A stretch of 64,000 nt of DNA from [Pseudomonas] carboxydohydrogena (lineage in GTDB: Bacteria; Pseudomonadota; Alphaproteobacteria; Rhizobiales; Xanthobacteraceae), in NCBI RefSeq assembly GCF_029030725.1, contig NZ_CP113162.1:742501-806500 (forward strand), read 5' to 3'. The notes beneath the pieces are model-generated. The model did not search any database and was not told where the DNA came from. It saw only the letters and a program-made list of their open reading frames with translations. Below, piece after piece: positions 1-64,000 of this stretch; position 1 is the first letter of the stretch, and the number at the start of each line of letters is the position of its first letter. Both the position numbers and the translations under genes were made by a program.

Positions 1-1
1 G

Positions 2-52
2 GTGACGAAATACTACGACAAGCTCAACGCGGTGATGCGGGACGAGGAATAG
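2..52 (+). CDS. C-terminal end of an unidentified protein
   Basis: The first bases read in frame as VTKYYDKLNAVMRDEE followed by TAG, so this is the last 16 residues of a gene whose body lies upstream of the window. The charged, helical tail does not identify a family. It could instead be a chance open stretch, since only 17 codons are visible. Confidence 0.4.
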   Translation: MTKYYDKLNAVMRDEE

Positions 53-321
53 CGATCGCGGGATAAGCCTCACCGGTCGCGCGGCTGATCTGCCGCCGTG
101 TTCCCGGCCGCGCCAGTCTCATAATCCCCGAAATAGGCCGGTTTGGCGTCGTAAAAGCGTAAAAAACACCGTCCCAGCCCTTTCCAAAGCGGAAGGCGGT
201 TGATACATAGCAGTCGTCGCGGGCCTTTCGGCCCGGTCCCCTTTCTCAGGAGTTGGCGGGCGAGACGTTCGGCGCTTTAGCGTCGAGGCGTATCCCTGGT
301 GTTCTCCTGAAACCGGATTGG
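53..321. other. Intergenic region before initiator tRNA
   Basis: I see no convincing gene here. A small GC-rich hairpin (CGGGCC, TTTC, GGCCCG) around 218-233 is followed by a weak pyrimidine run and could end the upstream gene. The tRNA promoter must lie in the last hundred bases, but no clear -35/-10 pair stands out. Confidence 0.4.
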
Positions 322-398
<77 letters not shown>

Positions 399-436
399 AT
401 CACCGGCCAGTCGTTTCTGCGATGGCAGATTTACGG

Positions 437-475
437 AACCCCGATGTTCGAAAGAACATCGGGGTTTTTGTTTTT
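437..475 (+). terminator. Rho-independent terminator after tRNA-fMet
   Basis: A perfect 13-bp stem (AACCCCGATGTTC pairing with GAACATCGGGGTT) is closed by a GAAA tetraloop and followed by a T-rich run. It ends the tRNA transcript. Because the arms begin with AA and end with TT it may also stop the convergent gene at 485. Confidence 0.9.
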
Positions 476-484
476 GGTCCGGTG

Positions 485-1048
485 TCAGCGCCGCAGCTTG
501 AGCGCCATTCCGATCCAGCCGAATCCCGCGAACAATAGATCGATGCCGAGAAACAGTCCGAGCACATAGAGGCTTGAAACCGGCCACTGGCTGAGGATGA
601 TCGCACCCAGCAAAACGGTGATGGCGCCGGACAGGCAGATCCAGAATCGCGGCGCTGTGTCCGGCAGGCGGAAGGCGAGCATGATGCGCACCAGACCTGA
701 AGCGATCAGGGCGATGCCGATCAGCAGCGTGAAGGCGCCGGCCGCGAGCAGCGGATTGACCCACACCAGAATTCCGGCTGCGGCATAGAGCGCACCCAGT
801 GCGATCCACAGGAAGAAGCTGCTCCAGGTTTTCATCTGGAAGGCGCTGAAGATTTCGAAAATTCCCGACACGAACATCACGGCGCCGATGATGGCCACCG
901 AGACGAAGGTGCTGAAAAGTTCATTGCCGAGCGCGATGACGCCGGCAACGACATACACGATACCGAGTGCGAGAACCCATCGCCACTTCGTGCGGAGGGA
1001 ATGCAGGGCGCTGCCTAGACTGTGATGTGATCCGTCTGAAATGCTCAT
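485..1048 (-). CDS. HdeD family membrane protein (DUF308)
   Basis: A 187-residue protein with six predicted membrane helices in three hairpin-like pairs and almost no soluble part, the layout of the HdeD/DUF308 family. E. coli HdeD is linked to acid resistance at high cell density; in alphaproteobacteria the role is uncharacterised. The tail (KLRR) is basic and likely cytoplasmic. The gene stands alone, convergent with the tRNA and divergent from the ABC transporter operon. Confidence 0.85.
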   Translation of the reverse strand: MSISDGSHHSLGSALHSLRTKWRWVLALGIVYVVAGVIALGNELFSTFVSVAIIGAVMFVSGIFEIFSAFQMKTWSSFFLWIALGALYAAAGILVWVNPLLAAGAFTLLIGIALIASGLVRIMLAFRLPDTAPRFWICLSGAITVLLGAIILSQWPVSSLYVLGLFLGIDLLFAGFGWIGMALKLRR

Positions 1049-1525
1049 GGTCAGTCTCCCAGGTGAGAGACGTCATGTTACCGTTTGGTTGCGACGGAAC
1101 AACATCGCATGTGCTCCCGCGAGATGCCTGAAGCATCGGCCGCGAAAGTTGCCGCTTCGATCAGGGAGATAAATCGCCAGCTATCGAGAGAATAATCTTC
1201 TGAATGGTCGTAATACGACTAAACATAGGGTCGCATGCGGCACCGGGGCGCATCATCCTTACGGATAAGCATGAGATGCGCGGTTTGCATTCAAGTTACG
1301 GAAAATTCTCTGAAGTCGGCTTTTTATGCTGCTTTCTCGAAGTTCACGCAGGCGCGCAAATATCCTTAACGGTGTCCGGCGCGGGCCCGTTCGACCAAAG
1401 TGACATTGACAGAATTGGGAGGAAAGGAATTCAAAGGAACCGGCATAAATATAAACGAGGGCTGCGGAATTTCATCTGCTTTCGCCAGCTCATCATAAGC
1501 CGCAACAATATTTGGGAGGTTACTG
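1049..1525. other. Long divergent intergenic region with a 13-bp palindrome
   Basis: Nearly 480 bases separate the HdeD-like gene from the transporter operon. Bases 1207-1219 form a perfect palindrome, GTCGTA-A-TACGAC, which could be an operator for either direction. An open frame crosses the stretch but lacks a ribosome site and protein-like composition, so I leave it out. The transporter gene itself has a strong site, GGGAGG at 1514-1519. Confidence 0.5.
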
Positions 1526-2875
1526 ATGACGAAGATCAATGAAATTCTCTATTCTGGGTTGTCGCGCCGCGCATTGCTGCAAGGCAGCGCGGGGTTGATT
1601 GGCGGCGCTGCGCTGTCGGGCGGCCTGTCCATGCCGGCTTTCGCTGAGAATGCACCGATCGGTACTTATCCCGCCGGCTCCTCCGGCAGCACGATTACGT
1701 TCGGTGTCGCCGTGCCGCGCACCGGCACCTATGCCGTGCAGGGCGAAGACGAGTTGAAGGGCTGGGAGCTCGCGGTCGAGCACCTCAACACCGGCCATGA
1801 TCTCGTCAAGAAATTGTCGCCGAAGACCAGCAAGGGCGTTCTCGGCAAGGAAGTGAAGCTGGTGGTCGCGGACAGCGGCGCCAAGCCGAACATCGCCGTG
1901 CAGGCCCAGCAGCGCTTCATCACCGAGAACAAGGTGGTGCTGATGACCGGTTCGACCTCGTCGGCGGTCGCGGTGGCACTGAACAAGCTCGCCCAGCGCG
2001 AGAAGGTGATGTACGTCGCCGGCATTTCCGGTTCGAACGACACCACCGGCAAGGATTGCGTCCGCTACGGTTTCCGTCAGTGCTTCTACGGCGAGATGGC
2101 GGCCAATGCGATCGGCCCGCAGATCGTCAAGACCTTCGGCAAGGGCAAGAAAGCCGCCTACATGACGCCGGACTACACTTACGGGCACACCACGACGGCC
2201 TCGGTCGAGAACTACCTGAAGGGTCAGGGCTGGACCACGGTCACCAACCAGGTGTCGCCGCTCGGCGCGCCCGACTATTCGTCCTACCTCCTGAACGTCG
2301 CCAACTCCGGCGCCGACGTGCTCATCAACGTCAACTGGGGTCATGACTGCGTGCTCTCGACCCAGCAGGCCAAGCAGTTCGGCATCTTCGACAAGATGAA
2401 ACTTGTCGTGCCCTATCAGGTGCCGTTCCTTGCGCGCGAAGTCGGCGGCGGCCTGCTCGCCGGCGTCTATGCGGCCACCGACTACTGGTGGACCCTCGAG
2501 GACCAGTTCCCGCTCGCCAAGATGTTCAACGACTCCTTCGAGAAGAAGTACGGCTACAAGCCGGAGTGGGGCGCGGAGAACGCCTATATGGGCTTCGTGC
2601 ACTGGGCCCGCATGGCCGAGGAAGCCAAGAGCTTCTATCCGCCGGATATCATCAAGGCCTACGAGAAGGGCGAGACCATTCCGTCGCTCGTCGGCGATGT
2701 GCACTATCGGCCCGAGGATCATCAGTGCGTCCGTCCGGTCATCATCGTCAGGGGCAAGAAGCCTTCCGACATGAAGAACAAGGAAGATTACTACGACATC
2801 GTGGAAATCATCCCCGGCGACAAGGTGATCCAGAAGCCGGATGCGTTCGGCTGCAAGCTCGGCGATTACACCTGA
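1526..2875 (+). CDS. ABC transporter periplasmic binding protein (branched-chain amino acid/urea type)
   Basis: A 449-residue type 1 binding protein (Peripla_BP_6) that would capture a small solute and deliver it to the permeases encoded next. The N-terminus carries a Tat-type signal, SRRALLQGSAG, then a hydrophobic stretch ending at AFA, so export in folded form is likely. The mature part runs from the TFGVAVPRTG strand to near the end, with the family's TGSTSS and YTYGHTTT segments. GGGAGG six bases before ATG supports this start. The length fits the urea/short-chain amide branch better than LivJ (about 370), but the ligand cannot be read from sequence. First gene of a four-gene operon. Confidence 0.88.
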   Translation: MTKINEILYSGLSRRALLQGSAGLIGGAALSGGLSMPAFAENAPIGTYPAGSSGSTITFGVAVPRTGTYAVQGEDELKGWELAVEHLNTGHDLVKKLSPKTSKGVLGKEVKLVVADSGAKPNIAVQAQQRFITENKVVLMTGSTSSAVAVALNKLAQREKVMYVAGISGSNDTTGKDCVRYGFRQCFYGEMAANAIGPQIVKTFGKGKKAAYMTPDYTYGHTTTASVENYLKGQGWTTVTNQVSPLGAPDYSSYLLNVANSGADVLINVNWGHDCVLSTQQAKQFGIFDKMKLVVPYQVPFLAREVGGGLLAGVYAATDYWWTLEDQFPLAKMFNDSFEKKYGYKPEWGAENAYMGFVHWARMAEEAKSFYPPDIIKAYEKGETIPSLVGDVHYRPEDHQCVRPVIIVRGKKPSDMKNKEDYYDIVEIIPGDKVIQKPDAFGCKLGDYT

Positions 2876-3026
2876 TAGCTATCTCTCGTTGAACGCCGGC
2901 GCCTGATGCGACTTCGTGTCAGGTGCCGGCTTTAACGGTCGGGATGATACTCAACAGGCGTTGGGCCACGTCGCGAGACGAAGGCTTACAACGGTTGCAA
3001 AAAGAAATTTTGCGGGCTGGAAACAA

Positions 3027-3902
3027 GTGATCAATTGGCCAAATTTCGTTTCGCAGTTGTTCAACGGGCTTGTGCTCGGTGCGCTTCTGGCGCTGATTTC
3101 GTCGGGTCTCACGATCATCTACGGCACGCTCGGCGTTCTGAACCTTGCGCACGGCGCGATGTTCATGCTGGGCGGCTATGCCGGGTACGTGGCCTTCACC
3201 TACACCGGCTCCTTCATCATCGCGGTGCTGGCGGGTTCGCTGTTCGTCATGATTGCCGGCGTGGTGATGGAGAGAGTCATCATCCGGTATTTTTATGGCC
3301 GCCCGGACGAGGATCAGTTGCTGGTGACGTTCGGCATCGGCATCTGCATCGTTGAAATCGTGCGCTTCTTCTTCGGCAGCCTGTCGCTGACGGTGCCCGC
3401 GCCGAAGATATTCGCCGGCATCACATCCTTGGGCTTCATGTACTATCCGACCTATCGCCTGGCCCTCGTCGGCATCGTGGCGGTCGCGCTTCTGGCGCTT
3501 TATCTCGTGCTCTATCGCACGCGCCTCGGCATGATCGTTCGCGCCGGCATCGAGGACTCGATGATGGTGTCGACGCTCGGCATCAACGTCTTCCGCGTTT
3601 TCATGATCGTGTTCGGTATCGGCGCAATGGCCGCCGGCTTCGCGGGCATCATCAACGCTCCCGTGGTGTCGCTGACCCCCGACATGGGTGAGGCGATCCT
3701 GGTGCAGACCTTCGTGGTCATCGTCATCGGCGGTGTCGGCTCGTTCCCGGGCGCCATTCTCGGCGGCCTGATCGCGGGCGAGATCATCAGCATCACTTCA
3801 ATGATCAATCCAGGCTACGCCTACGTCATGCTGTTCGCGGCAATGACGCTCGTGCTGGTGCTGCGGCCGCACGGGCTGTTTGGCTCGCAAAGCCGGGCAT
3901 AG
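3027..3902 (+). CDS. ABC transporter permease, LivH/UrtB type
   Basis: An inner-membrane permease of about 291 residues with the LivH-type pattern: GLVLGALLALISSGLTIIYG near the start, the NLAHGAMFMLGGY segment, and a C-terminal GGVGSFPGAILGG loop that contacts the ATPase. I choose GTG at 3027 because the homologous part begins a few residues later and LivH proteins are about 290 long. An in-frame GTG at 2916 would add an unlikely basic 37-residue leader. It pairs with the LivM half of the next protein to form the channel. Confidence 0.88.
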   Translation: MINWPNFVSQLFNGLVLGALLALISSGLTIIYGTLGVLNLAHGAMFMLGGYAGYVAFTYTGSFIIAVLAGSLFVMIAGVVMERVIIRYFYGRPDEDQLLVTFGIGICIVEIVRFFFGSLSLTVPAPKIFAGITSLGFMYYPTYRLALVGIVAVALLALYLVLYRTRLGMIVRAGIEDSMMVSTLGINVFRVFMIVFGIGAMAAGFAGIINAPVVSLTPDMGEAILVQTFVVIVIGGVGSFPGAILGGLIAGEIISITSMINPGYAYVMLFAAMTLVLVLRPHGLFGSQSRA

Positions 3903-3915
3903 GAACGGTTCATTC

Positions 3916-5780
3916 ATGATCAAGCAACGCCCTTTTCTGATTGAGACGCTGACGGCCATCGGCCTGATCATCGCTCCTTTCATTCTGCCGCACCTCGGAT
4001 TCGCGCCGAACACCGTCAACCGCATTCTGGTGTGGGGACTGTTCGGTATCGGCTTCGACATCCTGTTCGGCTTCACCGGCCTGCTGTCGTTCGGCCAGTC
4101 GGCGCTTTACGGCACCGGCGGCTTCGTCGCGGCCTACCTTCTGACGATCACCGGTTTTCCCCATGTGGTGACGGCGCTGTTCATCGGCATGATCGCCGCG
4201 GCCGTGGTCGGCTATCTTGTCGGCCTCGTCGCGTTGCGCAGCACCGGCATCTACTTCGCGATGATCACGGTGGCTATCGCGGAGGTGTTCTTCTTCGTCG
4301 AGTTCAATCCGCTGTCGGAATGGACCGGCGGCGAGAACGGCCTGCCGGGCGTGCCGAGCCCGACGTTCGACCTCGGCTTCGCCTCGTTCCATTTCTCCAG
4401 CGGCTGGTCGCTCTATATCTTCCTGGCGTTCTGGTACTTCATCGGCATCGTGCTGGGCTTGCGGATCGTGCGTTCGCCGGTCGGCGCGGTGCTGCGGGCG
4501 ATCCGCGACAATCCGCTGCGCGCGGCGGCGGTCGGTCACAACGTCCACGGCTATAAGCTCACGGCCTTCGTCGTCGCGGCGGCCTATGCGGGTTTCGCCG
4601 GTGGTCTGCTTGGCGTCATGCAGGCATTCATGCCGCCGGATGCCTTCATGTTCGACACGTCGGCGCAACTCGTGATGATGACGGCGATCGGCGGCACCGG
4701 CACGTTGTTCGGGCCGCTGCTCGGCGCGACGGTGTGGCTGTTCCTGCAAGACTTCCTGCAAGCGGCGCTCGGCCTTGGCGCGGCATGGAAGCTGGTGCTG
4801 GGCGTCGTCTTCGTGTTGCTGGTCTGCTTCCTTCGCCGCGGCCTGATCGGCGGCATCCACGATCTCTACAATCTGATCTTCGTGCGCCGCTCCGTGGAAG
4901 AGCCGAAAGAGGATGCGCCTGTTCCCGGCATGACGGCCGAACAGGAGCAGGAAATCGCGGAGGCCGAAATCGCGCATGAGCCGGTTGCCTCGCCGATGCC
5001 GCCGCGTCAGCGCGCCCTCGATGGTTACAGCGGGCCGATCTTGCAGGCGACGGGCCTGACCAAGCGGTATGGCGGTCTCGTTGCCAACAGCGACATCAAC
5101 TTCACCGTCAACCACGGTGAATTGCGCGGCATCATCGGCCCCAACGGCGCAGGCAAGTCCACCTTCTTCAAGATGCTGACCTGCGAAGTGGCGCCGACCT
5201 CGGGCAACATCATCTTCGAGGGCCACGACATTACCGGCAAGACCGTGACCGATGTCTGCCAGCTCGGTCTGACCAAGAGCTATCAGGTCAATCAGTTGTT
5301 CACGCGTCTCACCGTTCGCGAGAATCTGATTATCGCGGTTCTCGGCGACCTGCGCGGCAAGTTCCGTCTCGACCTGTTGCGGCGGATCGACAGCGTCAAG
5401 GGATTGAACCAGCAGGTCGATCAAACGCTTTCCATGGTGAACCTGATCGACCGCGCCGATATTCCGGTATCCGAACTGGCCTATGGCGAGAAGCGGCGCC
5501 TTGAGATCGGTCTTGCGCTCGCCAACTCGCCGAGCCTGTTGTTGCTCGACGAGCCGCTCGCGGGCATGAGCCCGCGCGAGCGTGTGGAGACGGTCAAACT
5601 TCTGAAGTCGATCGCGAAGGGCCGAACCATGATCGTGATCGATCACGACATGGATGCGTTGTTCGAGCTGGCCCAGAAAATTACGGTTTTGCAGGAGGGT
5701 CGTGTGCTGGTCGAAGGCACGCCGGAGGAAATCAAGAACAATCCGAAAGTTCAGGAAGCCTATCTCGGGGGAGTTCTCGA

Positions 5781-5784
<4 letters not shown>
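3916..5784 (+). CDS. Fused ABC permease-ATPase (LivM-LivG)
   Basis: A 622-residue fusion. Residues 1 to about 325 are a LivM-type permease (segment GFTGLLSFGQSALYGTGGF). A charged, Pro/Glu-rich linker of some 50 residues follows, then a LivG-type ATPase with Walker A GPNGAGKST near 407, signature AYGEKRR near 521 in place of LSGGQ, Walker B LLLLDEP near 538 and switch His in IDHD near 574. LivM and LivG are usually separate proteins of about 330 and 250 residues, so the length equals the two plus linker, with no frameshift sign. The start is ATG 3916 after AGGA, because the earlier TTG at 3880 lies inside the previous gene. Confidence 0.92.
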
Positions 5785-6479
<695 letters not shown>

Positions 6480-6498
6480 GCCGGAATTATCAAAGACA

Positions 6499-6536
6499 AA
6501 AAAGCGGGACGGTTTTCGCCGTCCCGCTTTTTGTTT
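6499..6536 (+). terminator. Terminator of the ABC importer operon
   Basis: An AAAGCGGGACGG arm and its complement CCGTCCCGCTTT enclose a short TTTTCG loop and are followed by T-rich sequence. The A-rich left flank makes it usable in the opposite direction for the convergent HIT gene. Confidence 0.9.
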
Positions 6537-6553
6537 GCCGCCTTGAGAAGCGC

Positions 6554-6979
6554 TTACGCCTTCAGCGCCGCAATTAGCTTCGCCGCGTGGTCTTCCAGCA
6601 CCGCGGGATCTTCCTTGCGGCTTTGCGGCGGCAGCAGCGTAACGCCTTCCTTCACCGGCATGATGTGCATGTGCAGGTGGAAGACGACCTGACCGCTCGC
6701 GGGTTCGCTGAATTGCTGAATGATGATGCCATCGGCGGCAAACGCCTTCATTGCGGCGCGCGCGATGACCCGGGTGGTGCGGGCGACCTCCATGAAATCT
6801 TCCTCGCGGATGTCCAGCAGGTTACGCGCACCCGCGCGCGGGATCACGAGCGTGTGGCCCGGCGAGCGCGGCATGATGTCCAGGAAAGCGAAGGTGCGGT
6901 CGTTCTCGAACACTTTCAGGCAGGGCAGTTCGCCGCGCAGGATTTTCGCGAAGATGTTTTGATCGTTGTAAGCTGTCAT
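6554..6979 (-). CDS. HIT family nucleotide-binding protein (HinT-like)
   Basis: A 141-residue histidine-triad hydrolase, expected to cleave adenosine phosphoramidates or related nucleotide conjugates. The triad H101-L-H-M-H105 plus the upstream FLDIMPRSPGHTLVIP strand are diagnostic. I begin at the ATG giving MTAYNDQ, preceded by GGGGGA. A longer reading would add 19 residues that family members lack and would overlap the ModA-like gene upstream. Its physiological substrate is not evident. Confidence 0.9.
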   Translation of the reverse strand: MTAYNDQNIFAKILRGELPCLKVFENDRTFAFLDIMPRSPGHTLVIPRAGARNLLDIREEDFMEVARTTRVIARAAMKAFAADGIIIQQFSEPASGQVVFHLHMHIMPVKEGVTLLPPQSRKEDPAVLEDHAAKLIAALKA

Positions 6980-7010
6980 CTGGATATCCCCCGGATTGAC
7001 CATTGAAAGG

Positions 7011-7769
7011 TTAGTGCGGAATTTCGAATCCCTCATGCTGCCAGACGGCGCGGTTTTGGGGGAGGCCGAGAAAGCGGATCAATTCCAGCGCCGGTCCGGG
7101 AGCCTTGCTCGTGGCTGCCACCGCGCCGCCGTAAACCAGAGTGAGTTGCAGCGGTTCGGGCAGGGGGCCGAGCGAAGCCACGCCCTCGACATGGACGACT
7201 TCGCTCGCCGGATAAATCCCGATGGCGGCGCGGCCTTCGGCCACCATGCTGACGCCGCCCTCCAGCGCGGGGCGGTAGATCACCTTGCGCTCGACAATCT
7301 CGGAAATGCCGAGCCGGGAGACCATGCTGGCCATGTGCGCGCCGCTCGGCGTCGAAGCCGGCGTCGAATAGACCACCGATGGAGCATCCACCAGAGCGCG
7401 GCGAAAGGCGTCGATGCTTGAGATGTTCGGGCGAGGCGCGCCGTCCTTGACGATTGCGACAAGTTTAAGAATTCCGTATGCGGCACGATCCTCCGGCTGG
7501 ATTTTGTGCATCGTCGCGAGATTGTCGAGAACCGAGGTCGGCATCAGCAGCACATCGGCATTTTCTCCGGCCAGAATTTTTTGCCGCAATGCAGAAACCA
7601 GGATGTGCTGTGTGATCACGCGATGGCCGGTCGCTTTTTCAAACTGCGGGATCAGTGTGATCAGCACGTCTTTCGGGGCGCCTCCGCTCATGAGCAGGAT
7701 GTCCGTGGCACCTGCGGCCAGCGGAAACTGGAAAAGACAAACGACGAGTGCGGCCAAGACACGTTTCAT
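7011..7769 (-). CDS. ModA-like periplasmic substrate-binding protein
   Basis: A 252-residue protein with a Sec signal peptide (about residues 1-21, ending in AAGA) followed by a type 2 periplasmic fold: ILLMSGGAPKDVL, an ADVLLMPTSVLDNL segment and an AAIGIYPASEVV segment as in molybdate-binding ModA relatives. No permease or ATPase lies beside it, so it is an orphan. It may serve a transporter encoded elsewhere or bind a non-metal ligand. Several bradyrhizobial relatives are simply called substrate-binding domain proteins. Its stop lies 31 bases upstream of the HIT start on the same strand, so the two may be co-transcribed. Confidence 0.75.
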   Translation of the reverse strand: MKRVLAALVVCLFQFPLAAGATDILLMSGGAPKDVLITLIPQFEKATGHRVITQHILVSALRQKILAGENADVLLMPTSVLDNLATMHKIQPEDRAAYGILKLVAIVKDGAPRPNISSIDAFRRALVDAPSVVYSTPASTPSGAHMASMVSRLGISEIVERKVIYRPALEGGVSMVAEGRAAIGIYPASEVVHVEGVASLGPLPEPLQLTLVYGGAVAATSKAPGPALELIRFLGLPQNRAVWQHEGFEIPH

Positions 7770-7885
7770 GAGCGTTTTGTCGTCCCCGGGGGCCCGCCAA
7801 CGCGGCGAAAAGAAGCTGTCTAAACAAGGCTATCGCATGATTTACGCGCGGCGTCATGCCCCGTGGGCGGAGCATTCCCGCGCCG

Positions 7886-7922
7886 GAAGGTTCTATGTTC
7901 CGGAGAGGAAACCTTCTATAGT
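7886..7922 (+). promoter_or_regulatory. Inverted repeat over the probable sodB promoter
   Basis: GAAGGTT at 7886-7892 and AACCTTC at 7909-7915 form 7-bp arms 16 bases apart. TATAGT at 7917-7922 could be the -10 element. An operator overlapping the promoter is plausible, perhaps for an iron regulator such as Irr or Fur, but the match to a known box is not good enough to name one. Confidence 0.4.
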
Positions 7923-7970
7923 CCGCGCCGTTAAGTTTCGTACTCTCTCTCACGATCGCGGATGTATCCT

Positions 7971-8570
7971 ATGACCTTTACCCTTCCGGACCTGCCGTAT
8001 GCTCATGATGCGCTCCAGCCTTACATGTCCAAGGAGACGCTTGAGTATCACCACGACAAGCATCATCAGGCCTACGTCACCAACGGCAACAACCTGCTCA
8101 AGGGCACCGAATTCGAGGGCAAGTCGCTCGAGGAGATCGTCAAGGGCTCGTTCGGCAAGAACGCAGGCTTGTTCAACAATGCCGCACAGCATTACAACCA
8201 CACCCTTTTCTGGAAAATGATGAAGCCGAACGGCGGCGGCACCAAGCTGCCCGGCAAGCTCGCCAAGAAGATCGACGAGGATCTCGGCGGCTTCGAGAAG
8301 TTCAAGGCCGATTTCGCCGCCGCCGGCGCGGGCCAGTTCGGCTCCGGCTGGGCCTGGCTCTCGGTGAAGAACGGCAAGCTCGAAGTCACCAAGACGCCGA
8401 ACGGCGAGAACCCGCTGGTCCACGGCGGAAACCCGATCCTCGGCGTCGATGTGTGGGAGCACTCCTACTACATCGACTATCGCAACCGCCGTCCCGACTA
8501 TCTCAAGGCGTTCATCGAGAACCTTGTGAACTGGGAATACGTCGAGGAATTGCTCTCGAAGGCTTCGTAA
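7971..8570 (+). CDS. sodB: Superoxide dismutase (Fe/Mn family)
   Basis: A 199-residue cytosolic enzyme converting superoxide to peroxide and oxygen. The metal ligands are visible: His27 in LEYHHDKHH, a His in QHYNHTLFW, and Asp and His in GVDVWEHSYY. GSGWAWL and NNLLKGTEFEG match the Fe-type branch, with Gln in NNAAQHYNH at the position typical of FeSOD. The start giving MTFTLP is preferred; an upstream ATG would add MYP. A terminator follows, so it is monocistronic. Confidence 0.95.
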   Translation: MTFTLPDLPYAHDALQPYMSKETLEYHHDKHHQAYVTNGNNLLKGTEFEGKSLEEIVKGSFGKNAGLFNNAAQHYNHTLFWKMMKPNGGGTKLPGKLAKKIDEDLGGFEKFKADFAAAGAGQFGSGWAWLSVKNGKLEVTKTPNGENPLVHGGNPILGVDVWEHSYYIDYRNRRPDYLKAFIENLVNWEYVEELLSKAS

Positions 8571-8600
8571 CAGTTGCAGCCGGTTTCAAATTCAATATGC

Positions 8601-8629
8601 AAAGGGGCGGCTTTCTGCCGCCCCTTTTT
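8601..8629 (+). terminator. Terminator of sodB
   Basis: AAAGGGGCGG and CCGCCCCTTT pair around a CTTTCTG loop, with five further T residues: a clear intrinsic terminator. Confidence 0.92.
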
Positions 8630-8687
8630 ATGATGCGGCATTCTGTCTGGGGCCGGAGCCGCCGGCCGAAGCGGATATGAGGTTCGG

Positions 8688-9062
8688 ATGAACTACCTGC
8701 TGGTGTTCATTGGCGGAGGGCTCGGCGCATCGTTGCGCCATGCCGTCAACCAGCTTTGCGTCCGGCTGTTCGGCACGGGCTTTCCCGTCGGCACCTTCGT
8801 GATCAACGTCACCGGCTCGCTGGTGATGGGGCTGATCGCGGGCTACCTCGCTTTCAAGGGGCAGGCGGCGCAGCCCTGGCGGCTGTTCGTCATGGTCGGC
8901 ATCCTCGGCGGCTACACCACATTTTCCTCGTTCTCGCTCGATGCTGTGACGCTGTACGAGCGCGGCGCCGGGCTGGCGGCCTTGTCCTATGTCGTGGGAT
9001 CGGTCCTGCTGGGCCTCGCGGGCCTCGTGGCGGGGCTTGCTCTCGTGCGTCATTTCTCCTGA
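8688..9062 (+). CDS. crcB: Fluoride exporter FluC/CrcB
   Basis: A 124-residue four-helix membrane protein. The family signatures are present: GGGLGASLRH at the start, GTFVINVTGS in helix 2 and GGYTTFSSFS near residues 74-83, whose Phe and Ser/Thr residues line the fluoride pore. FluC works as an antiparallel dimer, and one full-length gene suggests a homodimer. I looked for a fluoride riboswitch in the short stretch after the sodB terminator and saw none. Confidence 0.93.
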   Translation: MNYLLVFIGGGLGASLRHAVNQLCVRLFGTGFPVGTFVINVTGSLVMGLIAGYLAFKGQAAQPWRLFVMVGILGGYTTFSSFSLDAVTLYERGAGLAALSYVVGSVLLGLAGLVAGLALVRHFS

Positions 9063-9103
9063 CGCGGGACAGGGCCGGGCCGCGGCCCTTGCTATTTGAA
9101 AAT

Positions 9104-9120
9104 ATGTTATAATATAACAT
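9104..9120. promoter_or_regulatory. Zur box (zinc uptake regulator operator)
   Basis: ATGTTATA-A-TATAACAT is a perfect 17-bp palindrome, matching the core of the proteobacterial Zur operator (GTTATAnTATAAC). It lies 42 bases before the first gene of the zinc locus. In zinc-replete cells Zur-Zn would bind here and repress; the AT-rich core probably also overlaps the promoter. Confidence 0.9.
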
Positions 9121-9161
9121 TTTAACTGGCCAGCGGTGCTGCCGGATATGAGGCAATTTCC

Positions 9162-9440
9162 ATGGTCCAGAGTTCGGCCCAAGGTTCAGTTCAAGGTTCA
9201 GTTCAAGGCTCGGTTCATGGTCCCTCACACGGCCATGCGTGCGGCCATGACCATGCCGGAACGCACCTGAGAGCGTCCCAGGCGGCCGCGGGACATCATC
9301 ACGCGCCCTCCACGCCACATCCGGCGCAGGCCGTGCCGTGGTCGCTGCTGCGCATGGGGCTGGCTGCCCGGCTGGGTGGGTCGCTGCTGATCGTGGCGGC
9401 GCTCTGGATCTTCGTCATTGCCGCCATGGGGCCCCTGTGA
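9162..9440 (+). CDS. Small His-rich membrane peptide, first gene of the zinc locus
   Basis: A 92-residue protein. The first 60 residues hold about ten His and a Cys (HGPSHGHACGHDHAG, then GHHHAP). One strong transmembrane helix (residues about 68-90, LGGSLLIVAALWIFVIAAMG) ends the protein, which would face the N-terminus to one side as a metal-binding tail. The N-terminus contains GSVQ repeats coded by 12-bp direct repeats. It lies just after the Zur box and its stop overlaps the start of the ABC ATPase gene. I infer a zinc-capture or handover role. I know no named family for it. Confidence 0.75.
   Translation: MVQSSAQGSVQGSVQGSVHGPSHGHACGHDHAGTHLRASQAAAGHHHAPSTPHPAQAVPWSLLRMGLAARLGGSLLIVAALWIFVIAAMGPL
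9180..9215 (+). repeat. Three 12-bp tandem repeats inside the His-rich gene
   Basis: CAAGGTTCAGTT occurs twice exactly and a third time as CAAGGCTCGGTT, encoding repeated QGSV. As 12 is a multiple of three, copy-number slippage would lengthen or shorten the tail without a frameshift. Confidence 0.9.
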
Positions 9441-10192
9441 CCACCCGGATCACCTTTCGCGACCTCACGCTTGGCTATGAGCGCCATCCTGCCGTCCACC
9501 ATCTCGATGGCACGGTCGAGGAGGGCGCGCTGCTGGCGGTGGTGGGGTCGAATGGCGCGGGCAAATCGACGCTGTTTCGCGGCATCGCCGGTCTCATCAA
9601 ACCGCTCTCGGGCGCCGTCGATCTTGGCGGGCTCGATCCGCGCCACATCGCCTATCTGCCGCAGAGCGCCGACATCGACCGGGATTTTCCGATTTCGGTT
9701 TTTGACTTCGTCGGTCTGGGGTTATGGCGGCGCAAGGGGGCGTTCGGCGGCTTCCAGGCAGCCGACCGCAAGTCCATCGAGGCGGCGATCACGACCGTCG
9801 GCCTGAGCGGATTCGAACGCCGGCCGATCGGTACGCTGTCGGGCGGCCAGATGCAGCGGATGCTGTTCGCGCGCGTCATGCTGCAAAATGCGCGGCTGAT
9901 TTTGCTCGACGAGCCGTTCAGCGCCATCGACGCCGGAACAGCCGCCGATCTCATGATGCTGGTGCGGGAATGGCACGGCGAGCGGCGCACCGTGCTGGCG
10001 GCGCTGCACGACCTTGGCGAGGTGCGGGCGAATTTTCCCGAAACGCTGCTGCTTGCGCGCACGCCGGTGGCGTGGGGTGCCACGCATGACGTGCTGACGG
10101 CCGAACACCTCTCCCGCGCGCGGCAGATGTGCGAGGCGTTCGACGACGCGGCCGCACCCTGCGCGGACCCGCACACATCGCAGGCCGCCTGA
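9437..10192 (+). CDS. znuC: Zinc ABC transporter ATP-binding protein
   Basis: A 251-residue ATPase of the metal (ZnuC/MntB) subfamily. Walker A GSNGAGKST is at about 37-45, the DRDFPISVFDFV segment typical of metal ABC ATPases follows, the signature LSGGQMQR is near 134, then LLDEPFSAID and ALHDLGEV with the switch His. The start is GTG at 9437, whose bases overlap the stop of the preceding gene (GTGA). The Cys/His-containing end (AAAPCADPHTSQ) is unusual. It would power the permease encoded next, and assignment to zinc rests on the Zur box. Confidence 0.9.
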   Translation: MTTRITFRDLTLGYERHPAVHHLDGTVEEGALLAVVGSNGAGKSTLFRGIAGLIKPLSGAVDLGGLDPRHIAYLPQSADIDRDFPISVFDFVGLGLWRRKGAFGGFQAADRKSIEAAITTVGLSGFERRPIGTLSGGQMQRMLFARVMLQNARLILLDEPFSAIDAGTAADLMMLVREWHGERRTVLAALHDLGEVRANFPETLLLARTPVAWGATHDVLTAEHLSRARQMCEAFDDAAAPCADPHTSQAA

Positions 10193-11058
10193 TGACGCTC
10201 GATATTTTCGCGGCACCTTTCACCGATGAAACCATGCGCCGCGCGCTGGTCGCGATCGTCGTGCTGTCGTTCGGCAGCGCCCCGATCGGCGTGTTCCTGA
10301 TGCTGCGGCGGATGAGCCTGATGGGCGATGCGATGTCGCACGCCATCTTGCCGGGCGTTGCGGTCGCGTTCCTGCTGTCGGGGATGAATCGCATCATGAT
10401 GACGATCGGCGGACTGATCGCCGGTCTGGTCGTCGCCGTGCTTTCGGGGTTGATGACGCGCGTGACCGAGATGAAGGAGGATGCCTCGCTCGCGGTATTC
10501 TATCTCGTCTCGCTCGCGCTCGGCGTCATCCTCGTCGCGTCGCACGGATCGAGCCATGAGTTGATCGAAATTCTGTTCGGTGACGTGCAGACGATCGACG
10601 CGGGCGCTCTCTATCTCATCGCGTTCAACACCACGCTGACGCTGTGCGCCCTCGCCGTGATCTACCGGCCGCTCGTCATGGAATGCGTCGATCCCTTGTT
10701 CATCCGCGTCGCCGGACGCGCCGGGGCGCTGGCGCATCTCGTTTTCATGGCCTTTGTCGTGGTGAATCTCGTCAGCGCCTATAACGCGCTAGGTACCCTG
10801 CTCGCGGTCGGCATGATGATCCTTCCGGCGGGAATAGCGAAGTTCTGGTCGCGTGATATTTCGCGGATCATCCTCGTGGCCATCGTCAGCGCCATTGTCT
10901 CCGGCTATTTCGGTCTCGTTCTGGCGTCGGCCACCGATGCGCCCGCGGGGCCGTCCGTCGTGCTGGCGGCGGGCGCAATCTACTTCGTGTCGATGGTCGT
11001 GGGGCCTGCGGGCGGGCTGCTGCGCCGGTTCGTGCCGGGGTCGCATCTGGAAGCCTGA
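10192..11058 (+). CDS. znuB: Zinc ABC transporter permease
   Basis: A 288-residue ABC-3 family permease with about eight membrane helices. The RMSLMGDAMSHAILPGVA segment (coupling region with the conserved SHA) and the AYNALGTLLAVGMMILPAG segment are family hallmarks. Its ATG overlaps the stop of the ATPase gene (TGATG). There is no ZnuA-type binding protein in the locus, although ZnuBC transporters need one, so the partner must be elsewhere or replaced. Confidence 0.92.
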   Translation: MTLDIFAAPFTDETMRRALVAIVVLSFGSAPIGVFLMLRRMSLMGDAMSHAILPGVAVAFLLSGMNRIMMTIGGLIAGLVVAVLSGLMTRVTEMKEDASLAVFYLVSLALGVILVASHGSSHELIEILFGDVQTIDAGALYLIAFNTTLTLCALAVIYRPLVMECVDPLFIRVAGRAGALAHLVFMAFVVVNLVSAYNALGTLLAVGMMILPAGIAKFWSRDISRIILVAIVSAIVSGYFGLVLASATDAPAGPSVVLAAGAIYFVSMVVGPAGGLLRRFVPGSHLEA

Positions 11059-11152
11059 AACAGCCCAAATTTGTGCTGTTTTCCACTTACATTGGGGCCG
11101 CCCGGCACAATATAAAGGCTCTCACCGACACGCTGGTGTTTCCGGAGTTTTC

Positions 11153-12250
11153 ATGTCCGACGCTGCTTCCAAAATCCCCGTCACCGTCCTCACCGGCTAT
11201 CTCGGCGCGGGCAAGACCACGCTGCTCAACCGCATCCTGTCGGAGAACCACGGCCAGAAATACGCCGTGATCGTCAACGAATTCGGCGAGATCGGCATCG
11301 ACAACGATCTCATCGTCGGTGCCGACGAGGAAGTGTTCGAGATGAACAATGGCTGCGTCTGCTGCACGGTGCGCGGCGATCTCGTTCGCATCATCGACGG
11401 GCTGATGAAGCGCAAGGGCAAGTTCGACGCCATTATTCTGGAGACGACGGGCCTCGCCGATCCGGCGCCCGTGGCGCAGACATTCTTCGTCGATGAGGAA
11501 GTAAGCCAGAAAACCGCGCTCGACGCGGTGGTGACGGTGGCGGACGCTAAATGGCTCAGCGAGCGGCTGAAGGATGCTCCGGAAGCCAAGAACCAGATCG
11601 CCTTCGCCGACGTTATCGTGCTCAACAAGACCGATCTGGTGAGCAAGGATGAACTCGCCGAGGTCGAGGGCCGCATCCGCGCGATCAATCCGTACGCCAC
11701 GTTGCACAAGACCGAGCGCTGCGCGGTGAAGCTGACGGACGTGCTCGGGCGCGGTGCGTTCGATCTCGACCGCATTCTGGAGCTGGAGCCTGCCTTCCTC
11801 GAGGAAGACGAGCACGACCATCACCATCATCACGACCATGAGCATGGGCCGGATTGCGGCTGCGGCGAGCATGGTCATGGCCACGATCACGGCCATCATC
11901 ATGACCACGACCACCATCACCATCACGGCCATGGCATGAAGCACTATCACGACGAGGACATGCAGTCCTTGTCGCTGCGCTCCGAAAAGCCGCTCGACCC
12001 GATGAAGTTCATGCCGTGGTTGCAGGAGCTTGTTGCCAATGACGGCGCGAAGATTTTGCGCTCCAAGGGTATTCTTGCCTTCAAGGGCGATGACGACCGC
12101 TACGTATTCCAGGGCGTGCACATGATGCTCGAAGGCGATCACCAGCGGAAATGGAAGCCGGACGAGAAACGCGAAAGCCGCGTGGTCTTCATCGGCCGCG
12201 AATTGCCCGAGCAGCGGATCCGCGAAGGCTTCGCCAAGACGATCGCGTGA
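11153..12250 (+). CDS. CobW/COG0523 GTPase with His-rich loop
   Basis: A 365-residue G3E-family GTPase of the zinc-allocation type (ZigA/YciC/ZNG1 relatives). Walker A GYLGAGKTT is at residues 15-23, the metal motif C68-V-C-C71, ETTGLADP in switch II and NKTD near 158. Residues about 221-266 form an extreme His/Asp loop with roughly 25 His and a Cys-Gly-Cys. A CobW_C domain follows. In this family GTP hydrolysis is coupled to metal transfer to client proteins during zinc shortage. The 94-bp gap after znuB contains TATAAA, so a second promoter is possible. Confidence 0.93.
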   Translation: MSDAASKIPVTVLTGYLGAGKTTLLNRILSENHGQKYAVIVNEFGEIGIDNDLIVGADEEVFEMNNGCVCCTVRGDLVRIIDGLMKRKGKFDAIILETTGLADPAPVAQTFFVDEEVSQKTALDAVVTVADAKWLSERLKDAPEAKNQIAFADVIVLNKTDLVSKDELAEVEGRIRAINPYATLHKTERCAVKLTDVLGRGAFDLDRILELEPAFLEEDEHDHHHHHDHEHGPDCGCGEHGHGHDHGHHHDHDHHHHHGHGMKHYHDEDMQSLSLRSEKPLDPMKFMPWLQELVANDGAKILRSKGILAFKGDDDRYVFQGVHMMLEGDHQRKWKPDEKRESRVVFIGRELPEQRIREGFAKTIA

Positions 12251-12260
12251 TGACGGCTGC

Positions 12261-13274
12261 ATGATGTCGAGTTTTGAGTCTTCCGATGCGTCCGTCGTTT
12301 CCGTCACCGAGAAAGTTCTCAAGGTCACGCTGAAAGCGCCCGCCACCGCCGTGCATTTCATCGGTGAGGTGGCGGCGTTCGTGAACGGCGAGGAGACCGT
12401 GGTTCTCGCCGATAACGAGGGCGAAGCCACGCAACTGGGCGTGCATGGCGGCGGCATTCTGTGCGCGACGTCTGACGGCAGGCGTCTCGTCACCGGCGGC
12501 GACGACGGCAAGATCGTGTCGGTCGATGCCAGGGGCAAGATCGAAACGCTCGCGACGGACGCCCGCCACCGCTGGATCGACAACGTGGCGGTTCATGCGG
12601 ATGGCACCGTCGCGTGGTCGGCGGGCAAGACCGCGTTCGTGAAAACCAAGGACGCGGAAAAGTCTTTCGACGCGCCCTCGACAGTCGGCGGCCTTGCGTT
12701 CGCGCCGAAAGGCCTGCGTCTGGCGATCGCCCATTACAACGGCGTGACGCTGTGGTTTCCGAACATGAAGGCGGCCCCGGAAGTGCTGGAATGGAAGGGC
12801 TCGCATCTCGGCGTCATGTTCAGCGCCGATAACCGCTTTCTCGTCACCGCGATGCACGAGCCCGCGCTGCATGGCTGGCGGCTCGCCGACGCCAAGCACA
12901 TGCGCATGACCGGCTATCCCGGCCGCGTGCGGTCGATGTCGTGGAGCGTGGGCGGAAAACTTCTTGCCACCTCCGGCGCGGACACCGTGATCCTGTGGCC
13001 GTTCGGCAGCAAGGATGGGCCGATGGGCAAGGAGCCGGCCATGCTGGCGCCTTTACAGGCGAAGGTCACGGCGGTGGCCTGCCATCCGAAGAGCGACATC
13101 CTCGCGGCGGGCTACAGCGACGGCACCATCCTGATGGTGCGCATTCAGGACGGCGCGGAAATTCTGGTCCGCCGCAACGGCGGCGAACCGGTGTCGGCGC
13201 TGGCATGGAATGCCAGGGGCACGCTGCTCGCCCTTGCCACGGAAGATGGCGACGCCGGTCTCCTGCCGCTCTAG
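12261..13274 (+). CDS. WD40-repeat protein downstream of the zinc GTPase
   Basis: A 337-residue cytoplasmic beta-propeller without a signal peptide. Repeats read as blades such as LCATSDGRRLVTGGDDGKIV, LLATSGADTVILW and ILAAGYSDGTILMV. It starts ten bases after the GTPase stop and surely shares its transcript. Propellers of this kind usually hold protein complexes together. The pairing suggests that it partners the CobW GTPase or its client, an inference from position only. Confidence 0.85.
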   Translation: MMSSFESSDASVVSVTEKVLKVTLKAPATAVHFIGEVAAFVNGEETVVLADNEGEATQLGVHGGGILCATSDGRRLVTGGDDGKIVSVDARGKIETLATDARHRWIDNVAVHADGTVAWSAGKTAFVKTKDAEKSFDAPSTVGGLAFAPKGLRLAIAHYNGVTLWFPNMKAAPEVLEWKGSHLGVMFSADNRFLVTAMHEPALHGWRLADAKHMRMTGYPGRVRSMSWSVGGKLLATSGADTVILWPFGSKDGPMGKEPAMLAPLQAKVTAVACHPKSDILAAGYSDGTILMVRIQDGAEILVRRNGGEPVSALAWNARGTLLALATEDGDAGLLPL

Positions 13275-13363
13275 CGCGGTTGCGGTTCGCCGGTCCGCAA
13301 AATGGGCCTGCGGAGCATGATGCGGACTTGCAAGCCACCATGCGGGCCGGGTATGAGGCGGTC

Positions 13364-14083
13364 ATGCGCTTCATGATGACCTTTCATATCGCCGACTTCT
13401 TCGACACGCTTGTCAGCCTGACGACGGCCTTCGTATTCGGCGCGTTGATCGGCGCCGAGCGTCAATTCCGGCTGCGCACGGCGGGCCTGCGAACCAACGT
13501 GCTGGTCGCCGTCGGAGCGGCCGCCTTTGTCGATCTTGCGATGGCCATTACCGATGCGGATGGCGCGGTCCGCGTCATTTCCTATGTGGTCTCCGGCATC
13601 GGCTTTCTCGGGGCCGGCGTGATCATGAAGGAAGGCATGAACGTGCGCGGCCTCAACACGGCCGCCACGCTCTGGGGATCGGCGGCAGTCGGCTGCTGCG
13701 CGGGCGCCGACATGATCGCGCAGGCGGGAGCGTTGACCGTGTTCGTGCTGGCGGGCAACACGTTGTTGCGGCCGCTGGTGAACGCTATCAACCGGATTCC
13801 GCTCGATGAGCGGTCGGCCGAGGCAACGTACCAGGTGGTGCTCACCGCCAACGCCGCCGCGCTCGGCGATTTGCGCGATGCGCTCACGGAATCGCTCGAT
13901 AAGGCGCATTATCCGGTCGCCGAAATCGAGGTCGTCGCGCGCGCGGATAATGTGGTCGAGATCGTCGCGACGCTGGTGGCCAATACCGTCAGGGCCGGGG
14001 AGCTCGATGCGGTGACCGGCGACCTGGAACGTCTTCCCGGCGTCCGCCATGTGACGTGGGACGCCAGCACCTCCAACGACTGA
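13364..14083 (+). CDS. MgtC/SapB family membrane protein
   Basis: A 239-residue protein. The N-terminal membrane domain has the MgtC signatures GALIGAERQFR, TAGLRTNVLVAVGAA and SGIGFLGAGVIMKEG. A soluble C-terminal ACT-like domain (residues about 150-239) follows. MgtC proteins inhibit F-type ATP synthase in Salmonella and support growth in low magnesium; here the role is unproven. I choose ATG 13364 because GAGG stands six bases before it. ATG 13340 is also in frame but lacks a ribosome site. Confidence 0.88.
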   Translation: MRFMMTFHIADFFDTLVSLTTAFVFGALIGAERQFRLRTAGLRTNVLVAVGAAAFVDLAMAITDADGAVRVISYVVSGIGFLGAGVIMKEGMNVRGLNTAATLWGSAAVGCCAGADMIAQAGALTVFVLAGNTLLRPLVNAINRIPLDERSAEATYQVVLTANAAALGDLRDALTESLDKAHYPVAEIEVVARADNVVEIVATLVANTVRAGELDAVTGDLERLPGVRHVTWDASTSND

Positions 14084-14202
14084 TGCCTTGCCGTTGATCG
14101 GCTTGCCGCCAATGGCCGCACGGATCGCAGGCTGGTGCCGCACGGTGGCGGGAACTTGACCATGCGCCAAGCCGTTATCCTTCCGCGTGAAAGGAAGCGG
14201 TC

Positions 14203-14526
14203 ATGGATATGCGACAGAAAAATCCGTTCCGGCTCGACCTTGTGCTTGCCGCCTTCATGGTGGCGATGGGGCTGACGGTGGCCGGGCTGTCATGGTCGCA
14301 ACTGGCGGCGCGCAAGGAGATTGCGCAGGCGACAGTGCCGAACTCCGAAACTCAGCCAGCGCCTGCCGGAAAGGCCGATGGTCCGGTGCTAGAGCCCGGA
14401 GCTGCGCGCCCGACCACGCCGCCGCCCGAGCCTGCGCGTCCCGATGCGGATGCTCAGAAGGCGGGTGCGAAGCCCGCGCTGCCTCCCGCGCCCGCCGAGA
14501 AGATCGGCGAGCCGGTGAGAAAATAG
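14203..14526 (+). CDS. Small single-pass membrane protein, Pro/Ala-rich
   Basis: A 107-residue protein with a short basic start, one transmembrane helix (residues about 12-32, DLVLAAFMVAMGLTVAGLSW) and a disordered Pro/Ala/Glu tail. AAGGAAG precedes the ATG and an intrinsic terminator follows, so it is a self-contained gene. No family recognised. Such tails often reach into the periplasm. Confidence 0.7.
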   Translation: MDMRQKNPFRLDLVLAAFMVAMGLTVAGLSWSQLAARKEIAQATVPNSETQPAPAGKADGPVLEPGAARPTTPPPEPARPDADAQKAGAKPALPPAPAEKIGEPVRK

Positions 14527-14538
14527 CATTTGAATAAA

Positions 14539-14570
14539 AAAGAGCCGGCTTTCACCGGCTCTTTCGTTTT
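14539..14570. terminator. Bidirectional terminator between the small membrane gene and homospermidine synthase
   Basis: AAAGAGCCGG and CCGGCTCTTT pair around CTTTCA. A-runs on the left and T-runs on the right allow use in both directions, suiting two convergent genes. Confidence 0.9.
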
Positions 14571-14579
14571 GGATCGCGA

Positions 14580-16028
14580 TCAGCGCACCAGAACATTCTT
14601 GAACTGCCACGGATCCGAGGTGTCGATGTCCTCCGGGAACAGGCCCGGACGATCCGTCAGCGGCGTCCAGTCGGTGTAGTAACCCTTCACCGGCCCGAGA
14701 TAGGGCATCTGGATTTCCAGCAGGCGATCGAAATCCATCTCGTCGGTTTCGACGATGCCTCTGGTCGGGTTTTCCAGCGCCCACACCATGCCCCCGACCA
14801 GCGCCGAGGTGACCTGCAAGCCGGTGGCGTTCTGATAGGGCGCGAGCTTGCGCGTCTCCTCGATGGAGAGTTGCGAGCCGTACCAGTAGGCATTGTTGTC
14901 GTGGCCGTAGAGCAGCACGCCGAGTTCGTCGATGCCGTCGACGATCTCGTTTTCATCGAGGATATGATGTTTTTCCTGCGCCCTGGCGGCACGGCCGAAC
15001 ATTTCGTGCAGCGAGAGCACCGCATCATCCGCGGGGTGATAGGCATAGTGGCAGGTCGGCCGGTAGATGGCCGTGCCCGATGCGTCATGCACCGTGAAGT
15101 AATCGGAGATCGAGATGGATTCGTTGTGGGTGACGAGGAAGCCGTATTGCGCGCCGCGCGTCGGGCACCAGGTGCGCACGCGGGTGTCGGCGCCGGGCTG
15201 CATCAGGTAGATCGCGGCGCCGCAACCGGCTTGATGGGTGTGCGCATTCGCGGGCATCCATTTTTCGTGGGTGCCCCAGCCGAGTTCGGACGGCTGTACG
15301 CCCTCCGAGATGAAGCCTTCCACCGACCAGGTGTTGACGAACACGTCCGGCTCTTTCGGATTCTTCGAGCGCTGGGTGTCGCGCTCGGCGATGTGAATGC
15401 CCTTGATGCCGGCCTGACGCATCAGGTCCGCCCATTCGGCCCGGCTCTTCGGCTTCGGCGCATTGAGCTTGAGGTCGGCGGCGACATTCATCAGTGCCTG
15501 CTTGACGAAGAACGAGACCATGCCGGGGTTGGCGCCGCAGCAGGAGACGGCCGTCGTCGAGCCTGCGGGACGGGCTTTCTTGGCGGCCAGCGTGTTTTCG
15601 CGCAGCGCGTAGTTGGAGCGCGCTTCCGGGCCCTTCGACGCATCGAAATAGAATCCGAGCCATGGCTCGTTGACCGTGTCGATGTAAAGCGCGCCGAGTT
15701 CGTTGCAGAGTTCCATGATGTCGGTGGAGCCGGTATCGACCGAGACGTTGACGCAGAAGCCTTGCCCGCCGCCTTCGGTGAGCAGCGGCGTCAGCAGTTC
15801 GCGATAATTGGCTTTGGTCAGTCCCTGCTGGATGAATCGCACATTGTGCTTTTCGCAATGCGCCTTGCGGCCTTCGTCCTTGGGATCGATCACCGTGACG
15901 CGCGACTTGTCGTAGTCGAAATGCCGTTCGATCAGCGGCAGCAATCCCTTGCCGATCGAGCCGAAGCCGACCATGACGATGGGGCCTGTGATGCGCGCAT
16001 GCACGGACGAAGCATTGGACGACATCAT
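14580..16028 (-). CDS. hss: Homospermidine synthase
   Basis: A 482-residue NAD-dependent enzyme that joins two putrescines into sym-homospermidine, a main polyamine of many alphaproteobacteria. The N-terminal Rossmann loop reads MVGFGSIGKGLLPL (about residues 18-31), followed by VTVIDPKDEG. The rest carries the family's NEPWLGFY and CGANPGMVSFF segments. Length equals the bacterial family norm (about 477). An ornithine decarboxylase supplying putrescine lies 3 kb away on the same strand, which supports the pathway. Confidence 0.95.
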   Translation of the reverse strand: MMSSNASSVHARITGPIVMVGFGSIGKGLLPLIERHFDYDKSRVTVIDPKDEGRKAHCEKHNVRFIQQGLTKANYRELLTPLLTEGGGQGFCVNVSVDTGSTDIMELCNELGALYIDTVNEPWLGFYFDASKGPEARSNYALRENTLAAKKARPAGSTTAVSCCGANPGMVSFFVKQALMNVAADLKLNAPKPKSRAEWADLMRQAGIKGIHIAERDTQRSKNPKEPDVFVNTWSVEGFISEGVQPSELGWGTHEKWMPANAHTHQAGCGAAIYLMQPGADTRVRTWCPTRGAQYGFLVTHNESISISDYFTVHDASGTAIYRPTCHYAYHPADDAVLSLHEMFGRAARAQEKHHILDENEIVDGIDELGVLLYGHDNNAYWYGSQLSIEETRKLAPYQNATGLQVTSALVGGMVWALENPTRGIVETDEMDFDRLLEIQMPYLGPVKGYYTDWTPLTDRPGLFPEDIDTSDPWQFKNVLVR

Positions 16029-16170
16029 TGAATCTCCAGACTGTCAGGGGGGAACAAGCGGCGGCAGAGGCGCGCCAGCGAGAACCTTTCAAAACGACAA
16101 AACGCCGATGAAATCAAGGTCTAAACGACTTTTGTGACGTAATGGCGCGCCTGAATCCGTCATCCAGCCT

Positions 16171-17172
16171 TCATATGACATGATCGGGCGCAAGGGCGCA
16201 GTTGCCGTGTTCGGAAATCTCGATCTGGATCGTGGAGTGGCTGATCCGGAAGTGCTCCTGCAACTGTTGGCAGGTTTCGGTCAGAAAGCCGTCGCCGGGA
16301 TGCCCGCCGGGCGTGACGAGATGCGCGGTGAGCGCCGTCTCCGTCGTGCTGATCGGCCAGATATGAAGATCGTGGATCGAGGAGACGCCGGGCCGTTTTT
16401 CAAGAAACGCCCGCACGGCCAAGGGATCGATGAAAGCGGGAACGGCATCGAGCGACATCGCCGTGCTTTCGCGCAGCAAGCCCCATGTACTCCAGACGAT
16501 CACGCCGACCACGACAAGGCTGGTAAGCGGATCGACCCACAGCCAGCCGGTCTGCATGATGACAAGACCTGCGATGACCACGCCTGCCGAGACTGCCGCG
16601 TCGGCGATCATGTGCAGATACGCGCCACGGATGTTGATGTCGCCTTTCTGTCCGGAAGCGAACAGCCACGCGGTCGCGCCGTTGACGAGAATGCCGATCG
16701 TCGCCACGACGATGATGGTGACGCTTTTGACCGGCTCCGGTTCGATCAGACGCTGCGCCGCCTCCAGCAGGATCGCGCCGCACGCGATCAGCAGCAGCAC
16801 GGCATTGGCGAGTGCCGCGAGAATGGATGTGTTGCGCAGGCCGTAAGTATAGCGTGCGGTGGGCGCGCGCTTCGACAGCACGGCCGCGATCCATGCGGTG
16901 ACAAGGCCAAGCACGTCGGAGAGGTTGTGTCCGGCGTCAGCAAGCAGGGCGGTCGAATTCGCCAGATAGCCATAAAGACCTTCGATGAGGACGAAGGCGG
17001 TGTTGAGCGTGATGCCGATGAGAAACGCGCGCCCGAAATCGACGGGTGCATGATGATGGCCATGATGCGCATGGTCGTCGTGCGCATGGTCTTTATGCGC
17101 ATGGCCATCATGTGCGTGGTCTGGGTGATCGTGGCTGTGACCATGATGGTCGTGAGAATGGCTGTGGCTCAT
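16171..17172 (-). CDS. Cation diffusion facilitator, CzcD/ZitB type
   Basis: A 333-residue inner-membrane metal/proton antiporter. The first 41 residues are almost entirely His, Asp, Gly and Ser, a metal-binding tail. Six helices follow with the transport-site pairs H82-NLS-D86 and H187-MIA-D191, the H-x3-D pattern of zinc and cobalt CDFs. The C-terminal cytoplasmic domain has HDLHIWPIS and ends with His and Cys. It would export zinc, cobalt or cadmium. Its position between zinc-uptake and nickel loci fits a metal-rich neighbourhood, though no operator was found. Confidence 0.93.
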   Translation of the reverse strand: MSHSHSHDHHGHSHDHPDHAHDGHAHKDHAHDDHAHHGHHHAPVDFGRAFLIGITLNTAFVLIEGLYGYLANSTALLADAGHNLSDVLGLVTAWIAAVLSKRAPTARYTYGLRNTSILAALANAVLLLIACGAILLEAAQRLIEPEPVKSVTIIVVATIGILVNGATAWLFASGQKGDINIRGAYLHMIADAAVSAGVVIAGLVIMQTGWLWVDPLTSLVVVGVIVWSTWGLLRESTAMSLDAVPAFIDPLAVRAFLEKRPGVSSIHDLHIWPISTTETALTAHLVTPGGHPGDGFLTETCQQLQEHFRISHSTIQIEISEHGNCALAPDHVI

Positions 17173-17268
17173 TCCCCGTGTTTATCACGGCCCGCAGCAT
17201 GGGCGATGAAAGATATCGCCCATGCTATTTTATAACGTCACACGAATGTGGATGTGGTCGTGCCTGAG

Positions 17269-17673
17269 TCAGGTGTGATGCACGACCTTGGTGACGGTCA
17301 GCGAGCGCCAGCCGCCCGCGGGCGTCTGGAATTCGATGGATTTTCCGACCGACATGCCGATCAATGCGGCGCCGATCGGTGTCAGGATCGAGATCCTGCC
17401 CGCTCCGACATCGGCATCCTCCGGATACACCAGCGTCACCGTGCGCGATTGTCCGCCGATGTCGTCCCGGAACGTGACCTCGGATTGCATGACGACGATG
17501 TCCTGCATCAACTGGTCGGCGGAACGAATTTCGGCGCGTTCGATTTCGCGCGCGAGGAATTCCGCCGTCTCCGGGTACTGATCCGCTGCAACCTCGGCGA
17601 GATGGCGCAACCGATCAGCATCGCGCGCGCTGAGGGCGATGGCGGGAAGCTGTGTCTGCAAATCGCTGTGCAT
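17269..17673 (-). CDS. rnk: Rnk/GreA-C family nucleoside diphosphate kinase regulator
   Basis: A 134-residue protein with a short helical N-terminus and a GreA C-terminal-like FKBP-type beta domain (TVTLVYPEDADVGAGRISILTPIGAALIG). Rnk binds RNA polymerase in the secondary channel region without the full GreA coiled coil. I choose the ATG giving MHSDLQTQ, preceded by AAGGTGA; a longer reading adds a Cys/Arg-rich leader. It stands alone. Confidence 0.87.
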   Translation of the reverse strand: MHSDLQTQLPAIALSARDADRLRHLAEVAADQYPETAEFLAREIERAEIRSADQLMQDIVVMQSEVTFRDDIGGQSRTVTLVYPEDADVGAGRISILTPIGAALIGMSVGKSIEFQTPAGGWRSLTVTKVVHHT

Positions 17674-17970
17674 GTCGTTCACCTTGGGTTGGCTGCGGCT
17701 CCATGCCCGCCGGGGGCAACGAAAACATGCTCGCGACACGTCGCGAGCATTTCAGTCAGGTTTCAGGTTGGAGTGGGGGAGATGTTAATGGAGAACCCGG
17801 ACGGCGCGGACATGCGTCCGTCCGGGTCACTTTCCTGCTTGAAAGTGACCTGCGCGAAGCAACAGACGGTTGGGGCGCACGTTAAACATCATGAAGTCAA
17901 GTTAGGATGACTTGCCGCGAAGTCAACACGCGGCTTGCGACATCTTGGCGCGCCGGGAAACCGGCGCGGC
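17674..17970. other. Intergenic region with several inverted repeats
   Basis: Three repeats stand out: a perfect 10-bp pair GGTCACTTTC (17825-17834) and GAAAGTGACC (17841-17850); AAGTCA/TGACTT at 17894-17899 and 17908-17913; and GCGCCGG/CCGGCGC around a GAAA loop at 17950-17967. The last lies just after the ridA stop and may be its terminator, although no T-run follows. The first could be an operator or RNA hairpin in the rnk leader. No gene seen. Confidence 0.55.
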
Positions 17971-18360
17971 TCAGGCCGAGCGGCGCTTCGCGGTGACTTC
18001 GATCTCGACCTTCATCTCGGGCTTGTAGAGCGCGGACACCGCGACGATGGTCGCCGCCGGACGGATGTCGCCGAGCGTTTCGCCGCACACCTTGAACACC
18101 GCGTCGAAGTCCTTTGCGTCGGTGACGTAATAAGTCGCGCGAACGAGGTCGGCCATTTCGAAGCCGCCGTCCTTCAGCGCGTTGGCGATCACCTTGAAGC
18201 AGTTGCGGGTCTGCTCGCCGACGTCGTCCGGCAGAATCTTGGTGACGGGATCGTAGCCCGTGGTCCCGGCGACGAAGCACATGTCGCCTTCCACAACGGC
18301 GCGGCTGTAGCCCGCGACCTTCTCGAAGGGCGAACCGGATGAAATCAGGCGGCGGGACAT
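17971..18360 (-). CDS. RidA/YjgF family protein
   Basis: A 129-residue trimeric RidA-fold protein. Its FVAGTTGYDP and ATIVAVSALYKPEMKVEIEV segments, with Arg just before PAAT, match the active-site region. Members deaminate reactive enamine/imine intermediates or act on related carbonyl compounds. The ATG giving MSRRLIS has AGG seven bases ahead; a longer reading adds nine residues. This is a divergent RidA subgroup, so the exact reaction is uncertain. Confidence 0.88.
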   Translation of the reverse strand: MSRRLISSGSPFEKVAGYSRAVVEGDMCFVAGTTGYDPVTKILPDDVGEQTRNCFKVIANALKDGGFEMADLVRATYYVTDAKDFDAVFKVCGETLGDIRPAATIVAVSALYKPEMKVEIEVTAKRRSA

Positions 18361-18412
18361 GGAGAACCTCATTGTTGAATGAGGCACGAAATGCCCCGTC
18401 CGTACACTTTAA

Positions 18413-19021
18413 TCAAGCGGCAACGGCCGTCATCGCGCGAGTTTTAGCCGTGCGCGGCCGCCGCGTCTTGGCTCCGGTCGCCGCGATCATGCCGCGCGCG
18501 CCCATGAGCGCGCCTTCGCGCAATTCAACGGCCAGCAGCCGCTCGCGCTCGAACGGGCCGGGCAGTACCAGTTCGCTGGTCCTGGCGACGGAAAAGCCGA
18601 AGCGCTCGTAATAGGCCGGATCGCCGCGCAGGATCACGGCGTTGTGGCCGCGCGCTTGCGCTGCGGCCAGCGCGTGATTCATCAGCGCCGCGCCGACGCC
18701 GAGCGAGCGGCAGGAGGCGTCCACGGCCAGCGGTCCGAGAACCAGCGCCGGAACGCCTCCCGCGCTGACGTGCCAGAGCCGTACGGTGCCGACCAGCTTG
18801 CCCCGGCGCACGGCGGAGAAGGCGAGGCCTTCCGCGGGCGCGCGCCCGTCGCGCAGGCGCTGACAGGTGCGCGCATGGCGGTCTTCGCCAAAGCAGGCAT
18901 CCAGCAGGTTTTCGCGCGCGGCGACGTCCGGGGCGCGTTCCGCACGGATCGCGAACGGAGCGGCATCGGCGAGGAGGGCAGCGGTGGTTTTGCGAACGGC
19001 AGTCATTGTACGAGCAGTCAT
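18413..19021 (-). CDS. GNAT family N-acetyltransferase (YhbS-like)
   Basis: A 202-residue acetyltransferase. The acetyl-CoA pyrophosphate loop is in LGPLAVDASCRSLGVGAALM (about residues 95-114), and ILRGDPAYYERFGFSVA is the typical YhbS-like end of the fold. A basic 25-residue tail rich in Arg, Lys and Thr follows. The substrate is unknown. It lies between RidA and ornithine decarboxylase on the same strand, so a polyamine substrate is possible but unproven. Confidence 0.82.
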   Translation of the reverse strand: MTARTMTAVRKTTAALLADAAPFAIRAERAPDVAARENLLDACFGEDRHARTCQRLRDGRAPAEGLAFSAVRRGKLVGTVRLWHVSAGGVPALVLGPLAVDASCRSLGVGAALMNHALAAAQARGHNAVILRGDPAYYERFGFSVARTSELVLPGPFERERLLAVELREGALMGARGMIAATGAKTRRPRTAKTRAMTAVAA

Positions 19022-19145
19022 GGCGCGTCAGTCCCCACGCCAATGGACCTGCGGTCCACCGCGTGTTGTCAGCAAATCGGTTGTGACGGGATGGACGCCG
19101 GCGAACCGGCGTCCGGTTATTCAGGCCTCAAAAAAGGCCGCGACC

Positions 19146-20288
19146 TCAGATGTGGTACGTCTTCAGCGGCGGAATGCCGTTGAAAGCCACCGACGAGTAG
19201 GTCGAGGTGTACGCGCCGGTGCCTTCGATCAGCACCTTGTCGCCGATCTCGAGCGTGACCGGCAGCGGATACGGCACCTTCTCGTACATCACGTCGGCCG
19301 AGTCGCAGGTCGGTCCCGCGAGAACGCACGGCGCCATCTCCGCGCCGTCGTGACGGGTGCGGATCTGGTAGCGGATCGACTCGTCCATCGTCTCGGCGAG
19401 GCCGCCGAACTTGCCGATGTCGAGATAGACCCAGCGGTTTTCGTCGTCGTCGCTCTTCTTCGAGATCAGCACGACTTCCGCCTCGATCACGCCGGCGTTG
19501 CCGACCATGCCGCGTCCCGGCTCGATGATGGTTTCCGGAATCTGGTTGCCGAAGTGCTTGCGCAGCGCGCGGAAGATCGACCGGCCGTACTGCACGACCG
19601 GAGGAACGTCCTTCAGGTACTTCGTCGGGAAGCCGCCGCCCATGTTGACCATGGTGAGGCTGATCCCGCGCTCGGCGCAGTCACGGAACACCTGCGAGGC
19701 CATCGCCAGCGCACGGTCCCATGCCTTCACCTTGCGCTGCTGCGAGCCGACATGGAACGAGATGCCCACGGGCTCCAGACGCAGGCGCTTGGCGTGATCG
19801 AGCACGTCCACCGCCATTTCCGGATCGCAGCCGAACTTGCGCGACAGCGGCCACTCGGCGCCGGCGCAATCGTACAGGATGCGGCAGAACACCTTCGCGC
19901 CGGGGGCGGCGCGGGAGATCTTCTCGACTTCGGCGACGCAGTCCACCGCGAACAGGCGGATGCCGAGCGCGTAGGCGCGCGCGATGTCGCGCTCCTTCTT
20001 GATGGTGTTGCCGAAGGAGATGCGGTCCGGGGTCGCACCGGCGGCCAGCGCCATTTCGATCTCGGCCACCGTCGCGGTGTCGAAGCACGAGCCGAGCGAG
20101 GCCAAAAGCGACAGCACTTCCGGCGCGGGATTCGCCTTCACGGCGTAGAACACGCGCGAGTCGGGGAGCGCCTTCGCGAAGGTCTGGTAGTTGTCGCGCA
20201 CGACCTCGAGGTCGACGACGAGACACGGCTCGGTGTCGAGGCCCTCGCTGCGGCGGTTGCGCAGGAATTCCTGGATACGGTCGGTCAT
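19146..20288 (-). CDS. PLP-dependent ornithine decarboxylase, alanine-racemase fold
   Basis: A 380-residue class III decarboxylase making putrescine from ornithine (some relatives also take lysine). The PLP lysine is Lys51 in YAVKANP. GNTIKKE, GGGFPTKY and EPGRGMVG line the cofactor site. Cys328 in GPTCDSADV is the catalytic cysteine from the partner subunit. The start giving MTDRIQEFL has GGGAGAAG ahead of it. It probably feeds homospermidine synthase. The long upstream leader looks like the speF-type leader RNA of alphaproteobacterial decarboxylases. Confidence 0.93.
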   Translation of the reverse strand: MTDRIQEFLRNRRSEGLDTEPCLVVDLEVVRDNYQTFAKALPDSRVFYAVKANPAPEVLSLLASLGSCFDTATVAEIEMALAAGATPDRISFGNTIKKERDIARAYALGIRLFAVDCVAEVEKISRAAPGAKVFCRILYDCAGAEWPLSRKFGCDPEMAVDVLDHAKRLRLEPVGISFHVGSQQRKVKAWDRALAMASQVFRDCAERGISLTMVNMGGGFPTKYLKDVPPVVQYGRSIFRALRKHFGNQIPETIIEPGRGMVGNAGVIEAEVVLISKKSDDDENRWVYLDIGKFGGLAETMDESIRYQIRTRHDGAEMAPCVLAGPTCDSADVMYEKVPYPLPVTLEIGDKVLIEGTGAYTSTYSSVAFNGIPPLKTYHI

Positions 20289-20519
20289 AGCACTTCTCCC
20301 AAACGGCCCCGCCAAACGATCTGGCGTCGAGTCGTCCAAAAAATTGCGTCTGAGCCGAGGACCTCAGCCATGTCGCACGATGGAGACGCGACGATGGCCG
20401 ATCCTCAGATCGGACTGTGCTGCCGTGGATTGGTTGGGAATGCTCCCGCCCGCACACCTGGCAATGAAGGACAAGCCTCTTCGGTATTCGCGCTGGCTGG
20501 TGGAAAGCCAACAGAGACC

Positions 20520-20571
20520 AAAAAAGCCCGCTCCGTCGTTGCTTTAAGTCGCGTCCCCCGTTGAGAGCGGG
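20520..20571 (-). terminator. Attenuator hairpin in the decarboxylase leader
   Basis: On the minus strand CCCGCTC (20571-20565) pairs with GAGCGGG (20533-20527), followed by C and six T. Competing pairing: CCCCG (20572-20568) with CGGGG (20560-20556), which would occupy the 5' arm and prevent termination. Confidence 0.65.
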
Positions 20572-20693
20572 GTGCGCCGGTTCGCCTCCGGCTGCCAGTC
20601 ACGGTTGCAAGAGAAGAAGTCACCTTCAACGGCATCCCTTGAGAGAGATGCTGGCCTTCCAGCCTCGCGGCTAAACGACCCTCGGTTCTTCAT
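20544..20693 (-). CDS. Candidate leader peptide (uORF) in the decarboxylase leader
   Basis: A 49-codon frame from ATG at 20693 (AAGGG directly before it) to TAA at 20546-20544. It runs through the conserved leader segment, encoding EGDFFSCNRDWQPEANRR, and then through the 5' arm of the terminator, stopping between the two arms. That geometry is what a ribosome-controlled attenuator needs. Translation is unproven and the ribosome site is close to the ATG, so it may only be RNA structure. Confidence 0.35.
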   Translation of the reverse strand: MKNRGSFSREAGRPASLSRDAVEGDFFSCNRDWQPEANRRTPLSTGDAT

Positions 20694-20949
20694 CCCTTGG
20701 CGGCTGTCCGGCCTCTTGTCCGGATACCCACCGACTGACACACGACCACAGGCACGTGCGAAATTGGGCAGGCGTGAAATATGAGTTTTGACTCTGGGGT
20801 GCAAGGACTTTTTGCGCGGTGCGACAGATTTTTACAGGATGCATGCGCGATGTTGCCGTGAAGCCGCAAAATCGCCGCCGAACATGAACGGCTGTTAAAA
20901 CTGCTTAACGAAATCACACTCTCGCCGCAGTTCGAATCGCCTCGGCGTC

Positions 20950-21210
20950 TCAGGCGCGCCGTGTGAACGGCTCGACCTGCCGCGCGCCACGGACGAAGCC
21001 GATCATGATCGCCACGCCGATGGCGAACAGGATGACCTGGAGGATGTGCGCGCCTGTCTCCTCGAGCCCGAACAGGATCGCCAGCGCCCAGCCGCCCGCG
21101 AAAGCCGCGCCGAACACCTCCGCCCCGATCAGGATCGCGGCGCTGATGACGGTGATGACGCTCGGCCACGCGATGGTCCTGGCTCCGGTCTCGGTCTTTT
21201 CGGCGCTCAT
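20950..21210 (-). CDS. Small two-helix membrane protein, unknown
   Basis: An 86-residue protein starting MSAEKTE, with two to three hydrophobic helices (about 17-36, 38-55 and 58-75) and a basic end. GAGA stands upstream of the ATG. I know no named family. It is placed between the decarboxylase leader and a divergent peptidase gene, with no clear link to either. Confidence 0.65.
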   Translation of the reverse strand: MSAEKTETGARTIAWPSVITVISAAILIGAEVFGAAFAGGWALAILFGLEETGAHILQVILFAIGVAIMIGFVRGARQVEPFTRRA

Positions 21211-21338
21211 GCAGGTCTCTTTCCGTTTGCGGCCGCAATGTCTGCGAAATCGGCGCCGCAATCAAGCGTTCAGGACCTAAAAAAGGCCCCGTGCGGTGCT
21301 ATATGTTCCAGGCAGAAATCGCTGAAAACAGGGCTCCC

Positions 21339-23441
21339 ATGACAAAATCGTCCGCTTCGCCGTCCGCCGCCACCCAAACCCCGAGCGGCGGCGGCAATCC
21401 GTTGCTCGAGGCCTGGCAGACGCCGTTCGAAACCCCGCCCTTTGCGCGAATCCTGCCGGATCACTTCCCGCCTGCCTATGCTGCGGCCTTCGCGGAGCAC
21501 GATGCCGAGATCGCCGCCATCAAGGCGGATGCGGCCGAGCCGACTTTCGAGAACACCGTGGCGGCGCTTGAGCGTTCCGGCCGCCTGCTGACCCGTGTCG
21601 GCGCCGTGTTCGGCGATCTGGTCGGAGCCAACTCGTCGCCGGAATTGCTCGGGATCGAGAGCGAGATCGCGCTGGAGGAGGCGCGGCACTGGAATCCGAT
21701 CATGATGGACGCCCGGATCTACACGCGATTGGCGAAGCTGCGCGAGAATGCCGCAACGCTGAAACTGACGCCGGAGCAGGCGCGGCTGCTGGAGCGGACC
21801 TATCTCGACTTCCACCGCGCGGGCGCGGGCCTGGGCGAGGCCGCCAAGGCCCGCATGGCCGTCATCAACGAGCAGTTGGCCCATCTCGCCACCACCTTCA
21901 GCCATAATCTGCTGGGCGACGAGCAGGACTGGTTCCTCGAACTTGGACCCAACGATCTCGACGGCCTGTCGGAGAGTTTCATCGCGGCGGCGCGGGCCGC
22001 AGCCGATGAGCGCGGCATGCCGGGCAAGGCGGTGGTGACGCTGTCGCGCTCCTCGGTCGAGCCGTTCCTGCAATCCTCCACCCGGCGCGACCTGCGCGAG
22101 AAGGTCCATAAGGCTTTCACCGCGCGCGGCGACAACGCCAACGACCACGACAACAACGCCACCATCCTCGAAATCCTGAAACTGCGCGAGGAGGCAGCCA
22201 AACTGCTCGGCGCGCCGAGCTTCGCCGCCTACAGCCTCGAGGATTCGATGGCGAAGACGCCGCAGAACGTCCGCGACCTGCTGGAGCGGGTGTGGAAGCC
22301 CGCCCGCGCGCAGGCGCTTCGGGATCGCGATGCGTTGCAGGCCCTGATCGCGGAGGAGGGCGGCAACTTCAAGCTGGCCGCGTGGGACTGGCGCTATTAT
22401 GCCGAGAAGCTGCGCCAGCGCCGCGCCAATTTCGACGACGCGGCGATCAAGTCCTATCTCGCGCTCGACAACATGATCGACGCCGCCTTCGACGTCGCCC
22501 ATCGCCTGTTCGGTCTCACCTTCAATGAGCGCAAGGACGTGCCGGTGTGGCACCCCGACGTGCGCGTCTGGGAGGTGAAGGATGCGCAGGGCCGCCACAA
22601 GGCGCTGTTCTATGGCGACTACTTCGCGCGGCCCTCGAAACGGTCCGGCGCGTGGATGACCTCGCTGCGCGATCAGGAACGGCTGGACGGCGAGGTCTAT
22701 CCGGTGATCCTCAACATCATGAACTTCTCGCGTGGCGCTGAGAACCAGCCGTGCCTGCTGTCGCCGGACGACGCGCGCACGCTGTTCCACGAATTCGGGC
22801 ACGCGCTGCACGGCATGCTCTCGAACGTGACCTATCCGTCGCTGTCGGGCACCAGCGTGTTCACCGATTTCGTCGAACTGCCGTCACAGCTTTACGAGCA
22901 CTGGCAGGAGCAGCCGCAGGTGCTGCAAAAGTTCGCCCGCCACTATCAGACCAGCGAGCCGCTCCCGGAGGATTTGCTGAAGCGCTTCCTCGCCGCGCGG
23001 AAGTTCAATCAGGGGTTCGCCACGGTGGAGTTCGTCTCCTCGGCGCTCCTCGACCTCGAATTCCACACCCAGCCTGCTTCCTCGATCGCCGACGTCCATG
23101 CGTTCGAGAAGCGCGAGCTGGAAAAAATCGGGATGCCCGCCGAGATCGCGATGCGTCACCGCCCGCAGCAGTTCGGACACATCTTCTCCGGCGATCATTA
23201 CGCGGCGGGCTATTACAGCTACATGTGGTCCGAGGTGATGGACGCCGATGCGTTCGGTGCGTTCGAGGAAGCGGGCGACATCTTCGATCCGAAGGTCGCC
23301 AAGCGGTTGCATGACGATATCTATTCGTCGGGGGGCTCGCGCGATCCCGAAGAAGCCTACATCGCCTTCCGTGGCCGCAAGCCTGAGCCGGAGGCGCTGC
23401 TGCGCGGGCGCGGGCTGCTGGACGAGCCCGAGGCGGCGTAA
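21339..23441 (+). CDS. dcp: M3 family metallopeptidase, Dcp type
   Basis: A 700-residue zinc oligopeptidase with the HEFGH motif at residues 484-488 and the second-ligand Glu region VELPSQLYEHW some 25 residues on. The segments NQPCLLSPDDARTLFHEFGH and FNQGFATVEFVSSALLDLE match peptidyl-dipeptidase Dcp more than oligopeptidase A. It trims short peptides, two residues at a time from the C-terminus if truly Dcp. The start giving MTKSSASP is chosen because upstream in-frame codons lack homology. The next gene follows by two bases. Confidence 0.92.
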   Translation: MTKSSASPSAATQTPSGGGNPLLEAWQTPFETPPFARILPDHFPPAYAAAFAEHDAEIAAIKADAAEPTFENTVAALERSGRLLTRVGAVFGDLVGANSSPELLGIESEIALEEARHWNPIMMDARIYTRLAKLRENAATLKLTPEQARLLERTYLDFHRAGAGLGEAAKARMAVINEQLAHLATTFSHNLLGDEQDWFLELGPNDLDGLSESFIAAARAAADERGMPGKAVVTLSRSSVEPFLQSSTRRDLREKVHKAFTARGDNANDHDNNATILEILKLREEAAKLLGAPSFAAYSLEDSMAKTPQNVRDLLERVWKPARAQALRDRDALQALIAEEGGNFKLAAWDWRYYAEKLRQRRANFDDAAIKSYLALDNMIDAAFDVAHRLFGLTFNERKDVPVWHPDVRVWEVKDAQGRHKALFYGDYFARPSKRSGAWMTSLRDQERLDGEVYPVILNIMNFSRGAENQPCLLSPDDARTLFHEFGHALHGMLSNVTYPSLSGTSVFTDFVELPSQLYEHWQEQPQVLQKFARHYQTSEPLPEDLLKRFLAARKFNQGFATVEFVSSALLDLEFHTQPASSIADVHAFEKRELEKIGMPAEIAMRHRPQQFGHIFSGDHYAAGYYSYMWSEVMDADAFGAFEEAGDIFDPKVAKRLHDDIYSSGGSRDPEEAYIAFRGRKPEPEALLRGRGLLDEPEAA

Positions 23442-23443
23442 CG

Positions 23444-24115
23444 ATGGCGCGCAGATCTGTCCCGATATCGATGCGCGGATTTTTAAGGCTGCTTTCGGTT
23501 GCGGTCGCTGCCCTGTTCGGGGCGTCGGCCGCGCAGGCCCATCCCCATGTCTGGATTACGGCCACGAGCCAGCTTGTGTTCGCGCCGGACGGCACCGTCA
23601 CCGGCGTGCGTCATGCATGGACATTCGACGAGATGTTCGCAGCCTATGCGGTGCAGGGCCTACCGCAGCAGACCAAGGGCGTGTACACCCGCGAGGAGTT
23701 GTCGGCGCTGGCGCAGACAAATATCGAGTCCCTGAAGGAATATGCCTACTTTACTTTCGCCAGGGAAGGCGAGGTCGGCGGTCAGAAGAAGCAGAAATTC
23801 GGCGAGCCGGTCGATTATTATCTCGACTATAAAGACGGCAGCCTGACGCTGCACTTCACCCTGCCGTTCCGCGCGCCCTTCAAGGTGACGAAGCTCGCGC
23901 TCGAGGTGTTCGACCCGAGCTATTTCATTGATTTCCAGATGGCGAAGGACAATCCGGTGCAACTCGCCGGTGCGCCGGCGGGGTGCAGGATGAATCTGGT
24001 GCGTCCTGCGGACTCCGCCCCGCAGCAGACGCTGAGCGAGGCGGATTTCATGTCCGGCCAGAATGCGAATTACGGCGCGATGTTCGCCAACAAGATCACG
24101 GTGGAATGCCCATGA
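23444..24115 (+). CDS. DUF1007 family periplasmic protein
   Basis: A 223-residue secreted protein with a signal peptide ending ASAAQA and a mature N-terminus HPHVWI, which places two His at the very start, a possible Ni/Cu amino-terminal site. Such proteins are regularly encoded with NicO/RcnA transporters, as here: the stop overlaps the transporter's ATG. I infer a periplasmic metal-binding partner for nickel or cobalt transport. Confidence 0.87.
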   Translation: MARRSVPISMRGFLRLLSVAVAALFGASAAQAHPHVWITATSQLVFAPDGTVTGVRHAWTFDEMFAAYAVQGLPQQTKGVYTREELSALAQTNIESLKEYAYFTFAREGEVGGQKKQKFGEPVDYYLDYKDGSLTLHFTLPFRAPFKVTKLALEVFDPSYFIDFQMAKDNPVQLAGAPAGCRMNLVRPADSAPQQTLSEADFMSGQNANYGAMFANKITVECP

Positions 24116-25248
24116 TGCGCAAGCATGCCGCGCGCCTCCTCGCCGTCAGTGTCGTGGGGGTTGCCGCTGTCGCTTTCATCGTTGCAATCATTGATCCGGC
24201 TTTCGCGCAAAATCCTTTCGGCGCACCCAAAGCCGCCGTGCCGGATTCGCAGGTCGGCGGCATCATCGGCTGGCTGCTTGTCAAGCAGTCGGAGTTCTAT
24301 CGGCAGATATCGGCGGCGATCCGCACGGCCAAGACCGACGGTTCGGCGGTGTGGACGTTGCTCGGGCTTTCGTTCGCTTACGGCATCTTTCACGCGGCCG
24401 GGCCGGGGCACGGCAAGGCGGTGATTTCCTCCTACATTGTGGCCAATGAAGAGACCGCGCGGCGCGGCATCGCGCTCTCGTTCGCGTCCGCGCTGATGCA
24501 GGCGCTGGTGGCGATTGCGATCGTCGGCGTCGGCGCGGCGATCCTCAACGTCACGGCGGGCCAGATGTGCCGTACCGAGAGGGTCGTCGAGGTTGCGAGT
24601 TACGGGCTGATCGCGGCGTTTGGCGCGCGGCTGGCGTGGAGCAAGGGCGGCGGCTTTCTGCGCGCGTTGCGGGACTGGTATCGCCCCGCGCCCGCGCTGA
24701 CGCCGGCCTTTGCCGAAAGCGATGCGCCGGTCGTGCACCATCATGTCCATAATGAGAATGAGCATGCCCATCATCATAAGCATGACGGTAGGTGCTGCGG
24801 CCATGATCACGGGCACGCCCATGCGCCTGCTGCGATCGCTGGCGCGCATGTGCACGACGAACATTGCGGCTGCTCGCACGGGCCTGACCCGGCGGCGCTC
24901 GCGGGGCCGGGTGGCTGGGCGCGGGGCATCGGCGCGGTGCTGACGGTCGGCATTCGGCCGTGCTCGGGCGCGATCCTTGTGATGGTGTTTGCGCTGGCGC
25001 AGGGGCTGTTCTGGGCAGGCGTCGCCGCGACGTTCTTGATGGGACTTGGAACCGCGATCACGGTCGCGACGATCGCGACCCTCGTCGTGTCGGCCAAGGG
25101 CGCCGCGAGTCGCCTTGTGTCGGCTTCGGAGGGCGGCGGGGCGCTGGCGTTGCGCGGCATCGAGTTCGGCGCGGCCGCGCTCGTCATGCTATTCGGTCTG
25201 GGTCTTCTGCTCGGCTATGTTGCCGCCGAGCGTGTGACGTGCTTTTGA
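24112..25248 (+). CDS. NicO/RcnA family nickel-cobalt transporter
   Basis: A 378-residue inner-membrane protein. It shows the NicO signatures FAYGIFHAAGPGHGKAVISSY (H-x3-G-x-GH-x2-V) and LTVGIRPCSGAILVMVFAL. Between the two halves a loop at about residues 208-261 carries many His plus several Cys (RCCGHDHGH, HCGCSHG), a likely metal sensor or funnel. Members export or import Ni/Co. Pairing with DUF1007 does not settle the direction. Coupled to the previous gene by an ATGA overlap. Confidence 0.9.
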   Translation: MMRKHAARLLAVSVVGVAAVAFIVAIIDPAFAQNPFGAPKAAVPDSQVGGIIGWLLVKQSEFYRQISAAIRTAKTDGSAVWTLLGLSFAYGIFHAAGPGHGKAVISSYIVANEETARRGIALSFASALMQALVAIAIVGVGAAILNVTAGQMCRTERVVEVASYGLIAAFGARLAWSKGGGFLRALRDWYRPAPALTPAFAESDAPVVHHHVHNENEHAHHHKHDGRCCGHDHGHAHAPAAIAGAHVHDEHCGCSHGPDPAALAGPGGWARGIGAVLTVGIRPCSGAILVMVFALAQGLFWAGVAATFLMGLGTAITVATIATLVVSAKGAASRLVSASEGGGALALRGIEFGAAALVMLFGLGLLLGYVAAERVTCF

Positions 25249-25273
25249 TGGCCCGTCCTTTCTGGAAAGTCTG

Positions 25274-26296
25274 ATGTCGAGTCTCGAATCCGCTTCGCCC
25301 CAAATTGCTCCCGGTCGCGTCGGCGTGCTGCTGGTCAATCTCGGCACGCCCGATACCGCCGATGCGCGGGGCCTTCGGGTGTACCTGAAGGAATTCCTGT
25401 CCGATCCGCGCGTGATCGAGGATCAGGGCCTGTTCTGGAAGCTGGTGCTCAACGGCGTCATCCTGCGCGTGCGTCCAGCGCGGAAGGCGAAGGACTACCT
25501 CAAGATATGGAACAACGAGCTGAATGAGTCCCCGCTCAAGACCATCACCCGAGGGCAGTCCGACAAGCTCGCCGCCGCGATCGCGGACCACGATCATGTC
25601 GAGGTCGACTGGGCGATGCGTTACGGCAATCCGTCGATCCAGTCCGGCTTCGATGCGCTGATGGCCAAGGGCTGCGACCGCATTCTGGTGGTGCCGCTGT
25701 ATCCGCAATATGCCGCCGCGACCACCGCGACGGTGTTCGACAAGGTGGCCGAGGTGCTGCTGGCGATGCGCGTGCAGCCGACCGTGCGATTCGTGCCGCC
25801 TTATTATGAGGAGCCCGCCTATATCGAGGCGCTGGCGAATTCGATCGAGGCGCAGCTTGCGACGCTGCCGTTCAAGCCGGAGGTGATCGTCGCCTCGTTC
25901 CACGGCATGCCGCAGAAATATGTCGACAAGGGCGATCCCTACCAGACGCAATGCGTCGCCACGGTCGCGGCGCTGCGCAGGCGCCTCAACCTCGACGACA
26001 AGGAACTGATCCTGACCTTCCAGTCGCGCTTCGGTTACGATCCGTGGTTACAGCCCTATACCGACAAGACCATGGAGCGTCTGGCGGCCGAAGGGGTCAA
26101 ACGGATCGCCGTTATCACGCCCGGCTTCTCGGCCGATTGCCTGGAAACGCTGGAGGAAATCGCGCAGGAGAACGCGGAAATCTTCCGCCATGCCGGCGGC
26201 GAGCAGTTTTCCTTCATCCCGTGCCTGAACGACAGCGACGGCGGCATGGATGTGATCCGGCAACTGGTGCTGCGCGAATTGCAGGGCTGGATCTAG
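25274..26296 (+). CDS. hemH: Ferrochelatase
   Basis: A 340-residue enzyme inserting ferrous iron into protoporphyrin IX, the last step of heme synthesis. VLLVNLGTPD opens the fold, VPLYPQYAAATTATV and SFHGMPQKYVDKGDPY include the catalytic His near 210, and TPGFSADCLETLEEI is the conserved C-terminal motif. Length fits the family. It follows the NicO gene by 25 bases, so may share its transcript. Confidence 0.96.
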   Translation: MSSLESASPQIAPGRVGVLLVNLGTPDTADARGLRVYLKEFLSDPRVIEDQGLFWKLVLNGVILRVRPARKAKDYLKIWNNELNESPLKTITRGQSDKLAAAIADHDHVEVDWAMRYGNPSIQSGFDALMAKGCDRILVVPLYPQYAAATTATVFDKVAEVLLAMRVQPTVRFVPPYYEEPAYIEALANSIEAQLATLPFKPEVIVASFHGMPQKYVDKGDPYQTQCVATVAALRRRLNLDDKELILTFQSRFGYDPWLQPYTDKTMERLAAEGVKRIAVITPGFSADCLETLEEIAQENAEIFRHAGGEQFSFIPCLNDSDGGMDVIRQLVLRELQGWI

Positions 26297-26423
26297 TCTC
26301 CCTCTATTCTTGCCGGACGGATCGAACCGGACACCCTGCCGCAAAGACAATGTGATAGGCTGCGTGCGATGATATTCCCGCGCCGCTCATGGGATGTGTC
26401 ACATGTTTGGTTTTGGAGGGACG

Positions 26424-27413
26424 ATGTCCGGATTCGATATTTTCGCCATTGCGCTGTTGCTGCTCGTGGTGATCACGCTGTTCGCGGGCGTGAAGACCGT
26501 CAATCAGGGATATGACTGGACCGTGGAGCGGTTCGGCAAGTACACCCGCACGCTCGAGCCCGGCCTCAACATCATCGTTCCGTATTTCGACCGGATCGGC
26601 CGCAGGGTGAACATGATGGAGCAGGTGATCGACATTCCCGAGCAGGAGGTCATCACCAAGGACAACGCCACGGTCACGGTGGACGGCGTCGCGTTCTTTC
26701 AGGTGTTCGATGCCGCCAAGGCGAGCTACGAGGTCGCCAACCTCAATCAGGCGATTGTCACGCTGACCATGACCAACATCCGCTCGGTGATGGGCGCGAT
26801 GGATCTCGATCAGGTGCTGTCGCATCGCGACGAGATCAACGAGCGGTTGTTGCGCGTGGTCGATGCGGCGGTGTCGCCGTGGGGCCTCAAGGTCAACCGC
26901 ATCGAGATCAAGGACATTGTTCCGCCCGCCGATCTCGTCGAGGCGATGGGCCGCCAGATGAAGGCTGAGCGCGTCAAGCGCGCCGAGATTTTGCAGGCCG
27001 AAGGCCAGCGGCAGTCCGAGATCCTTCGTGCCGAAGGCGCCAAGCAGGCGCAGATCCTGCAAGCCGAGGGTCGCCGCGAGGCGGCGTTCCGCGACGCGGA
27101 AGGGCGCGAGCGCGCGGCGGAAGCCGAAGCCAAGGCGACGCAGATGGTCAGCGACGCCATCGCCAAGGGCGACGTCGCCTCGCTGAATTATTTTATCGCC
27201 GATAAATACATCAAGGCATTTGGTCAGTTCGCGGAATCCTCCAACCAGAAGGTGATCATGCTGCCGATGGAGGCGACCAGCCTGTTGAGTTCGCTCGCGG
27301 GCATCGGCGAGATCGCCAAGGCGACGTTCGGCGAAAGCGCGGCGTCCGCGGCGGCGAAGCGATCAAGCGTGCCGAACACCGGCACGACACCGCCCGCCAA
27401 GCCGTTCGGCTGA
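26424..27413 (+). CDS. SPFH domain/stomatin-like protein (QmcA-like)
   Basis: A 329-residue membrane-anchored SPFH protein: one N-terminal helix (IFAIALLLLVVITLFA), the band-7 domain with GYDWTVERFGKYTRTLEPGL, then a long coiled coil made of repeating LQAEGQRQSEILRAEG-type heptads (about 195-250). ATG 26424 follows GGAGGG, so I reject the earlier ATG. It pairs with the NfeD gene 10 bases downstream; SPFH-NfeD pairs organise membrane microdomains and FtsH-type proteolysis in bacteria. Confidence 0.92.
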   Translation: MSGFDIFAIALLLLVVITLFAGVKTVNQGYDWTVERFGKYTRTLEPGLNIIVPYFDRIGRRVNMMEQVIDIPEQEVITKDNATVTVDGVAFFQVFDAAKASYEVANLNQAIVTLTMTNIRSVMGAMDLDQVLSHRDEINERLLRVVDAAVSPWGLKVNRIEIKDIVPPADLVEAMGRQMKAERVKRAEILQAEGQRQSEILRAEGAKQAQILQAEGRREAAFRDAEGRERAAEAEAKATQMVSDAIAKGDVASLNYFIADKYIKAFGQFAESSNQKVIMLPMEATSLLSSLAGIGEIAKATFGESAASAAAKRSSVPNTGTTPPAKPFG

Positions 27414-27423
27414 GGAATTCACG

Positions 27424-27867
27424 ATGTTCGATACTCTTGTTGCACTCGGGAAATGGAATTGGCTCATTCTCGGCGTCGTGCTGATGGGCGTCGAGGCCCT
27501 TGTGCCGGGCGTTTTCATGTTCTGGCTCGGTCTCGCCGCGCTGATCATGGGCGTGCTGTCGTTCGGCGTTGCCATCTCATGGCAGATGCAGCTTGTCGGG
27601 TTCGCATTGCTTGCGATTTCGATGGTGCCGCTGTGGCGCCATTTCGCCGCGCGCGCCTCGGAGCGTGAGGACAATCAATTCCTCAATCGCCGGACGCAGG
27701 AACTGGTCGGGCAGGTGGCGACGCTCGAAACTCCGATCGTCAATGGTTTTGGGACGATCAGGCTCGGCGATACGGTCTGGCGCGTCGAGGGTCCGGCGCT
27801 CGAGGCCGGAACGCGGGTGAAGATCGAACAGGCGGACGGCGCGCGGCTGCGCGTCGGCCCTGCGTAA
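27424..27867 (+). CDS. NfeD family protein
   Basis: A 147-residue protein with two or three helices (about residues 8-70) and a C-terminal OB-fold domain (LVGQVATLETPIVNGFGTIRLGDTVWRVEG). This is the short NfeD form without the protease domain, the standard partner of the SPFH protein just upstream. Its stop lies only three bases from the end of the convergent kdsD gene, leaving no room for a terminator between them. Confidence 0.92.
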   Translation: MFDTLVALGKWNWLILGVVLMGVEALVPGVFMFWLGLAALIMGVLSFGVAISWQMQLVGFALLAISMVPLWRHFAARASEREDNQFLNRRTQELVGQVATLETPIVNGFGTIRLGDTVWRVEGPALEAGTRVKIEQADGARLRVGPA

Positions 27868-27870
27868 GCG

Positions 27871-28881
27871 TCAGGCGACGCCCGCCCGCAGCAGATCGTG
27901 CAAATGCAGGATGCCGACCGGCGTCTTGCCCCTGGTGACGATCAACGCGGTGATCTTCGAGGCATTGAGAATTTCCAGCGCCTCGCTGGCCAGAAGGTCG
28001 CCGCCGATGGTTTTCGGATTGGCCGTCATCACCTGATCGACCGTCGCGGTCATCAGATCGGGCCGCATGTGGCGGCGCAGATCGCCGTCGGTGACGATGC
28101 CAGCGATCTCGCCACGGCCGTCGACGATGGCGACGCACCCGAAGCCCTTCGAAGTCATTTCAAACAGCGCTTCCGACATCGGCGTGCCGAGCGGCTTCAC
28201 CGGGACGGACGCCTCCTTGTGCATCAGGTCGCGGACGAATTTCAGCATCGCACCCAGTTTGCCGGACGGATGCAGCACGCTGAAATCGGTGGCGGAGAAG
28301 CCGCGGCTTTCCAGGAGCGCGATCGCGAGCGCATCGCCGATCGCGAGCTGCATCAGCGCCGAGGTGGTCGGCGCCAGATTGTTCGGGCAGGCCTCGCGCG
28401 CCTTCGGCAGCGCCAGCACCACGTCGGCGGCGGCGCCGAGGGTGGATTCGCTTTCCGAGGTCACCGCGATCAACTGGATGCGGAAGCGGCGGGAATAATT
28501 GATGAGGCTGCGCAGTTCGGCGGTCTCGCCGGACCATGACAGTGCGATGATCACGTCATCCGGCGTGATCATGCCGAGATCGCCGTGGCTCGCTTCCGCC
28601 GCATGGACGAAGAACGCCGGTGTGCCGGTCGAGGCCATCGTCGCCGCGATCTTGCGGCCGATATGCCCCGACTTGCCGAGACCGGTGACGATGACACGGC
28701 CACTGGCGTTGCGGATCAGCTCGGTCGCTGCGGCGAACGGCGCGCCGAGGCCGTTCTGTAGCGTGGCGATCAGCGCGGCGACGCCATCGGCCTCCGCCGC
28801 CAGCGTGCGCAGCGCGGATTCGATAGCGGGAGAGAGAGGAGCCACTGACACGGAAGTTGTCCGCGGTTTGGAAGAAGCCAT
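27871..28881 (-). CDS. kdsD: Arabinose-5-phosphate isomerase
   Basis: A 336-residue KpsF/GutQ family enzyme converting ribulose-5-phosphate to arabinose-5-phosphate for Kdo and thus lipopolysaccharide. An SIS domain (about 45-185) holds VTGLGKSGHIGRKIAATMASTG and SWSGETAEL; two CBS domains follow (about 215-335). The length matches family members. It is convergent with the NfeD gene. Confidence 0.94.
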   Translation of the reverse strand: MASSKPRTTSVSVAPLSPAIESALRTLAAEADGVAALIATLQNGLGAPFAAATELIRNASGRVIVTGLGKSGHIGRKIAATMASTGTPAFFVHAAEASHGDLGMITPDDVIIALSWSGETAELRSLINYSRRFRIQLIAVTSESESTLGAAADVVLALPKAREACPNNLAPTTSALMQLAIGDALAIALLESRGFSATDFSVLHPSGKLGAMLKFVRDLMHKEASVPVKPLGTPMSEALFEMTSKGFGCVAIVDGRGEIAGIVTDGDLRRHMRPDLMTATVDQVMTANPKTIGGDLLASEALEILNASKITALIVTRGKTPVGILHLHDLLRAGVA

Positions 28882-29101
28882 GCACGATGTCCGAAAGGGC
28901 AGGCGGCGATGGTCGCCTGCTGCGTATTTTCTTTAGCACGCTCAATCACATCCGGCGATCCGGAACAGGCCCTCCTCAACCGCTCATTAACCATAGTTGT
29001 TTTAACTCTGTTAACGGCGTTCCGCACCGGAGCGCCGTGCCTTTTGTGCTGCAAGCAATTGTAGTTGTTGCGTTTTCGGCTCTGCCGGAAAGGTATTGAA
29101 G

Positions 29102-30712
29102 ATGCCCTTTGGGCATGGAGTGAGGGAGTGGCGAGGCCACCGCGCGCGGCATTCGTGCGGGGTGTTGGCGTGCGCCCTGCTGGGCGCGGCCTTTCTGTCC
29201 AGCCCCTGTCTTGCCCAGGCGCTGACCTCCTCGATGCTGGTGCCCTCGATCGGCGGGTTCGCGCCGGTCCAGAATTCGCCGCTGCGTCCGGTCGACGACC
29301 GCGATGTGACCGGGAGCGCGCCGGGAGCTTATGGCAATCCGGCTGCGTCGGGCGCGGCGGGCACAGGTTATGACTCGCTGAACCGCAGACGCAGGACGAA
29401 GCCCTATCCGGGCACGCCGAAGCCGAGATTCGTCGGGCCCGGCAATCCGCAAAATCCTCCTCCGTTGCAGGCGCCGCGCGTGACGGCGCCGGTATCGCCC
29501 TCGTTTGCGGGCACCGCCGATGGCGCGCCGCCGCGTCGCCGCCTGAAAATCGACGACGACCCGTTCGGGCAGGTCGGCAATTACGTCGGCGGCTTTCTGG
29601 TGAAGGAGGCGGTCGAAGTCTCGGGCGGCTACGACAGCAATCCCGGCCGTTTCTCGCAGCCGCGCGGCTCGGCGATCTACAGGGTCGCGCCGGAATTGCA
29701 GGCGACATCGGACTGGTCGCGCCACGCACTGAGCCTCGACCTGCGCGGTTCGTTCACCGGCTACGGCACGGAATTCCCCGGTCAGACCAGTTCGCCGCTC
29801 AATCTGGATCGCCCGAACGTGGACGGCAAACTCGCGGGCCGCATCGATGTGACCCGCGACACCCGTATCAATTCCGCGCTGCGGTTGCGGGTCGCGACCG
29901 ACAATCCCGGTTCGCCCGACGTGCAGGTAGGCTTGTCAAAATACCCGGTTTACACCAATTTCGGAGGCACGGTCGGTGTCGAGCAGGACTTCAATCGCTT
30001 GCAGCTTCAGGTCAACGGCAATGCTGACCGGACCGTGTATCAGTATTCCAAACTGACCGACGGCCGATCGTCGAGCAACGACGATCGCAACTTCAATCAG
30101 TATGGCGCGCAGGCGCGGTTCAGCTACGACTGGATGCCAGGCGTGAAGCCGTTCGCGGAAGTCGAAGGCGATACCCGCGTGCACGATCTGCAATTCGACC
30201 GCAACGGCTATCAGCGCGATTCCAACGGTGCCTACGTCAAGGCGGGAACGAGCTTCGAGTTCTCGCGGCTGCTCACCGGCGAGATCGCGGCCGGGTATTC
30301 GTGGCGCGACTATCAGGACCCGCGCCTGAAGCAGCTCTCCGGTCTGCTCACGAGTGCTTCGCTGGTATGGACCGCGACGGGACTCACCACGGTGAAATTC
30401 GATGCCACTTCGTCGATCAACGAGACGACTTTGGAAGGCGTCTCAGGTTCCCTGTCGCGCGACTACAGCGTTCAGGTCGATCATGCCTTCCGTCGCTGGC
30501 TGATCGGCACGGCCAGGTTCGGTTATGGAACCACGGATTATGAAGGGACGCGGTTCGACCGCCGTTACTTCGCGGAAGCCGATCTGGTCTACAAGCTTTC
30601 CCGCACCCTTGCGATCAAGGGAACCCTGCGCCGTGATTGGCTGAAGAGCGATGCTCCAGGTGTCAATTCGGCCGAGACGGTTGTGATGCTGGGCGTTCGC
30701 GTGCAGCGCTAG
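29102..30712 (+). CDS. Outer-membrane beta-barrel protein
   Basis: A 536-residue exported protein: signal peptide (residues about 15-39, ending CLAQA), a disordered Pro-rich stretch of about 100 residues, then a barrel-like region of alternating strands from VGGFLVKEAVEVSGGYDSNPGR to the end, closing with VVMLGVRVQR. It resembles the outer-membrane beta-barrel (BBP2-like) proteins found with exopolysaccharide secretion, but no polysaccharide genes are adjacent. ATG 29102 has GGAAAGG at good spacing; the TTG six bases earlier is too close. Confidence 0.8.
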   Translation: MPFGHGVREWRGHRARHSCGVLACALLGAAFLSSPCLAQALTSSMLVPSIGGFAPVQNSPLRPVDDRDVTGSAPGAYGNPAASGAAGTGYDSLNRRRRTKPYPGTPKPRFVGPGNPQNPPPLQAPRVTAPVSPSFAGTADGAPPRRRLKIDDDPFGQVGNYVGGFLVKEAVEVSGGYDSNPGRFSQPRGSAIYRVAPELQATSDWSRHALSLDLRGSFTGYGTEFPGQTSSPLNLDRPNVDGKLAGRIDVTRDTRINSALRLRVATDNPGSPDVQVGLSKYPVYTNFGGTVGVEQDFNRLQLQVNGNADRTVYQYSKLTDGRSSSNDDRNFNQYGAQARFSYDWMPGVKPFAEVEGDTRVHDLQFDRNGYQRDSNGAYVKAGTSFEFSRLLTGEIAAGYSWRDYQDPRLKQLSGLLTSASLVWTATGLTTVKFDATSSINETTLEGVSGSLSRDYSVQVDHAFRRWLIGTARFGYGTTDYEGTRFDRRYFAEADLVYKLSRTLAIKGTLRRDWLKSDAPGVNSAETVVMLGVRVQR

Positions 30713-30867
30713 CGTCTCATTCAGCGGTCCCGCGCGGGTTCCTGCTGAATAAACCCCATATCCTGAAACCCGGCATTAACCCCCTCCAACAGTGGTGGAT
30801 CAAGTAAGGATTCCGGCAAGAGTTCACAGCGTACCACTGCTTTTCAACGCTGGAGCAGGCGCGCGTA

Positions 30868-32346
30868 ATGTATCGATCGGGTCTAAAGTTATGGCAGGCT
30901 TCGCCGCGCGCTCTGACGATCGTGTCCGTGCTTGCGACGCTGGCCTTCATGACGATCTGCGCCAGCGTTTTGCTCGACATCCGCTCCGGCAAGGAGGAAC
31001 TTGCCAGACAGTCCTCCGAGAATCTGGCCGCGACCATCGACGCCGATCTCAGCCGCAACATCGAGATTTATGATCTGTCGCTGCGCAACGTCGTCAATAA
31101 CATGCTGGAGCTCGATACCCAGCATATCAGCCTGCCGATCCTGCATCTGATCCTGTTCGATCATGCGGCGACCGCAAAGTATTACGGCCCGATCCGGGTG
31201 TTCGATGCCGACGGTAATCTGAAGCTCGACTCCAGCACGCTGCACCCGGCGCAGGAAAATCGCGCCGACGAGGAATATTTCAAGGTCCATCGCGACAATC
31301 GCGATGCCGGCCTCTATATCGGCGATCCCTCGGTCTACCGGAATACATTCGCGGTGGTGTTGAGCCGCCGCATCACCGGATATGACGGGAAATTCCTCGG
31401 CGTCGTCGTCGGCTCGCTGCGCTACAGTTATTTTCATGACCTGTTCGGCAAGCTGACATTCAACCCGGAAGACAGCGTCACCATTTTCCGGCGCGACGGT
31501 GTCGTGATGATGCGCCAGCCGTTCGACATAGCGGTGATCGGCAAGAGTCTCAGCGACAGTGGCACCGTCCGCCACATTCTCGAAACGCCGAGCGGATCGA
31601 CGAAGACACGCAGCGAAATCGATTCCATCGAGCGAATGTATGTCTGGCGGAACAGCGAGCGCCCGCTTGTCGTGGTGGTTGGAAAATCGCTGGATAGTAT
31701 CTACGGCACATGGTGGACGCAAACGCTGATCATCGGCGGCCTGATGTTCGTTCTCTCGATCTTCGCCATCGGCACGACGCTCTTTCTCACTCGCGAGATT
31801 TCGCGGCGTGCGGCCGCCGAGAAACGTCTGTCGCAACTTGCGACCACCGACGCGCTGACCGGCATCGACAACCGCCGCAGGTTCGACGAGCGAATTCTCG
31901 ATGAATGGCGGCGCGGCTGGCAGAAATTGCCCTTGTCGCTCCTGATGATCGATGCCGATCATTTCAAGGCGTTCAACGATCTGTTCGGTCATCAGGCCGG
32001 AGATCAACTGCTGGCGCGGATCGCGGCATGCGTCGCGGAATCCGCCAAGCGTCCCGCAGACTGCGCCGCGCGTTATGGCGGCGAGGAGTTCGTGCTGCTG
32101 CTGCCGAATACCGATCTTGCCGGCGCGCTCAAGCTCGCCGAGGAAGTGCGCGATCGCGTCGTGCGCCTGTCGGCCGATAAATGGGCGACAACGGTTTCGG
32201 TCGGGGTCGCCTGCCTCGTTCCCGATATGGCGGGTTCACCGAAGGATCTGATCGAGGCGGCGGACAAGGCGCTGTATGAAGCCAAGGAGCAGGGCCGCAA
32301 CCGCTGCGTGGCGAGCGACGCGGAGAGGGCGACGGAAGCCGCCTGA
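30868..32346 (+). CDS. Diguanylate cyclase with periplasmic Cache sensor
   Basis: A 492-residue enzyme making cyclic-di-GMP from two GTP. Helix one (about 16-35) and helix two (about 288-310) bracket a periplasmic double-Cache-like sensor containing the YFKVHRDNRDAGLYIGDP segment. The cytoplasmic GGDEF domain has an active GGEEF site at about 405-409. RPAD sits exactly five residues before it, an intact inhibitory (I) site for product feedback. The ligand is unknown. Confidence 0.93.
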   Translation: MYRSGLKLWQASPRALTIVSVLATLAFMTICASVLLDIRSGKEELARQSSENLAATIDADLSRNIEIYDLSLRNVVNNMLELDTQHISLPILHLILFDHAATAKYYGPIRVFDADGNLKLDSSTLHPAQENRADEEYFKVHRDNRDAGLYIGDPSVYRNTFAVVLSRRITGYDGKFLGVVVGSLRYSYFHDLFGKLTFNPEDSVTIFRRDGVVMMRQPFDIAVIGKSLSDSGTVRHILETPSGSTKTRSEIDSIERMYVWRNSERPLVVVVGKSLDSIYGTWWTQTLIIGGLMFVLSIFAIGTTLFLTREISRRAAAEKRLSQLATTDALTGIDNRRRFDERILDEWRRGWQKLPLSLLMIDADHFKAFNDLFGHQAGDQLLARIAACVAESAKRPADCAARYGGEEFVLLLPNTDLAGALKLAEEVRDRVVRLSADKWATTVSVGVACLVPDMAGSPKDLIEAADKALYEAKEQGRNRCVASDAERATEAA

Positions 32347-32377
32347 CCGATCCCGCATCCGCTGCTACACTGCGCGG

Positions 32378-33130
32378 ATGAAACTTTCCGCCCGATTCCC
32401 GAAAATTCTTGCCTGCTGCGCCGCGCTCGCCGTCTCGTCCGCCGCGAGCGAGGCCCGCGATCTGTCGCCCGCCGAAACATGCATTGCGGTGAACGACGGG
32501 CTGTCGCTCGGCGCGCCGCTGCCGCACACAGCCGAAGCCCTCAAGGCGCACAGGCCCTTGAGGATCGTCGCCATCGGCTCTTCGTCCACCGTGGGGCTGT
32601 GGATGGTGCGCAAGGAGAAAACCTATCCCGGCGTGATGTACCGCGAATTGTTGCGGCTCGACCCCGCGATGCAGATCGAGATCGTCAATTCCGGGCGCAA
32701 CGGCGACACCATCCCCGGCAACATCGCGCGGTTTCAGCGCGACGTGTTCGCCCATCGGCCGGACCTCGTGATCTGGCAGATCGGCGGCAACGATTTCACC
32801 TGGGGCGAGGGGATCGAAAGCCTCGGGCACAGGATCGCCGAAGGCGTCGCGATGCTGCGCGCGCAGGATGCCGACGTCATCCTGATGGACCAGCAATACA
32901 CCCCGGTCATTCTCGCCACGCATTACGCCAAGATGCAGGCGGCGATCGCGTCCGTCGCGCGCGAACAGCAGGTGGCGTATCTGCCGCGTTTCGATATGCT
33001 GCATAAAACGGTGGAGGCGGGCGTCTCCATCGTCAGCCTGTCGGCGTTCGACGGACTGCACATGTCGGGCGACGCCTATGACTGCACCGGCCGCGTGCTC
33101 GCCCGCGCGATCATGGCGGCGGTGCGGTAA
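32378..33130 (+). CDS. Exported SGNH/GDSL hydrolase
   Basis: A 250-residue esterase-type protein with a signal peptide ending SEARA-like (cleavage about residue 24). Block I IGSSSTVGL near 66, block III IGGND and block V DGLHMS hold the catalytic Ser, the oxyanion Asn and the Asp/His pair. The substrate could be an acyl or acetyl ester of envelope polymers. It sits between the cyclase gene and a binding protein with short gaps. Confidence 0.85.
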   Translation: MKLSARFPKILACCAALAVSSAASEARDLSPAETCIAVNDGLSLGAPLPHTAEALKAHRPLRIVAIGSSSTVGLWMVRKEKTYPGVMYRELLRLDPAMQIEIVNSGRNGDTIPGNIARFQRDVFAHRPDLVIWQIGGNDFTWGEGIESLGHRIAEGVAMLRAQDADVILMDQQYTPVILATHYAKMQAAIASVAREQQVAYLPRFDMLHKTVEAGVSIVSLSAFDGLHMSGDAYDCTGRVLARAIMAAVR

Positions 33131-33147
33131 AACGAGGAGGATTTCCG

Positions 33148-34170
33148 ATGAGCTTTGTCTGCTGCCGTTCCTTCATGGCCGCGCTGGCCGTTGTCTTTGC
33201 CGCGACGTGGACGGCGGCGCCCGCGCGCGCCGAAGTCTCCGAGATCAGCATCTCGAAAGGCTACGGCATCCTCTATCTGCCGCTGATCGTGATGGAGGAC
33301 CAGAAGCTCCTCGAGAAGCAGGCGGAGAAGGCTGGCCTCGGCAAGGTGAGCGTGAAATGGCGCGTGCTCGACGGCGGCAACGTCATCAACGACGCCATGA
33401 TGGCAGGCTCGCTCGATTTCGCGGGCACCGGCGCGCCGGCCTTTGTCGCGCTGTGGTCGAAGGCGAAGGGCATTCCGAACACCGCGGTGATCGGCATCAG
33501 CGCCCTGAGCGCGACCTCGCTGTATCTGAATTCCAGCAATCCGCAGATCAAGGGCCTCGCCGATTTCAAGAGCGGCGACAAGATCGCGCTGCCCGGCATC
33601 AAGACCTCGCTGTCGGCGGTGGTGTTGCAGATGATGGCGGCGAAGCAGTTCGGCATCGAGAATTACGCAAAGCTCGATCCGCTCACTGTCGGCCTGCCGC
33701 ATCCGGAGGGGTTGATCGCGTTGACCTCAGGGCGTTCGGATGTGAGCGCGCATTTCACCTCGCCGCCGTTCTCCTATCTCGAACTCAAGGACCCGAAGGT
33801 GCACAAGGTGGCGAGTTCGGTGGATTACATCGGCAACATCACGCTCGATGTGGTGTACGCGCCGAAGAAATTCGTCGATGCCAACCCGAAGACCACCGAG
33901 GCGATGCTGGCGGCGCTCGACGAGGCCGATGCCTTCATCAAGAACCACCGCGACGAGGCGGCGGACATTTTCGTGCGCAGCTCCAAGACCAGGGTGTCGA
34001 AGGAGGACGTGCTGGCCATTCTTGGCGACCCGGACACGCGGTTCTCGACCACGCCGGACAAGGTCAAGAGTTTCGCCGACTTCATGAAGGCCGCCGGCAC
34101 CATCAAGACCGCGCCGGAGAAATGGTCCGACATGTTCATCCCGCAGTTGTCCGGCCGGGACGGGAGTTGA
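33148..34170 (+). CDS. NitT/TauT family ABC substrate-binding protein
   Basis: A 340-residue exported protein with a signal peptide (ending APARA) and the two-lobed fold of SsuA/TauA-type proteins: ISKGYGILYLPLIVMED, GGNVINDAMMAGSLDFAGTGAP. These bind sulfonates, nitrate or pyrimidine precursors. No permease or ATPase is next to it, so it is an orphan or serves a distant transporter. GAGGAGG precedes ATG. Confidence 0.85.
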   Translation: MSFVCCRSFMAALAVVFAATWTAAPARAEVSEISISKGYGILYLPLIVMEDQKLLEKQAEKAGLGKVSVKWRVLDGGNVINDAMMAGSLDFAGTGAPAFVALWSKAKGIPNTAVIGISALSATSLYLNSSNPQIKGLADFKSGDKIALPGIKTSLSAVVLQMMAAKQFGIENYAKLDPLTVGLPHPEGLIALTSGRSDVSAHFTSPPFSYLELKDPKVHKVASSVDYIGNITLDVVYAPKKFVDANPKTTEAMLAALDEADAFIKNHRDEAADIFVRSSKTRVSKEDVLAILGDPDTRFSTTPDKVKSFADFMKAAGTIKTAPEKWSDMFIPQLSGRDGS

Positions 34171-34316
34171 GGGGGCAACCTCAGCGTCCCGGGTGGCTCG
34201 TGTGCGTCACGAGCCGCGCGGCGCTGGGCTGCCGCCGAACGGCTACAGTGTCCAACCTTCATTTTGCCAAAACTCTCGAGGCAGGCGCGGTCGTCAAGTG
34301 GGGAGTTCGCTACCCC

Positions 34317-35189
34317 TCACACGTACTTCTTCATCTCGCTGAGCAAATCCCCGCGTAATTCCTCGCGGTCCATCGCGTAGGCGATGTTGGCGGCCAAGAA
34401 GCCTGACTTCGAGCCGCAATCGTAGCTCTTGCCCTTGAACTTGAATCCATAGAACGGCTGCTTGCCCGCGAGCGCGAGCATTGCGTCGGTCAACTGGATT
34501 TCGCCGCCCGCGCCGCGTTCCTGCGTTTCCAGAATGTTGAAGATCTCCGGCTGCAAAATGTAGCGGCCGGTGATCGAGAGGTTGGAGGGCGCGACCTCCT
34601 TCTTCGGCTTCTCGACCATGCCGTTCAATTCAAACAGGTCGCCCTTGCTTTTGCCGACGCCGACCACGCCGTACATGTGGACCTGCTCCATCGGCACTTC
34701 TTCCACCGCGATGATGTTAGCCTTGTCCGCGCCGGCCGCGTTGGCGGCGTCGATCATCTGCTTGAGGCCACTCGGTCTGTTCTTCACCAGCACGTCCGGC
34801 AGCAGAACCGCGAACGGCTCGTTGCCGACGATGTCGCGCGCGCACCACACCGCATGGCCGAGGCCGAGCGGCGCCTGCTGGCGCGTGAACGAGGTGGTGC
34901 CCGCTTCCGGCTGGTCGCGCTCGAGGATCGCAAGTTCCTTCTTCTTCTCGCGGCTCTCCAGCGTGTCTTCCAGCTCGTAGGGGCGGTCGAAATGATCCTC
35001 GATCACGCCCTTGTTGCGGCCGGTGACGAACACGAGGTGTTCGATGCCCGCTTCCAGCGCCTCGTCCACCACATGCTGGATCAGCGGGCGATCCACCACG
35101 GTCAGCATCTCCTTCGGCATCGCCTTGGTGGCGGGCAGGAAACGGGTGCCGAGACCGGCGACGGGGAATACGGCTTTGCGGATTTTCAT
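34317..35189 (-). CDS. galU: UTP-glucose-1-phosphate uridylyltransferase
   Basis: A 290-residue nucleotidyltransferase making UDP-glucose for envelope sugars. The signature GLGTRFLPATKAMPKEML is at residues 13-30, and LGLGHAVWCA and GSKSGFLAAN follow in order. Length is as in other GalU. A 9-bp GC hairpin lies in its leader 42 bases before ATG. Confidence 0.96.
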   Translation of the reverse strand: MKIRKAVFPVAGLGTRFLPATKAMPKEMLTVVDRPLIQHVVDEALEAGIEHLVFVTGRNKGVIEDHFDRPYELEDTLESREKKKELAILERDQPEAGTTSFTRQQAPLGLGHAVWCARDIVGNEPFAVLLPDVLVKNRPSGLKQMIDAANAAGADKANIIAVEEVPMEQVHMYGVVGVGKSKGDLFELNGMVEKPKKEVAPSNLSITGRYILQPEIFNILETQERGAGGEIQLTDAMLALAGKQPFYGFKFKGKSYDCGSKSGFLAANIAYAMDREELRGDLLSEMKKYV

Positions 35190-35448
35190 GTGGTGCTTCG
35201 GGCTCTTTGATGGACGCGATGAAAAGGCGGCGGCGCGAGGGCTCGCGCCGGGAACAATCGATCCGCCTCACTATCCTGTTTGCAGCCGATAACAAAGGCA
35301 GCAAATGGGCAAGTGCCTCAGGCGGATCGGCTTTCGCGCATGCGGGTTAATGGCGCAGCGCCCCTGAAACATCATGAAATCGGCCCTATGTTAAGGGTGT
35401 GGAAACCCTCTGCGGGCCTGATAGCCTTTCGGGACGGGAAGGACATTC
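35190..35448. other. Divergent galU/mltB intergenic region with two inverted repeats
   Basis: CGGCGCGAG-GG-CTCGCGCCG at 35231-35250 is a 9-bp hairpin with a 2-base loop in the galU leader. CGATCCGCCT (35259-35268) and AGGCGGATCG (35320-35329) are 10-bp inverted arms 51 bases apart, which could be paired regulator sites. The mltB gene has GGAAGGA before its ATG. No gene in this stretch. Confidence 0.5.
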
Positions 35449-36807
35449 ATGGCATTGCCGGTGAGAATGAAGCGCGGTTTGGCGGGTGGTCTGGCGTTGG
35501 GCGCGCTGGCGCTGCCGCTGTCCGCCTGCATTCCGGATGGCCCGCGCGGGCCGCGCCCCGAACTCACCGGCTCGATCCCCTCATCCGCGCCATCCATGCG
35601 CCGCGCCTCCTCGAAGGAATGGAGCGGGGAGGACGGCGCCTCCGGCTCGCCCGAGATGACGGCCTCCGCGATCCGCGCCGCCGCCGCCAATTTCAAATCC
35701 TGCGTCGCCGCGATGGGCCCGGAGGCTGCGCGCCGTGGCGTCACGCAGGCCAACTTCCAGCGCCTCACCGCGAACCTTGAGCCCGATCTGAAGATCATGG
35801 ACTTCATGGATTCGCAGCCCGAATTCACCAAGGCGGTGTGGGATTATCTCGACGTGCTGGTGACCGATGCGCGGATCGCGCGCGGCCGCGAAATCCTCGC
35901 TCAGTACAAGGCGCAGTTCGATGCGGTGGAGCGCGCCTATGGCGTCGACCGCTACATCATCGCCTCCATCTGGGGCGTGGAGTCGAACTACTCGACGCAG
36001 GGCGGCGACCGCAGCGTGCTCAATTCCACCGCGACGCTCGCCTGCATTGGGCGGCGGCAGAATTATTTCCGCGGCGAGTTTCTGGCGGCGCTGGAAATCC
36101 TCAATCGCGGCGACCTCACGCCGGACGAGATGGTCGGCTCGTGGGCGGGGGCGTTCGGGCCGACGCAGTTCATGCCCACGGTGTACAAGCGGTTCGCGGT
36201 CGATTTCGACGGCGACGGGCGGCGCGACGCGGTCAAGGATGTCGCCGACCTGATCGCTTCCACCGCCAACAAGCTCAAGACCGACGGCTGGCAGGCGGGG
36301 CAGGGCTGGGGCTACGAGGTCTCGGTGCCGCGCGGCTTCGATTACATGATGGCCGACCGCTCGAAGATGCTGTCGCTCGCGCAATGGGAACGGCTCGGCG
36401 TGCGCCGCGCGAACGGTCAGGCGTTTCCGCGGCCCGGCGATCACGCGTTTCTCCTGATGCCCGCGGGCGCGCAGGGGCCGGGCTTCCTGATGTTGCAAAA
36501 CTTCCGCGCCATCCTGCGCTACAACCCGGCGGAATCCTACGCGCTCGCGATCGGCCATTTCGCCGACCGGCTGCGCGGGGGCGGGCCGTTCGTCCAGAAC
36601 TGGCCGCGTTCGGAGCGGGTGCTGAGCCGCGCCGAGCGGCTTGAGTTGCAGCAATTGCTGGCGCGGCGCGGCTTCTATCAGGGCGAGCCGGATGGCCAGT
36701 TGGGGAGCGCGACCCGTCAGGCGCTGCGTTCCTATCAGGCCTCGGTCGGCACGCCCGCCGACGGCTTCGCCTCCTCCGACGCGCTCGCCCGGCTGCGGGC
36801 GAACTGA
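35449..36807 (+). CDS. Lytic murein transglycosylase, MltB type, lipoprotein
   Basis: A 452-residue peptidoglycan-cleaving enzyme. The lipobox LPLSAC places lipidated Cys at residue 27, so it is anchored in a membrane, most likely the outer. The SLT_2 domain runs from about 75 to 370 with the catalytic Glu near 178 in WGVESNYS. A C-terminal peptidoglycan-binding domain (about 390-450, LLARRGFYQGEPDGQLGSATRQAL) completes it. It forms 1,6-anhydro ends on glycan strands. Confidence 0.94.
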   Translation: MALPVRMKRGLAGGLALGALALPLSACIPDGPRGPRPELTGSIPSSAPSMRRASSKEWSGEDGASGSPEMTASAIRAAAANFKSCVAAMGPEAARRGVTQANFQRLTANLEPDLKIMDFMDSQPEFTKAVWDYLDVLVTDARIARGREILAQYKAQFDAVERAYGVDRYIIASIWGVESNYSTQGGDRSVLNSTATLACIGRRQNYFRGEFLAALEILNRGDLTPDEMVGSWAGAFGPTQFMPTVYKRFAVDFDGDGRRDAVKDVADLIASTANKLKTDGWQAGQGWGYEVSVPRGFDYMMADRSKMLSLAQWERLGVRRANGQAFPRPGDHAFLLMPAGAQGPGFLMLQNFRAILRYNPAESYALAIGHFADRLRGGGPFVQNWPRSERVLSRAERLELQQLLARRGFYQGEPDGQLGSATRQALRSYQASVGTPADGFASSDALARLRAN

Positions 36808-36892
36808 GGCGAATAACGCCGCAATCGCCCCTTTTCGGGCCGGATTCAGCTAGTATAACGGGGGTCAAAATCGAAACCCGGCTGAGACCCTG

Positions 36893-38464
36893 ATGCGATT
36901 CTGGAGGCGATACATCCGGCGCGAAAGCGCGGTGCTGGCGGCGTTCGCGGTCGCGGGCCTCCTGGCGTTCGGCATGGCCCAGCCTGCCTCCGCGCAACTG
37001 TTCGATTTCGGGTTCGGCAACCGCAGGCCGGTGCCTCCGCGCGGCGTGCCTCAGGGCGGCGGCGGGTTCTTCCCCTCGTTCCGCGACGGCTTCTTCGGCG
37101 ACCGGCCGCAGCAGGCTCAGCCGCAACAGCCGCGCGTGGATTATTCGCGCCCGCCCGCGCCGGACAAGCGCGACACGCCCGCCGAGCAGAACGTGCTGGT
37201 GATCGGCGACGCGATGGCCGACTGGCTCGCCTACGGCCTCGAGGATGCGCTCGCCGAGACGCCGGAGCTTGGCGTCATCCGCAAAGCCAAGACGGTGTCC
37301 GGCCTGATCCGCTACCAGCCCAAGGGCGAGCCGTCGGACTGGGCGGCGGCCGCGAAGGAGATTCTCGCCAGCGAGCATCCCGACGTGATCGTGGTGATGC
37401 TCGGCCTGCACGACCGCATTCCGATCCACGAGAAGGTCGAGAAGACCGAGAAGGACAAGAAGAAGGGCAAGAAAGGCGCGAAGGAGAAGGACGACAAATC
37501 GGATCAGAACAAGGCCGACGCGAACAAGCCGGGCGAGGGCGAAGCCGCGCCGCCGGATACGGCCAACTCCGACGACGAGGAAGACGCGGCCCCCCCAGAG
37601 AAGACCGCGCCCGCCGCCAACGGCATCGCCAATTTCCGCGATCCGCGCTGGGTCGAGCTTTACAACCGGAAGATCGAGGAATTGATCGGCATCCTGAAAG
37701 CCAGGGGCGTGCCGGTGCTGTGGGTCGGCCTGCCGGCCATACGCGGCACCAAGTCGACCTCCGACATGCTGTTCCTCGATGCGTTGTATCGCGACGCCGC
37801 CGGCAAGGCGGGCATCACCTATGTCGATGTCTGGGACGGCTTCGTCGATGACGGGGGACGCTATTTGCAGCAGGGCCCGGACTTCGAGGGCCAGATCCGC
37901 CGCCTGCGTTCCTATGATGGCGTGTTCTTCACCAAGGCGGGCGCGCGCAAGCTCGCCCATTACACCGAGCGCGAGATTCGCCGCGTGCTGGCCGCGCGCT
38001 CCTCGCCGCTGTCGCTGCCGAGCGAAGCGCCGGACAACAGCGTCAACGTCAAGCCGGGCGTGGCCGGTCCGCGTCCGATGGCGGGGCCGGTGGTGCCGCT
38101 GGTGGCGCCGTCCGTCAGCGCGGACCAGTTGCTCGGCGGTGCGGGCTCGCGGCCCGCGGCGGTCGATGCGTTGGCTGCGCGCACGCTGGTGAAGGGCGAA
38201 CCACTCTCGCCGCCGGCCGGGCGCGCCGATGATTTCAGTTGGCCGCGCCAGGAGATCGGCCGGCTCGAAGCGCCGCCGACGCCGCCGGGCAAGGACGCCA
38301 TCGCCACGCTCGATGGCGACAAGCCCGCCGCGCCGAAGCCGAAGCGGCGCGCGCCGCCGGCGACGTCGAGCAACGGCTTCTTCGATCCCGGCCGGATGCT
38401 GCCGCAGCGGCAGCGTCCGATCGCGCCCTCGGCCGCGAGCTCCGGATTCTTTTTCTTCCGCTAA
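36893..38464 (+). CDS. DUF459 family exported SGNH-like protein
   Basis: A 523-residue protein with a signal peptide (ending PASA), Gly/Pro/Gln-rich linker, then a DUF459 SGNH-type domain: NVLVIGDAMADWLAYGL, VIVVMLGLHDR and SYDGVFFTKAGARKLAHY. The domain is split by an insert of about 45 residues (about 180-225) that begins almost pure Lys and turns to Asp/Glu. The C-terminus is long and Pro/Ala-rich, ending FFFFR. Family members in rhizobia may act on cell-surface polymers. The usual catalytic Ser is replaced by Asp in GDAM, so hydrolase activity is doubtful. Confidence 0.82.
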   Translation: MRFWRRYIRRESAVLAAFAVAGLLAFGMAQPASAQLFDFGFGNRRPVPPRGVPQGGGGFFPSFRDGFFGDRPQQAQPQQPRVDYSRPPAPDKRDTPAEQNVLVIGDAMADWLAYGLEDALAETPELGVIRKAKTVSGLIRYQPKGEPSDWAAAAKEILASEHPDVIVVMLGLHDRIPIHEKVEKTEKDKKKGKKGAKEKDDKSDQNKADANKPGEGEAAPPDTANSDDEEDAAPPEKTAPAANGIANFRDPRWVELYNRKIEELIGILKARGVPVLWVGLPAIRGTKSTSDMLFLDALYRDAAGKAGITYVDVWDGFVDDGGRYLQQGPDFEGQIRRLRSYDGVFFTKAGARKLAHYTEREIRRVLAARSSPLSLPSEAPDNSVNVKPGVAGPRPMAGPVVPLVAPSVSADQLLGGAGSRPAAVDALAARTLVKGEPLSPPAGRADDFSWPRQEIGRLEAPPTPPGKDAIATLDGDKPAAPKPKRRAPPATSSNGFFDPGRMLPQRQRPIAPSAASSGFFFFR

Positions 38465-38653
38465 AAATATATCGCTTTTCGACGGAACTTGCGGGTGACT
38501 GCGCGAAGGGCATTGACGGACAGGCGTATTTCAACTTGTGCCTTGTTTCCGGCATGTTTTTCACATTTTCGCCGCGCGATTGAAAATATCGTTTCCGGAA
38601 CGCCCGCTCTCCTTGCCGGTTAACCTGCGTCAATCGATCAAGGGAGACAGGTC

Positions 38654-39040
38654 ATGAAGATGAAGACAATGCTCGCGGTCACGGCTCTGGTGTTGGCGCC
38701 TGCCTTGGCTCAAGCGCAGGACGTGGTTCGCGACAGCGCGCGCGGCGGCGCGGAAGCGGGTGGCGCGGTGCTCGGCGCGCCGGGCGCGATTGTCGGCGGC
38801 ACGGTCGGCGCCGCCGTCGGAACCGCCGTGGCGATCCCGGATGCCGTGATCACCTCGGTGCGCGGCGAGCGCGTGCCGTCGGTCGTGGTGCATGAGCGGA
38901 TCGCGGTGGGCGAGCCGCTGCCGGAGATGGTGGTGCTGCATGAGGTGCCGCGTTATCGCGAGTATCGCTATGCCGTGGTCAACGACCAGCGCGTGATCGT
39001 CGATCCGCGCACCCGCCGGATCATTCGCGTCATCGAGTAA
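38654..39040 (+). CDS. DUF1236 family exported protein
   Basis: A 128-residue secreted protein: signal peptide ending ALAQA, a Gly/Ala-rich middle (GAPGAIVGGTVGAAVGTAVA, resembling glycine-zipper segments) and a C-terminal DUF1236 domain (about 80-128) with YRYAVVNDQRVIVDPRTRRII. AGGGAGA precedes ATG and a strong terminator follows. The function of DUF1236 is unknown; it is common in this bacterial family. Confidence 0.88.
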   Translation: MKMKTMLAVTALVLAPALAQAQDVVRDSARGGAEAGGAVLGAPGAIVGGTVGAAVGTAVAIPDAVITSVRGERVPSVVVHERIAVGEPLPEMVVLHEVPRYREYRYAVVNDQRVIVDPRTRRIIRVIE

Positions 39041-39068
39041 GCCTGCGGTTGCGTAACCGGACGCAAGC

Positions 39069-39104
39069 AAAAACCCCGCCGTTTGCACGGCGGGGTTTTT
39101 GTTG
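39069..39104. terminator. Bidirectional terminator between the DUF1236 gene and gltD
   Basis: AAAAACCCCGCCG and CGGCGGGGTTTTT pair perfectly around TTTGCA, a 13-bp stem with A-run and T-run, serving two convergent genes. Confidence 0.95.
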
Positions 39105-39122
39105 TGAGTATGTGATTGGGGC

Positions 39123-40580
39123 TTAACGCGGCAGCGTGGTCGATCCCATCAAATGCTGGTCGATCGAGGCGGCGCACTGGCGGCCTTCGCGGATCGCCCA
39201 CACCACGAGCGATTGGCCACGGCGCATGTCGCCCGAGGCGAACACTTTCGCCACCGAGGTCTTGTAGTCGCTGGTCGCGGCGCGGACGTTGCCGCGCTGA
39301 TCGAGATCGACGCCGAGCGACTTCAAAAGCCCCTCGTGCACCGGATGCACGAAACCCATCGCCAGCAGCACGAGGTCGGCGGGGAGCTCGAATTCGGTGC
39401 CGGGCACCGGCTGGAATTTGGCATCGACATGGATGCCGTGCAGCTTCGCCACCTTGCCGTTCTCGCCGGAGAATTTCTGCGTCATCACGGCGTAGTCGCG
39501 CACGGCGCCTTCCGCCTGGCTCGACGAGATGCGCAGCTTCAATGGCCAGTAAGGCCAGACCAGCGGCTTGTTCTCGCGCGCGGGCGGCTCGGGCAGGATT
39601 TCAAGCTGCGTCACCGACGCAGCACCTTGACGCACCGAGGTGCCGATGCAGTCCGAGCCGGTGTCGCCGCCGCCGATGACGATGACATGCTTGCCGGTGG
39701 CGAGGATTTCGCTCACGCCGTCGAGCGGCTCCTTGCCGACGCGGCGGTTCTGCTGCGGCAGGAAATCCATCGCATAGTGGATGCCGGCGAGATCGCGGCC
39801 GGGCACCGGCAGGTCGCGCGGAGCTTCGGCGCCGCCGGTCAGCGCGATGGCGTCATAGGTCTTGAGCAGTTCCTTCGGATCGATCGCGCCGGGCGAGGAG
39901 CCGCCCACCGCCTTGCCGTAGTGAAACACCACGCCTTCCGCCTCCATCTGCTTGATGCGGCGGTCGATGGTCCACTTCTCCATCTTGAAGTCGGGAATGC
40001 CGTAGCGGAGAAGACCGCCCGCCTTGGCGTGCTTCTCGAACACATGCACCTCGTGGCCGGCACGTGCGAGTTGCTGCGCGCAGGCGAGGCCGGCCGGGCC
40101 GGAGCCGACCACGGCGACCTTCTTGCCGGTTTTCTCGGCGGCGATTTCCGGCGGCAGCCAGCCGTTGTCCCATGCGCGCTCGACGATGGCGTGCTCGATG
40201 CTCTTGATGGTGACGGGGCTGTCGAAAATGTTCAGCGTGCAGGATGCCTCGCAGGGCGCGGGGCAGATGCGGCCGGTGAATTCGGGGAAGTTGTTGGTCG
40301 AGTGCAGGTTGCGCGCGGCCTCCTGCCAGTTGCCCTTGTAGACGAGATCGTTCCAGTCCGGGATCTGGTTGTTGACCGGACAGCCGGGCGTGCCGGGCGC
40401 GACAGAACCGGTGCCATGGCAAAACGGCACGCCGCAGTTCATGCAGCGCGCGGCCTGATCGCGTAGTTCTTTATCCGACAGCGGAACGACGAATTCGTTG
40501 AAATTCTTCACACGCTCCGCGACCGGCGCATAGCTGCGGTCGTGACGCTCGAATTCGAGAAACCCTGTGATCTTACCCAT
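39123..40580 (-). CDS. gltD: Glutamate synthase small (beta) subunit
   Basis: A 485-residue NADPH-oxidising flavoprotein passing electrons to the large subunit. N-terminal Cys clusters ([21 protein letters not shown]) hold [4Fe-4S] centres, [19 protein letters not shown] binds FAD and [15 protein letters not shown] binds NADPH. I start at MGKITGF; seven more residues upstream are possible. It is downstream of gltB on the same strand, separated by a palindromic repeat. Confidence 0.96.
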
Positions 40581-40611
40581 GGTAACCTGACGCCCCTGCA
40601 TCCCGTTTCGT

Positions 40612-40715
40612 CGTCATCCTGAGGTGCGAGCCGTTTTCGGCGAGCCTCGAAGGATGAATATCGTGTTCCGTCCCCCTTCGAGGCCCTCGCTACGCTTGGG
40701 CACCTCAGGGTGACG
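40612..40715. repeat. 104-bp palindromic repeat between gltB and gltD
   Basis: CGTCATCCTGAGGTG (40612-40626) and CACCTCAGGGTGACG (40701-40715) are 15-bp inverted ends with one wobble mismatch. Inner segments CCTCGAAGGATGA and CCTTCGAGG also pair. I recognise the CCTGAGGTGC...GCACCTCAGG pattern as a widely scattered intergenic repeat in Bradyrhizobiaceae. In the operon mRNA it would fold into a long hairpin and may tune gltB against gltD. Confidence 0.85.
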
Positions 40716-40726
40716 GAATTTTCAGT

Positions 40727-45496
<4,770 letters not shown>

Positions 45497-45985
45497 CCTG
45501 TGCCTCAAACCCTTTCGGGGCGTTCCTTGCTCATCAGTCAGGCGCACCCGGGGCGTTCGCGGTTGCTCGGGCCACCATGAGCCGAGGCCCTGAGCCGGAG
45601 CTCCGAGCCGAGAAACCGCCCGCCAGCAGACGAGCCTTGTGTCAAAAGTGCTGGCTCGCGGGCGCTTGTCGGCGCGAGCGAGCGGTCTTTGCGGGCAGGA
45701 GCCGGACTGCGGACCCGTCATCCTGCCTGAAATCCCGGCAAAATATGGGACAGTATTACTGTCCTACCTGCCAGATTGCCAAACTTTTTTCTATCACACA
45801 AGCACAACGGAGTCCCCGGCGGGATGCATGACTCACAACCGGAGTTGTCGCCTCATCTGCCCGGTGCCGTTGGCCGCAAAGAATCTCGTTCCGGCCCAAG
45901 CGCGGCCCATTCCTCGCCGGAATCCCCGGCAAGATAGATCCCGAACCTGAGGTGTTCAGGGCTGTGGATGACGAGGAGGCGGTCG
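45497..45985. other. Divergent intergenic region upstream of gltB
   Basis: Nearly 490 bases with no convincing gene. It should contain the gltB promoter and that of the divergent exported protein. The most striking element is the 17-bp palindrome at 45748-45764. No Ntr-type -24/-12 promoter with correct spacing was found. Confidence 0.5.
45748..45764. promoter_or_regulatory. Perfect 17-bp palindrome upstream of gltB
   Basis: GGACAGTA-T-TACTGTCC: two 8-bp arms around a single T, in the region between divergent genes, about 250 bases from gltB ATG and 220 from the other gene. The shape suggests a dimeric repressor or activator site. The regulator is unknown. Confidence 0.6.
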
Positions 45986-46786
45986 ATGAAGCTGTTCGCT
46001 TCGATTTGCGCGGGAACGGTGATGGCGGCGGGCGCCGCCACCGTGCCTGCGCGCGCTCAGGTCATTCAAATGGTGCAGGCCAGGATTATTCAGGTCGCCG
46101 ACGTCCTGAGAAGCGATGATGGCGGATATGGCCGCGGCGCGTATGCCGGGCCGCCGGAGCCGGTGCCGATGGGAGACGACTCCGTTATTCTCGCTCCCGA
46201 GGAAATTCCGGGAATCCTGCGCCAGCAGGGCTTTTCCCAACTCGGCCCGGTGTTCCGGCGCGGCTGGGTCTACACCGTCGCGGTGCTGAACCAGAACGGC
46301 GACGATGGACGCCTGATCGTGGACGCGCGCACCGGCGAGCCGATCCGCTTCATCCCTGCGATGCGGATGGATTCGCGGCTGCGCGACGAACTCGACCGCA
46401 TGTATGGGCCGCCGGGTCCGCCGCCCGCACGGTTCGCGCGCGATCCTCGCGATTCCTATGGCGCGGTGCCGCCGCGCGGAGAATATCCGCCACGCACGGC
46501 AAGCCATGACGCGCCGGTTGCCTCGCCGCATCATGCCGCATCGCTCAAGCGCGCGGCGAAGACGATCGCGAAGACGGCTCCGAAGCCCGCTCCGGCGAGC
46601 GTCGCGGCGGTACCAGCCACACCGCCGGCAGCACCGGCCGCGGCGCAGACGGCGCAATTGTCCGGCGCGGCCCCCAAGGATATGCCCAAGCCTGAGGCGA
46701 AGGTTGAGGCCAAACCCACGCCCGCCGCGGACACGATCGAGCTGAAGCCGACCGAACCGATGCCGCCGGTGCAGCCGATGGATTGA
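45986..46786 (+). CDS. Exported protein with Ala/Pro-rich tail, unknown
   Basis: A 266-residue protein with a signal peptide ending PARAQ. A compact domain (about 25-130: EEIPGILRQQGFSQLGPVFRRGWVY, VAVLNQNGDDGRLIVDARTGEPIRF) resembles the PepSY-like folds seen in bradyrhizobial periplasmic proteins. The rest is a long Ala/Pro/Lys-rich disordered tail. AGGAGG lies just before ATG 45986. No family is assigned. Confidence 0.75.
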   Translation: MKLFASICAGTVMAAGAATVPARAQVIQMVQARIIQVADVLRSDDGGYGRGAYAGPPEPVPMGDDSVILAPEEIPGILRQQGFSQLGPVFRRGWVYTVAVLNQNGDDGRLIVDARTGEPIRFIPAMRMDSRLRDELDRMYGPPGPPPARFARDPRDSYGAVPPRGEYPPRTASHDAPVASPHHAASLKRAAKTIAKTAPKPAPASVAAVPATPPAAPAAAQTAQLSGAAPKDMPKPEAKVEAKPTPAADTIELKPTEPMPPVQPMD

Positions 46787-46792
46787 AGCATC

Positions 46793-46826
46793 AAAAAGGG
46801 CGACCGATAGACCGGCCGCCCTTTTT
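46793..46826. terminator. Bidirectional terminator
   Basis: AAAAAGGGCG pairs with CGCCCTTTTT across a short spacer, lying between two convergent genes. Confidence 0.88.
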
Positions 46827-46829
46827 GCT

Positions 46830-47288
46830 TCAGGGCTTCCAGAAGCCCGCCTGCTGTTTCGTCGCGATATTCAGCCTGTTCCAGACATTGATGCTGGCGA
46901 TGGTGAGAAGCAGGGAGACGATATCGGTCTCGTTGTAATGGCGTATCAGTTCGTCCCAGATTTTGTCGGGAACGGGATCGGCCCTGTCGCTGAGCCGCGT
47001 CATGGCCTCGGTGAGGGTGAGTGCTGCGCGTTCGGCGGCCGTGAAGTAGGGCGTGTCGCGCCAAGCGGCGACGGCAAAGAGCCGCTCATCGGTTTCGCCG
47101 GCCTTCTTCGCGATCCGCCAGTGCCCGTCGATGCAGACGCTGCATCCATTGATCTGGCTGGCGCGCAGGCACATCAGTTCATGGAATGTCGCGGGGATAT
47201 TGCCTTTCTTCGCCGATTCATTCAGGGCGCCGAGCGCCTTCATGGCGTCGGGATTGAGCAGGGCCGGATTGTTCATGCGTGCTTGCAT
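46830..47288 (-). CDS. Carboxymuconolactone decarboxylase family protein (AhpD-like)
   Basis: A 152-residue all-helical protein with C49-x2-C52-x3-H56 (GCSVCIDGHW), the peroxidase-type redox site of AhpD-like CMD proteins, so peroxide or alkylhydroperoxide reduction is more likely than ring cleavage. It is encoded divergently from an ECF41-type sigma factor. CMD proteins are among the usual partners of ECF41, and a matching promoter points at this gene. Confidence 0.9.
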   Translation of the reverse strand: MQARMNNPALLNPDAMKALGALNESAKKGNIPATFHELMCLRASQINGCSVCIDGHWRIAKKAGETDERLFAVAAWRDTPYFTAAERAALTLTEAMTRLSDRADPVPDKIWDELIRHYNETDIVSLLLTIASINVWNRLNIATKQQAGFWKP

Positions 47289-47332
47289 CGGAAATCTCCT
47301 TCAGGCTGGTTGGACGCTGCGGTTCCCGCCGA

Positions 47333-47359
47333 TGTCACATTCGGCCGGATCGGTTCGTC
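47333..47359 (+). promoter_or_regulatory. ECF41-type promoter towards the sigma factor gene
   Basis: TGTCACA at 47333-47339, exactly 16 bases, then CGTC at 47356-47359. This equals the promoter consensus I know for ECF41 sigma factors. It lies 37 bases before the sigma ATG, implying self-activation. Confidence 0.82.
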
Positions 47360-47367
47360 AGAGGGGT

Positions 47368-47394
47368 GACGAGGCAGGCTGCGGAGATGTGACC
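47368..47394 (-). promoter_or_regulatory. ECF41-type promoter towards the CMD gene
   Basis: On the minus strand GGTCACA (47394-47388), exactly 16 bases, then CGTC (47371-47368). Six of seven -35 bases match the consensus and spacing is identical to the opposite promoter. The -35 element overlaps the ribosome-site region of the sigma gene. Confidence 0.8.
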
Positions 47395-47395
47395 G

Positions 47396-48271
47396 ATGAG
47401 CGAACAAAATTTTTTGGCAGAGAGGTTCGAGGCGAACCGCGCGCATTTGCGGGCCGTCGCTTACCGGATGCTGGGCTCGCGCAGCGCGGCGGAGGACGCG
47501 GTTCAGGAAGCCTGGCTGCGTCTCAACCGCGCCGGCACCGACGAGATCAAAAACCTCGGCGGCTGGCTGACGACCGTGGTGGCGCGGATCTGTCTCGACA
47601 TGCTGCGCGTGCGGAAATCGCGGCGTGAGGAGCAACTGGGACCGCATGTCCCGGAACCCGCCGCCGATAATGAAAACGGCGAAGAGGAGATCGCGGATTC
47701 GGTCGGTGCCGCGTTGCTGATTGTGCTCGACACTCTCACGCCCGCCGAACGGCTGGCCTTCGTGCTGCATGACATGTTCGCGGTGCCGTTCGAGGAGATC
47801 GCGCCGATCGTCGGCCGTCAGCCTGCCGCCGCGCGGCAACTGGCGAGCCGCGCCCGCCGCCGGGTGCAGGGCGCTTCAGTAAAATCCGATGTCGGGACGC
47901 CCGAGGCCGACCTCAGCCGCCAGCGCGTGATCGTTGATGCATTCCTTGCGGCCTCCAGGAACGGTGACTTTGAGGCGCTGCTGGCGGTGCTCGGTCCGGA
48001 GGTCGTGTTCAGGTCGGATGCGGTGGCGGCGAAAATGGGCGGCGCGGTCGAATTGCGCGGCGCGGAGGCGGTGGCCAACACCTTCAAGGGGCGTGCGCAG
48101 GCGGCGCAGCCCGCGATGGTCGATGGCGCGATGGCGATCGCGGTGGTGTTCGGCGGGCGGCTGCGGATCGTGCTGGAGCTTCGCTTCGCGGGAGAGCGGA
48201 TCGCGGGCATTCAGGCCGTCGCCGACCCGGATCGCATCAAGGGGTTCGACGTCGCGATCCTCAACACATGA
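47396..48271 (+). CDS. ECF41-type RNA polymerase sigma factor with fused SnoaL-like domain
   Basis: A 291-residue sigma factor. Sigma-2 (about 8-75, AYRMLGSRSAAEDAVQEAWLRL) and sigma-4 (about 105-160, LTPAERLAFVLHDMFAVPFEEIA) are followed by a C-terminal SnoaL-like domain (about 175-291), which in ECF41 replaces an anti-sigma factor and controls activity. VPEP in the interdomain linker and DPDRIKG near the end correspond to the family's WLPEP and NPDKL motifs in altered form. Its own promoter and that of the divergent CMD gene match the ECF41 consensus. Confidence 0.93.
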   Translation: MSEQNFLAERFEANRAHLRAVAYRMLGSRSAAEDAVQEAWLRLNRAGTDEIKNLGGWLTTVVARICLDMLRVRKSRREEQLGPHVPEPAADNENGEEEIADSVGAALLIVLDTLTPAERLAFVLHDMFAVPFEEIAPIVGRQPAAARQLASRARRRVQGASVKSDVGTPEADLSRQRVIVDAFLAASRNGDFEALLAVLGPEVVFRSDAVAAKMGGAVELRGAEAVANTFKGRAQAAQPAMVDGAMAIAVVFGGRLRIVLELRFAGERIAGIQAVADPDRIKGFDVAILNT

Positions 48272-48272
48272 A

Positions 48273-48300
48273 AAACGCCCCGGGGCACCGGGGCGTTTCT
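48273..48300 (+). terminator. Terminator of the sigma factor gene
   Basis: AAACGCCCCGG and CCGGGGCGTTT pair perfectly around GGCA immediately after the stop codon. Confidence 0.9.
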
Positions 48301-48326
48301 TGTTCAGAGCAAGATGACGGCTGTCT

Positions 48327-48794
48327 TTAAGCCGCCTGCTTGCCGTCCGTTCCGACGGGTTTCGGCGCGGCGCTGCCGGTCGTGATCGGAATCTGGCGCG
48401 GCTTGGCGGCTTCCGGGATCTCGCGGACGAGATCGACATGAAGCAAACCGTTCTCGAGCGAGGCGTTCTTCACCTGCACGAAATCGGCAAGCTGGAAGCT
48501 GCGCTCGAAGGCGCGCGAGGCGATGCCGCGATACAGCACTTCGTTCTGGCTGTTCTCGTTCGCGACCTTCTCGCCCTTGATCGTCAGCGTGTTTTCCTTC
48601 GCGACGATGGAGATTTCATTCTGCGAGAAGCCGGAGACGGCGACCGTAATCCGGAAGTCGTTCTCGCCGGTCCGCTCGATGTTGTAGGGCGGATAGCCGT
48701 TGCCGCCGTCGCCAGCCGCCTGGTCGAGCAGCGAGAACAGACGGTCGAAACCGACGGTGGAACGATAGAAGGGGGTGAGATCGAAAGTACGCAT
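48327..48794 (-). CDS. Small heat-shock protein Hsp20
   Basis: A 155-residue ATP-independent chaperone of the class A rhizobial/IbpA type. The alpha-crystallin domain spans about 35-130 (YNIERTGENDFRITVAVSGF to LENGLLHVDLVREIPE), and the start MRTFDLTPFYRSTVGFDRLF matches the IbpA family. GGAGGA lies before ATG but is masked in a hairpin (see leader). An RpoH-type promoter lies upstream. Confidence 0.95.
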   Translation of the reverse strand: MRTFDLTPFYRSTVGFDRLFSLLDQAAGDGGNGYPPYNIERTGENDFRITVAVSGFSQNEISIVAKENTLTIKGEKVANENSQNEVLYRGIASRAFERSFQLADFVQVKNASLENGLLHVDLVREIPEAAKPRQIPITTGSAAPKPVGTDGKQAA

Positions 48795-48962
48795 GTTAGT
48801 CCTCCATTGAGCGACCGGCGCGTATGACACGAGAGGGAGTCCGGCTATCGGCCGGGAGGTTCGTCTCGCAAGCACAACGCGCGGCTCTTTTTTCCAAAGA
48901 GCAGACAACCCGCCGGATTGGCCGGGTTTTCGTTCTGCGTGCAGCCTTAACTGGCCTGCACG
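48795..48962 (-). promoter_or_regulatory. ROSE-type RNA thermometer in the hsp20 leader
   Basis: In the mRNA, UCGCUC (from plus-strand 48814-48809) folds over the AAUG loop onto GAGGA (48804-48800), which is the Shine-Dalgarno site. One G in UCGCU is bulged, the exact feature of ROSE elements (U-Y-G-C-U opposite AGGA). A second hairpin CCGGC-CGATA-GCCGG lies upstream. The leader is about 165 nt. At low temperature translation would be blocked, and melting would free it. Confidence 0.82.
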
Positions 48963-48968
48963 AAGCTG

Positions 48969-48996
48969 ATATGGAGATGTCCCCGGGACGTTCAAG
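48969..48996 (-). promoter_or_regulatory. RpoH (sigma-32) promoter of hsp20
   Basis: CTTGAA (48996-48991), 14 bases, CTCCATAT (48976-48969): full -35 and seven of eight -10 bases of the heat-shock sigma consensus, correctly placed before the thermometer leader. Confidence 0.82.
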
Positions 48997-49057
48997 AGGG
49001 TGCGGCACCCTTGCGAATGTCTGTATTTTCCCGCCATCGCCTGTCTTCGGCACCCGC

Positions 49058-50002
49058 ATGACACTCGTTTCCATTCCCGCCAATCCGGTCCCGGACGATG
49101 TTGTTTCCGGAGCCATCAAGTCCCGCGATGGCGTGGAGCTGCGCTTCGCGCGCTGGGCGCCGCCAGCCGGGCGCAAGGGCACGGTCTGCGTCTTCACCGG
49201 GCGCGGCGAGTGCATCGAGAAATATTTCGAGACGGTGCGCGATCTGCGCGCGCGCGGCTTCGCGGTGGCGATGATCGACTGGCGCGGGCAGGGGCACTCG
49301 GCGCGGCAGTTGAGCGATTATCGCAAGGGCTACGTCCGCAATTTCAGGGACTACGAAGCCGACGTCGCCGCCTTCGTGCAGCAGGTGGTGATGCCGGACT
49401 GTCCGCCGCCTTATTACGCGCTGGCACATTCAATGGGCGGCGCGATCCTGTTGCGGGTGCTGCATGGCGGCTCGCGCTGGTTCGACCGCATTGTGATGAC
49501 CGCGCCGATGATCGATCTGCCGGGCCGCACGACCGGCTGGCCGATCCGCACTTTGATCCGCACCATGCGCTTCGCCGGGATGGGTGGAAACTACATTCCG
49601 GGCGGCAGCAACAGGCTGGTCGGCACCGGGCCGTTCGCGGAGAATCCGGTGACGAGCGATCCGGTTCGCTACGCGCGCAATGCTTCCATTCTGGAGGAAG
49701 ACCCGACGCTCGGCATCGCCTCGCCAACGGTCGGCTGGACCGATGCCGCGTTCCGCACCATCCTCGGATTCCGCGCGACGACCTATCCCTCGCGCATCCG
49801 CCAGCCTTTACTGTTACTGGCGGCGGGCCACGACACCGTGGTGTCCACGGCGGCGATCGAGGAATTCGCCTATCATCTGCGCACCGGATCGCATCTCGTC
49901 ATCGCGGGCGCGAAACACGAAATCTTGCAGGAGCAGGACCGCTACCGCGCCCAGTTCTGGGCGGCATTCGACGCCTTCGTGCCCGGCACGTCTTCGTTCT
50001 AG
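49058..50002 (+). CDS. Alpha/beta hydrolase, lysophospholipase (PldB) type
   Basis: A 314-residue serine hydrolase. The nucleophile is Ser125 in AHSMGG; the oxyanion strand is VCVFTGRGECIEKY, and the acid and His come from LAAGHDTVVS and GAKHEIL near the end. DWRGQGHSAR is the Hydrolase_4/monoglyceride-lipase signature. It likely releases fatty acids from lysolipids or monoglycerides. I choose ATG 49058 (MTLVSIP); upstream codons overlap the hsp20 promoter. Its end overlaps the convergent TauE-like gene by four bases. Confidence 0.88.
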   Translation: MTLVSIPANPVPDDVVSGAIKSRDGVELRFARWAPPAGRKGTVCVFTGRGECIEKYFETVRDLRARGFAVAMIDWRGQGHSARQLSDYRKGYVRNFRDYEADVAAFVQQVVMPDCPPPYYALAHSMGGAILLRVLHGGSRWFDRIVMTAPMIDLPGRTTGWPIRTLIRTMRFAGMGGNYIPGGSNRLVGTGPFAENPVTSDPVRYARNASILEEDPTLGIASPTVGWTDAAFRTILGFRATTYPSRIRQPLLLLAAGHDTVVSTAAIEEFAYHLRTGSHLVIAGAKHEILQEQDRYRAQFWAAFDAFVPGTSSF

Positions 50003-50754
50003 ATCAGGTTCAACTGCACGATCTTGTCGATGGCGAGATAGGCGCCGAGTGCGATCATCGAATACAGGAACCAGCGGCGGAAGGTTTCCGGCGGCATCCG
50101 CAGGCGCAGCACCTGTCCAAGATACATCCCGATCAGCGCGGCGATCAGGCCGAGCGTCGCGGGCAGCGCAATGTCTGCGGTGAGAAAGCCGCCGCTTCTC
50201 AGGTTGAAGAGCATCGCCACGGTGGATGTGGTGAAGAACACGCCGAGCGCCTGGATGAATTCGTCGCGCTCCATGCCGAGCGCGTGGATGAACGGCATCG
50301 CCGGGATCACCTGCACGCCGGTGGCGGCCGCGATCAGGCCGGACAGATACCCGCAGATCGCCCCGATCCATCCTTCCTTCCCCTTCGCGACGTGAAACTG
50401 CGGCCGCCGCAGCGAGATGACGGAATAGACGATCAGCAGAAGGCCGAGCAGGATGGTGCCGTAAGGCGCGAACGGTCCGGACAGGAAATCGGCGCCGGAC
50501 CATACGCCGAGGCAGCAGGCGAGCAATAGCGGCCACAGCCGCCGCACGATGCGGAAGAAATACGGGCCGCCGAACGTCTGCCAGAGATTGGTGATGATGG
50601 CAGGGCCGATCACGATGGCGATGGCGTGGGCGGGCGGCATCCGCGTTGCAAGCAGGCCGATGGCGACGGTCGGCAGGCCCATGCCGATTACGCCCTTCAC
50701 GAAACCGGCCAGCATGAACACCAAAGCGATGGCAATGAGAATCGGGTCGATCAT
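49999..50754 (-). CDS. TSUP family permease (TauE/SafE)
   Basis: A 251-residue membrane protein with about eight helices and the two-fold TauE signatures VFMLAGFVKGVIGMGLPTVAIGLL and LSGLIAAATGVQVIPAMPF. Members move sulfite, sulfoacetate or other small organic acids. It starts at MIDPILI; an upstream GTG would add 18 residues. It is divergent from a LysR gene, which is probably its regulator. Confidence 0.9.
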   Translation of the reverse strand: MIDPILIAIALVFMLAGFVKGVIGMGLPTVAIGLLATRMPPAHAIAIVIGPAIITNLWQTFGGPYFFRIVRRLWPLLLACCLGVWSGADFLSGPFAPYGTILLGLLLIVYSVISLRRPQFHVAKGKEGWIGAICGYLSGLIAAATGVQVIPAMPFIHALGMERDEFIQALGVFFTTSTVAMLFNLRSGGFLTADIALPATLGLIAALIGMYLGQVLRLRMPPETFRRWFLYSMIALGAYLAIDKIVQLNLI

Positions 50755-50760
50755 GGCGCG

Positions 50761-50794
50761 CACATTGACCGCTGCGGGAGCCGGATACAATGTG
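50761..50794. promoter_or_regulatory. Inverted repeat between TauE and LysR genes
   Basis: CACATTG (50761-50767) and CAATGTG (50788-50794) are perfect 7-bp arms 20 bases apart in the short divergent region. A LysR-type regulator operator would be expected here, although this spacing is longer than the classic T-N11-A. Confidence 0.45.
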
Positions 50795-50850
50795 GAGGTT
50801 ACGGACACAGCCTCCGGAATATCCGAAGGCTAGAGAAAAGGTGTTTGCCG

Positions 50851-51747
50851 GTGCGGCTCTTCGATCTTGTCGATCTCAATCTGTTCGTCGCGGTGGCGGA
50901 AACCGGGAACATCACGCGCGCCGCGAGCCGCGCAGGTCTGGCGCTCGCCTCCGCCAGCGCGCGGATCCGGCATCTGGAGGAGGCGCTGGGGGTGACGCTG
51001 CTGGAACGCCAGCGGCTCGGCGTCAAACTGACGCCGGCGGGCGAAAAACTGCTCGATCACGCGCGGCTGGTGCTGCATCAGGTCTCCGAGATGCGCAGCG
51101 AGGCCGCGTCCTACAGCGGCGGCGTGCGGGGCCATATCCACATTCTCTCCAACACCTCGGCCGCGAGCGAACATCTGCCGCGCTCGCTCGCGTCATTTCT
51201 GGCGAAGCATCCCGCGATCAGCATCGATGTGGAAGAGCGCAAGAGCGCGGACATCGCGCTGGCGCTGGCCTCGGGCACCGGCGACATCGGCATCGCGGTC
51301 GAAAGCGCGATGGGGGAGGGGCTCGATCACTTCCGTTTCTGCGACGACCGGCTGGTGCTGATCTGCGCCCGCGCCGACGAGCTGGCGCGGCGGCGGGTGG
51401 TCCGCTTCGCCGAGGTGGCGGGTCGCGCTTTCGTCGGCCTCTCGGAAGGCTCGGCGTTGCAGGATCATCTTGCCGCCCATGCGGCTCGGCTCGGGCGCAG
51501 ACTTAATCTGCGCGCGCGGATCAAGACGCTCGACGCGGTGGGCCGTCTGGTGGAGGCGGGTGTCGGCGTGGCGATCATTCCCGAGACCGCCGCGCGGCGC
51601 TGCGCGCAGACGATGAAGCTCAAGGCGGTGCGGATCGGCGATCCGTGGGCGCATCGCCATCTGGTGATTGCGACCCGCGCGCGCCACGCTCTGCCGAAAG
51701 CGGCGCGGCAGCTTGTCGATCATTTGAAAGCGGTGGCGAAGGCGTAG
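50851..51747 (+). CDS. LysR family transcriptional regulator
   Basis: A 298-residue regulator with the N-terminal winged helix (about 3-60: DLNLFVAVAETGNITRAASRAGLALASASARIRHLEEALG) and a periplasmic-binding-like effector domain from about 90. It begins at GTG 50851. Divergent from the TauE-like exporter, so it most likely senses that permease's substrate. The ligand is unknown. Confidence 0.9.
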   Translation: MRLFDLVDLNLFVAVAETGNITRAASRAGLALASASARIRHLEEALGVTLLERQRLGVKLTPAGEKLLDHARLVLHQVSEMRSEAASYSGGVRGHIHILSNTSAASEHLPRSLASFLAKHPAISIDVEERKSADIALALASGTGDIGIAVESAMGEGLDHFRFCDDRLVLICARADELARRRVVRFAEVAGRAFVGLSEGSALQDHLAAHAARLGRRLNLRARIKTLDAVGRLVEAGVGVAIIPETAARRCAQTMKLKAVRIGDPWAHRHLVIATRARHALPKAARQLVDHLKAVAKA

Positions 51748-51750
51748 GCT

Positions 51751-52533
51751 TCACGCTTGCAGCATCTTCAACACCGTCTCATGCAGCCGCTTGTCGCCGG
51801 AGGCGACGATGCGGCCGCCGTTCTCTGCGCCTTCGCCTTCCCATGTGGTCATGACGCCGCCCGCGCCGTGCACGATCGGGATCAGCGCCGCGACATCGTG
51901 CGGCTTCAGTTCGGTCTCGATGACGATGTCGAGATGCCCGGCCGCGAGCATGCAATAGGAGTAGCAATCGCCGCCATAACGCGACAGCCGCACCTCCTGC
52001 TCGACATGCGCGAACTGCGCGCGGTCGGCGTCGTTCATCAGGCGGGGGCTCGTTGTGAACAATGTCGCTTCCGCCAGCGAGGCGCAGCGGCGGGTGGAGA
52101 GTTTGCGTTTGCCGTTGCGGCCCTGATAGAGCGCAGCGCCGTTGTCGCCGGAAAACCGCTCGCCGATATAGGGCTGGTGCATCATGCCATAGGCGGGCTG
52201 GCCGCGATGGGTGAGTGCGATCAGCGTGCCCCAGATCGGCATTCCGGAAATGAACGACTTGGTGCCGTCGATCGGGTCCAGCACCCAGACATATTCGGCG
52301 TCGGAGCGCTCGGTGCCGAATTCCTCGCCGATGATGCCGTGCTGGGGAAAGCTCTCCTTGATCATCCGCCGCATCACCGCCTCGGCGCCGCGGTCCGCTT
52401 CGGTGACGGGGTCGAGGTCGCGGCCGGTGTTCTTGTTGTCGATGCCGAGAGAGGTGCGGAAGAACGGCAGGATGGTGTCGCCGGAGGCCGAAGCCAGGCG
52501 TTCGATGAAGGCAGTAAAATCGATGACCGTCAC
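51751..52533 (-). CDS. Inositol-monophosphatase family enzyme, HisN/SuhB-like
   Basis: A 260-residue Mg-dependent phosphatase. The metal motif is complete: GEEFG, WVLDPIDGTKSFISG, and the second metal Asp in KPHDVAALIPIV. GGDCYSYCMLAAGHLDIVIE and the overall sequence resemble HisN-type histidinol-phosphatase, and the adjacent mmgR/suhB-type sRNA suggests the gene usually called suhB. The start is GTG 52533. It runs convergent with LysR, ending three bases away. Confidence 0.85.
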   Translation of the reverse strand: MTVIDFTAFIERLASASGDTILPFFRTSLGIDNKNTGRDLDPVTEADRGAEAVMRRMIKESFPQHGIIGEEFGTERSDAEYVWVLDPIDGTKSFISGMPIWGTLIALTHRGQPAYGMMHQPYIGERFSGDNGAALYQGRNGKRKLSTRRCASLAEATLFTTSPRLMNDADRAQFAHVEQEVRLSRYGGDCYSYCMLAAGHLDIVIETELKPHDVAALIPIVHGAGGVMTTWEGEGAENGGRIVASGDKRLHETVLKMLQA

Positions 52534-52894
52534 GGAGAACCTTTTGTTGTTTGCTGCTTTGGGCCTGCGCGCCGCGTCGCTGCCTTGTCTGGAAGTCGTG
52601 TTTCGGCGTCGTGGAGTTCGACGCCCTGAAAGGAGTGTAGCCCGGAGCAAATGCCGGACAGCAAAAGAATCCGCCCGCGAGCTAATTTCTGATCGGGGAT
52701 TCTATTGAAGCACTGCAACATGCAATCCTGTCATAAAGCGAACTTCATGATTCATATCTTGGTCTAGAATTTTATCGTTATGCCAGAGGCTTAACCTTTT
52801 AAGCGATTGAAATCACAGAGTCGTTATTACCACCCGTCGTGCAGTTTTGCCGTTTCAGCATGTTGTGAACGCATAGCTAATTGAACGATTAGAC
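52534..52894. other. Intergenic region between the phosphatase gene and the sRNA
   Basis: No gene is visible. The stretch is more AT-rich than its surroundings (from about 52690) and must hold the phosphatase promoter. It leads into the sRNA promoter at 52895. Confidence 0.4.
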
Positions 52895-52923
52895 TTGAAT
52901 TTGGGTGCGGTGCAATGCATATT
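52895..52923 (+). promoter_or_regulatory. Probable promoter of the sRNA
   Basis: TTGAAT (52895-52900), 17 bases, CATATT (52918-52923): a fair sigma-70 match at ideal spacing, seven bases before the proposed RNA start. Confidence 0.55.
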
Positions 52924-52929
52924 GGTGCA

Positions 52930-53014
52930 ACGCGATAGCGCGATGTGCTGTTGCTGCCCTCCTTGGGCGTTTCCTCCCTAGACTTAGGCCACTCGCTTGC
53001 GGGTGGCCTTTTTT
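52930..53014 (+). ncRNA. Small RNA of the suhB/mmgR family
   Basis: About 85 nt. Hairpins CGCG-ATAG-CGCG and GCCC-TCCTT-GGGC are followed by an unpaired pyrimidine-rich segment (TTTCCTCCCTAGACTT, a C/U-rich target-pairing site) and an intrinsic terminator GGCCAC...GTGGCC with six T. The segment and layout match what I know of the alphaproteobacterial suhB/mmgR sRNA, which sits next to suhB and in Sinorhizobium affects polyhydroxybutyrate storage. The adjacent phosphatase gene is suhB-like and divergent, as expected. Confidence 0.78.
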
Positions 53015-53100
53015 CTTGCCCGCATGTTTTTGATCGGTCCGCTGCTGGCCACGCACAATCATGCGTTTCGCGCCGCGCCGAATGTCGGGATGAAGCGTGG

Positions 53101-53991
53101 TTATTCCGCCGCCGCCTCGAACGGGCCGGACGCATCGAAACGTAGCGCCGTCAGTTCTTCCGCCAATGCGGAGAAATCGGCAGCCACTTTACGGAATTGC
53201 GGGCCGCGCTCGCGCCTGCGCTCGTCCATGTAGATCGCGCGGTTCAGTTCGATCTGGATCGCATGCAGGCCGCTTGCGGGATTGCCGTAATGCTCGGTGA
53301 TGAAGCCGCCGGCATAGGGCTTGTTGCGCCCGACGCTGTAGCCGAGGTTCGTGAAGATGTCTTCGACCGTATCGGCCAGCGCCGCCGCGCATGAGGTGCC
53401 GTAGCGATCGCCGAGCACGACGTCAGGACGGCGCTTGTCCTCGCGCGACACGCCGATGGACGGCATCGAGTGGCAATCCGCGACGATGGCGTAGCCGAAC
53501 AACTGCTGCGCCTTGGTCGCGAGCCGCCGCAATGCGCGGTGATAGGGCTTGTAGAGCAGGTCGATTCGCGCCAGCGCGTCATTCACCGACAGCCGCTCGC
53601 GATAGATTTCCTGCCCGTCGCCGATGACGCGCGGAATGGTCCCGAGTCCGCCCGCGACCCGCATCGAACGGGTGTTGGCGAAACTTGGCAGCCGGTCGTC
53701 GAACATCCGGGGGTCGAGTTCGTAGGGCTCGCGGTTGACGTCGACATAGCAGCGCGGAAAGTGCACCCGCATCACCGGGAAGCCCTCGTCGGCGAGGTGG
53801 CCGACGATCTCGTCCATGAACGAATCCTCCGACCGGCGCAGCATGTCGTGGTCGATGCGGGTCGCGGCGAGGAATTCCGCCGGGTAGACCGAGCCCGAAT
53901 GGGGCGAGTTGAAGATGATCGGGGCGCGCCACGTTTCCGGTTCGTGAATTTCGAACGGAGGAGAAATTGCGTCGTCAAACTCGTCGATCAT
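53101..53991 (-). CDS. N-formylglutamate amidohydrolase
   Basis: A 296-residue zinc hydrolase (HutG2-type fold) releasing formate from N-formylglutamate or N-formyl peptides. NSPHSGSVYP, VADCHSMPS and the TEHYGNPASGLHAIQIELNR stretch contain the metal ligands and substrate Arg. No other hut genes are near. It stands divergent from cpdR, an arrangement I have seen in related alphaproteobacteria. Confidence 0.9.
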   Translation of the reverse strand: MIDEFDDAISPPFEIHEPETWRAPIIFNSPHSGSVYPAEFLAATRIDHDMLRRSEDSFMDEIVGHLADEGFPVMRVHFPRCYVDVNREPYELDPRMFDDRLPSFANTRSMRVAGGLGTIPRVIGDGQEIYRERLSVNDALARIDLLYKPYHRALRRLATKAQQLFGYAIVADCHSMPSIGVSREDKRRPDVVLGDRYGTSCAAALADTVEDIFTNLGYSVGRNKPYAGGFITEHYGNPASGLHAIQIELNRAIYMDERRRERGPQFRKVAADFSALAEELTALRFDASGPFEAAAE

Positions 53992-54176
53992 TGGGCTCCT
54001 TCGGGTAGCCACGTCCCGGCGCGGTGGCCGGATGTGACACCCTTTTCTACAGCATCCCGATTGTCCATAAAGGCTTCCATTCGGGCAAGAGCGAGGGCAC
54101 CTTCACCCGAAATTTACCCTCTGTCGGTCAGATGGGGGAACCAACTGAAATTCCCAAACCCGGATTCCCGACTGCC

Positions 54177-54545
54177 ATGAATATCCAGCATAAAATTCTC
54201 CTGGCCGAAGACGATAACGACATGCGCCGCTTTCTGGTGAAAGCGCTGGAGAACGCCGGTTTTCAGGTCTCGTCCTACGACAACGGACTGTCAGCCTACC
54301 AGAGGTTGCGGGAAGAGCCCTTTGAAATGCTTCTAACCGATATCGTGATGCCGGAAATGGACGGTATCGAGCTGGCCCGCCGCGCCTCCGAGTTGGACCC
54401 CGACATCAAGATCATGTTCATCACCGGTTTTGCCGCGGTGGCCCTGAATTCCGATTCGGAAGCCCCCAAGAACGCCAAGGTGCTGGCCAAGCCCGTGCAC
54501 CTGCGCGAATTGGTCAGCGAAGTGAACAAGATGCTGGCCGCCTGA
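54177..54545 (+). CDS. cpdR: Cell-cycle response regulator CpdR
   Basis: A 122-residue stand-alone receiver domain. Acidic pocket AEDDNDMRR, phospho-acceptor Asp55 in LLTDIVMPEMDG, Thr in FITGFAA and Lys in LAKPVHL. The near-identity of ALENAGFQVSSYDNGLSAYQRLREEPFEMLLTD to Caulobacter CpdR is clear from memory. Unphosphorylated CpdR brings ClpXP to the pole to destroy CtrA and other targets. It ends in Leu-Ala-Ala, similar to a ClpXP degron. Confidence 0.95.
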   Translation: MNIQHKILLAEDDNDMRRFLVKALENAGFQVSSYDNGLSAYQRLREEPFEMLLTDIVMPEMDGIELARRASELDPDIKIMFITGFAAVALNSDSEAPKNAKVLAKPVHLRELVSEVNKMLAA

Positions 54546-54547
54546 GT

Positions 54548-55000
54548 TCAGGCCCGGATCAGCACCACCCCGAGGATCAGCAGGGCGCAACCGGTCAGCC
54601 GCGGCAGGTCGATGCTGTGCTGGGGCACGCCCAGAATGCCGTAATGGTCGAGCGCGACCGACATCACCATCTGGCCGGTGACGAACAGCGCCAGCAGCGT
54701 GGCCGCGCCGAGCCGCGGCAAAAGCAGGATCGCGGCCACCACATAGACCGCGCCGAACAAGCCGCCGAACCATGACAGCCACGAGGTTTTGGCGAGATCG
54801 GCGCCTGTCAGCCATGACGAGCCGCTGATGAAAACGTACACCGCCATCGCGATCGCGCCGCCGACATAGCTGATGAAAGCCGCCCATGAGGCCGAGTTGA
54901 GGGCCGCGCGCAGGTCGGCATTGACGGCGGCCTGGAAAACGATCGACGCCCCGGCGACGACGGCGAACGCCGCCAGAGTGAGAAATTCGACAATTCCCAT
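54548..55000 (-). CDS. DMT-superfamily DUF606 membrane protein (YdcZ-like)
   Basis: A 150-residue protein with five helices, the length of single-unit DMT/DUF606 proteins that work as dimers. FQAAVNADLRAALNSASWAAFISYVGG and GLFGAVYVVAAILLLPRLGAATLLALFVTGQ are typical. The substrate is unknown. The start at MGIVEFL is preferred; the frame runs on upstream without support. It ends two bases from cpdR, in convergent direction. Confidence 0.87.
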   Translation of the reverse strand: MGIVEFLTLAAFAVVAGASIVFQAAVNADLRAALNSASWAAFISYVGGAIAMAVYVFISGSSWLTGADLAKTSWLSWFGGLFGAVYVVAAILLLPRLGAATLLALFVTGQMVMSVALDHYGILGVPQHSIDLPRLTGCALLILGVVLIRA

Positions 55001-55151
55001 AGTAATAATGTCCCCGCAGATTCCGCCCGATGGCCATACTGGGCCCCCGTGGCGGCCGGGGGCTAGGCGACTTTCGGACATCGCGGCTTGCGCCATGGGG
55101 ACCAAATCGATATAGGGTCGGCTTCCCGAACAGATGGACCGGGTTTGGACC

Positions 55152-55226
55152 GGGCGCGTAGCTCAGCGGGAGAGCACTTCCTTGACATGGAAGGGGTCAC
55201 AGGTTCGATCCCTGTCGCGCCCACCA
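55152..55226 (+). tRNA. tRNA-Val (GAC)
   Basis: A 75-nt cloverleaf: acceptor GGGCGCG/CGCGCCC (55152-55158, 55216-55222), anticodon GAC at 55184-55186, T-arm GGTTCGATC and encoded CCA at 55224-55226. All stems pair. Confidence 0.97.
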
Positions 55227-55378
55227 CCCAGCCTCACCGGATTAAACTCCACGGCCGCTGGCTTGCGATTTCACCCGTGCGGTAATTGCACGCGTGGCCC
55301 TGGTTTCGGCCCATCGTTCAGGTGGTCTCCGGAAGGCGTCCGACTTTCCCGCCGGGAGCGGCTTCGATCCGCCGGGCT

Positions 55379-55963
55379 TTAGTCATTTGCGTTCGCCGCT
55401 CGCCCCTTGGACATGCGGATGTGATAGTTCGGGAAGGATTCCCCGGTTTCGTATCCCTTGTCTCGCACCCAGTGAAACAGGTCGAGGAAGGTCCCTTTCT
55501 TGAAAGCGCCCGGCATCGTCGCGACGGCGGCATCTCTGACGGTCGTATTCTTGGGAGCGGTCTCGGGGAGAAACACGATCGTCGGCGTAAAAATAAAGCC
55601 CCATTTCCGGGCAGCCGTCTTTTCGGTGAGCTTGGTGCCGTCAAGATCGGTCACTTCCTCATCGCCGAACAGATTGTATTCAACCACCATGAAATTCTTC
55701 TGGAGGTAGTCTCGGACTTCCGGATCGGACAGCACCTTTTCGTGCATTTCCTTGCAGTAGATGCAGCCGCGCTGTTCATAGATAATGACCAGACGCTTTC
55801 CCTCCGCGGCCGCGGACCTGATGTCTTCGCCGACATCCTTGAATGTGACGGCAAACCACGGTTCCCGATGTAACCCATCTTCGCCGACCTCGCCGGCACG
55901 AACTGCACTCAGCCCGAATAAAACCAGGCTGGCGGCAATCATCGAGATTCTCAGCATCTTCAT
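55379..55963 (-). CDS. SoxW-like periplasmic thioredoxin
   Basis: A 194-residue exported thioredoxin-fold protein: signal peptide (ending AVRAG) and redox site C67-I-Y-C70 after EQRG. The IYEQRGCIYCKEMHEKVL segment and the cis-Pro region FTPTIVF match SoxW of thiosulfate-oxidising bacteria. It would take electrons from the CcdA-type protein encoded just upstream (gap of three bases) and reduce a periplasmic target. No other sox genes lie in the window. Confidence 0.88.
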   Translation of the reverse strand: MKMLRISMIAASLVLFGLSAVRAGEVGEDGLHREPWFAVTFKDVGEDIRSAAAEGKRLVIIYEQRGCIYCKEMHEKVLSDPEVRDYLQKNFMVVEYNLFGDEEVTDLDGTKLTEKTAARKWGFIFTPTIVFLPETAPKNTTVRDAAVATMPGAFKKGTFLDLFHWVRDKGYETGESFPNYHIRMSKGRAANAND

Positions 55964-55966
55964 GTC

Positions 55967-56698
55967 CTATCCAAGAGTTTGGAACGCTGGAAACATCTTT
56001 ATCAGCAAGTTTGAAATCTCGGACATCTTTCCTGTCACGAAAAGTATGCCGGTCAGGACGAGGAGGCCACCGGCAACTTTCTCGACCTTATCGAGATGGG
56101 TTTTGAATTTGGCGAATAGATGCATGAACTGTCCCATGAAGACGGCAGCGAGAATAAAGGGGATGCCGATCCCGAGGGAATACGCCATGAGAAGAAGAGC
56201 GCCGTGCATCGCGGAGCCCGCGCTGCTTGCGATGAGAAGAATGGCTGCCAGTATCGGTCCGACGCAGGGCGTCCAGCCGAAGGCGAAAGCCAGGCCAACA
56301 ACATAGGCGCCGACTAAACCGGCGGGCTTGCGGTCGACGTTCAGGCGAAGCTGTCGATAGAGAAACTCGATACGAAAGACGCCCAGAAAATGTAGCCCCA
56401 TCACAATGATGATCAGGCCGGCGATGACGGACAGGGTGTCGAAATATTGAGCGACGGTCTTTCCGATAAGGCTCGCCGTCGCGCCCAGCGCGACGAAGAC
56501 CGTCGTAAAGCCAAGAACAAATGCAACCGCGACCGCAGCCAGACGCAACCGCGAGCGATCGGCTCTCGTATCGCGTAGATCGTCAAAACTAATGCCCGCC
56601 ATCCAGGCGAAATAAGGAGGAACGATCGGCAAAACACAGGGCGAAATAAATGAGAGCAGGCCAGCCAGCAAAGCGCTGCTCAAAGAGATGTCCAGCAT
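55967..56698 (-). CDS. CcdA/SoxV-type thiol-disulfide electron transporter
   Basis: A 243-residue six-helix membrane protein carrying electrons from cytoplasmic thioredoxin to the periplasm. The redox cysteines are Cys21 in ISPCVLPIVPPYF and Cys145 in GWTPCVGPIL. It is first in a two-gene operon with the SoxW-like protein. As cytochrome c maturation genes are absent here, SoxV is the better comparison. Confidence 0.92.
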   Translation of the reverse strand: MLDISLSSALLAGLLSFISPCVLPIVPPYFAWMAGISFDDLRDTRADRSRLRLAAVAVAFVLGFTTVFVALGATASLIGKTVAQYFDTLSVIAGLIIIVMGLHFLGVFRIEFLYRQLRLNVDRKPAGLVGAYVVGLAFAFGWTPCVGPILAAILLIASSAGSAMHGALLLMAYSLGIGIPFILAAVFMGQFMHLFAKFKTHLDKVEKVAGGLLVLTGILFVTGKMSEISNLLIKMFPAFQTLG

Positions 56699-56840
56699 TT
56701 CCTGTCGCGGCTCCCTGCCGTTGCTTGTGTCAAATATAACTGATTTCAGATTCGCGTGAATGTGGATTATCCGGCATTATATCCATAATCATCGCGATTT
56801 ACATCGTAGCCTGACGGCCACGCATTTTTTCAAACAGTAT

Positions 56841-57164
56841 TTAGGTGGCTGGCGTCCCTGACAGCGGGCGGTCGGCGAAGGCGACGATCGATTTGCGCAA
56901 TATGCGGCCTTCCAGATCCGTGCTCAGGCGCGCGCGGCGATTGCTGTAAAAGAAGCTGAGGCGGAATTCTCCCGCGTGTTCTTCGAACCCGCGCTCGCAG
57001 ACGCTGGTGATTTCTCCCTGACGCATCAGGAGCGGCACGCGTGAGGCGGAAAGACCCAGCAGTTCGCCGATCAGCGCTGCATCCACCATGAATGTATCGT
57101 CGCTGATATCGACCGCGCCCTGGCGGGTAGTTGCCGGGCTGTTCTCCCTGGGACATTTGACCAT
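56841..57164 (-). CDS. Small conserved protein, possibly DUF6522
   Basis: A 107-residue soluble protein with a domain from about 18 to 107 (FMVDAALIGELLGLSASRVPLLMRQGEITSVCERGFEEHAG). It resembles the DUF6522 proteins I associate with anaerobic/NO gene groups in Bradyrhizobiaceae, but I am not certain. AAGGAGA precedes the ATG. It is divergent from the cluster that follows and shares the palindromic operator, 26 bases upstream of its start. Confidence 0.6.
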   Translation of the reverse strand: MVKCPRENSPATTRQGAVDISDDTFMVDAALIGELLGLSASRVPLLMRQGEITSVCERGFEEHAGEFRLSFFYSNRRARLSTDLEGRILRKSIVAFADRPLSGTPAT

Positions 57165-57189
57165 TGCATTTCTCCTTGCCGAAACACCG

Positions 57190-57218
57190 TAAAAGATATA
57201 TACAAAATATATCTTTTA
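57190..57218. promoter_or_regulatory. NsrR-like operator 1 (29-bp palindrome)
   Basis: TAAAAGATATAT (57190-57201), ACAAA, ATATATCTTTTA (57207-57218): perfect 12-bp arms. The inner 23 bases align with the NsrR consensus AAGATGyATTT-n-AAATrCATCTT in size and in the AAGAT/ATCTT ends. It lies between divergent genes, 16 bases from the GTG of one and 26 from the ATG of the other, so a bound repressor would block both. Confidence 0.75.
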
Positions 57219-57233
57219 GACGGGAGATCAATC

Positions 57234-57734
57234 GTGACCCTTCAGATGGAAATGCAGGCGGGTTCGCGTCCCGCGCATGGCCCGGCTCTCTGTCAGGCGC
57301 TGCCGCCGCCGCCGCCAATGGATCGCGGCGTTGCGACGCCGGTCCGGCTTTCAACGGCGGAGCTTGCGTTCCGAATCTTTGCTATCTTTCGCGGGCATCC
57401 GCACATCAGCAACGTGCTGACGCACATTTCGCGCGCGAACTGGACCCAGGTGGAGCGTGAGCTGAACGTCATTCTGAACCCGGCGGCGACGGCCGACCGG
57501 CTTTCGCCGCTGGCGCGCAACATCGTCGATTTGATGTGCGCCGAGCGCGGCGTGACCGGGAAGATTCTCAAACCATACTTCCATGCCGCCTTGCAGAGGT
57601 TGCTTGGACCGGAGGAGGCGGAGTCGCTGATCCGCCATGTCGATGCGCTGTTTCTTGAGATCGAATGGAAGGCCGATCATCCCGGGCCGGCTCTCTCTGC
57701 CAAGGAGGGCGGCCATGACCGAACCGCGCACTGA
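57234..57734 (+). CDS. Unknown protein, first gene of the DUF2249 cluster
   Basis: A 166-residue soluble protein. The first 35 residues are Pro-rich and disordered (LPPPPPMDRG); the remainder is helical (AELAFRIFAIFRGHPHISNVL, LSPLARNIVDLMCAERG). No family recognised. GGGAGA supports the GTG start immediately after the palindromic operator. The following DUF2249 gene overlaps its end by 20 bases, so they are co-translated. Confidence 0.7.
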   Translation: MTLQMEMQAGSRPAHGPALCQALPPPPPMDRGVATPVRLSTAELAFRIFAIFRGHPHISNVLTHISRANWTQVERELNVILNPAATADRLSPLARNIVDLMCAERGVTGKILKPYFHAALQRLLGPEEAESLIRHVDALFLEIEWKADHPGPALSAKEGGHDRTAH

Positions 57735-57996
57735 CGAGCGGGTGATCGACGTTCTCGACATCGAGCCTCAACACCGCCACGCGATCCTGTTTCGCCTGTT
57801 CGAACACCTGACGCCGGATCAATCGTTGCAGCTTGTCGTCGATCACGACCCAAGGCGGCTCCGCATGCAACTGGAGGCGTCTCATGGCTCGCGATGCGGC
57901 TGGTCCTATCTGGAGCAAGGTCCCGATCGCTGGCGGGTCCGCCTGCGTCTGCTTGCGCACGAAGGTGCGCGTCAGGATGGGAGGCCGGAATGTTAA
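57715..57996 (+). CDS. DUF2249 domain protein (first copy)
   Basis: A 93-residue single-domain protein. VIDVLDIEPQHRHAILFRLFEHLTPDQSLQLVVDHDPRRLRMQLE is the DUF2249 core with the VxDHDP motif. The family occurs in NO- and anaerobiosis-regulated genes and next to hemerythrin or ScdA-type proteins; its fold resembles TusA-like sulfur carriers, but no catalytic Cys is present in the expected place here. Start after AGGAGGG. Confidence 0.85.
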   Translation: MTEPRTDERVIDVLDIEPQHRHAILFRLFEHLTPDQSLQLVVDHDPRRLRMQLEASHGSRCGWSYLEQGPDRWRVRLRLLAHEGARQDGRPEC

Positions 57997-58202
57997 GCAA
58001 CTCGCATCGTTACGTGCTGCCGCAGAGCGAGGCGGAATGGAGATCGCTGGAGGCGATGATCGGCGAGGACTTCGCAAGGTGTCACCCGGGCGAGACGCTG
58101 GAGGATATCAGGCGCCGGGCCGCGTTCTCGAAGGAGGACAGGGGTCTGCTCCGGGACTGGGTGGCGGCCGCATCCGGGCATAAAATATATCGTGCCGTTT
58201 GA
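57990..58202 (+). CDS. Small unknown protein in the DUF2249 cluster
   Basis: A 70-residue protein, helical and acidic/basic mixed (EAEWRSLEAMIGEDFARCHPGETLEDIRRRAAF). The ATG overlaps the stop of the DUF2249 gene and GGGAGG precedes it, so translation is credible. One Cys-His pair (RCHPGE) stands out. No family recognised. Confidence 0.7.
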   Translation: MLSNSHRYVLPQSEAEWRSLEAMIGEDFARCHPGETLEDIRRRAAFSKEDRGLLRDWVAAASGHKIYRAV

Positions 58203-58212
58203 TCTAGCTCAT
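58199..58212. promoter_or_regulatory. Possible FNR/FixK-type site before the USP gene
   Basis: TTGA-TCTAGC-TCAT matches TTGA-N6-TCAA in seven of eight bases. It lies about 70 bases before the GTG, consistent with activation at -41.5. It overlaps the stop codon of the previous gene. Confidence 0.4.
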
Positions 58213-58274
58213 GCCGCCGCCGCCCCGGGCAGTTATCGTTGAGCAACCAGACCCGCTGAATACGGGAGGCTGCC

Positions 58275-59096
58275 GTGAGCTACAAATCGATTGGCGCGAG
58301 CATGGCGCTCGGCACCTCGAACAGGGCGTGTCTGACGATCGCGGCCGAACTCGCGGAGCGTTTCCATGCGCGCGTGATCGGGATGGCGGCAACGACATTG
58401 CCCGCGCCACTCTATTATACCGATGGTTCGTATGGAGCCGAATTTCTGGAACGCGAGGGGGCGGGCCTTCGCCAGAGCCTTGTGCATGCGGAAGCGGAAT
58501 TCCACCACGCATTGGATGGGCGCATCAAAACTGCCGAGTGGCGCGATAGCCTGACCATCGCCAAGGATTTCATTCCGGCGCAAGCCCGTAGTGTCGATAT
58601 CGTTGTCACCGCCGCACAGGGGGAGGGCGACAGCGATCCTTACGCCATGGCCAGCCCATCCGATCTGGTGATGGGGGCCGGACGCCCGGTCCTGATCGTG
58701 CCGCCGTCGGCGACATGGCTGGATTTGCGCCGGATTCTCGTGGCGTGGAAAGACACCCGGGAATCGCGCCGCGCGGTTGCCGACGCGCTGCCGCTCCTTC
58801 AAAAGGCGGAAGAAGTCACCGTCGCGGAAGTCTGCGATGCGCTCAGCGAACCGGCGGCGAGCGAGCGGGCCAATGATGTGGCGGCATGGCTGGCCCGGCA
58901 TGGCGTGGCTGCCTCGGCGATCACGAAGGAAGACACCAATACGCCGGAGAACCTGGAGACCATCGCATCCGATATGGGTGCGGGTGTGATCGTTGCCGGC
59001 GCCTACGGCCACTCACGGTTGCGGCAGTGGGTCCTTGGCGGGGTGACGCAGCATTTCATCACCCGCCCGTCGCGATGTGTACTTTTGTCGCGCTGA
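58275..59096 (+). CDS. Two-domain universal stress protein
   Basis: A 273-residue protein of two UspA domains (about 1-140 and 150-273). The second has the ATP-type loop G-x2-G-x9-G-(S/T): GAYGHSRLRQWVLGGVTQHFI. The start GTG follows GGGAGG. USP pairs are commonly induced by low oxygen in these bacteria, in line with the FNR-like site upstream. Its role is probably signalling or protection under respiratory stress. Confidence 0.9.
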   Translation: MSYKSIGASMALGTSNRACLTIAAELAERFHARVIGMAATTLPAPLYYTDGSYGAEFLEREGAGLRQSLVHAEAEFHHALDGRIKTAEWRDSLTIAKDFIPAQARSVDIVVTAAQGEGDSDPYAMASPSDLVMGAGRPVLIVPPSATWLDLRRILVAWKDTRESRRAVADALPLLQKAEEVTVAEVCDALSEPAASERANDVAAWLARHGVAASAITKEDTNTPENLETIASDMGAGVIVAGAYGHSRLRQWVLGGVTQHFITRPSRCVLLSR

Positions 59097-59441
59097 GGCA
59101 TCGCTGACAGGAGCAGGCGCGGCGATCGCTTTCCGCGTCATGACATCCCCGCTCTCGATTTTGTGAAGCAGAAACTCTCGGCCGAAAAAGCATCGGCGGC
59201 CTTTGCCGTTCGCATGGATGCCCGCGCGATCAGGACGCCGCGGATAGCGCGGACGAAACCGTCTTAAAACATATATTGACAATGTATCTTTTAGGGACGA
59301 TGCTTCTCCCATCTGAAGACGGCAGGCCGCAGACATCGAACGACGCAGCGGTCTTCGGGAGACGACGTTCCGCGCGTTCGCGGACGCGGTGCGGCGCAAG
59401 CGCCGGCCGATCGAGATCAATCCCATGGTAGGAGCCTGACT
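59097..59441. other. Intergenic region with operator 2
   Basis: 345 bases. Holds the second 29-bp palindrome. A 40-codon open stretch (59321-59441) ends just before the next gene but has no start codon with a ribosome site. No terminator was recognised after the USP gene. Confidence 0.5.
59265..59293. promoter_or_regulatory. NsrR-like operator 2 (29-bp palindrome)
   Basis: TAAAACATATAT (59265-59276), TGACA, ATGTATCTTTTA (59282-59293). Arms match in ten of twelve positions, with the same 12-5-12 layout and ATCTTTTA end as operator 1. It lies 149 bases upstream of the DUF2249 gene at 59442. Confidence 0.7.
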
Positions 59442-59702
59442 ATGTCCGATGCCACCAACACTTCGAACGTCAACAAGGTCGATGTGCGCAGCCTGATCCC
59501 GGCGCAGCGCCACGCGAAAATCTTCGAACTCGTAAACAAGCTGACGCCCGGCGGAAGTTTCATCCTGGTCAACGATCACGATCCGAAGCCGCTGTACTAT
59601 CAGCTCGAGGCTGAATATCCGAAGCAGTTCTCCTGGACCTATGTCGAGCGTGGACCGGAGGTCTGGCAGGTGGAGATCGGCAAGCTCGCAAAGGCTGCCT
59701 GA
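59442..59702 (+). CDS. DUF2249 domain protein (second copy)
   Basis: An 86-residue protein: DVRSLIPAQRHAKIFELVNKLTPGGSFILVNDHDPKPLYYQLEAEYPKQFSW covers the whole DUF2249 domain, including the canonical NDHDPKPL motif and the following tyrosines. Closest to the family consensus of the copies here. It starts after GGAG and is followed by the membrane protein gene, probably in one operon under operator 2. Confidence 0.9.
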   Translation: MSDATNTSNVNKVDVRSLIPAQRHAKIFELVNKLTPGGSFILVNDHDPKPLYYQLEAEYPKQFSWTYVERGPEVWQVEIGKLAKAA

Positions 59703-59767
59703 GTCTTTCCCGCGAGGCTCGCGCCGGAATTCCATGCACCGGCGCGGGCTTCGATAAGGAGGTGCGC

Positions 59768-61117
59768 ATGGTCGGCGTTTCACTGTCGCGATGGTCGATG
59801 TCCTATTTTGCCGCGGCGCTCGTTGCGTTGCTCGCGGCCGAAATCATGATGGCGACGGGCTTCGGCTTTCCGGCCGTGGCGATCGCATCGCCCGATACGC
59901 TGATCCTCGTGCATGTCGTCGCCATCGGCTGGCTCAGCCTTTTGATGTGCGGCGCGCTTCTCCAGTTTCTGCCGGTTCTCGTGGCGCAACCGCTCCATAG
60001 CAATGCGCTTGCGGTGCCTGCGCTGGCTTCGCTGATCGGAGGTCTTGCAGCCTTGATTCTCGCGTTCCTGCAATTCGGAGGACGCATCGATGTGGGCATT
60101 CCTTTCTTCACGGCGGCCGCCATCCTGTTGAGCATTGGTTTCGCGCTGGTGCTGTATAATCTCGTGCGGACGATGATCGCGTCGAAGACCGTGCCGCTGC
60201 CGGCGTGGTTCGTCGCGGCGGGGCTCGCGAGCGTCGTCGCGACGGTAACGCTCGGGGTGATTTTCTCTCTCGTACTGGGAGGCGTGATCGAATCCGGGCC
60301 GCTCTTTGCGCTGGTCGGAGCAGGGCTTCCCATTCACGCGGTCGCGGGTCTCGGCGGCTGGCTCACCTTTACGGCGGTCGGCGTGAGCTATCGGCTGCTC
60401 GCGATGTTCATGCTGGCACCGGAGCTTGAGGGCGCGCGCCCGAAAAGTGCGTTCTATTTGGGTACGGCGGCGCTCACGATCGTGATCGTCGGCGGAGTTG
60501 TCACGATTCTTCTCGAAGGCAACCTGTCGCTGACATTTCTTGCCGCGCTGGCCGTGGCGCTTCCGGCATGCGCATTTTACGGCCTCGATGCCGTCCATCT
60601 CTATCGTGCGCGCAAGCGCCGGAATATCGAACTCAACAGCCGAACGGCCGGGATCGCTCTCGGTTATCTTGCTGTGTCGGTCGCGCTGATCCTGGTTCTT
60701 CTGGCGTTGGGGCGCCTGGGCGATCACATCGGCGTCGTGGTCTTTCTGGTCGCATTCGGCTGGCTCACGGGGCTTGGGCTCTCCCAGCTCTACAAGATCG
60801 TGGCATTTCTCACCTGGCTTGAATGCTACGGACCGGTGCTCGGCAAGATCCAGACGCCGCGCGTGCAGGACCTCGTGGTGGAGGCGCGCGCGATCAAGTG
60901 GTTCGTCCTCTATTTCGCAGCGGTCGGGATCGGTGCTGTGGCGCTGCTTGCGGATGCGCCGACGGCCTTCCGGCTTGCCGCCGTTGCGATGGCCGCCGGG
61001 ACCACAGGCATTGTCGCGCAACTGATACGCACCCGCCGTCTGGCGGATGTGAAGGCGGAGGCGCGCCTGCCGCAGGGCGTCCATCTCCCGCACCTTCTGC
61101 TGTCGTGCCACACCTGA
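59768..61117 (+). CDS. Polytopic membrane protein with heme-oxidase-like His segments
   Basis: A 449-residue protein with about twelve helices. Two segments repeat a pattern: VHVVAIGWLSLLMCGALLQFLPVL (helix 2) and IHAVAGLGGWLTFTAVGVSYRLLAMF (helix 6-7), each a His followed by Gly-Trp, as in proteins distantly related to heme-copper oxidase subunit I and to NnrS. Heme binding by these His is inferred, as is a link with NO. The other oxidase metal ligands are not all present, so it is unlikely to be a true oxidase. AAGGAGG lies before ATG 59768. Confidence 0.72.
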   Translation: MVGVSLSRWSMSYFAAALVALLAAEIMMATGFGFPAVAIASPDTLILVHVVAIGWLSLLMCGALLQFLPVLVAQPLHSNALAVPALASLIGGLAALILAFLQFGGRIDVGIPFFTAAAILLSIGFALVLYNLVRTMIASKTVPLPAWFVAAGLASVVATVTLGVIFSLVLGGVIESGPLFALVGAGLPIHAVAGLGGWLTFTAVGVSYRLLAMFMLAPELEGARPKSAFYLGTAALTIVIVGGVVTILLEGNLSLTFLAALAVALPACAFYGLDAVHLYRARKRRNIELNSRTAGIALGYLAVSVALILVLLALGRLGDHIGVVVFLVAFGWLTGLGLSQLYKIVAFLTWLECYGPVLGKIQTPRVQDLVVEARAIKWFVLYFAAVGIGAVALLADAPTAFRLAAVAMAAGTTGIVAQLIRTRRLADVKAEARLPQGVHLPHLLLSCHT

Positions 61118-61137
61118 TCGAAAGAGGAGATTATGCG

Positions 61138-61671
61138 ATGACAACATCGTTCGTTGAACTGGATGTCCGGCCGATCCTCCGCGATGGCGGAGAACCTTTC
61201 GGAGAAATCATGGGCGCGGTGACCAGGCTCCAGCCGGGGCAGGGGTTGAAATTGCTCGCGACCTTCAAGCCCACGCCGCTGTTCAGCGTGCTCGGCTCGA
61301 AGGGTTTCAGCCATGAAGCGCGCGAGATCGGCGGCGGGGATTGGGAGGTTCTTTTCAGCCCGGCGGACGGGGTGCCAAACTCGGAACCGCCTGTGGCCGC
61401 GCCCGCGCGGGACACGGCGGAGTGGCCCGATCCCGCCCAACATCTCGATAACCGCGATCTCGATCCGCCGGAACCGATGGTGCGCATTCTCGCGGCCACG
61501 GAAGAATTGAAGAAGGGCGAGGTGCTGTCCGCTCTGTTGTGCCGCGAGCCGATCTTCCTGCTTCCGGAGCTTGCGAAGCGCGGTCATGCCTGGCGTGGCG
61601 GCTTCGAGAGTGACGGCAAGACCTACAAGATTCTGGTGCGGATCGGCGCGGCCGATATGGCTGCTGTCTGA
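61138..61671 (+). CDS. Double DUF2249 domain protein
   Basis: A 177-residue protein with two DUF2249-like domains joined by an acidic/Pro linker: residues about 1-75 (VELDVRPILRDGGEPFGEIMGAV, QGLKLLATFKPTPLFSVLGSKGF) and about 103-177 (MVRILAATEELKKGEVLSALLCREPIFLLPELAKRGHAWRG). The NDHDP motif has drifted to TFKPTP and LCREPI, so the domains may have different ligands. One Cys in the second domain. It follows the membrane protein by 20 bases. Confidence 0.82.
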   Translation: MTTSFVELDVRPILRDGGEPFGEIMGAVTRLQPGQGLKLLATFKPTPLFSVLGSKGFSHEAREIGGGDWEVLFSPADGVPNSEPPVAAPARDTAEWPDPAQHLDNRDLDPPEPMVRILAATEELKKGEVLSALLCREPIFLLPELAKRGHAWRGGFESDGKTYKILVRIGAADMAAV

Positions 61672-61732
61672 GCATGCAGTTTCGTGGCCGCCGTTTCATC
61701 GCGGCCGCGAGGTCTGACGCAGGAGGTGTGCA

Positions 61733-62374
61733 ATGTTCATTCAGACGGAAGAAACGCAGGATTCCGAACGGCTGAGATTTCTCCCGGGCCGTGAGGTGCT
61801 GCCCGAGGGGACGCTTAACCTCAAGACAAAGGAGCAGGCCGCTTCGTCGCCGCTCGCTGAGCAGCTTTTCGCGATTCCCGGCGTCGCCGGCGTGCTGCTC
61901 AACAAGGATTCGATCGTGGTGACGCGGTCGGGCTCGGACTGGCAGCATCTCAAGCCTCCGATTCTAGGCGCGATCATGGAGCACTTCATGTCCGGCGCGC
62001 CGGTGGTGCGAACGCCGCCCGGCGTTTCCGCTCCCGCCGTCGCATCGGGCGGGGAGGGCGATGCGAGCGCCACCGGACAGATCCGCGAGGCATTGCGGCG
62101 GGTGATCGATCCTGAGCTTGGCTACAACATCGTCGATCTCGGCCTTGTTTACGATGTCACGGTCGAGGATGGCGGCGTCACCATCGTGACGATGACGACG
62201 ACCACGCCGGGATGCCCGGCGACGAATTATCTGAAGACAGGCGCGGGCGAGGCGGCGAGTTCGGTCGATGGGGTGGAGTTTGTCGATGTCAGGCTGACCT
62301 ATGAGCCGCGCTGGACGCCGGACATGATGACGCCCGAGGCGAAAGCGCATCTGGGTATCGGGAGCCAATGGTGA
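61733..62374 (+). CDS. Nfu_N-MIP18 fusion, Fe-S cluster assembly factor
   Basis: A 213-residue two-domain protein. Residues 1 to about 88 match the Nfu/NifU N-terminal domain (MFIQTEETQDSERLRFLPGREVLP, LAEQLFAIPGVAGVLLNKDSIVVTR). Residues about 115-195 match MIP18/DUF59 (IREALRRVIDPELGYNIVDLGLVYDV, TTTTPGCPATNYL), with the conserved Cys near 163 that coordinates or transfers clusters. The NifU-type CxxC domain is absent. Such a fusion would deliver Fe-S clusters, fitting repair after nitric-oxide damage. AGGAGG precedes ATG. Confidence 0.88.
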   Translation: MFIQTEETQDSERLRFLPGREVLPEGTLNLKTKEQAASSPLAEQLFAIPGVAGVLLNKDSIVVTRSGSDWQHLKPPILGAIMEHFMSGAPVVRTPPGVSAPAVASGGEGDASATGQIREALRRVIDPELGYNIVDLGLVYDVTVEDGGVTIVTMTTTTPGCPATNYLKTGAGEAASSVDGVEFVDVRLTYEPRWTPDMMTPEAKAHLGIGSQW

Positions 62375-62607
62375 GCGAAGCCGTCGCGCCAGTGCGTCGT
62401 CCGGGCGAGGATAAGGTGATCGCAGGGGCCATGCGCCTGCCTGAAATTCTGCTGGCGAGCCTGACGGCCCTCGCCGCCGCCGGAGAAGTCGAGCAGGCTT
62501 GCCGTCTCGCCGGTCAAGCCTGCGTGATGCTGCGCGCCAGCGATCCTGCCGCGTCACGCCGTTTCGACGTTCTTCTTCACCGGCTGACGCGCAAGCTCGA
62601 TTGGTGA
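62368..62607 (+). CDS. Small helical protein, last gene of the cluster
   Basis: A 79-residue protein, mostly one helix pair (LPEILLASLTALAAAGEVEQACRLAGQACVMLRAS), TPR-like in spacing, with two Cys. The ATG overlaps the stop of the preceding gene, and a GTG three bases on is also possible. No family recognised. Translational coupling ties it to Fe-S assembly. Confidence 0.7.
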   Translation: MVSEAVAPVRRPGEDKVIAGAMRLPEILLASLTALAAAGEVEQACRLAGQACVMLRASDPAASRRFDVLLHRLTRKLDW

Positions 62608-62621
62608 GAGCATTGTCTCCG

Positions 62622-63671
<1,050 letters not shown>

Positions 63672-63871
63672 CGATGGTCTCCCTGCGTTCGGCGCGCGCC
63701 TCCGCGCGCGCCGTCGCCCCGTACTCTGGCGGACTATCTCTATACGGCAACCGCATCAATGCAAATTTGCGCCGAAGCAAAGAATCGCCTCGCAGCGCCG
63801 GATAGGATCGGGGTACCGGATGATCGCGCGGCGATTTCATCGCGCCGCGGCCGGAAAGATTGGGCGAGCCG

Positions 63872-64000
63872 ATGAACAAGCCTGCTATTCCCCTCAATGT
63901 GCCGGGTCGCGGCCGCGTCTATGGTTCGATCACGGAGACGATCGGCAATACGCCGATGGTGCGGCTGGATAAATTCGCCAGGGAAAGGGGCGTTGCCGCC
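63872..64000 (+). CDS. cysK: Cysteine synthase A, N-terminal part
   Basis: The first 43 residues of a gene cut by the window end. GSITETIGNTPMVRL (about residues 18-32) is the conserved start of O-acetylserine sulfhydrylases, ahead of the PLP lysine not yet reached. It would make cysteine from O-acetylserine and sulfide. The start MNKPAIP is the first ATG in frame. Confidence 0.88.
   Translation, partial: MNKPAIPLNVPGRGRVYGSITETIGNTPMVRLDKFARERGVAA

Follow-up and report, generated by a model that had tools for sequence, protein, structure and literature searches.

The 64,000-nt window analysed here, that is, the whole stretch of DNA, carries a gene set that we read as a protection module repressed by NsrR and acting on the consequences of nitric oxide (NO). 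Judging from sequence and predicted structure, we put the probability of this reading at about two in three. The gene set is conserved and almost unstudied. Its features, by position in the window, are as follows.

56841-57164, minus strand: P1, DUF6522 protein of 107 aa (PF20132, E 3.6e-28)
57190-57218, no strand: predicted operator 1, an NsrR-like palindrome between the divergent starts of P1 and P2
57234-57734, plus strand: P2, 166 aa, without sequence family (no Pfam family match)
57715-57996, plus strand: P3, single-DUF2249 protein (PF10006, E 8.1e-21, 74 bits)
57990-58202, plus strand: P4, conserved protein of 70 aa without family (no Pfam match)
58275-59096, plus strand: P5, universal stress protein, Usp (PF00582, E 6.9e-10)
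59265-59293, no strand: predicted operator 2, an NsrR-like palindrome 5' of the P6-P10 cassette
59276-59281: -35 box TTGACA, at the centre of operator 2
59299-59304, plus strand: candidate -10 element GATGCT, read from the sequence, 17 nt past TTGACA
59442-59702, plus strand: P6, single-DUF2249 protein, first cassette gene (PF10006, E 3.7e-30, 104 bits)
59768-61117, plus strand: P7, 12-helix membrane protein (no Pfam family; fold from structure comparison)
61138-61671, plus strand: P8, two DUF2249 domains (PF10006, E 1.6e-35, two stretches, 121 bits)
61733-62374, plus strand: P9, fusion of Nfu_N and FeS_assembly_P of the MIP18/SufT type (PF08712, E 9.3e-23; PF01883, E 1e-18)
62368-62607, plus strand: P10, conserved protein of 79 aa, last cassette gene (no family above its cut-off)

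The sequence-only reading had proposed a pair of 29-bp palindromes of identical 12-5-12 layout, and both are present. The arms of operator 1 are perfect (TAAAAGATATAT-ACAAA-ATATATCTTTTA), and its core at 57193-57215 reads AAGATATAT-N5-ATATATCTT; operator 2 follows the same plan, except that two of its arm pairs are imperfect (TAAAACATATAT-TGACA-ATGTATCTTTTA). At up to three mismatches the operator pattern finds only these two palindromes in the window. A chance origin is ruled out, with no matches in 100 dinucleotide shuffles, none in control loci and none for the reversed pattern. Sites scoring at least 15/18 number 53 in 459 kb of cassette loci versus 0 in 720 kb of control loci. The palindromes, whose absence upstream of orthologues had been named in advance as a refutation, are kept there: the site 5' of the cassette is conserved with TTGACA inside it, the phase of TTGACA is identical in 28/29 orthologous sites, and -10-like elements recur in these sites at equal spacing. 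The site matches the published NsrR consensus gATGyAT-N5-ATrCATc.

The genome, whose closest relative is Afipia sp. 1NLS2, encodes a single Fe-S-type Rrf2 regulator. It aligns to Streptomyces coelicolor NsrR (5n07, E 2e-22) and possesses the four cluster ligands of NsrR, D8 and three Cys, all aligned with 5n07; the ligand Cys were identified from entry 5n08, where the three are Ala. The existence of an NsrR/Rrf2 gene, on which the earlier proposal depended, is thus borne out, and an operator-like site lies 5' of this nsrR-type gene itself. A second Rrf2 gene, at 1.545 Mb, was rejected as the regulator because its product is without the Cys pattern and its scores place it only distantly within the superfamily. 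A scan of the genome at up to three mismatches returned 12 sites, versus none with the reversed pattern, and among these are sites beside nsrR, trHb (truncated haemoglobin), fdxA (ferredoxin), a DUF454/cupin pair, a multicopper oxidase and the DUF2249 cluster. Across genomes, 23/30 nsrR loci have an NsrR-like site, trHb adjoins nsrR in half of them (15/30), and nsrR lies near 14 of the 30 cassette loci.

It is barely credible that the regulator instead senses iron or general Fe-S status, in the manner of RirA or IscR, and that the palindromes are not NO operators. The regulator does fall short of the NCBIfam threshold for NsrR annotation (182), and the RirA model comes second; NsrR is the best at 142.9 bits, ahead of RirA (120.6), IscR (52.3) and CymR (51.8). 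Against iron sensing stand the fit of the site to the NsrR consensus (PMC1274295), a haemoglobin among the targets, the co-occurrence of NirK described below and the lack of iron-uptake genes among the genome sites examined. The assignment of the palindromes as predicted NsrR operators is well supported by a regulator with its ligands, conserved sites and regulon partners, as the sequence-only reading had supposed. A link to NO gains further support from trHb, FdxA and RIC/YtfE nearby and from the co-occurrence with NirK. We found nothing to indicate low-oxygen control of this version of the cassette.

The cassette at 59442-62607, in the order DUF2249, 12-helix membrane protein, double DUF2249, MIP18 and small protein, recurs in 30 loci of the Alpha-, Beta- and Gammaproteobacteria; gene order and domains are as earlier described. 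P6 is found in 29/30 of these loci, with an invariant DHDPKPLYY motif, and P10 in 25/30 by BLAST and in more by HMM. P3, P6 and P8 all exceed the curated PF10006 cut-off of 29.5 bits, which confirms three DUF2249 proteins with four domains, two of them in P8. The second domain of P8 is also TusA-like (PF01206, E 1.9e-7), and P8 has no conserved Cys. Both domains of the P9 fusion were likewise confirmed, PF01883 at 67.8 bits versus a cut-off of 23.5. P9 shares PF01883 and a conserved Cys (Cys161, invariant among cassette loci) with the MIP18/SufT family, from which it differs in the fusion to Nfu_N, and it falls below the cut-offs of the SufT and SUF models. The fusion occurs in this genome and, among cassette loci, only in the best-matching ones (L010-L018).

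At operator 1, P1, divergent from P2 across the operator, has orthologues in 10/30 cassette loci, and elsewhere these often have an NsrR-like site of their own (L015, L016, L030, L036); P4 orthologues are present in 8/30. P2 orthologues are kept near nsrR in L011, L015, L016 and L018, with H55, H57, H64 and C102 invariant. The P2 model is helical (pLDDT 78, built from a 7-sequence alignment), and VIA-align fills its top 25 places for this model with globin chains, the best at Z 8.0 over 107 residues. Comparison of P2 with the truncated-haemoglobin profile was not significant, and Foldseek gave the model no match below E 0.001. Globins have their proximal His in helix F; in helix 92-102 of P2, whose register relative to globins is tentative, no His is invariant and C102 is. 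The resemblance of the P2 model to truncated globins is a lead only. P5, which had been counted as part of the set and as a two-domain Usp, is found at 1/30 cassette loci and, outside this genome, only in Afipia sp. 1NLS2; its C-terminal half is above the family cut-off and its N-terminal half below. By this distribution P5 is a lineage-specific passenger. The CcdA/thioredoxin gene at 55379-56698 was rejected as a member of the unit, being at no other cassette locus.

The predicted structure of P7 (pLDDT 90.4) has the fold of haem-copper oxidase subunit I, aligning with CcoN (3mk7_D) at Z 33.6 over 398 residues with an rmsd of 3.3, and with NorB (4xyd_A) at Z 32.3. Identity to haem-copper oxidase and NO reductase (NOR) subunits is 10-12%, there is no COX1 family match, and profile-profile comparison gave no significant match to alignments of CcoN or NorB, so the kinship rests on structure. 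The fold is shared with CcoN and NorB over nearly the whole protein, but only two His, H49 and H190, are invariant among 48 P7 sequences, whereas haem-copper oxidases have six, which serve two haems and the CuB/FeB site. The His segments once described as haem-oxidase-like are therefore so in fold and not in number of invariant His. Because only these two are invariant, P7 probably carries a single haem rather than acting as an oxidase; the His count rules out a true oxidase or NOR. Proteins of haem-copper oxidase homology (HCOH), including NnrS, were reportedly described by Pei et al. in 2014, among them 12-helix homologues with two conserved His in a denitrification context. P7 has the traits of the three-unit HCOH proteins: 12 helices, the haem-copper oxidase fold and two conserved His. 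PMC11218638 cites Pei et al. 2014 as tying DUF2249 to the HCOH superfamily.

The cassette tracks NirK rather than NOR. NirK is present in 17/21 P7-positive genomes versus 78/367 (Fisher 2e-9, without correction for ancestry, in genomes that span many families); the other 4/21 have no NirK above the cut-off. Among NOR-positive genomes without NirK, P7 occurs in 0/33. The earlier statement that no NO reductase is visible holds for the window and not for the genome, where norCBQ lies at 2.6356 Mb and nirK at 2.641 Mb. Of the NirK genomes sampled, 42/78 are without cNorB. Of the genomes with both P7 and NirK, 7/17 lack cNOR, their residual weak NOR matches being oxidase-sized ORFs (E 1e-6 to 1e-9).

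This last count, together with the NOR-like fold of P7, is what would favour P7 as a NO-removing reductase whose site is unusual, which the DUF2249 proteins feed and which stands in for NOR where NOR is absent. We consider this quite unlikely: P7 retains at most two of the six canonical His, which leaves no binuclear centre of known type, and a true NOR resides alongside P7 in 10/21 genomes. Under the same NsrR control, the cassette could also serve to mature or assemble a metalloenzyme of the NO pathway, be it NirK, NOR or cbb3 oxidase, with P7 as a haem or electron chaperone and P9 as a cluster inserter. The association with NirK, a second version of the cassette inside norCBQ/nirK clusters and the CcoN/CcoO genes that flank 6/30 cassette loci all point that way. 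However, NirK, NOR and cbb3 are generally known to lack any Fe-S cluster that MIP18 could fill, cNOR is absent from 5/6 of the sampled genomes whose P7 homologues are closest, and the cassette is missing from most NirK or NOR genomes, so that maturation is a rather unlikely explanation. An NnrR-box scan of the second version gave few sites, none consistently 5' of P6/P7.

We return to the preferred reading, an NsrR-repressed module, and present a model for it. In the absence of NO, [4Fe-4S] NsrR would bind the 23-bp core palindromes and block two units, operator 1 controlling P1 and P2-P3-P4 and operator 2 controlling P6-P10; the -35 box of P6-P10 falls within operator 2. NO, derived chiefly from nitrite that the cell itself reduces through NirK, would destroy the NsrR cluster and free these promoters along with those of trHb, FdxA and others. 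P7 would probably hold one haem between H49 and H190, bind NO and pass or accept electrons, with the DUF2249 proteins as its soluble partners, and P9, of the MIP18 type, would deliver or rebuild Fe-S clusters. RIC/YtfE, FdxA and MIP18 are among the neighbouring genes, which fits Fe-S damage, and the placing of a second cassette version in norCBQ/nirK clusters also speaks for this reading. We infer NsrR binding, NO induction, the presence of haem in P7 and every biochemical role, the haem from two His only and the role in Fe-S protection or repair from the MIP18/Nfu_N domains and the FdxA and RIC neighbours. A more specific version, unlikely in our estimation, is a NO-handling machine in which P7 is a one-haem protein of haem-copper oxidase fold that has lost the O2/NO site, its haem between helices 2 and 6, and acts jointly with the DUF2249 proteins and the MIP18 carrier in removing NO or repairing Fe-S damage, allowing NirK organisms to live without NOR; P2 would then contribute a globin-like component in which Cys takes the position of the proximal His.

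Parts of this set have precedents. COG4309 (DUF2249) was reported in NsrR and nor contexts in 2005 (PMC1274295), which qualifies the earlier claim that the whole set is undescribed; literature on HCOH, on DUF59 and denitrification and on alphaproteobacterial NsrR regulons yielded nothing on the whole set. The operators share their consensus and 7-5-7 core with the beta- and gammaproteobacterial NsrR regulons of that report, which also target NirK, NorB and COG4309, with rhizobial COG4309 found beside nor genes. In contrast, P7, MIP18, DUF6522, P2 and P4 are not among the members described in its excerpted text, and the -35 box lies within the site here. The same text (Rodionov et al. 2005, PMC1274295) gives no alphaproteobacterial NsrR orthologue except that of R. 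capsulatus E1F1.

DUF2249 proteins also occur in nitrate/nitrite respiration clusters of Thermus thermophilus (DrpA/DrpB) and Haloferax mediterranei, for which the excerpted sources describe no MIP18, P7 or NsrR context. DrpA and DrpB carry DUF2249, alter nar/dnr expression and were proposed as nitrate sensors (PMC6282519), and denitrifying Haloferax induces DUF2249 genes (PMC11218638). By analogy the DUF2249 proteins here could be signal proteins and the cassette could tune expression without any repair, which we regard as very improbable: DrpA is reported to be periplasmic, the DUF1858 that accompanies two DUF2249 domains in DrpB is in no protein of this cluster, and MIP18 and Nfu_N are domains of Fe-S assembly, not of signalling.

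The finding addresses the question of how partial denitrifiers with NirK but without NO reductase survive. The cassette would be a concrete candidate: it tracks NirK, has a predicted NO-sensing repressor and includes an oxidase-fold protein that probably lacks an oxidase site. DUF2249, a widespread domain of unknown function, gains a testable setting.

The source genome is a single contig of 3.27 Mb, with the window at 742501-806500, and its closest named relative, Afipia sp. 1NLS2, shares the gene order and encodes an Nfu_N-MIP18 protein with 97% identity. Both palindromes described by the sequence-only reading were found where it had placed them, their number far exceeding chance, and its domain list (three DUF2249 proteins with four domains, an Nfu_N and MIP18 fusion, and a Usp) was recovered in full. 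The product of 56841-57164 is a DUF6522 protein; no family was assigned to the two small proteins that had been called unknown or to the terminal 79-aa protein.

Features of the cluster and its flanks
55379-56698, same strand as P1 and downstream of it: CcdA/DsbD-type membrane protein and thioredoxin-like protein
56841-57164, reverse strand: P1, DUF6522 protein
57190-57218: operator 1, 29-bp palindrome between P1 and P2
57234-57734: P2
59265-59293: operator 2, 29-bp palindrome before P6
59442-62607: cassette of P6 (DUF2249), P7 (12-helix membrane protein), P8 (double DUF2249), P9 (Nfu_N-MIP18) and P10 (79 aa)
62622-63671, convergent: SLAC1/TehA-type channel

The CcdA/DsbD-type and thioredoxin-like genes could share a transcript with the DUF6522 gene; they do not recur at the other cassette loci. 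A homolog of the channel gene adjoins nsrR at another locus (L011), and TehB-like genes are reported members of NsrR regulons.

A scan of the source genome with the 23-bp operator core, allowing at most 3 mismatches, gave 12 sites, against 0 for the reversed pattern. The sites agree with the published NsrR consensus, gATGyAT-N5-ATrCATc (PMC1274295).

Candidate sites among the 12
Two in the cluster of the window
Ahead of a truncated hemoglobin gene (globin identity confirmed)
Ahead of FdxA, a 7Fe ferredoxin
Ahead of a cupin/DUF454 pair
1250814 and 1250985: upstream of a multicopper oxidase (L008:263-1318, G000 ~1.2498 Mb)

The gene content behind the sites is that expected for an NO regulon. 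The multicopper oxidase has two domains and is a weak NirK relative, and a weak site lies ~350 bp before nirK. In several genomes of the order (G306, G346, G180), AAGATGCATTGAAAATGCCTCTT occurs in repeated copies and is apparently a repeat element resembling an NsrR site.

There are two clear Rrf2 genes in the source genome, one of which was rejected as NsrR because it is without the cysteine pattern. The product of the other, at 0.939 Mb, aligns over residues 1-136 with Streptomyces coelicolor NsrR (5n07), including the regulator ligand Asp8 and all three cluster cysteines; it scores higher with the NsrR model than with those for RirA and IscR, yet falls under the curated NsrR cut-off. An operator-like site lies ~100 bp ahead of its gene. 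NsrR would bind the sites, and NO would release it.

A single scan of 84,980 species genomes gave 80 loci, 32 of them related to the cluster; the other 48, unrelated Nfu/MIP18 loci, served as controls. At a score of at least 15/18, the cassette loci (459 kb) had 53 sites and the control loci (720 kb) had 0. In sites before P6, TTGACA is formed from spacer and neighboring bases in constant phase (28/29), with a -10-like hexamer ~17 nt further on. The operator thus covers a -35 box, making simple promoter occlusion the natural, and probable, mechanism of repression.

Genes at the 30 loci having P7, P8 and P9
P6: 29
P10: 25
nsrR: 14
DUF6522: 10
Carboxymuconolactone-decarboxylase family: 8
P4 (70 aa): 8
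DUF1971 cupin: 7
cbb3 oxidase: 6 (ccoN/ccoO flanking in L016, L018, L024, L029, L042, L083)
FdxA: 5
Truncated hemoglobin: 4

RIC/YtfE Fe-S repair genes occur at L012 and L034, and also in the vicinity of two partial cassettes (L030, L036). At nsrR-centered loci, a site is present in 23/30 and a truncated hemoglobin gene adjoins nsrR in 15/30. The USP gene of the cluster is confined to Afipia. The Nfu_N-MIP18 fusion is found at L010-L018, and from L019 onward MIP18 stands alone.

The AlphaFold2 model of P7 (28 orthologs, pLDDT 90.4) matches two proteins with which P7 shares 10-12% identity: the cbb3 oxidase subunit CcoN (3mk7_D; Z 33.6 over 398 residues, rmsd 3.3) and the NO reductase NorB (4xyd_A; Z 32.3 over 390 residues, rmsd 3.5). 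True oxidases require six histidines. Across 48 P7 family members the only invariant ones are H49 in helix 2 and H190 in the sixth long helix; K343 and E352 are likewise invariant. P7 may therefore hold one heme, placed between helices 2 and 6, and in histidine count and context it is consistent with the "HCO homology" proteins (Pei et al. 2014, cited in PMC11218638).

For P2, a model from 7 sequences (pLDDT 78, core blocks 85-96) best matches the group III truncated hemoglobin 2ig3_B (Z 8.0 over 107 residues, rmsd 4.1), and globins make up the entire top 25 chains in VIA-align; Foldseek and sequence profiles gave nothing significant. The helix that might have carried a proximal (helix-F) His ends in an invariant Cys. 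The predicted likeness to truncated globins is a lead.

P7 is present in 21 of 397 genomes of the order. In 6 it is close to that of the window, and 5 of these 6 have a close NsrR; in the remainder it is more distant. At five loci (L130, L131, L134, L136, L138) a second, distant P6-P9 version lies inside norCBQ or nirK clusters, in several cases between the two; Crp/Fnr-type regulators accompany it there, and neither an NsrR gene nor an NsrR site is nearby.

A 2005 study lists COG4309 among the NsrR targets of three betaproteobacteria, reports that it accompanies nor in rhizobia, and describes NsrR as absent from alphaproteobacteria except Rhodobacter capsulatus E1F1 (PMC1274295). DUF2249 genes are upregulated in denitrifying Haloferax (PMC11218638) and have a role in Thermus nitrate respiration (PMC6282519). 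The literature searched contained no paper on the HCOH (heme-copper oxidase homology)-DUF2249-MIP18 cassette as a unit, on its control by NsrR, or on a -35 box embedded in its operator.

NirK is encoded in 17/21 P7 genomes versus 78/367 in the order (Fisher 2e-9, a value that does not account for shared ancestry; the genomes span 12 genera), and cNorB in 10/21 versus 69/397. P7 occurs in 0/33 genomes with cNorB but without NirK. Relaxing the search in those P7 genomes that lack cNorB gave only weak matches, in ORFs of oxidase size (E 1e-6 to 1e-9), and a quinol NOR is therefore not evident there. In its distribution the module thus goes with the enzyme that makes NO rather than with the one that removes it. 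We consider it an NO-protection module under NsrR, strongly at the level of regulation (probability about 0.9) and with moderate confidence at the level of function, in which the DUF2249 proteins would act as partners and MIP18 as an Fe-S carrier.
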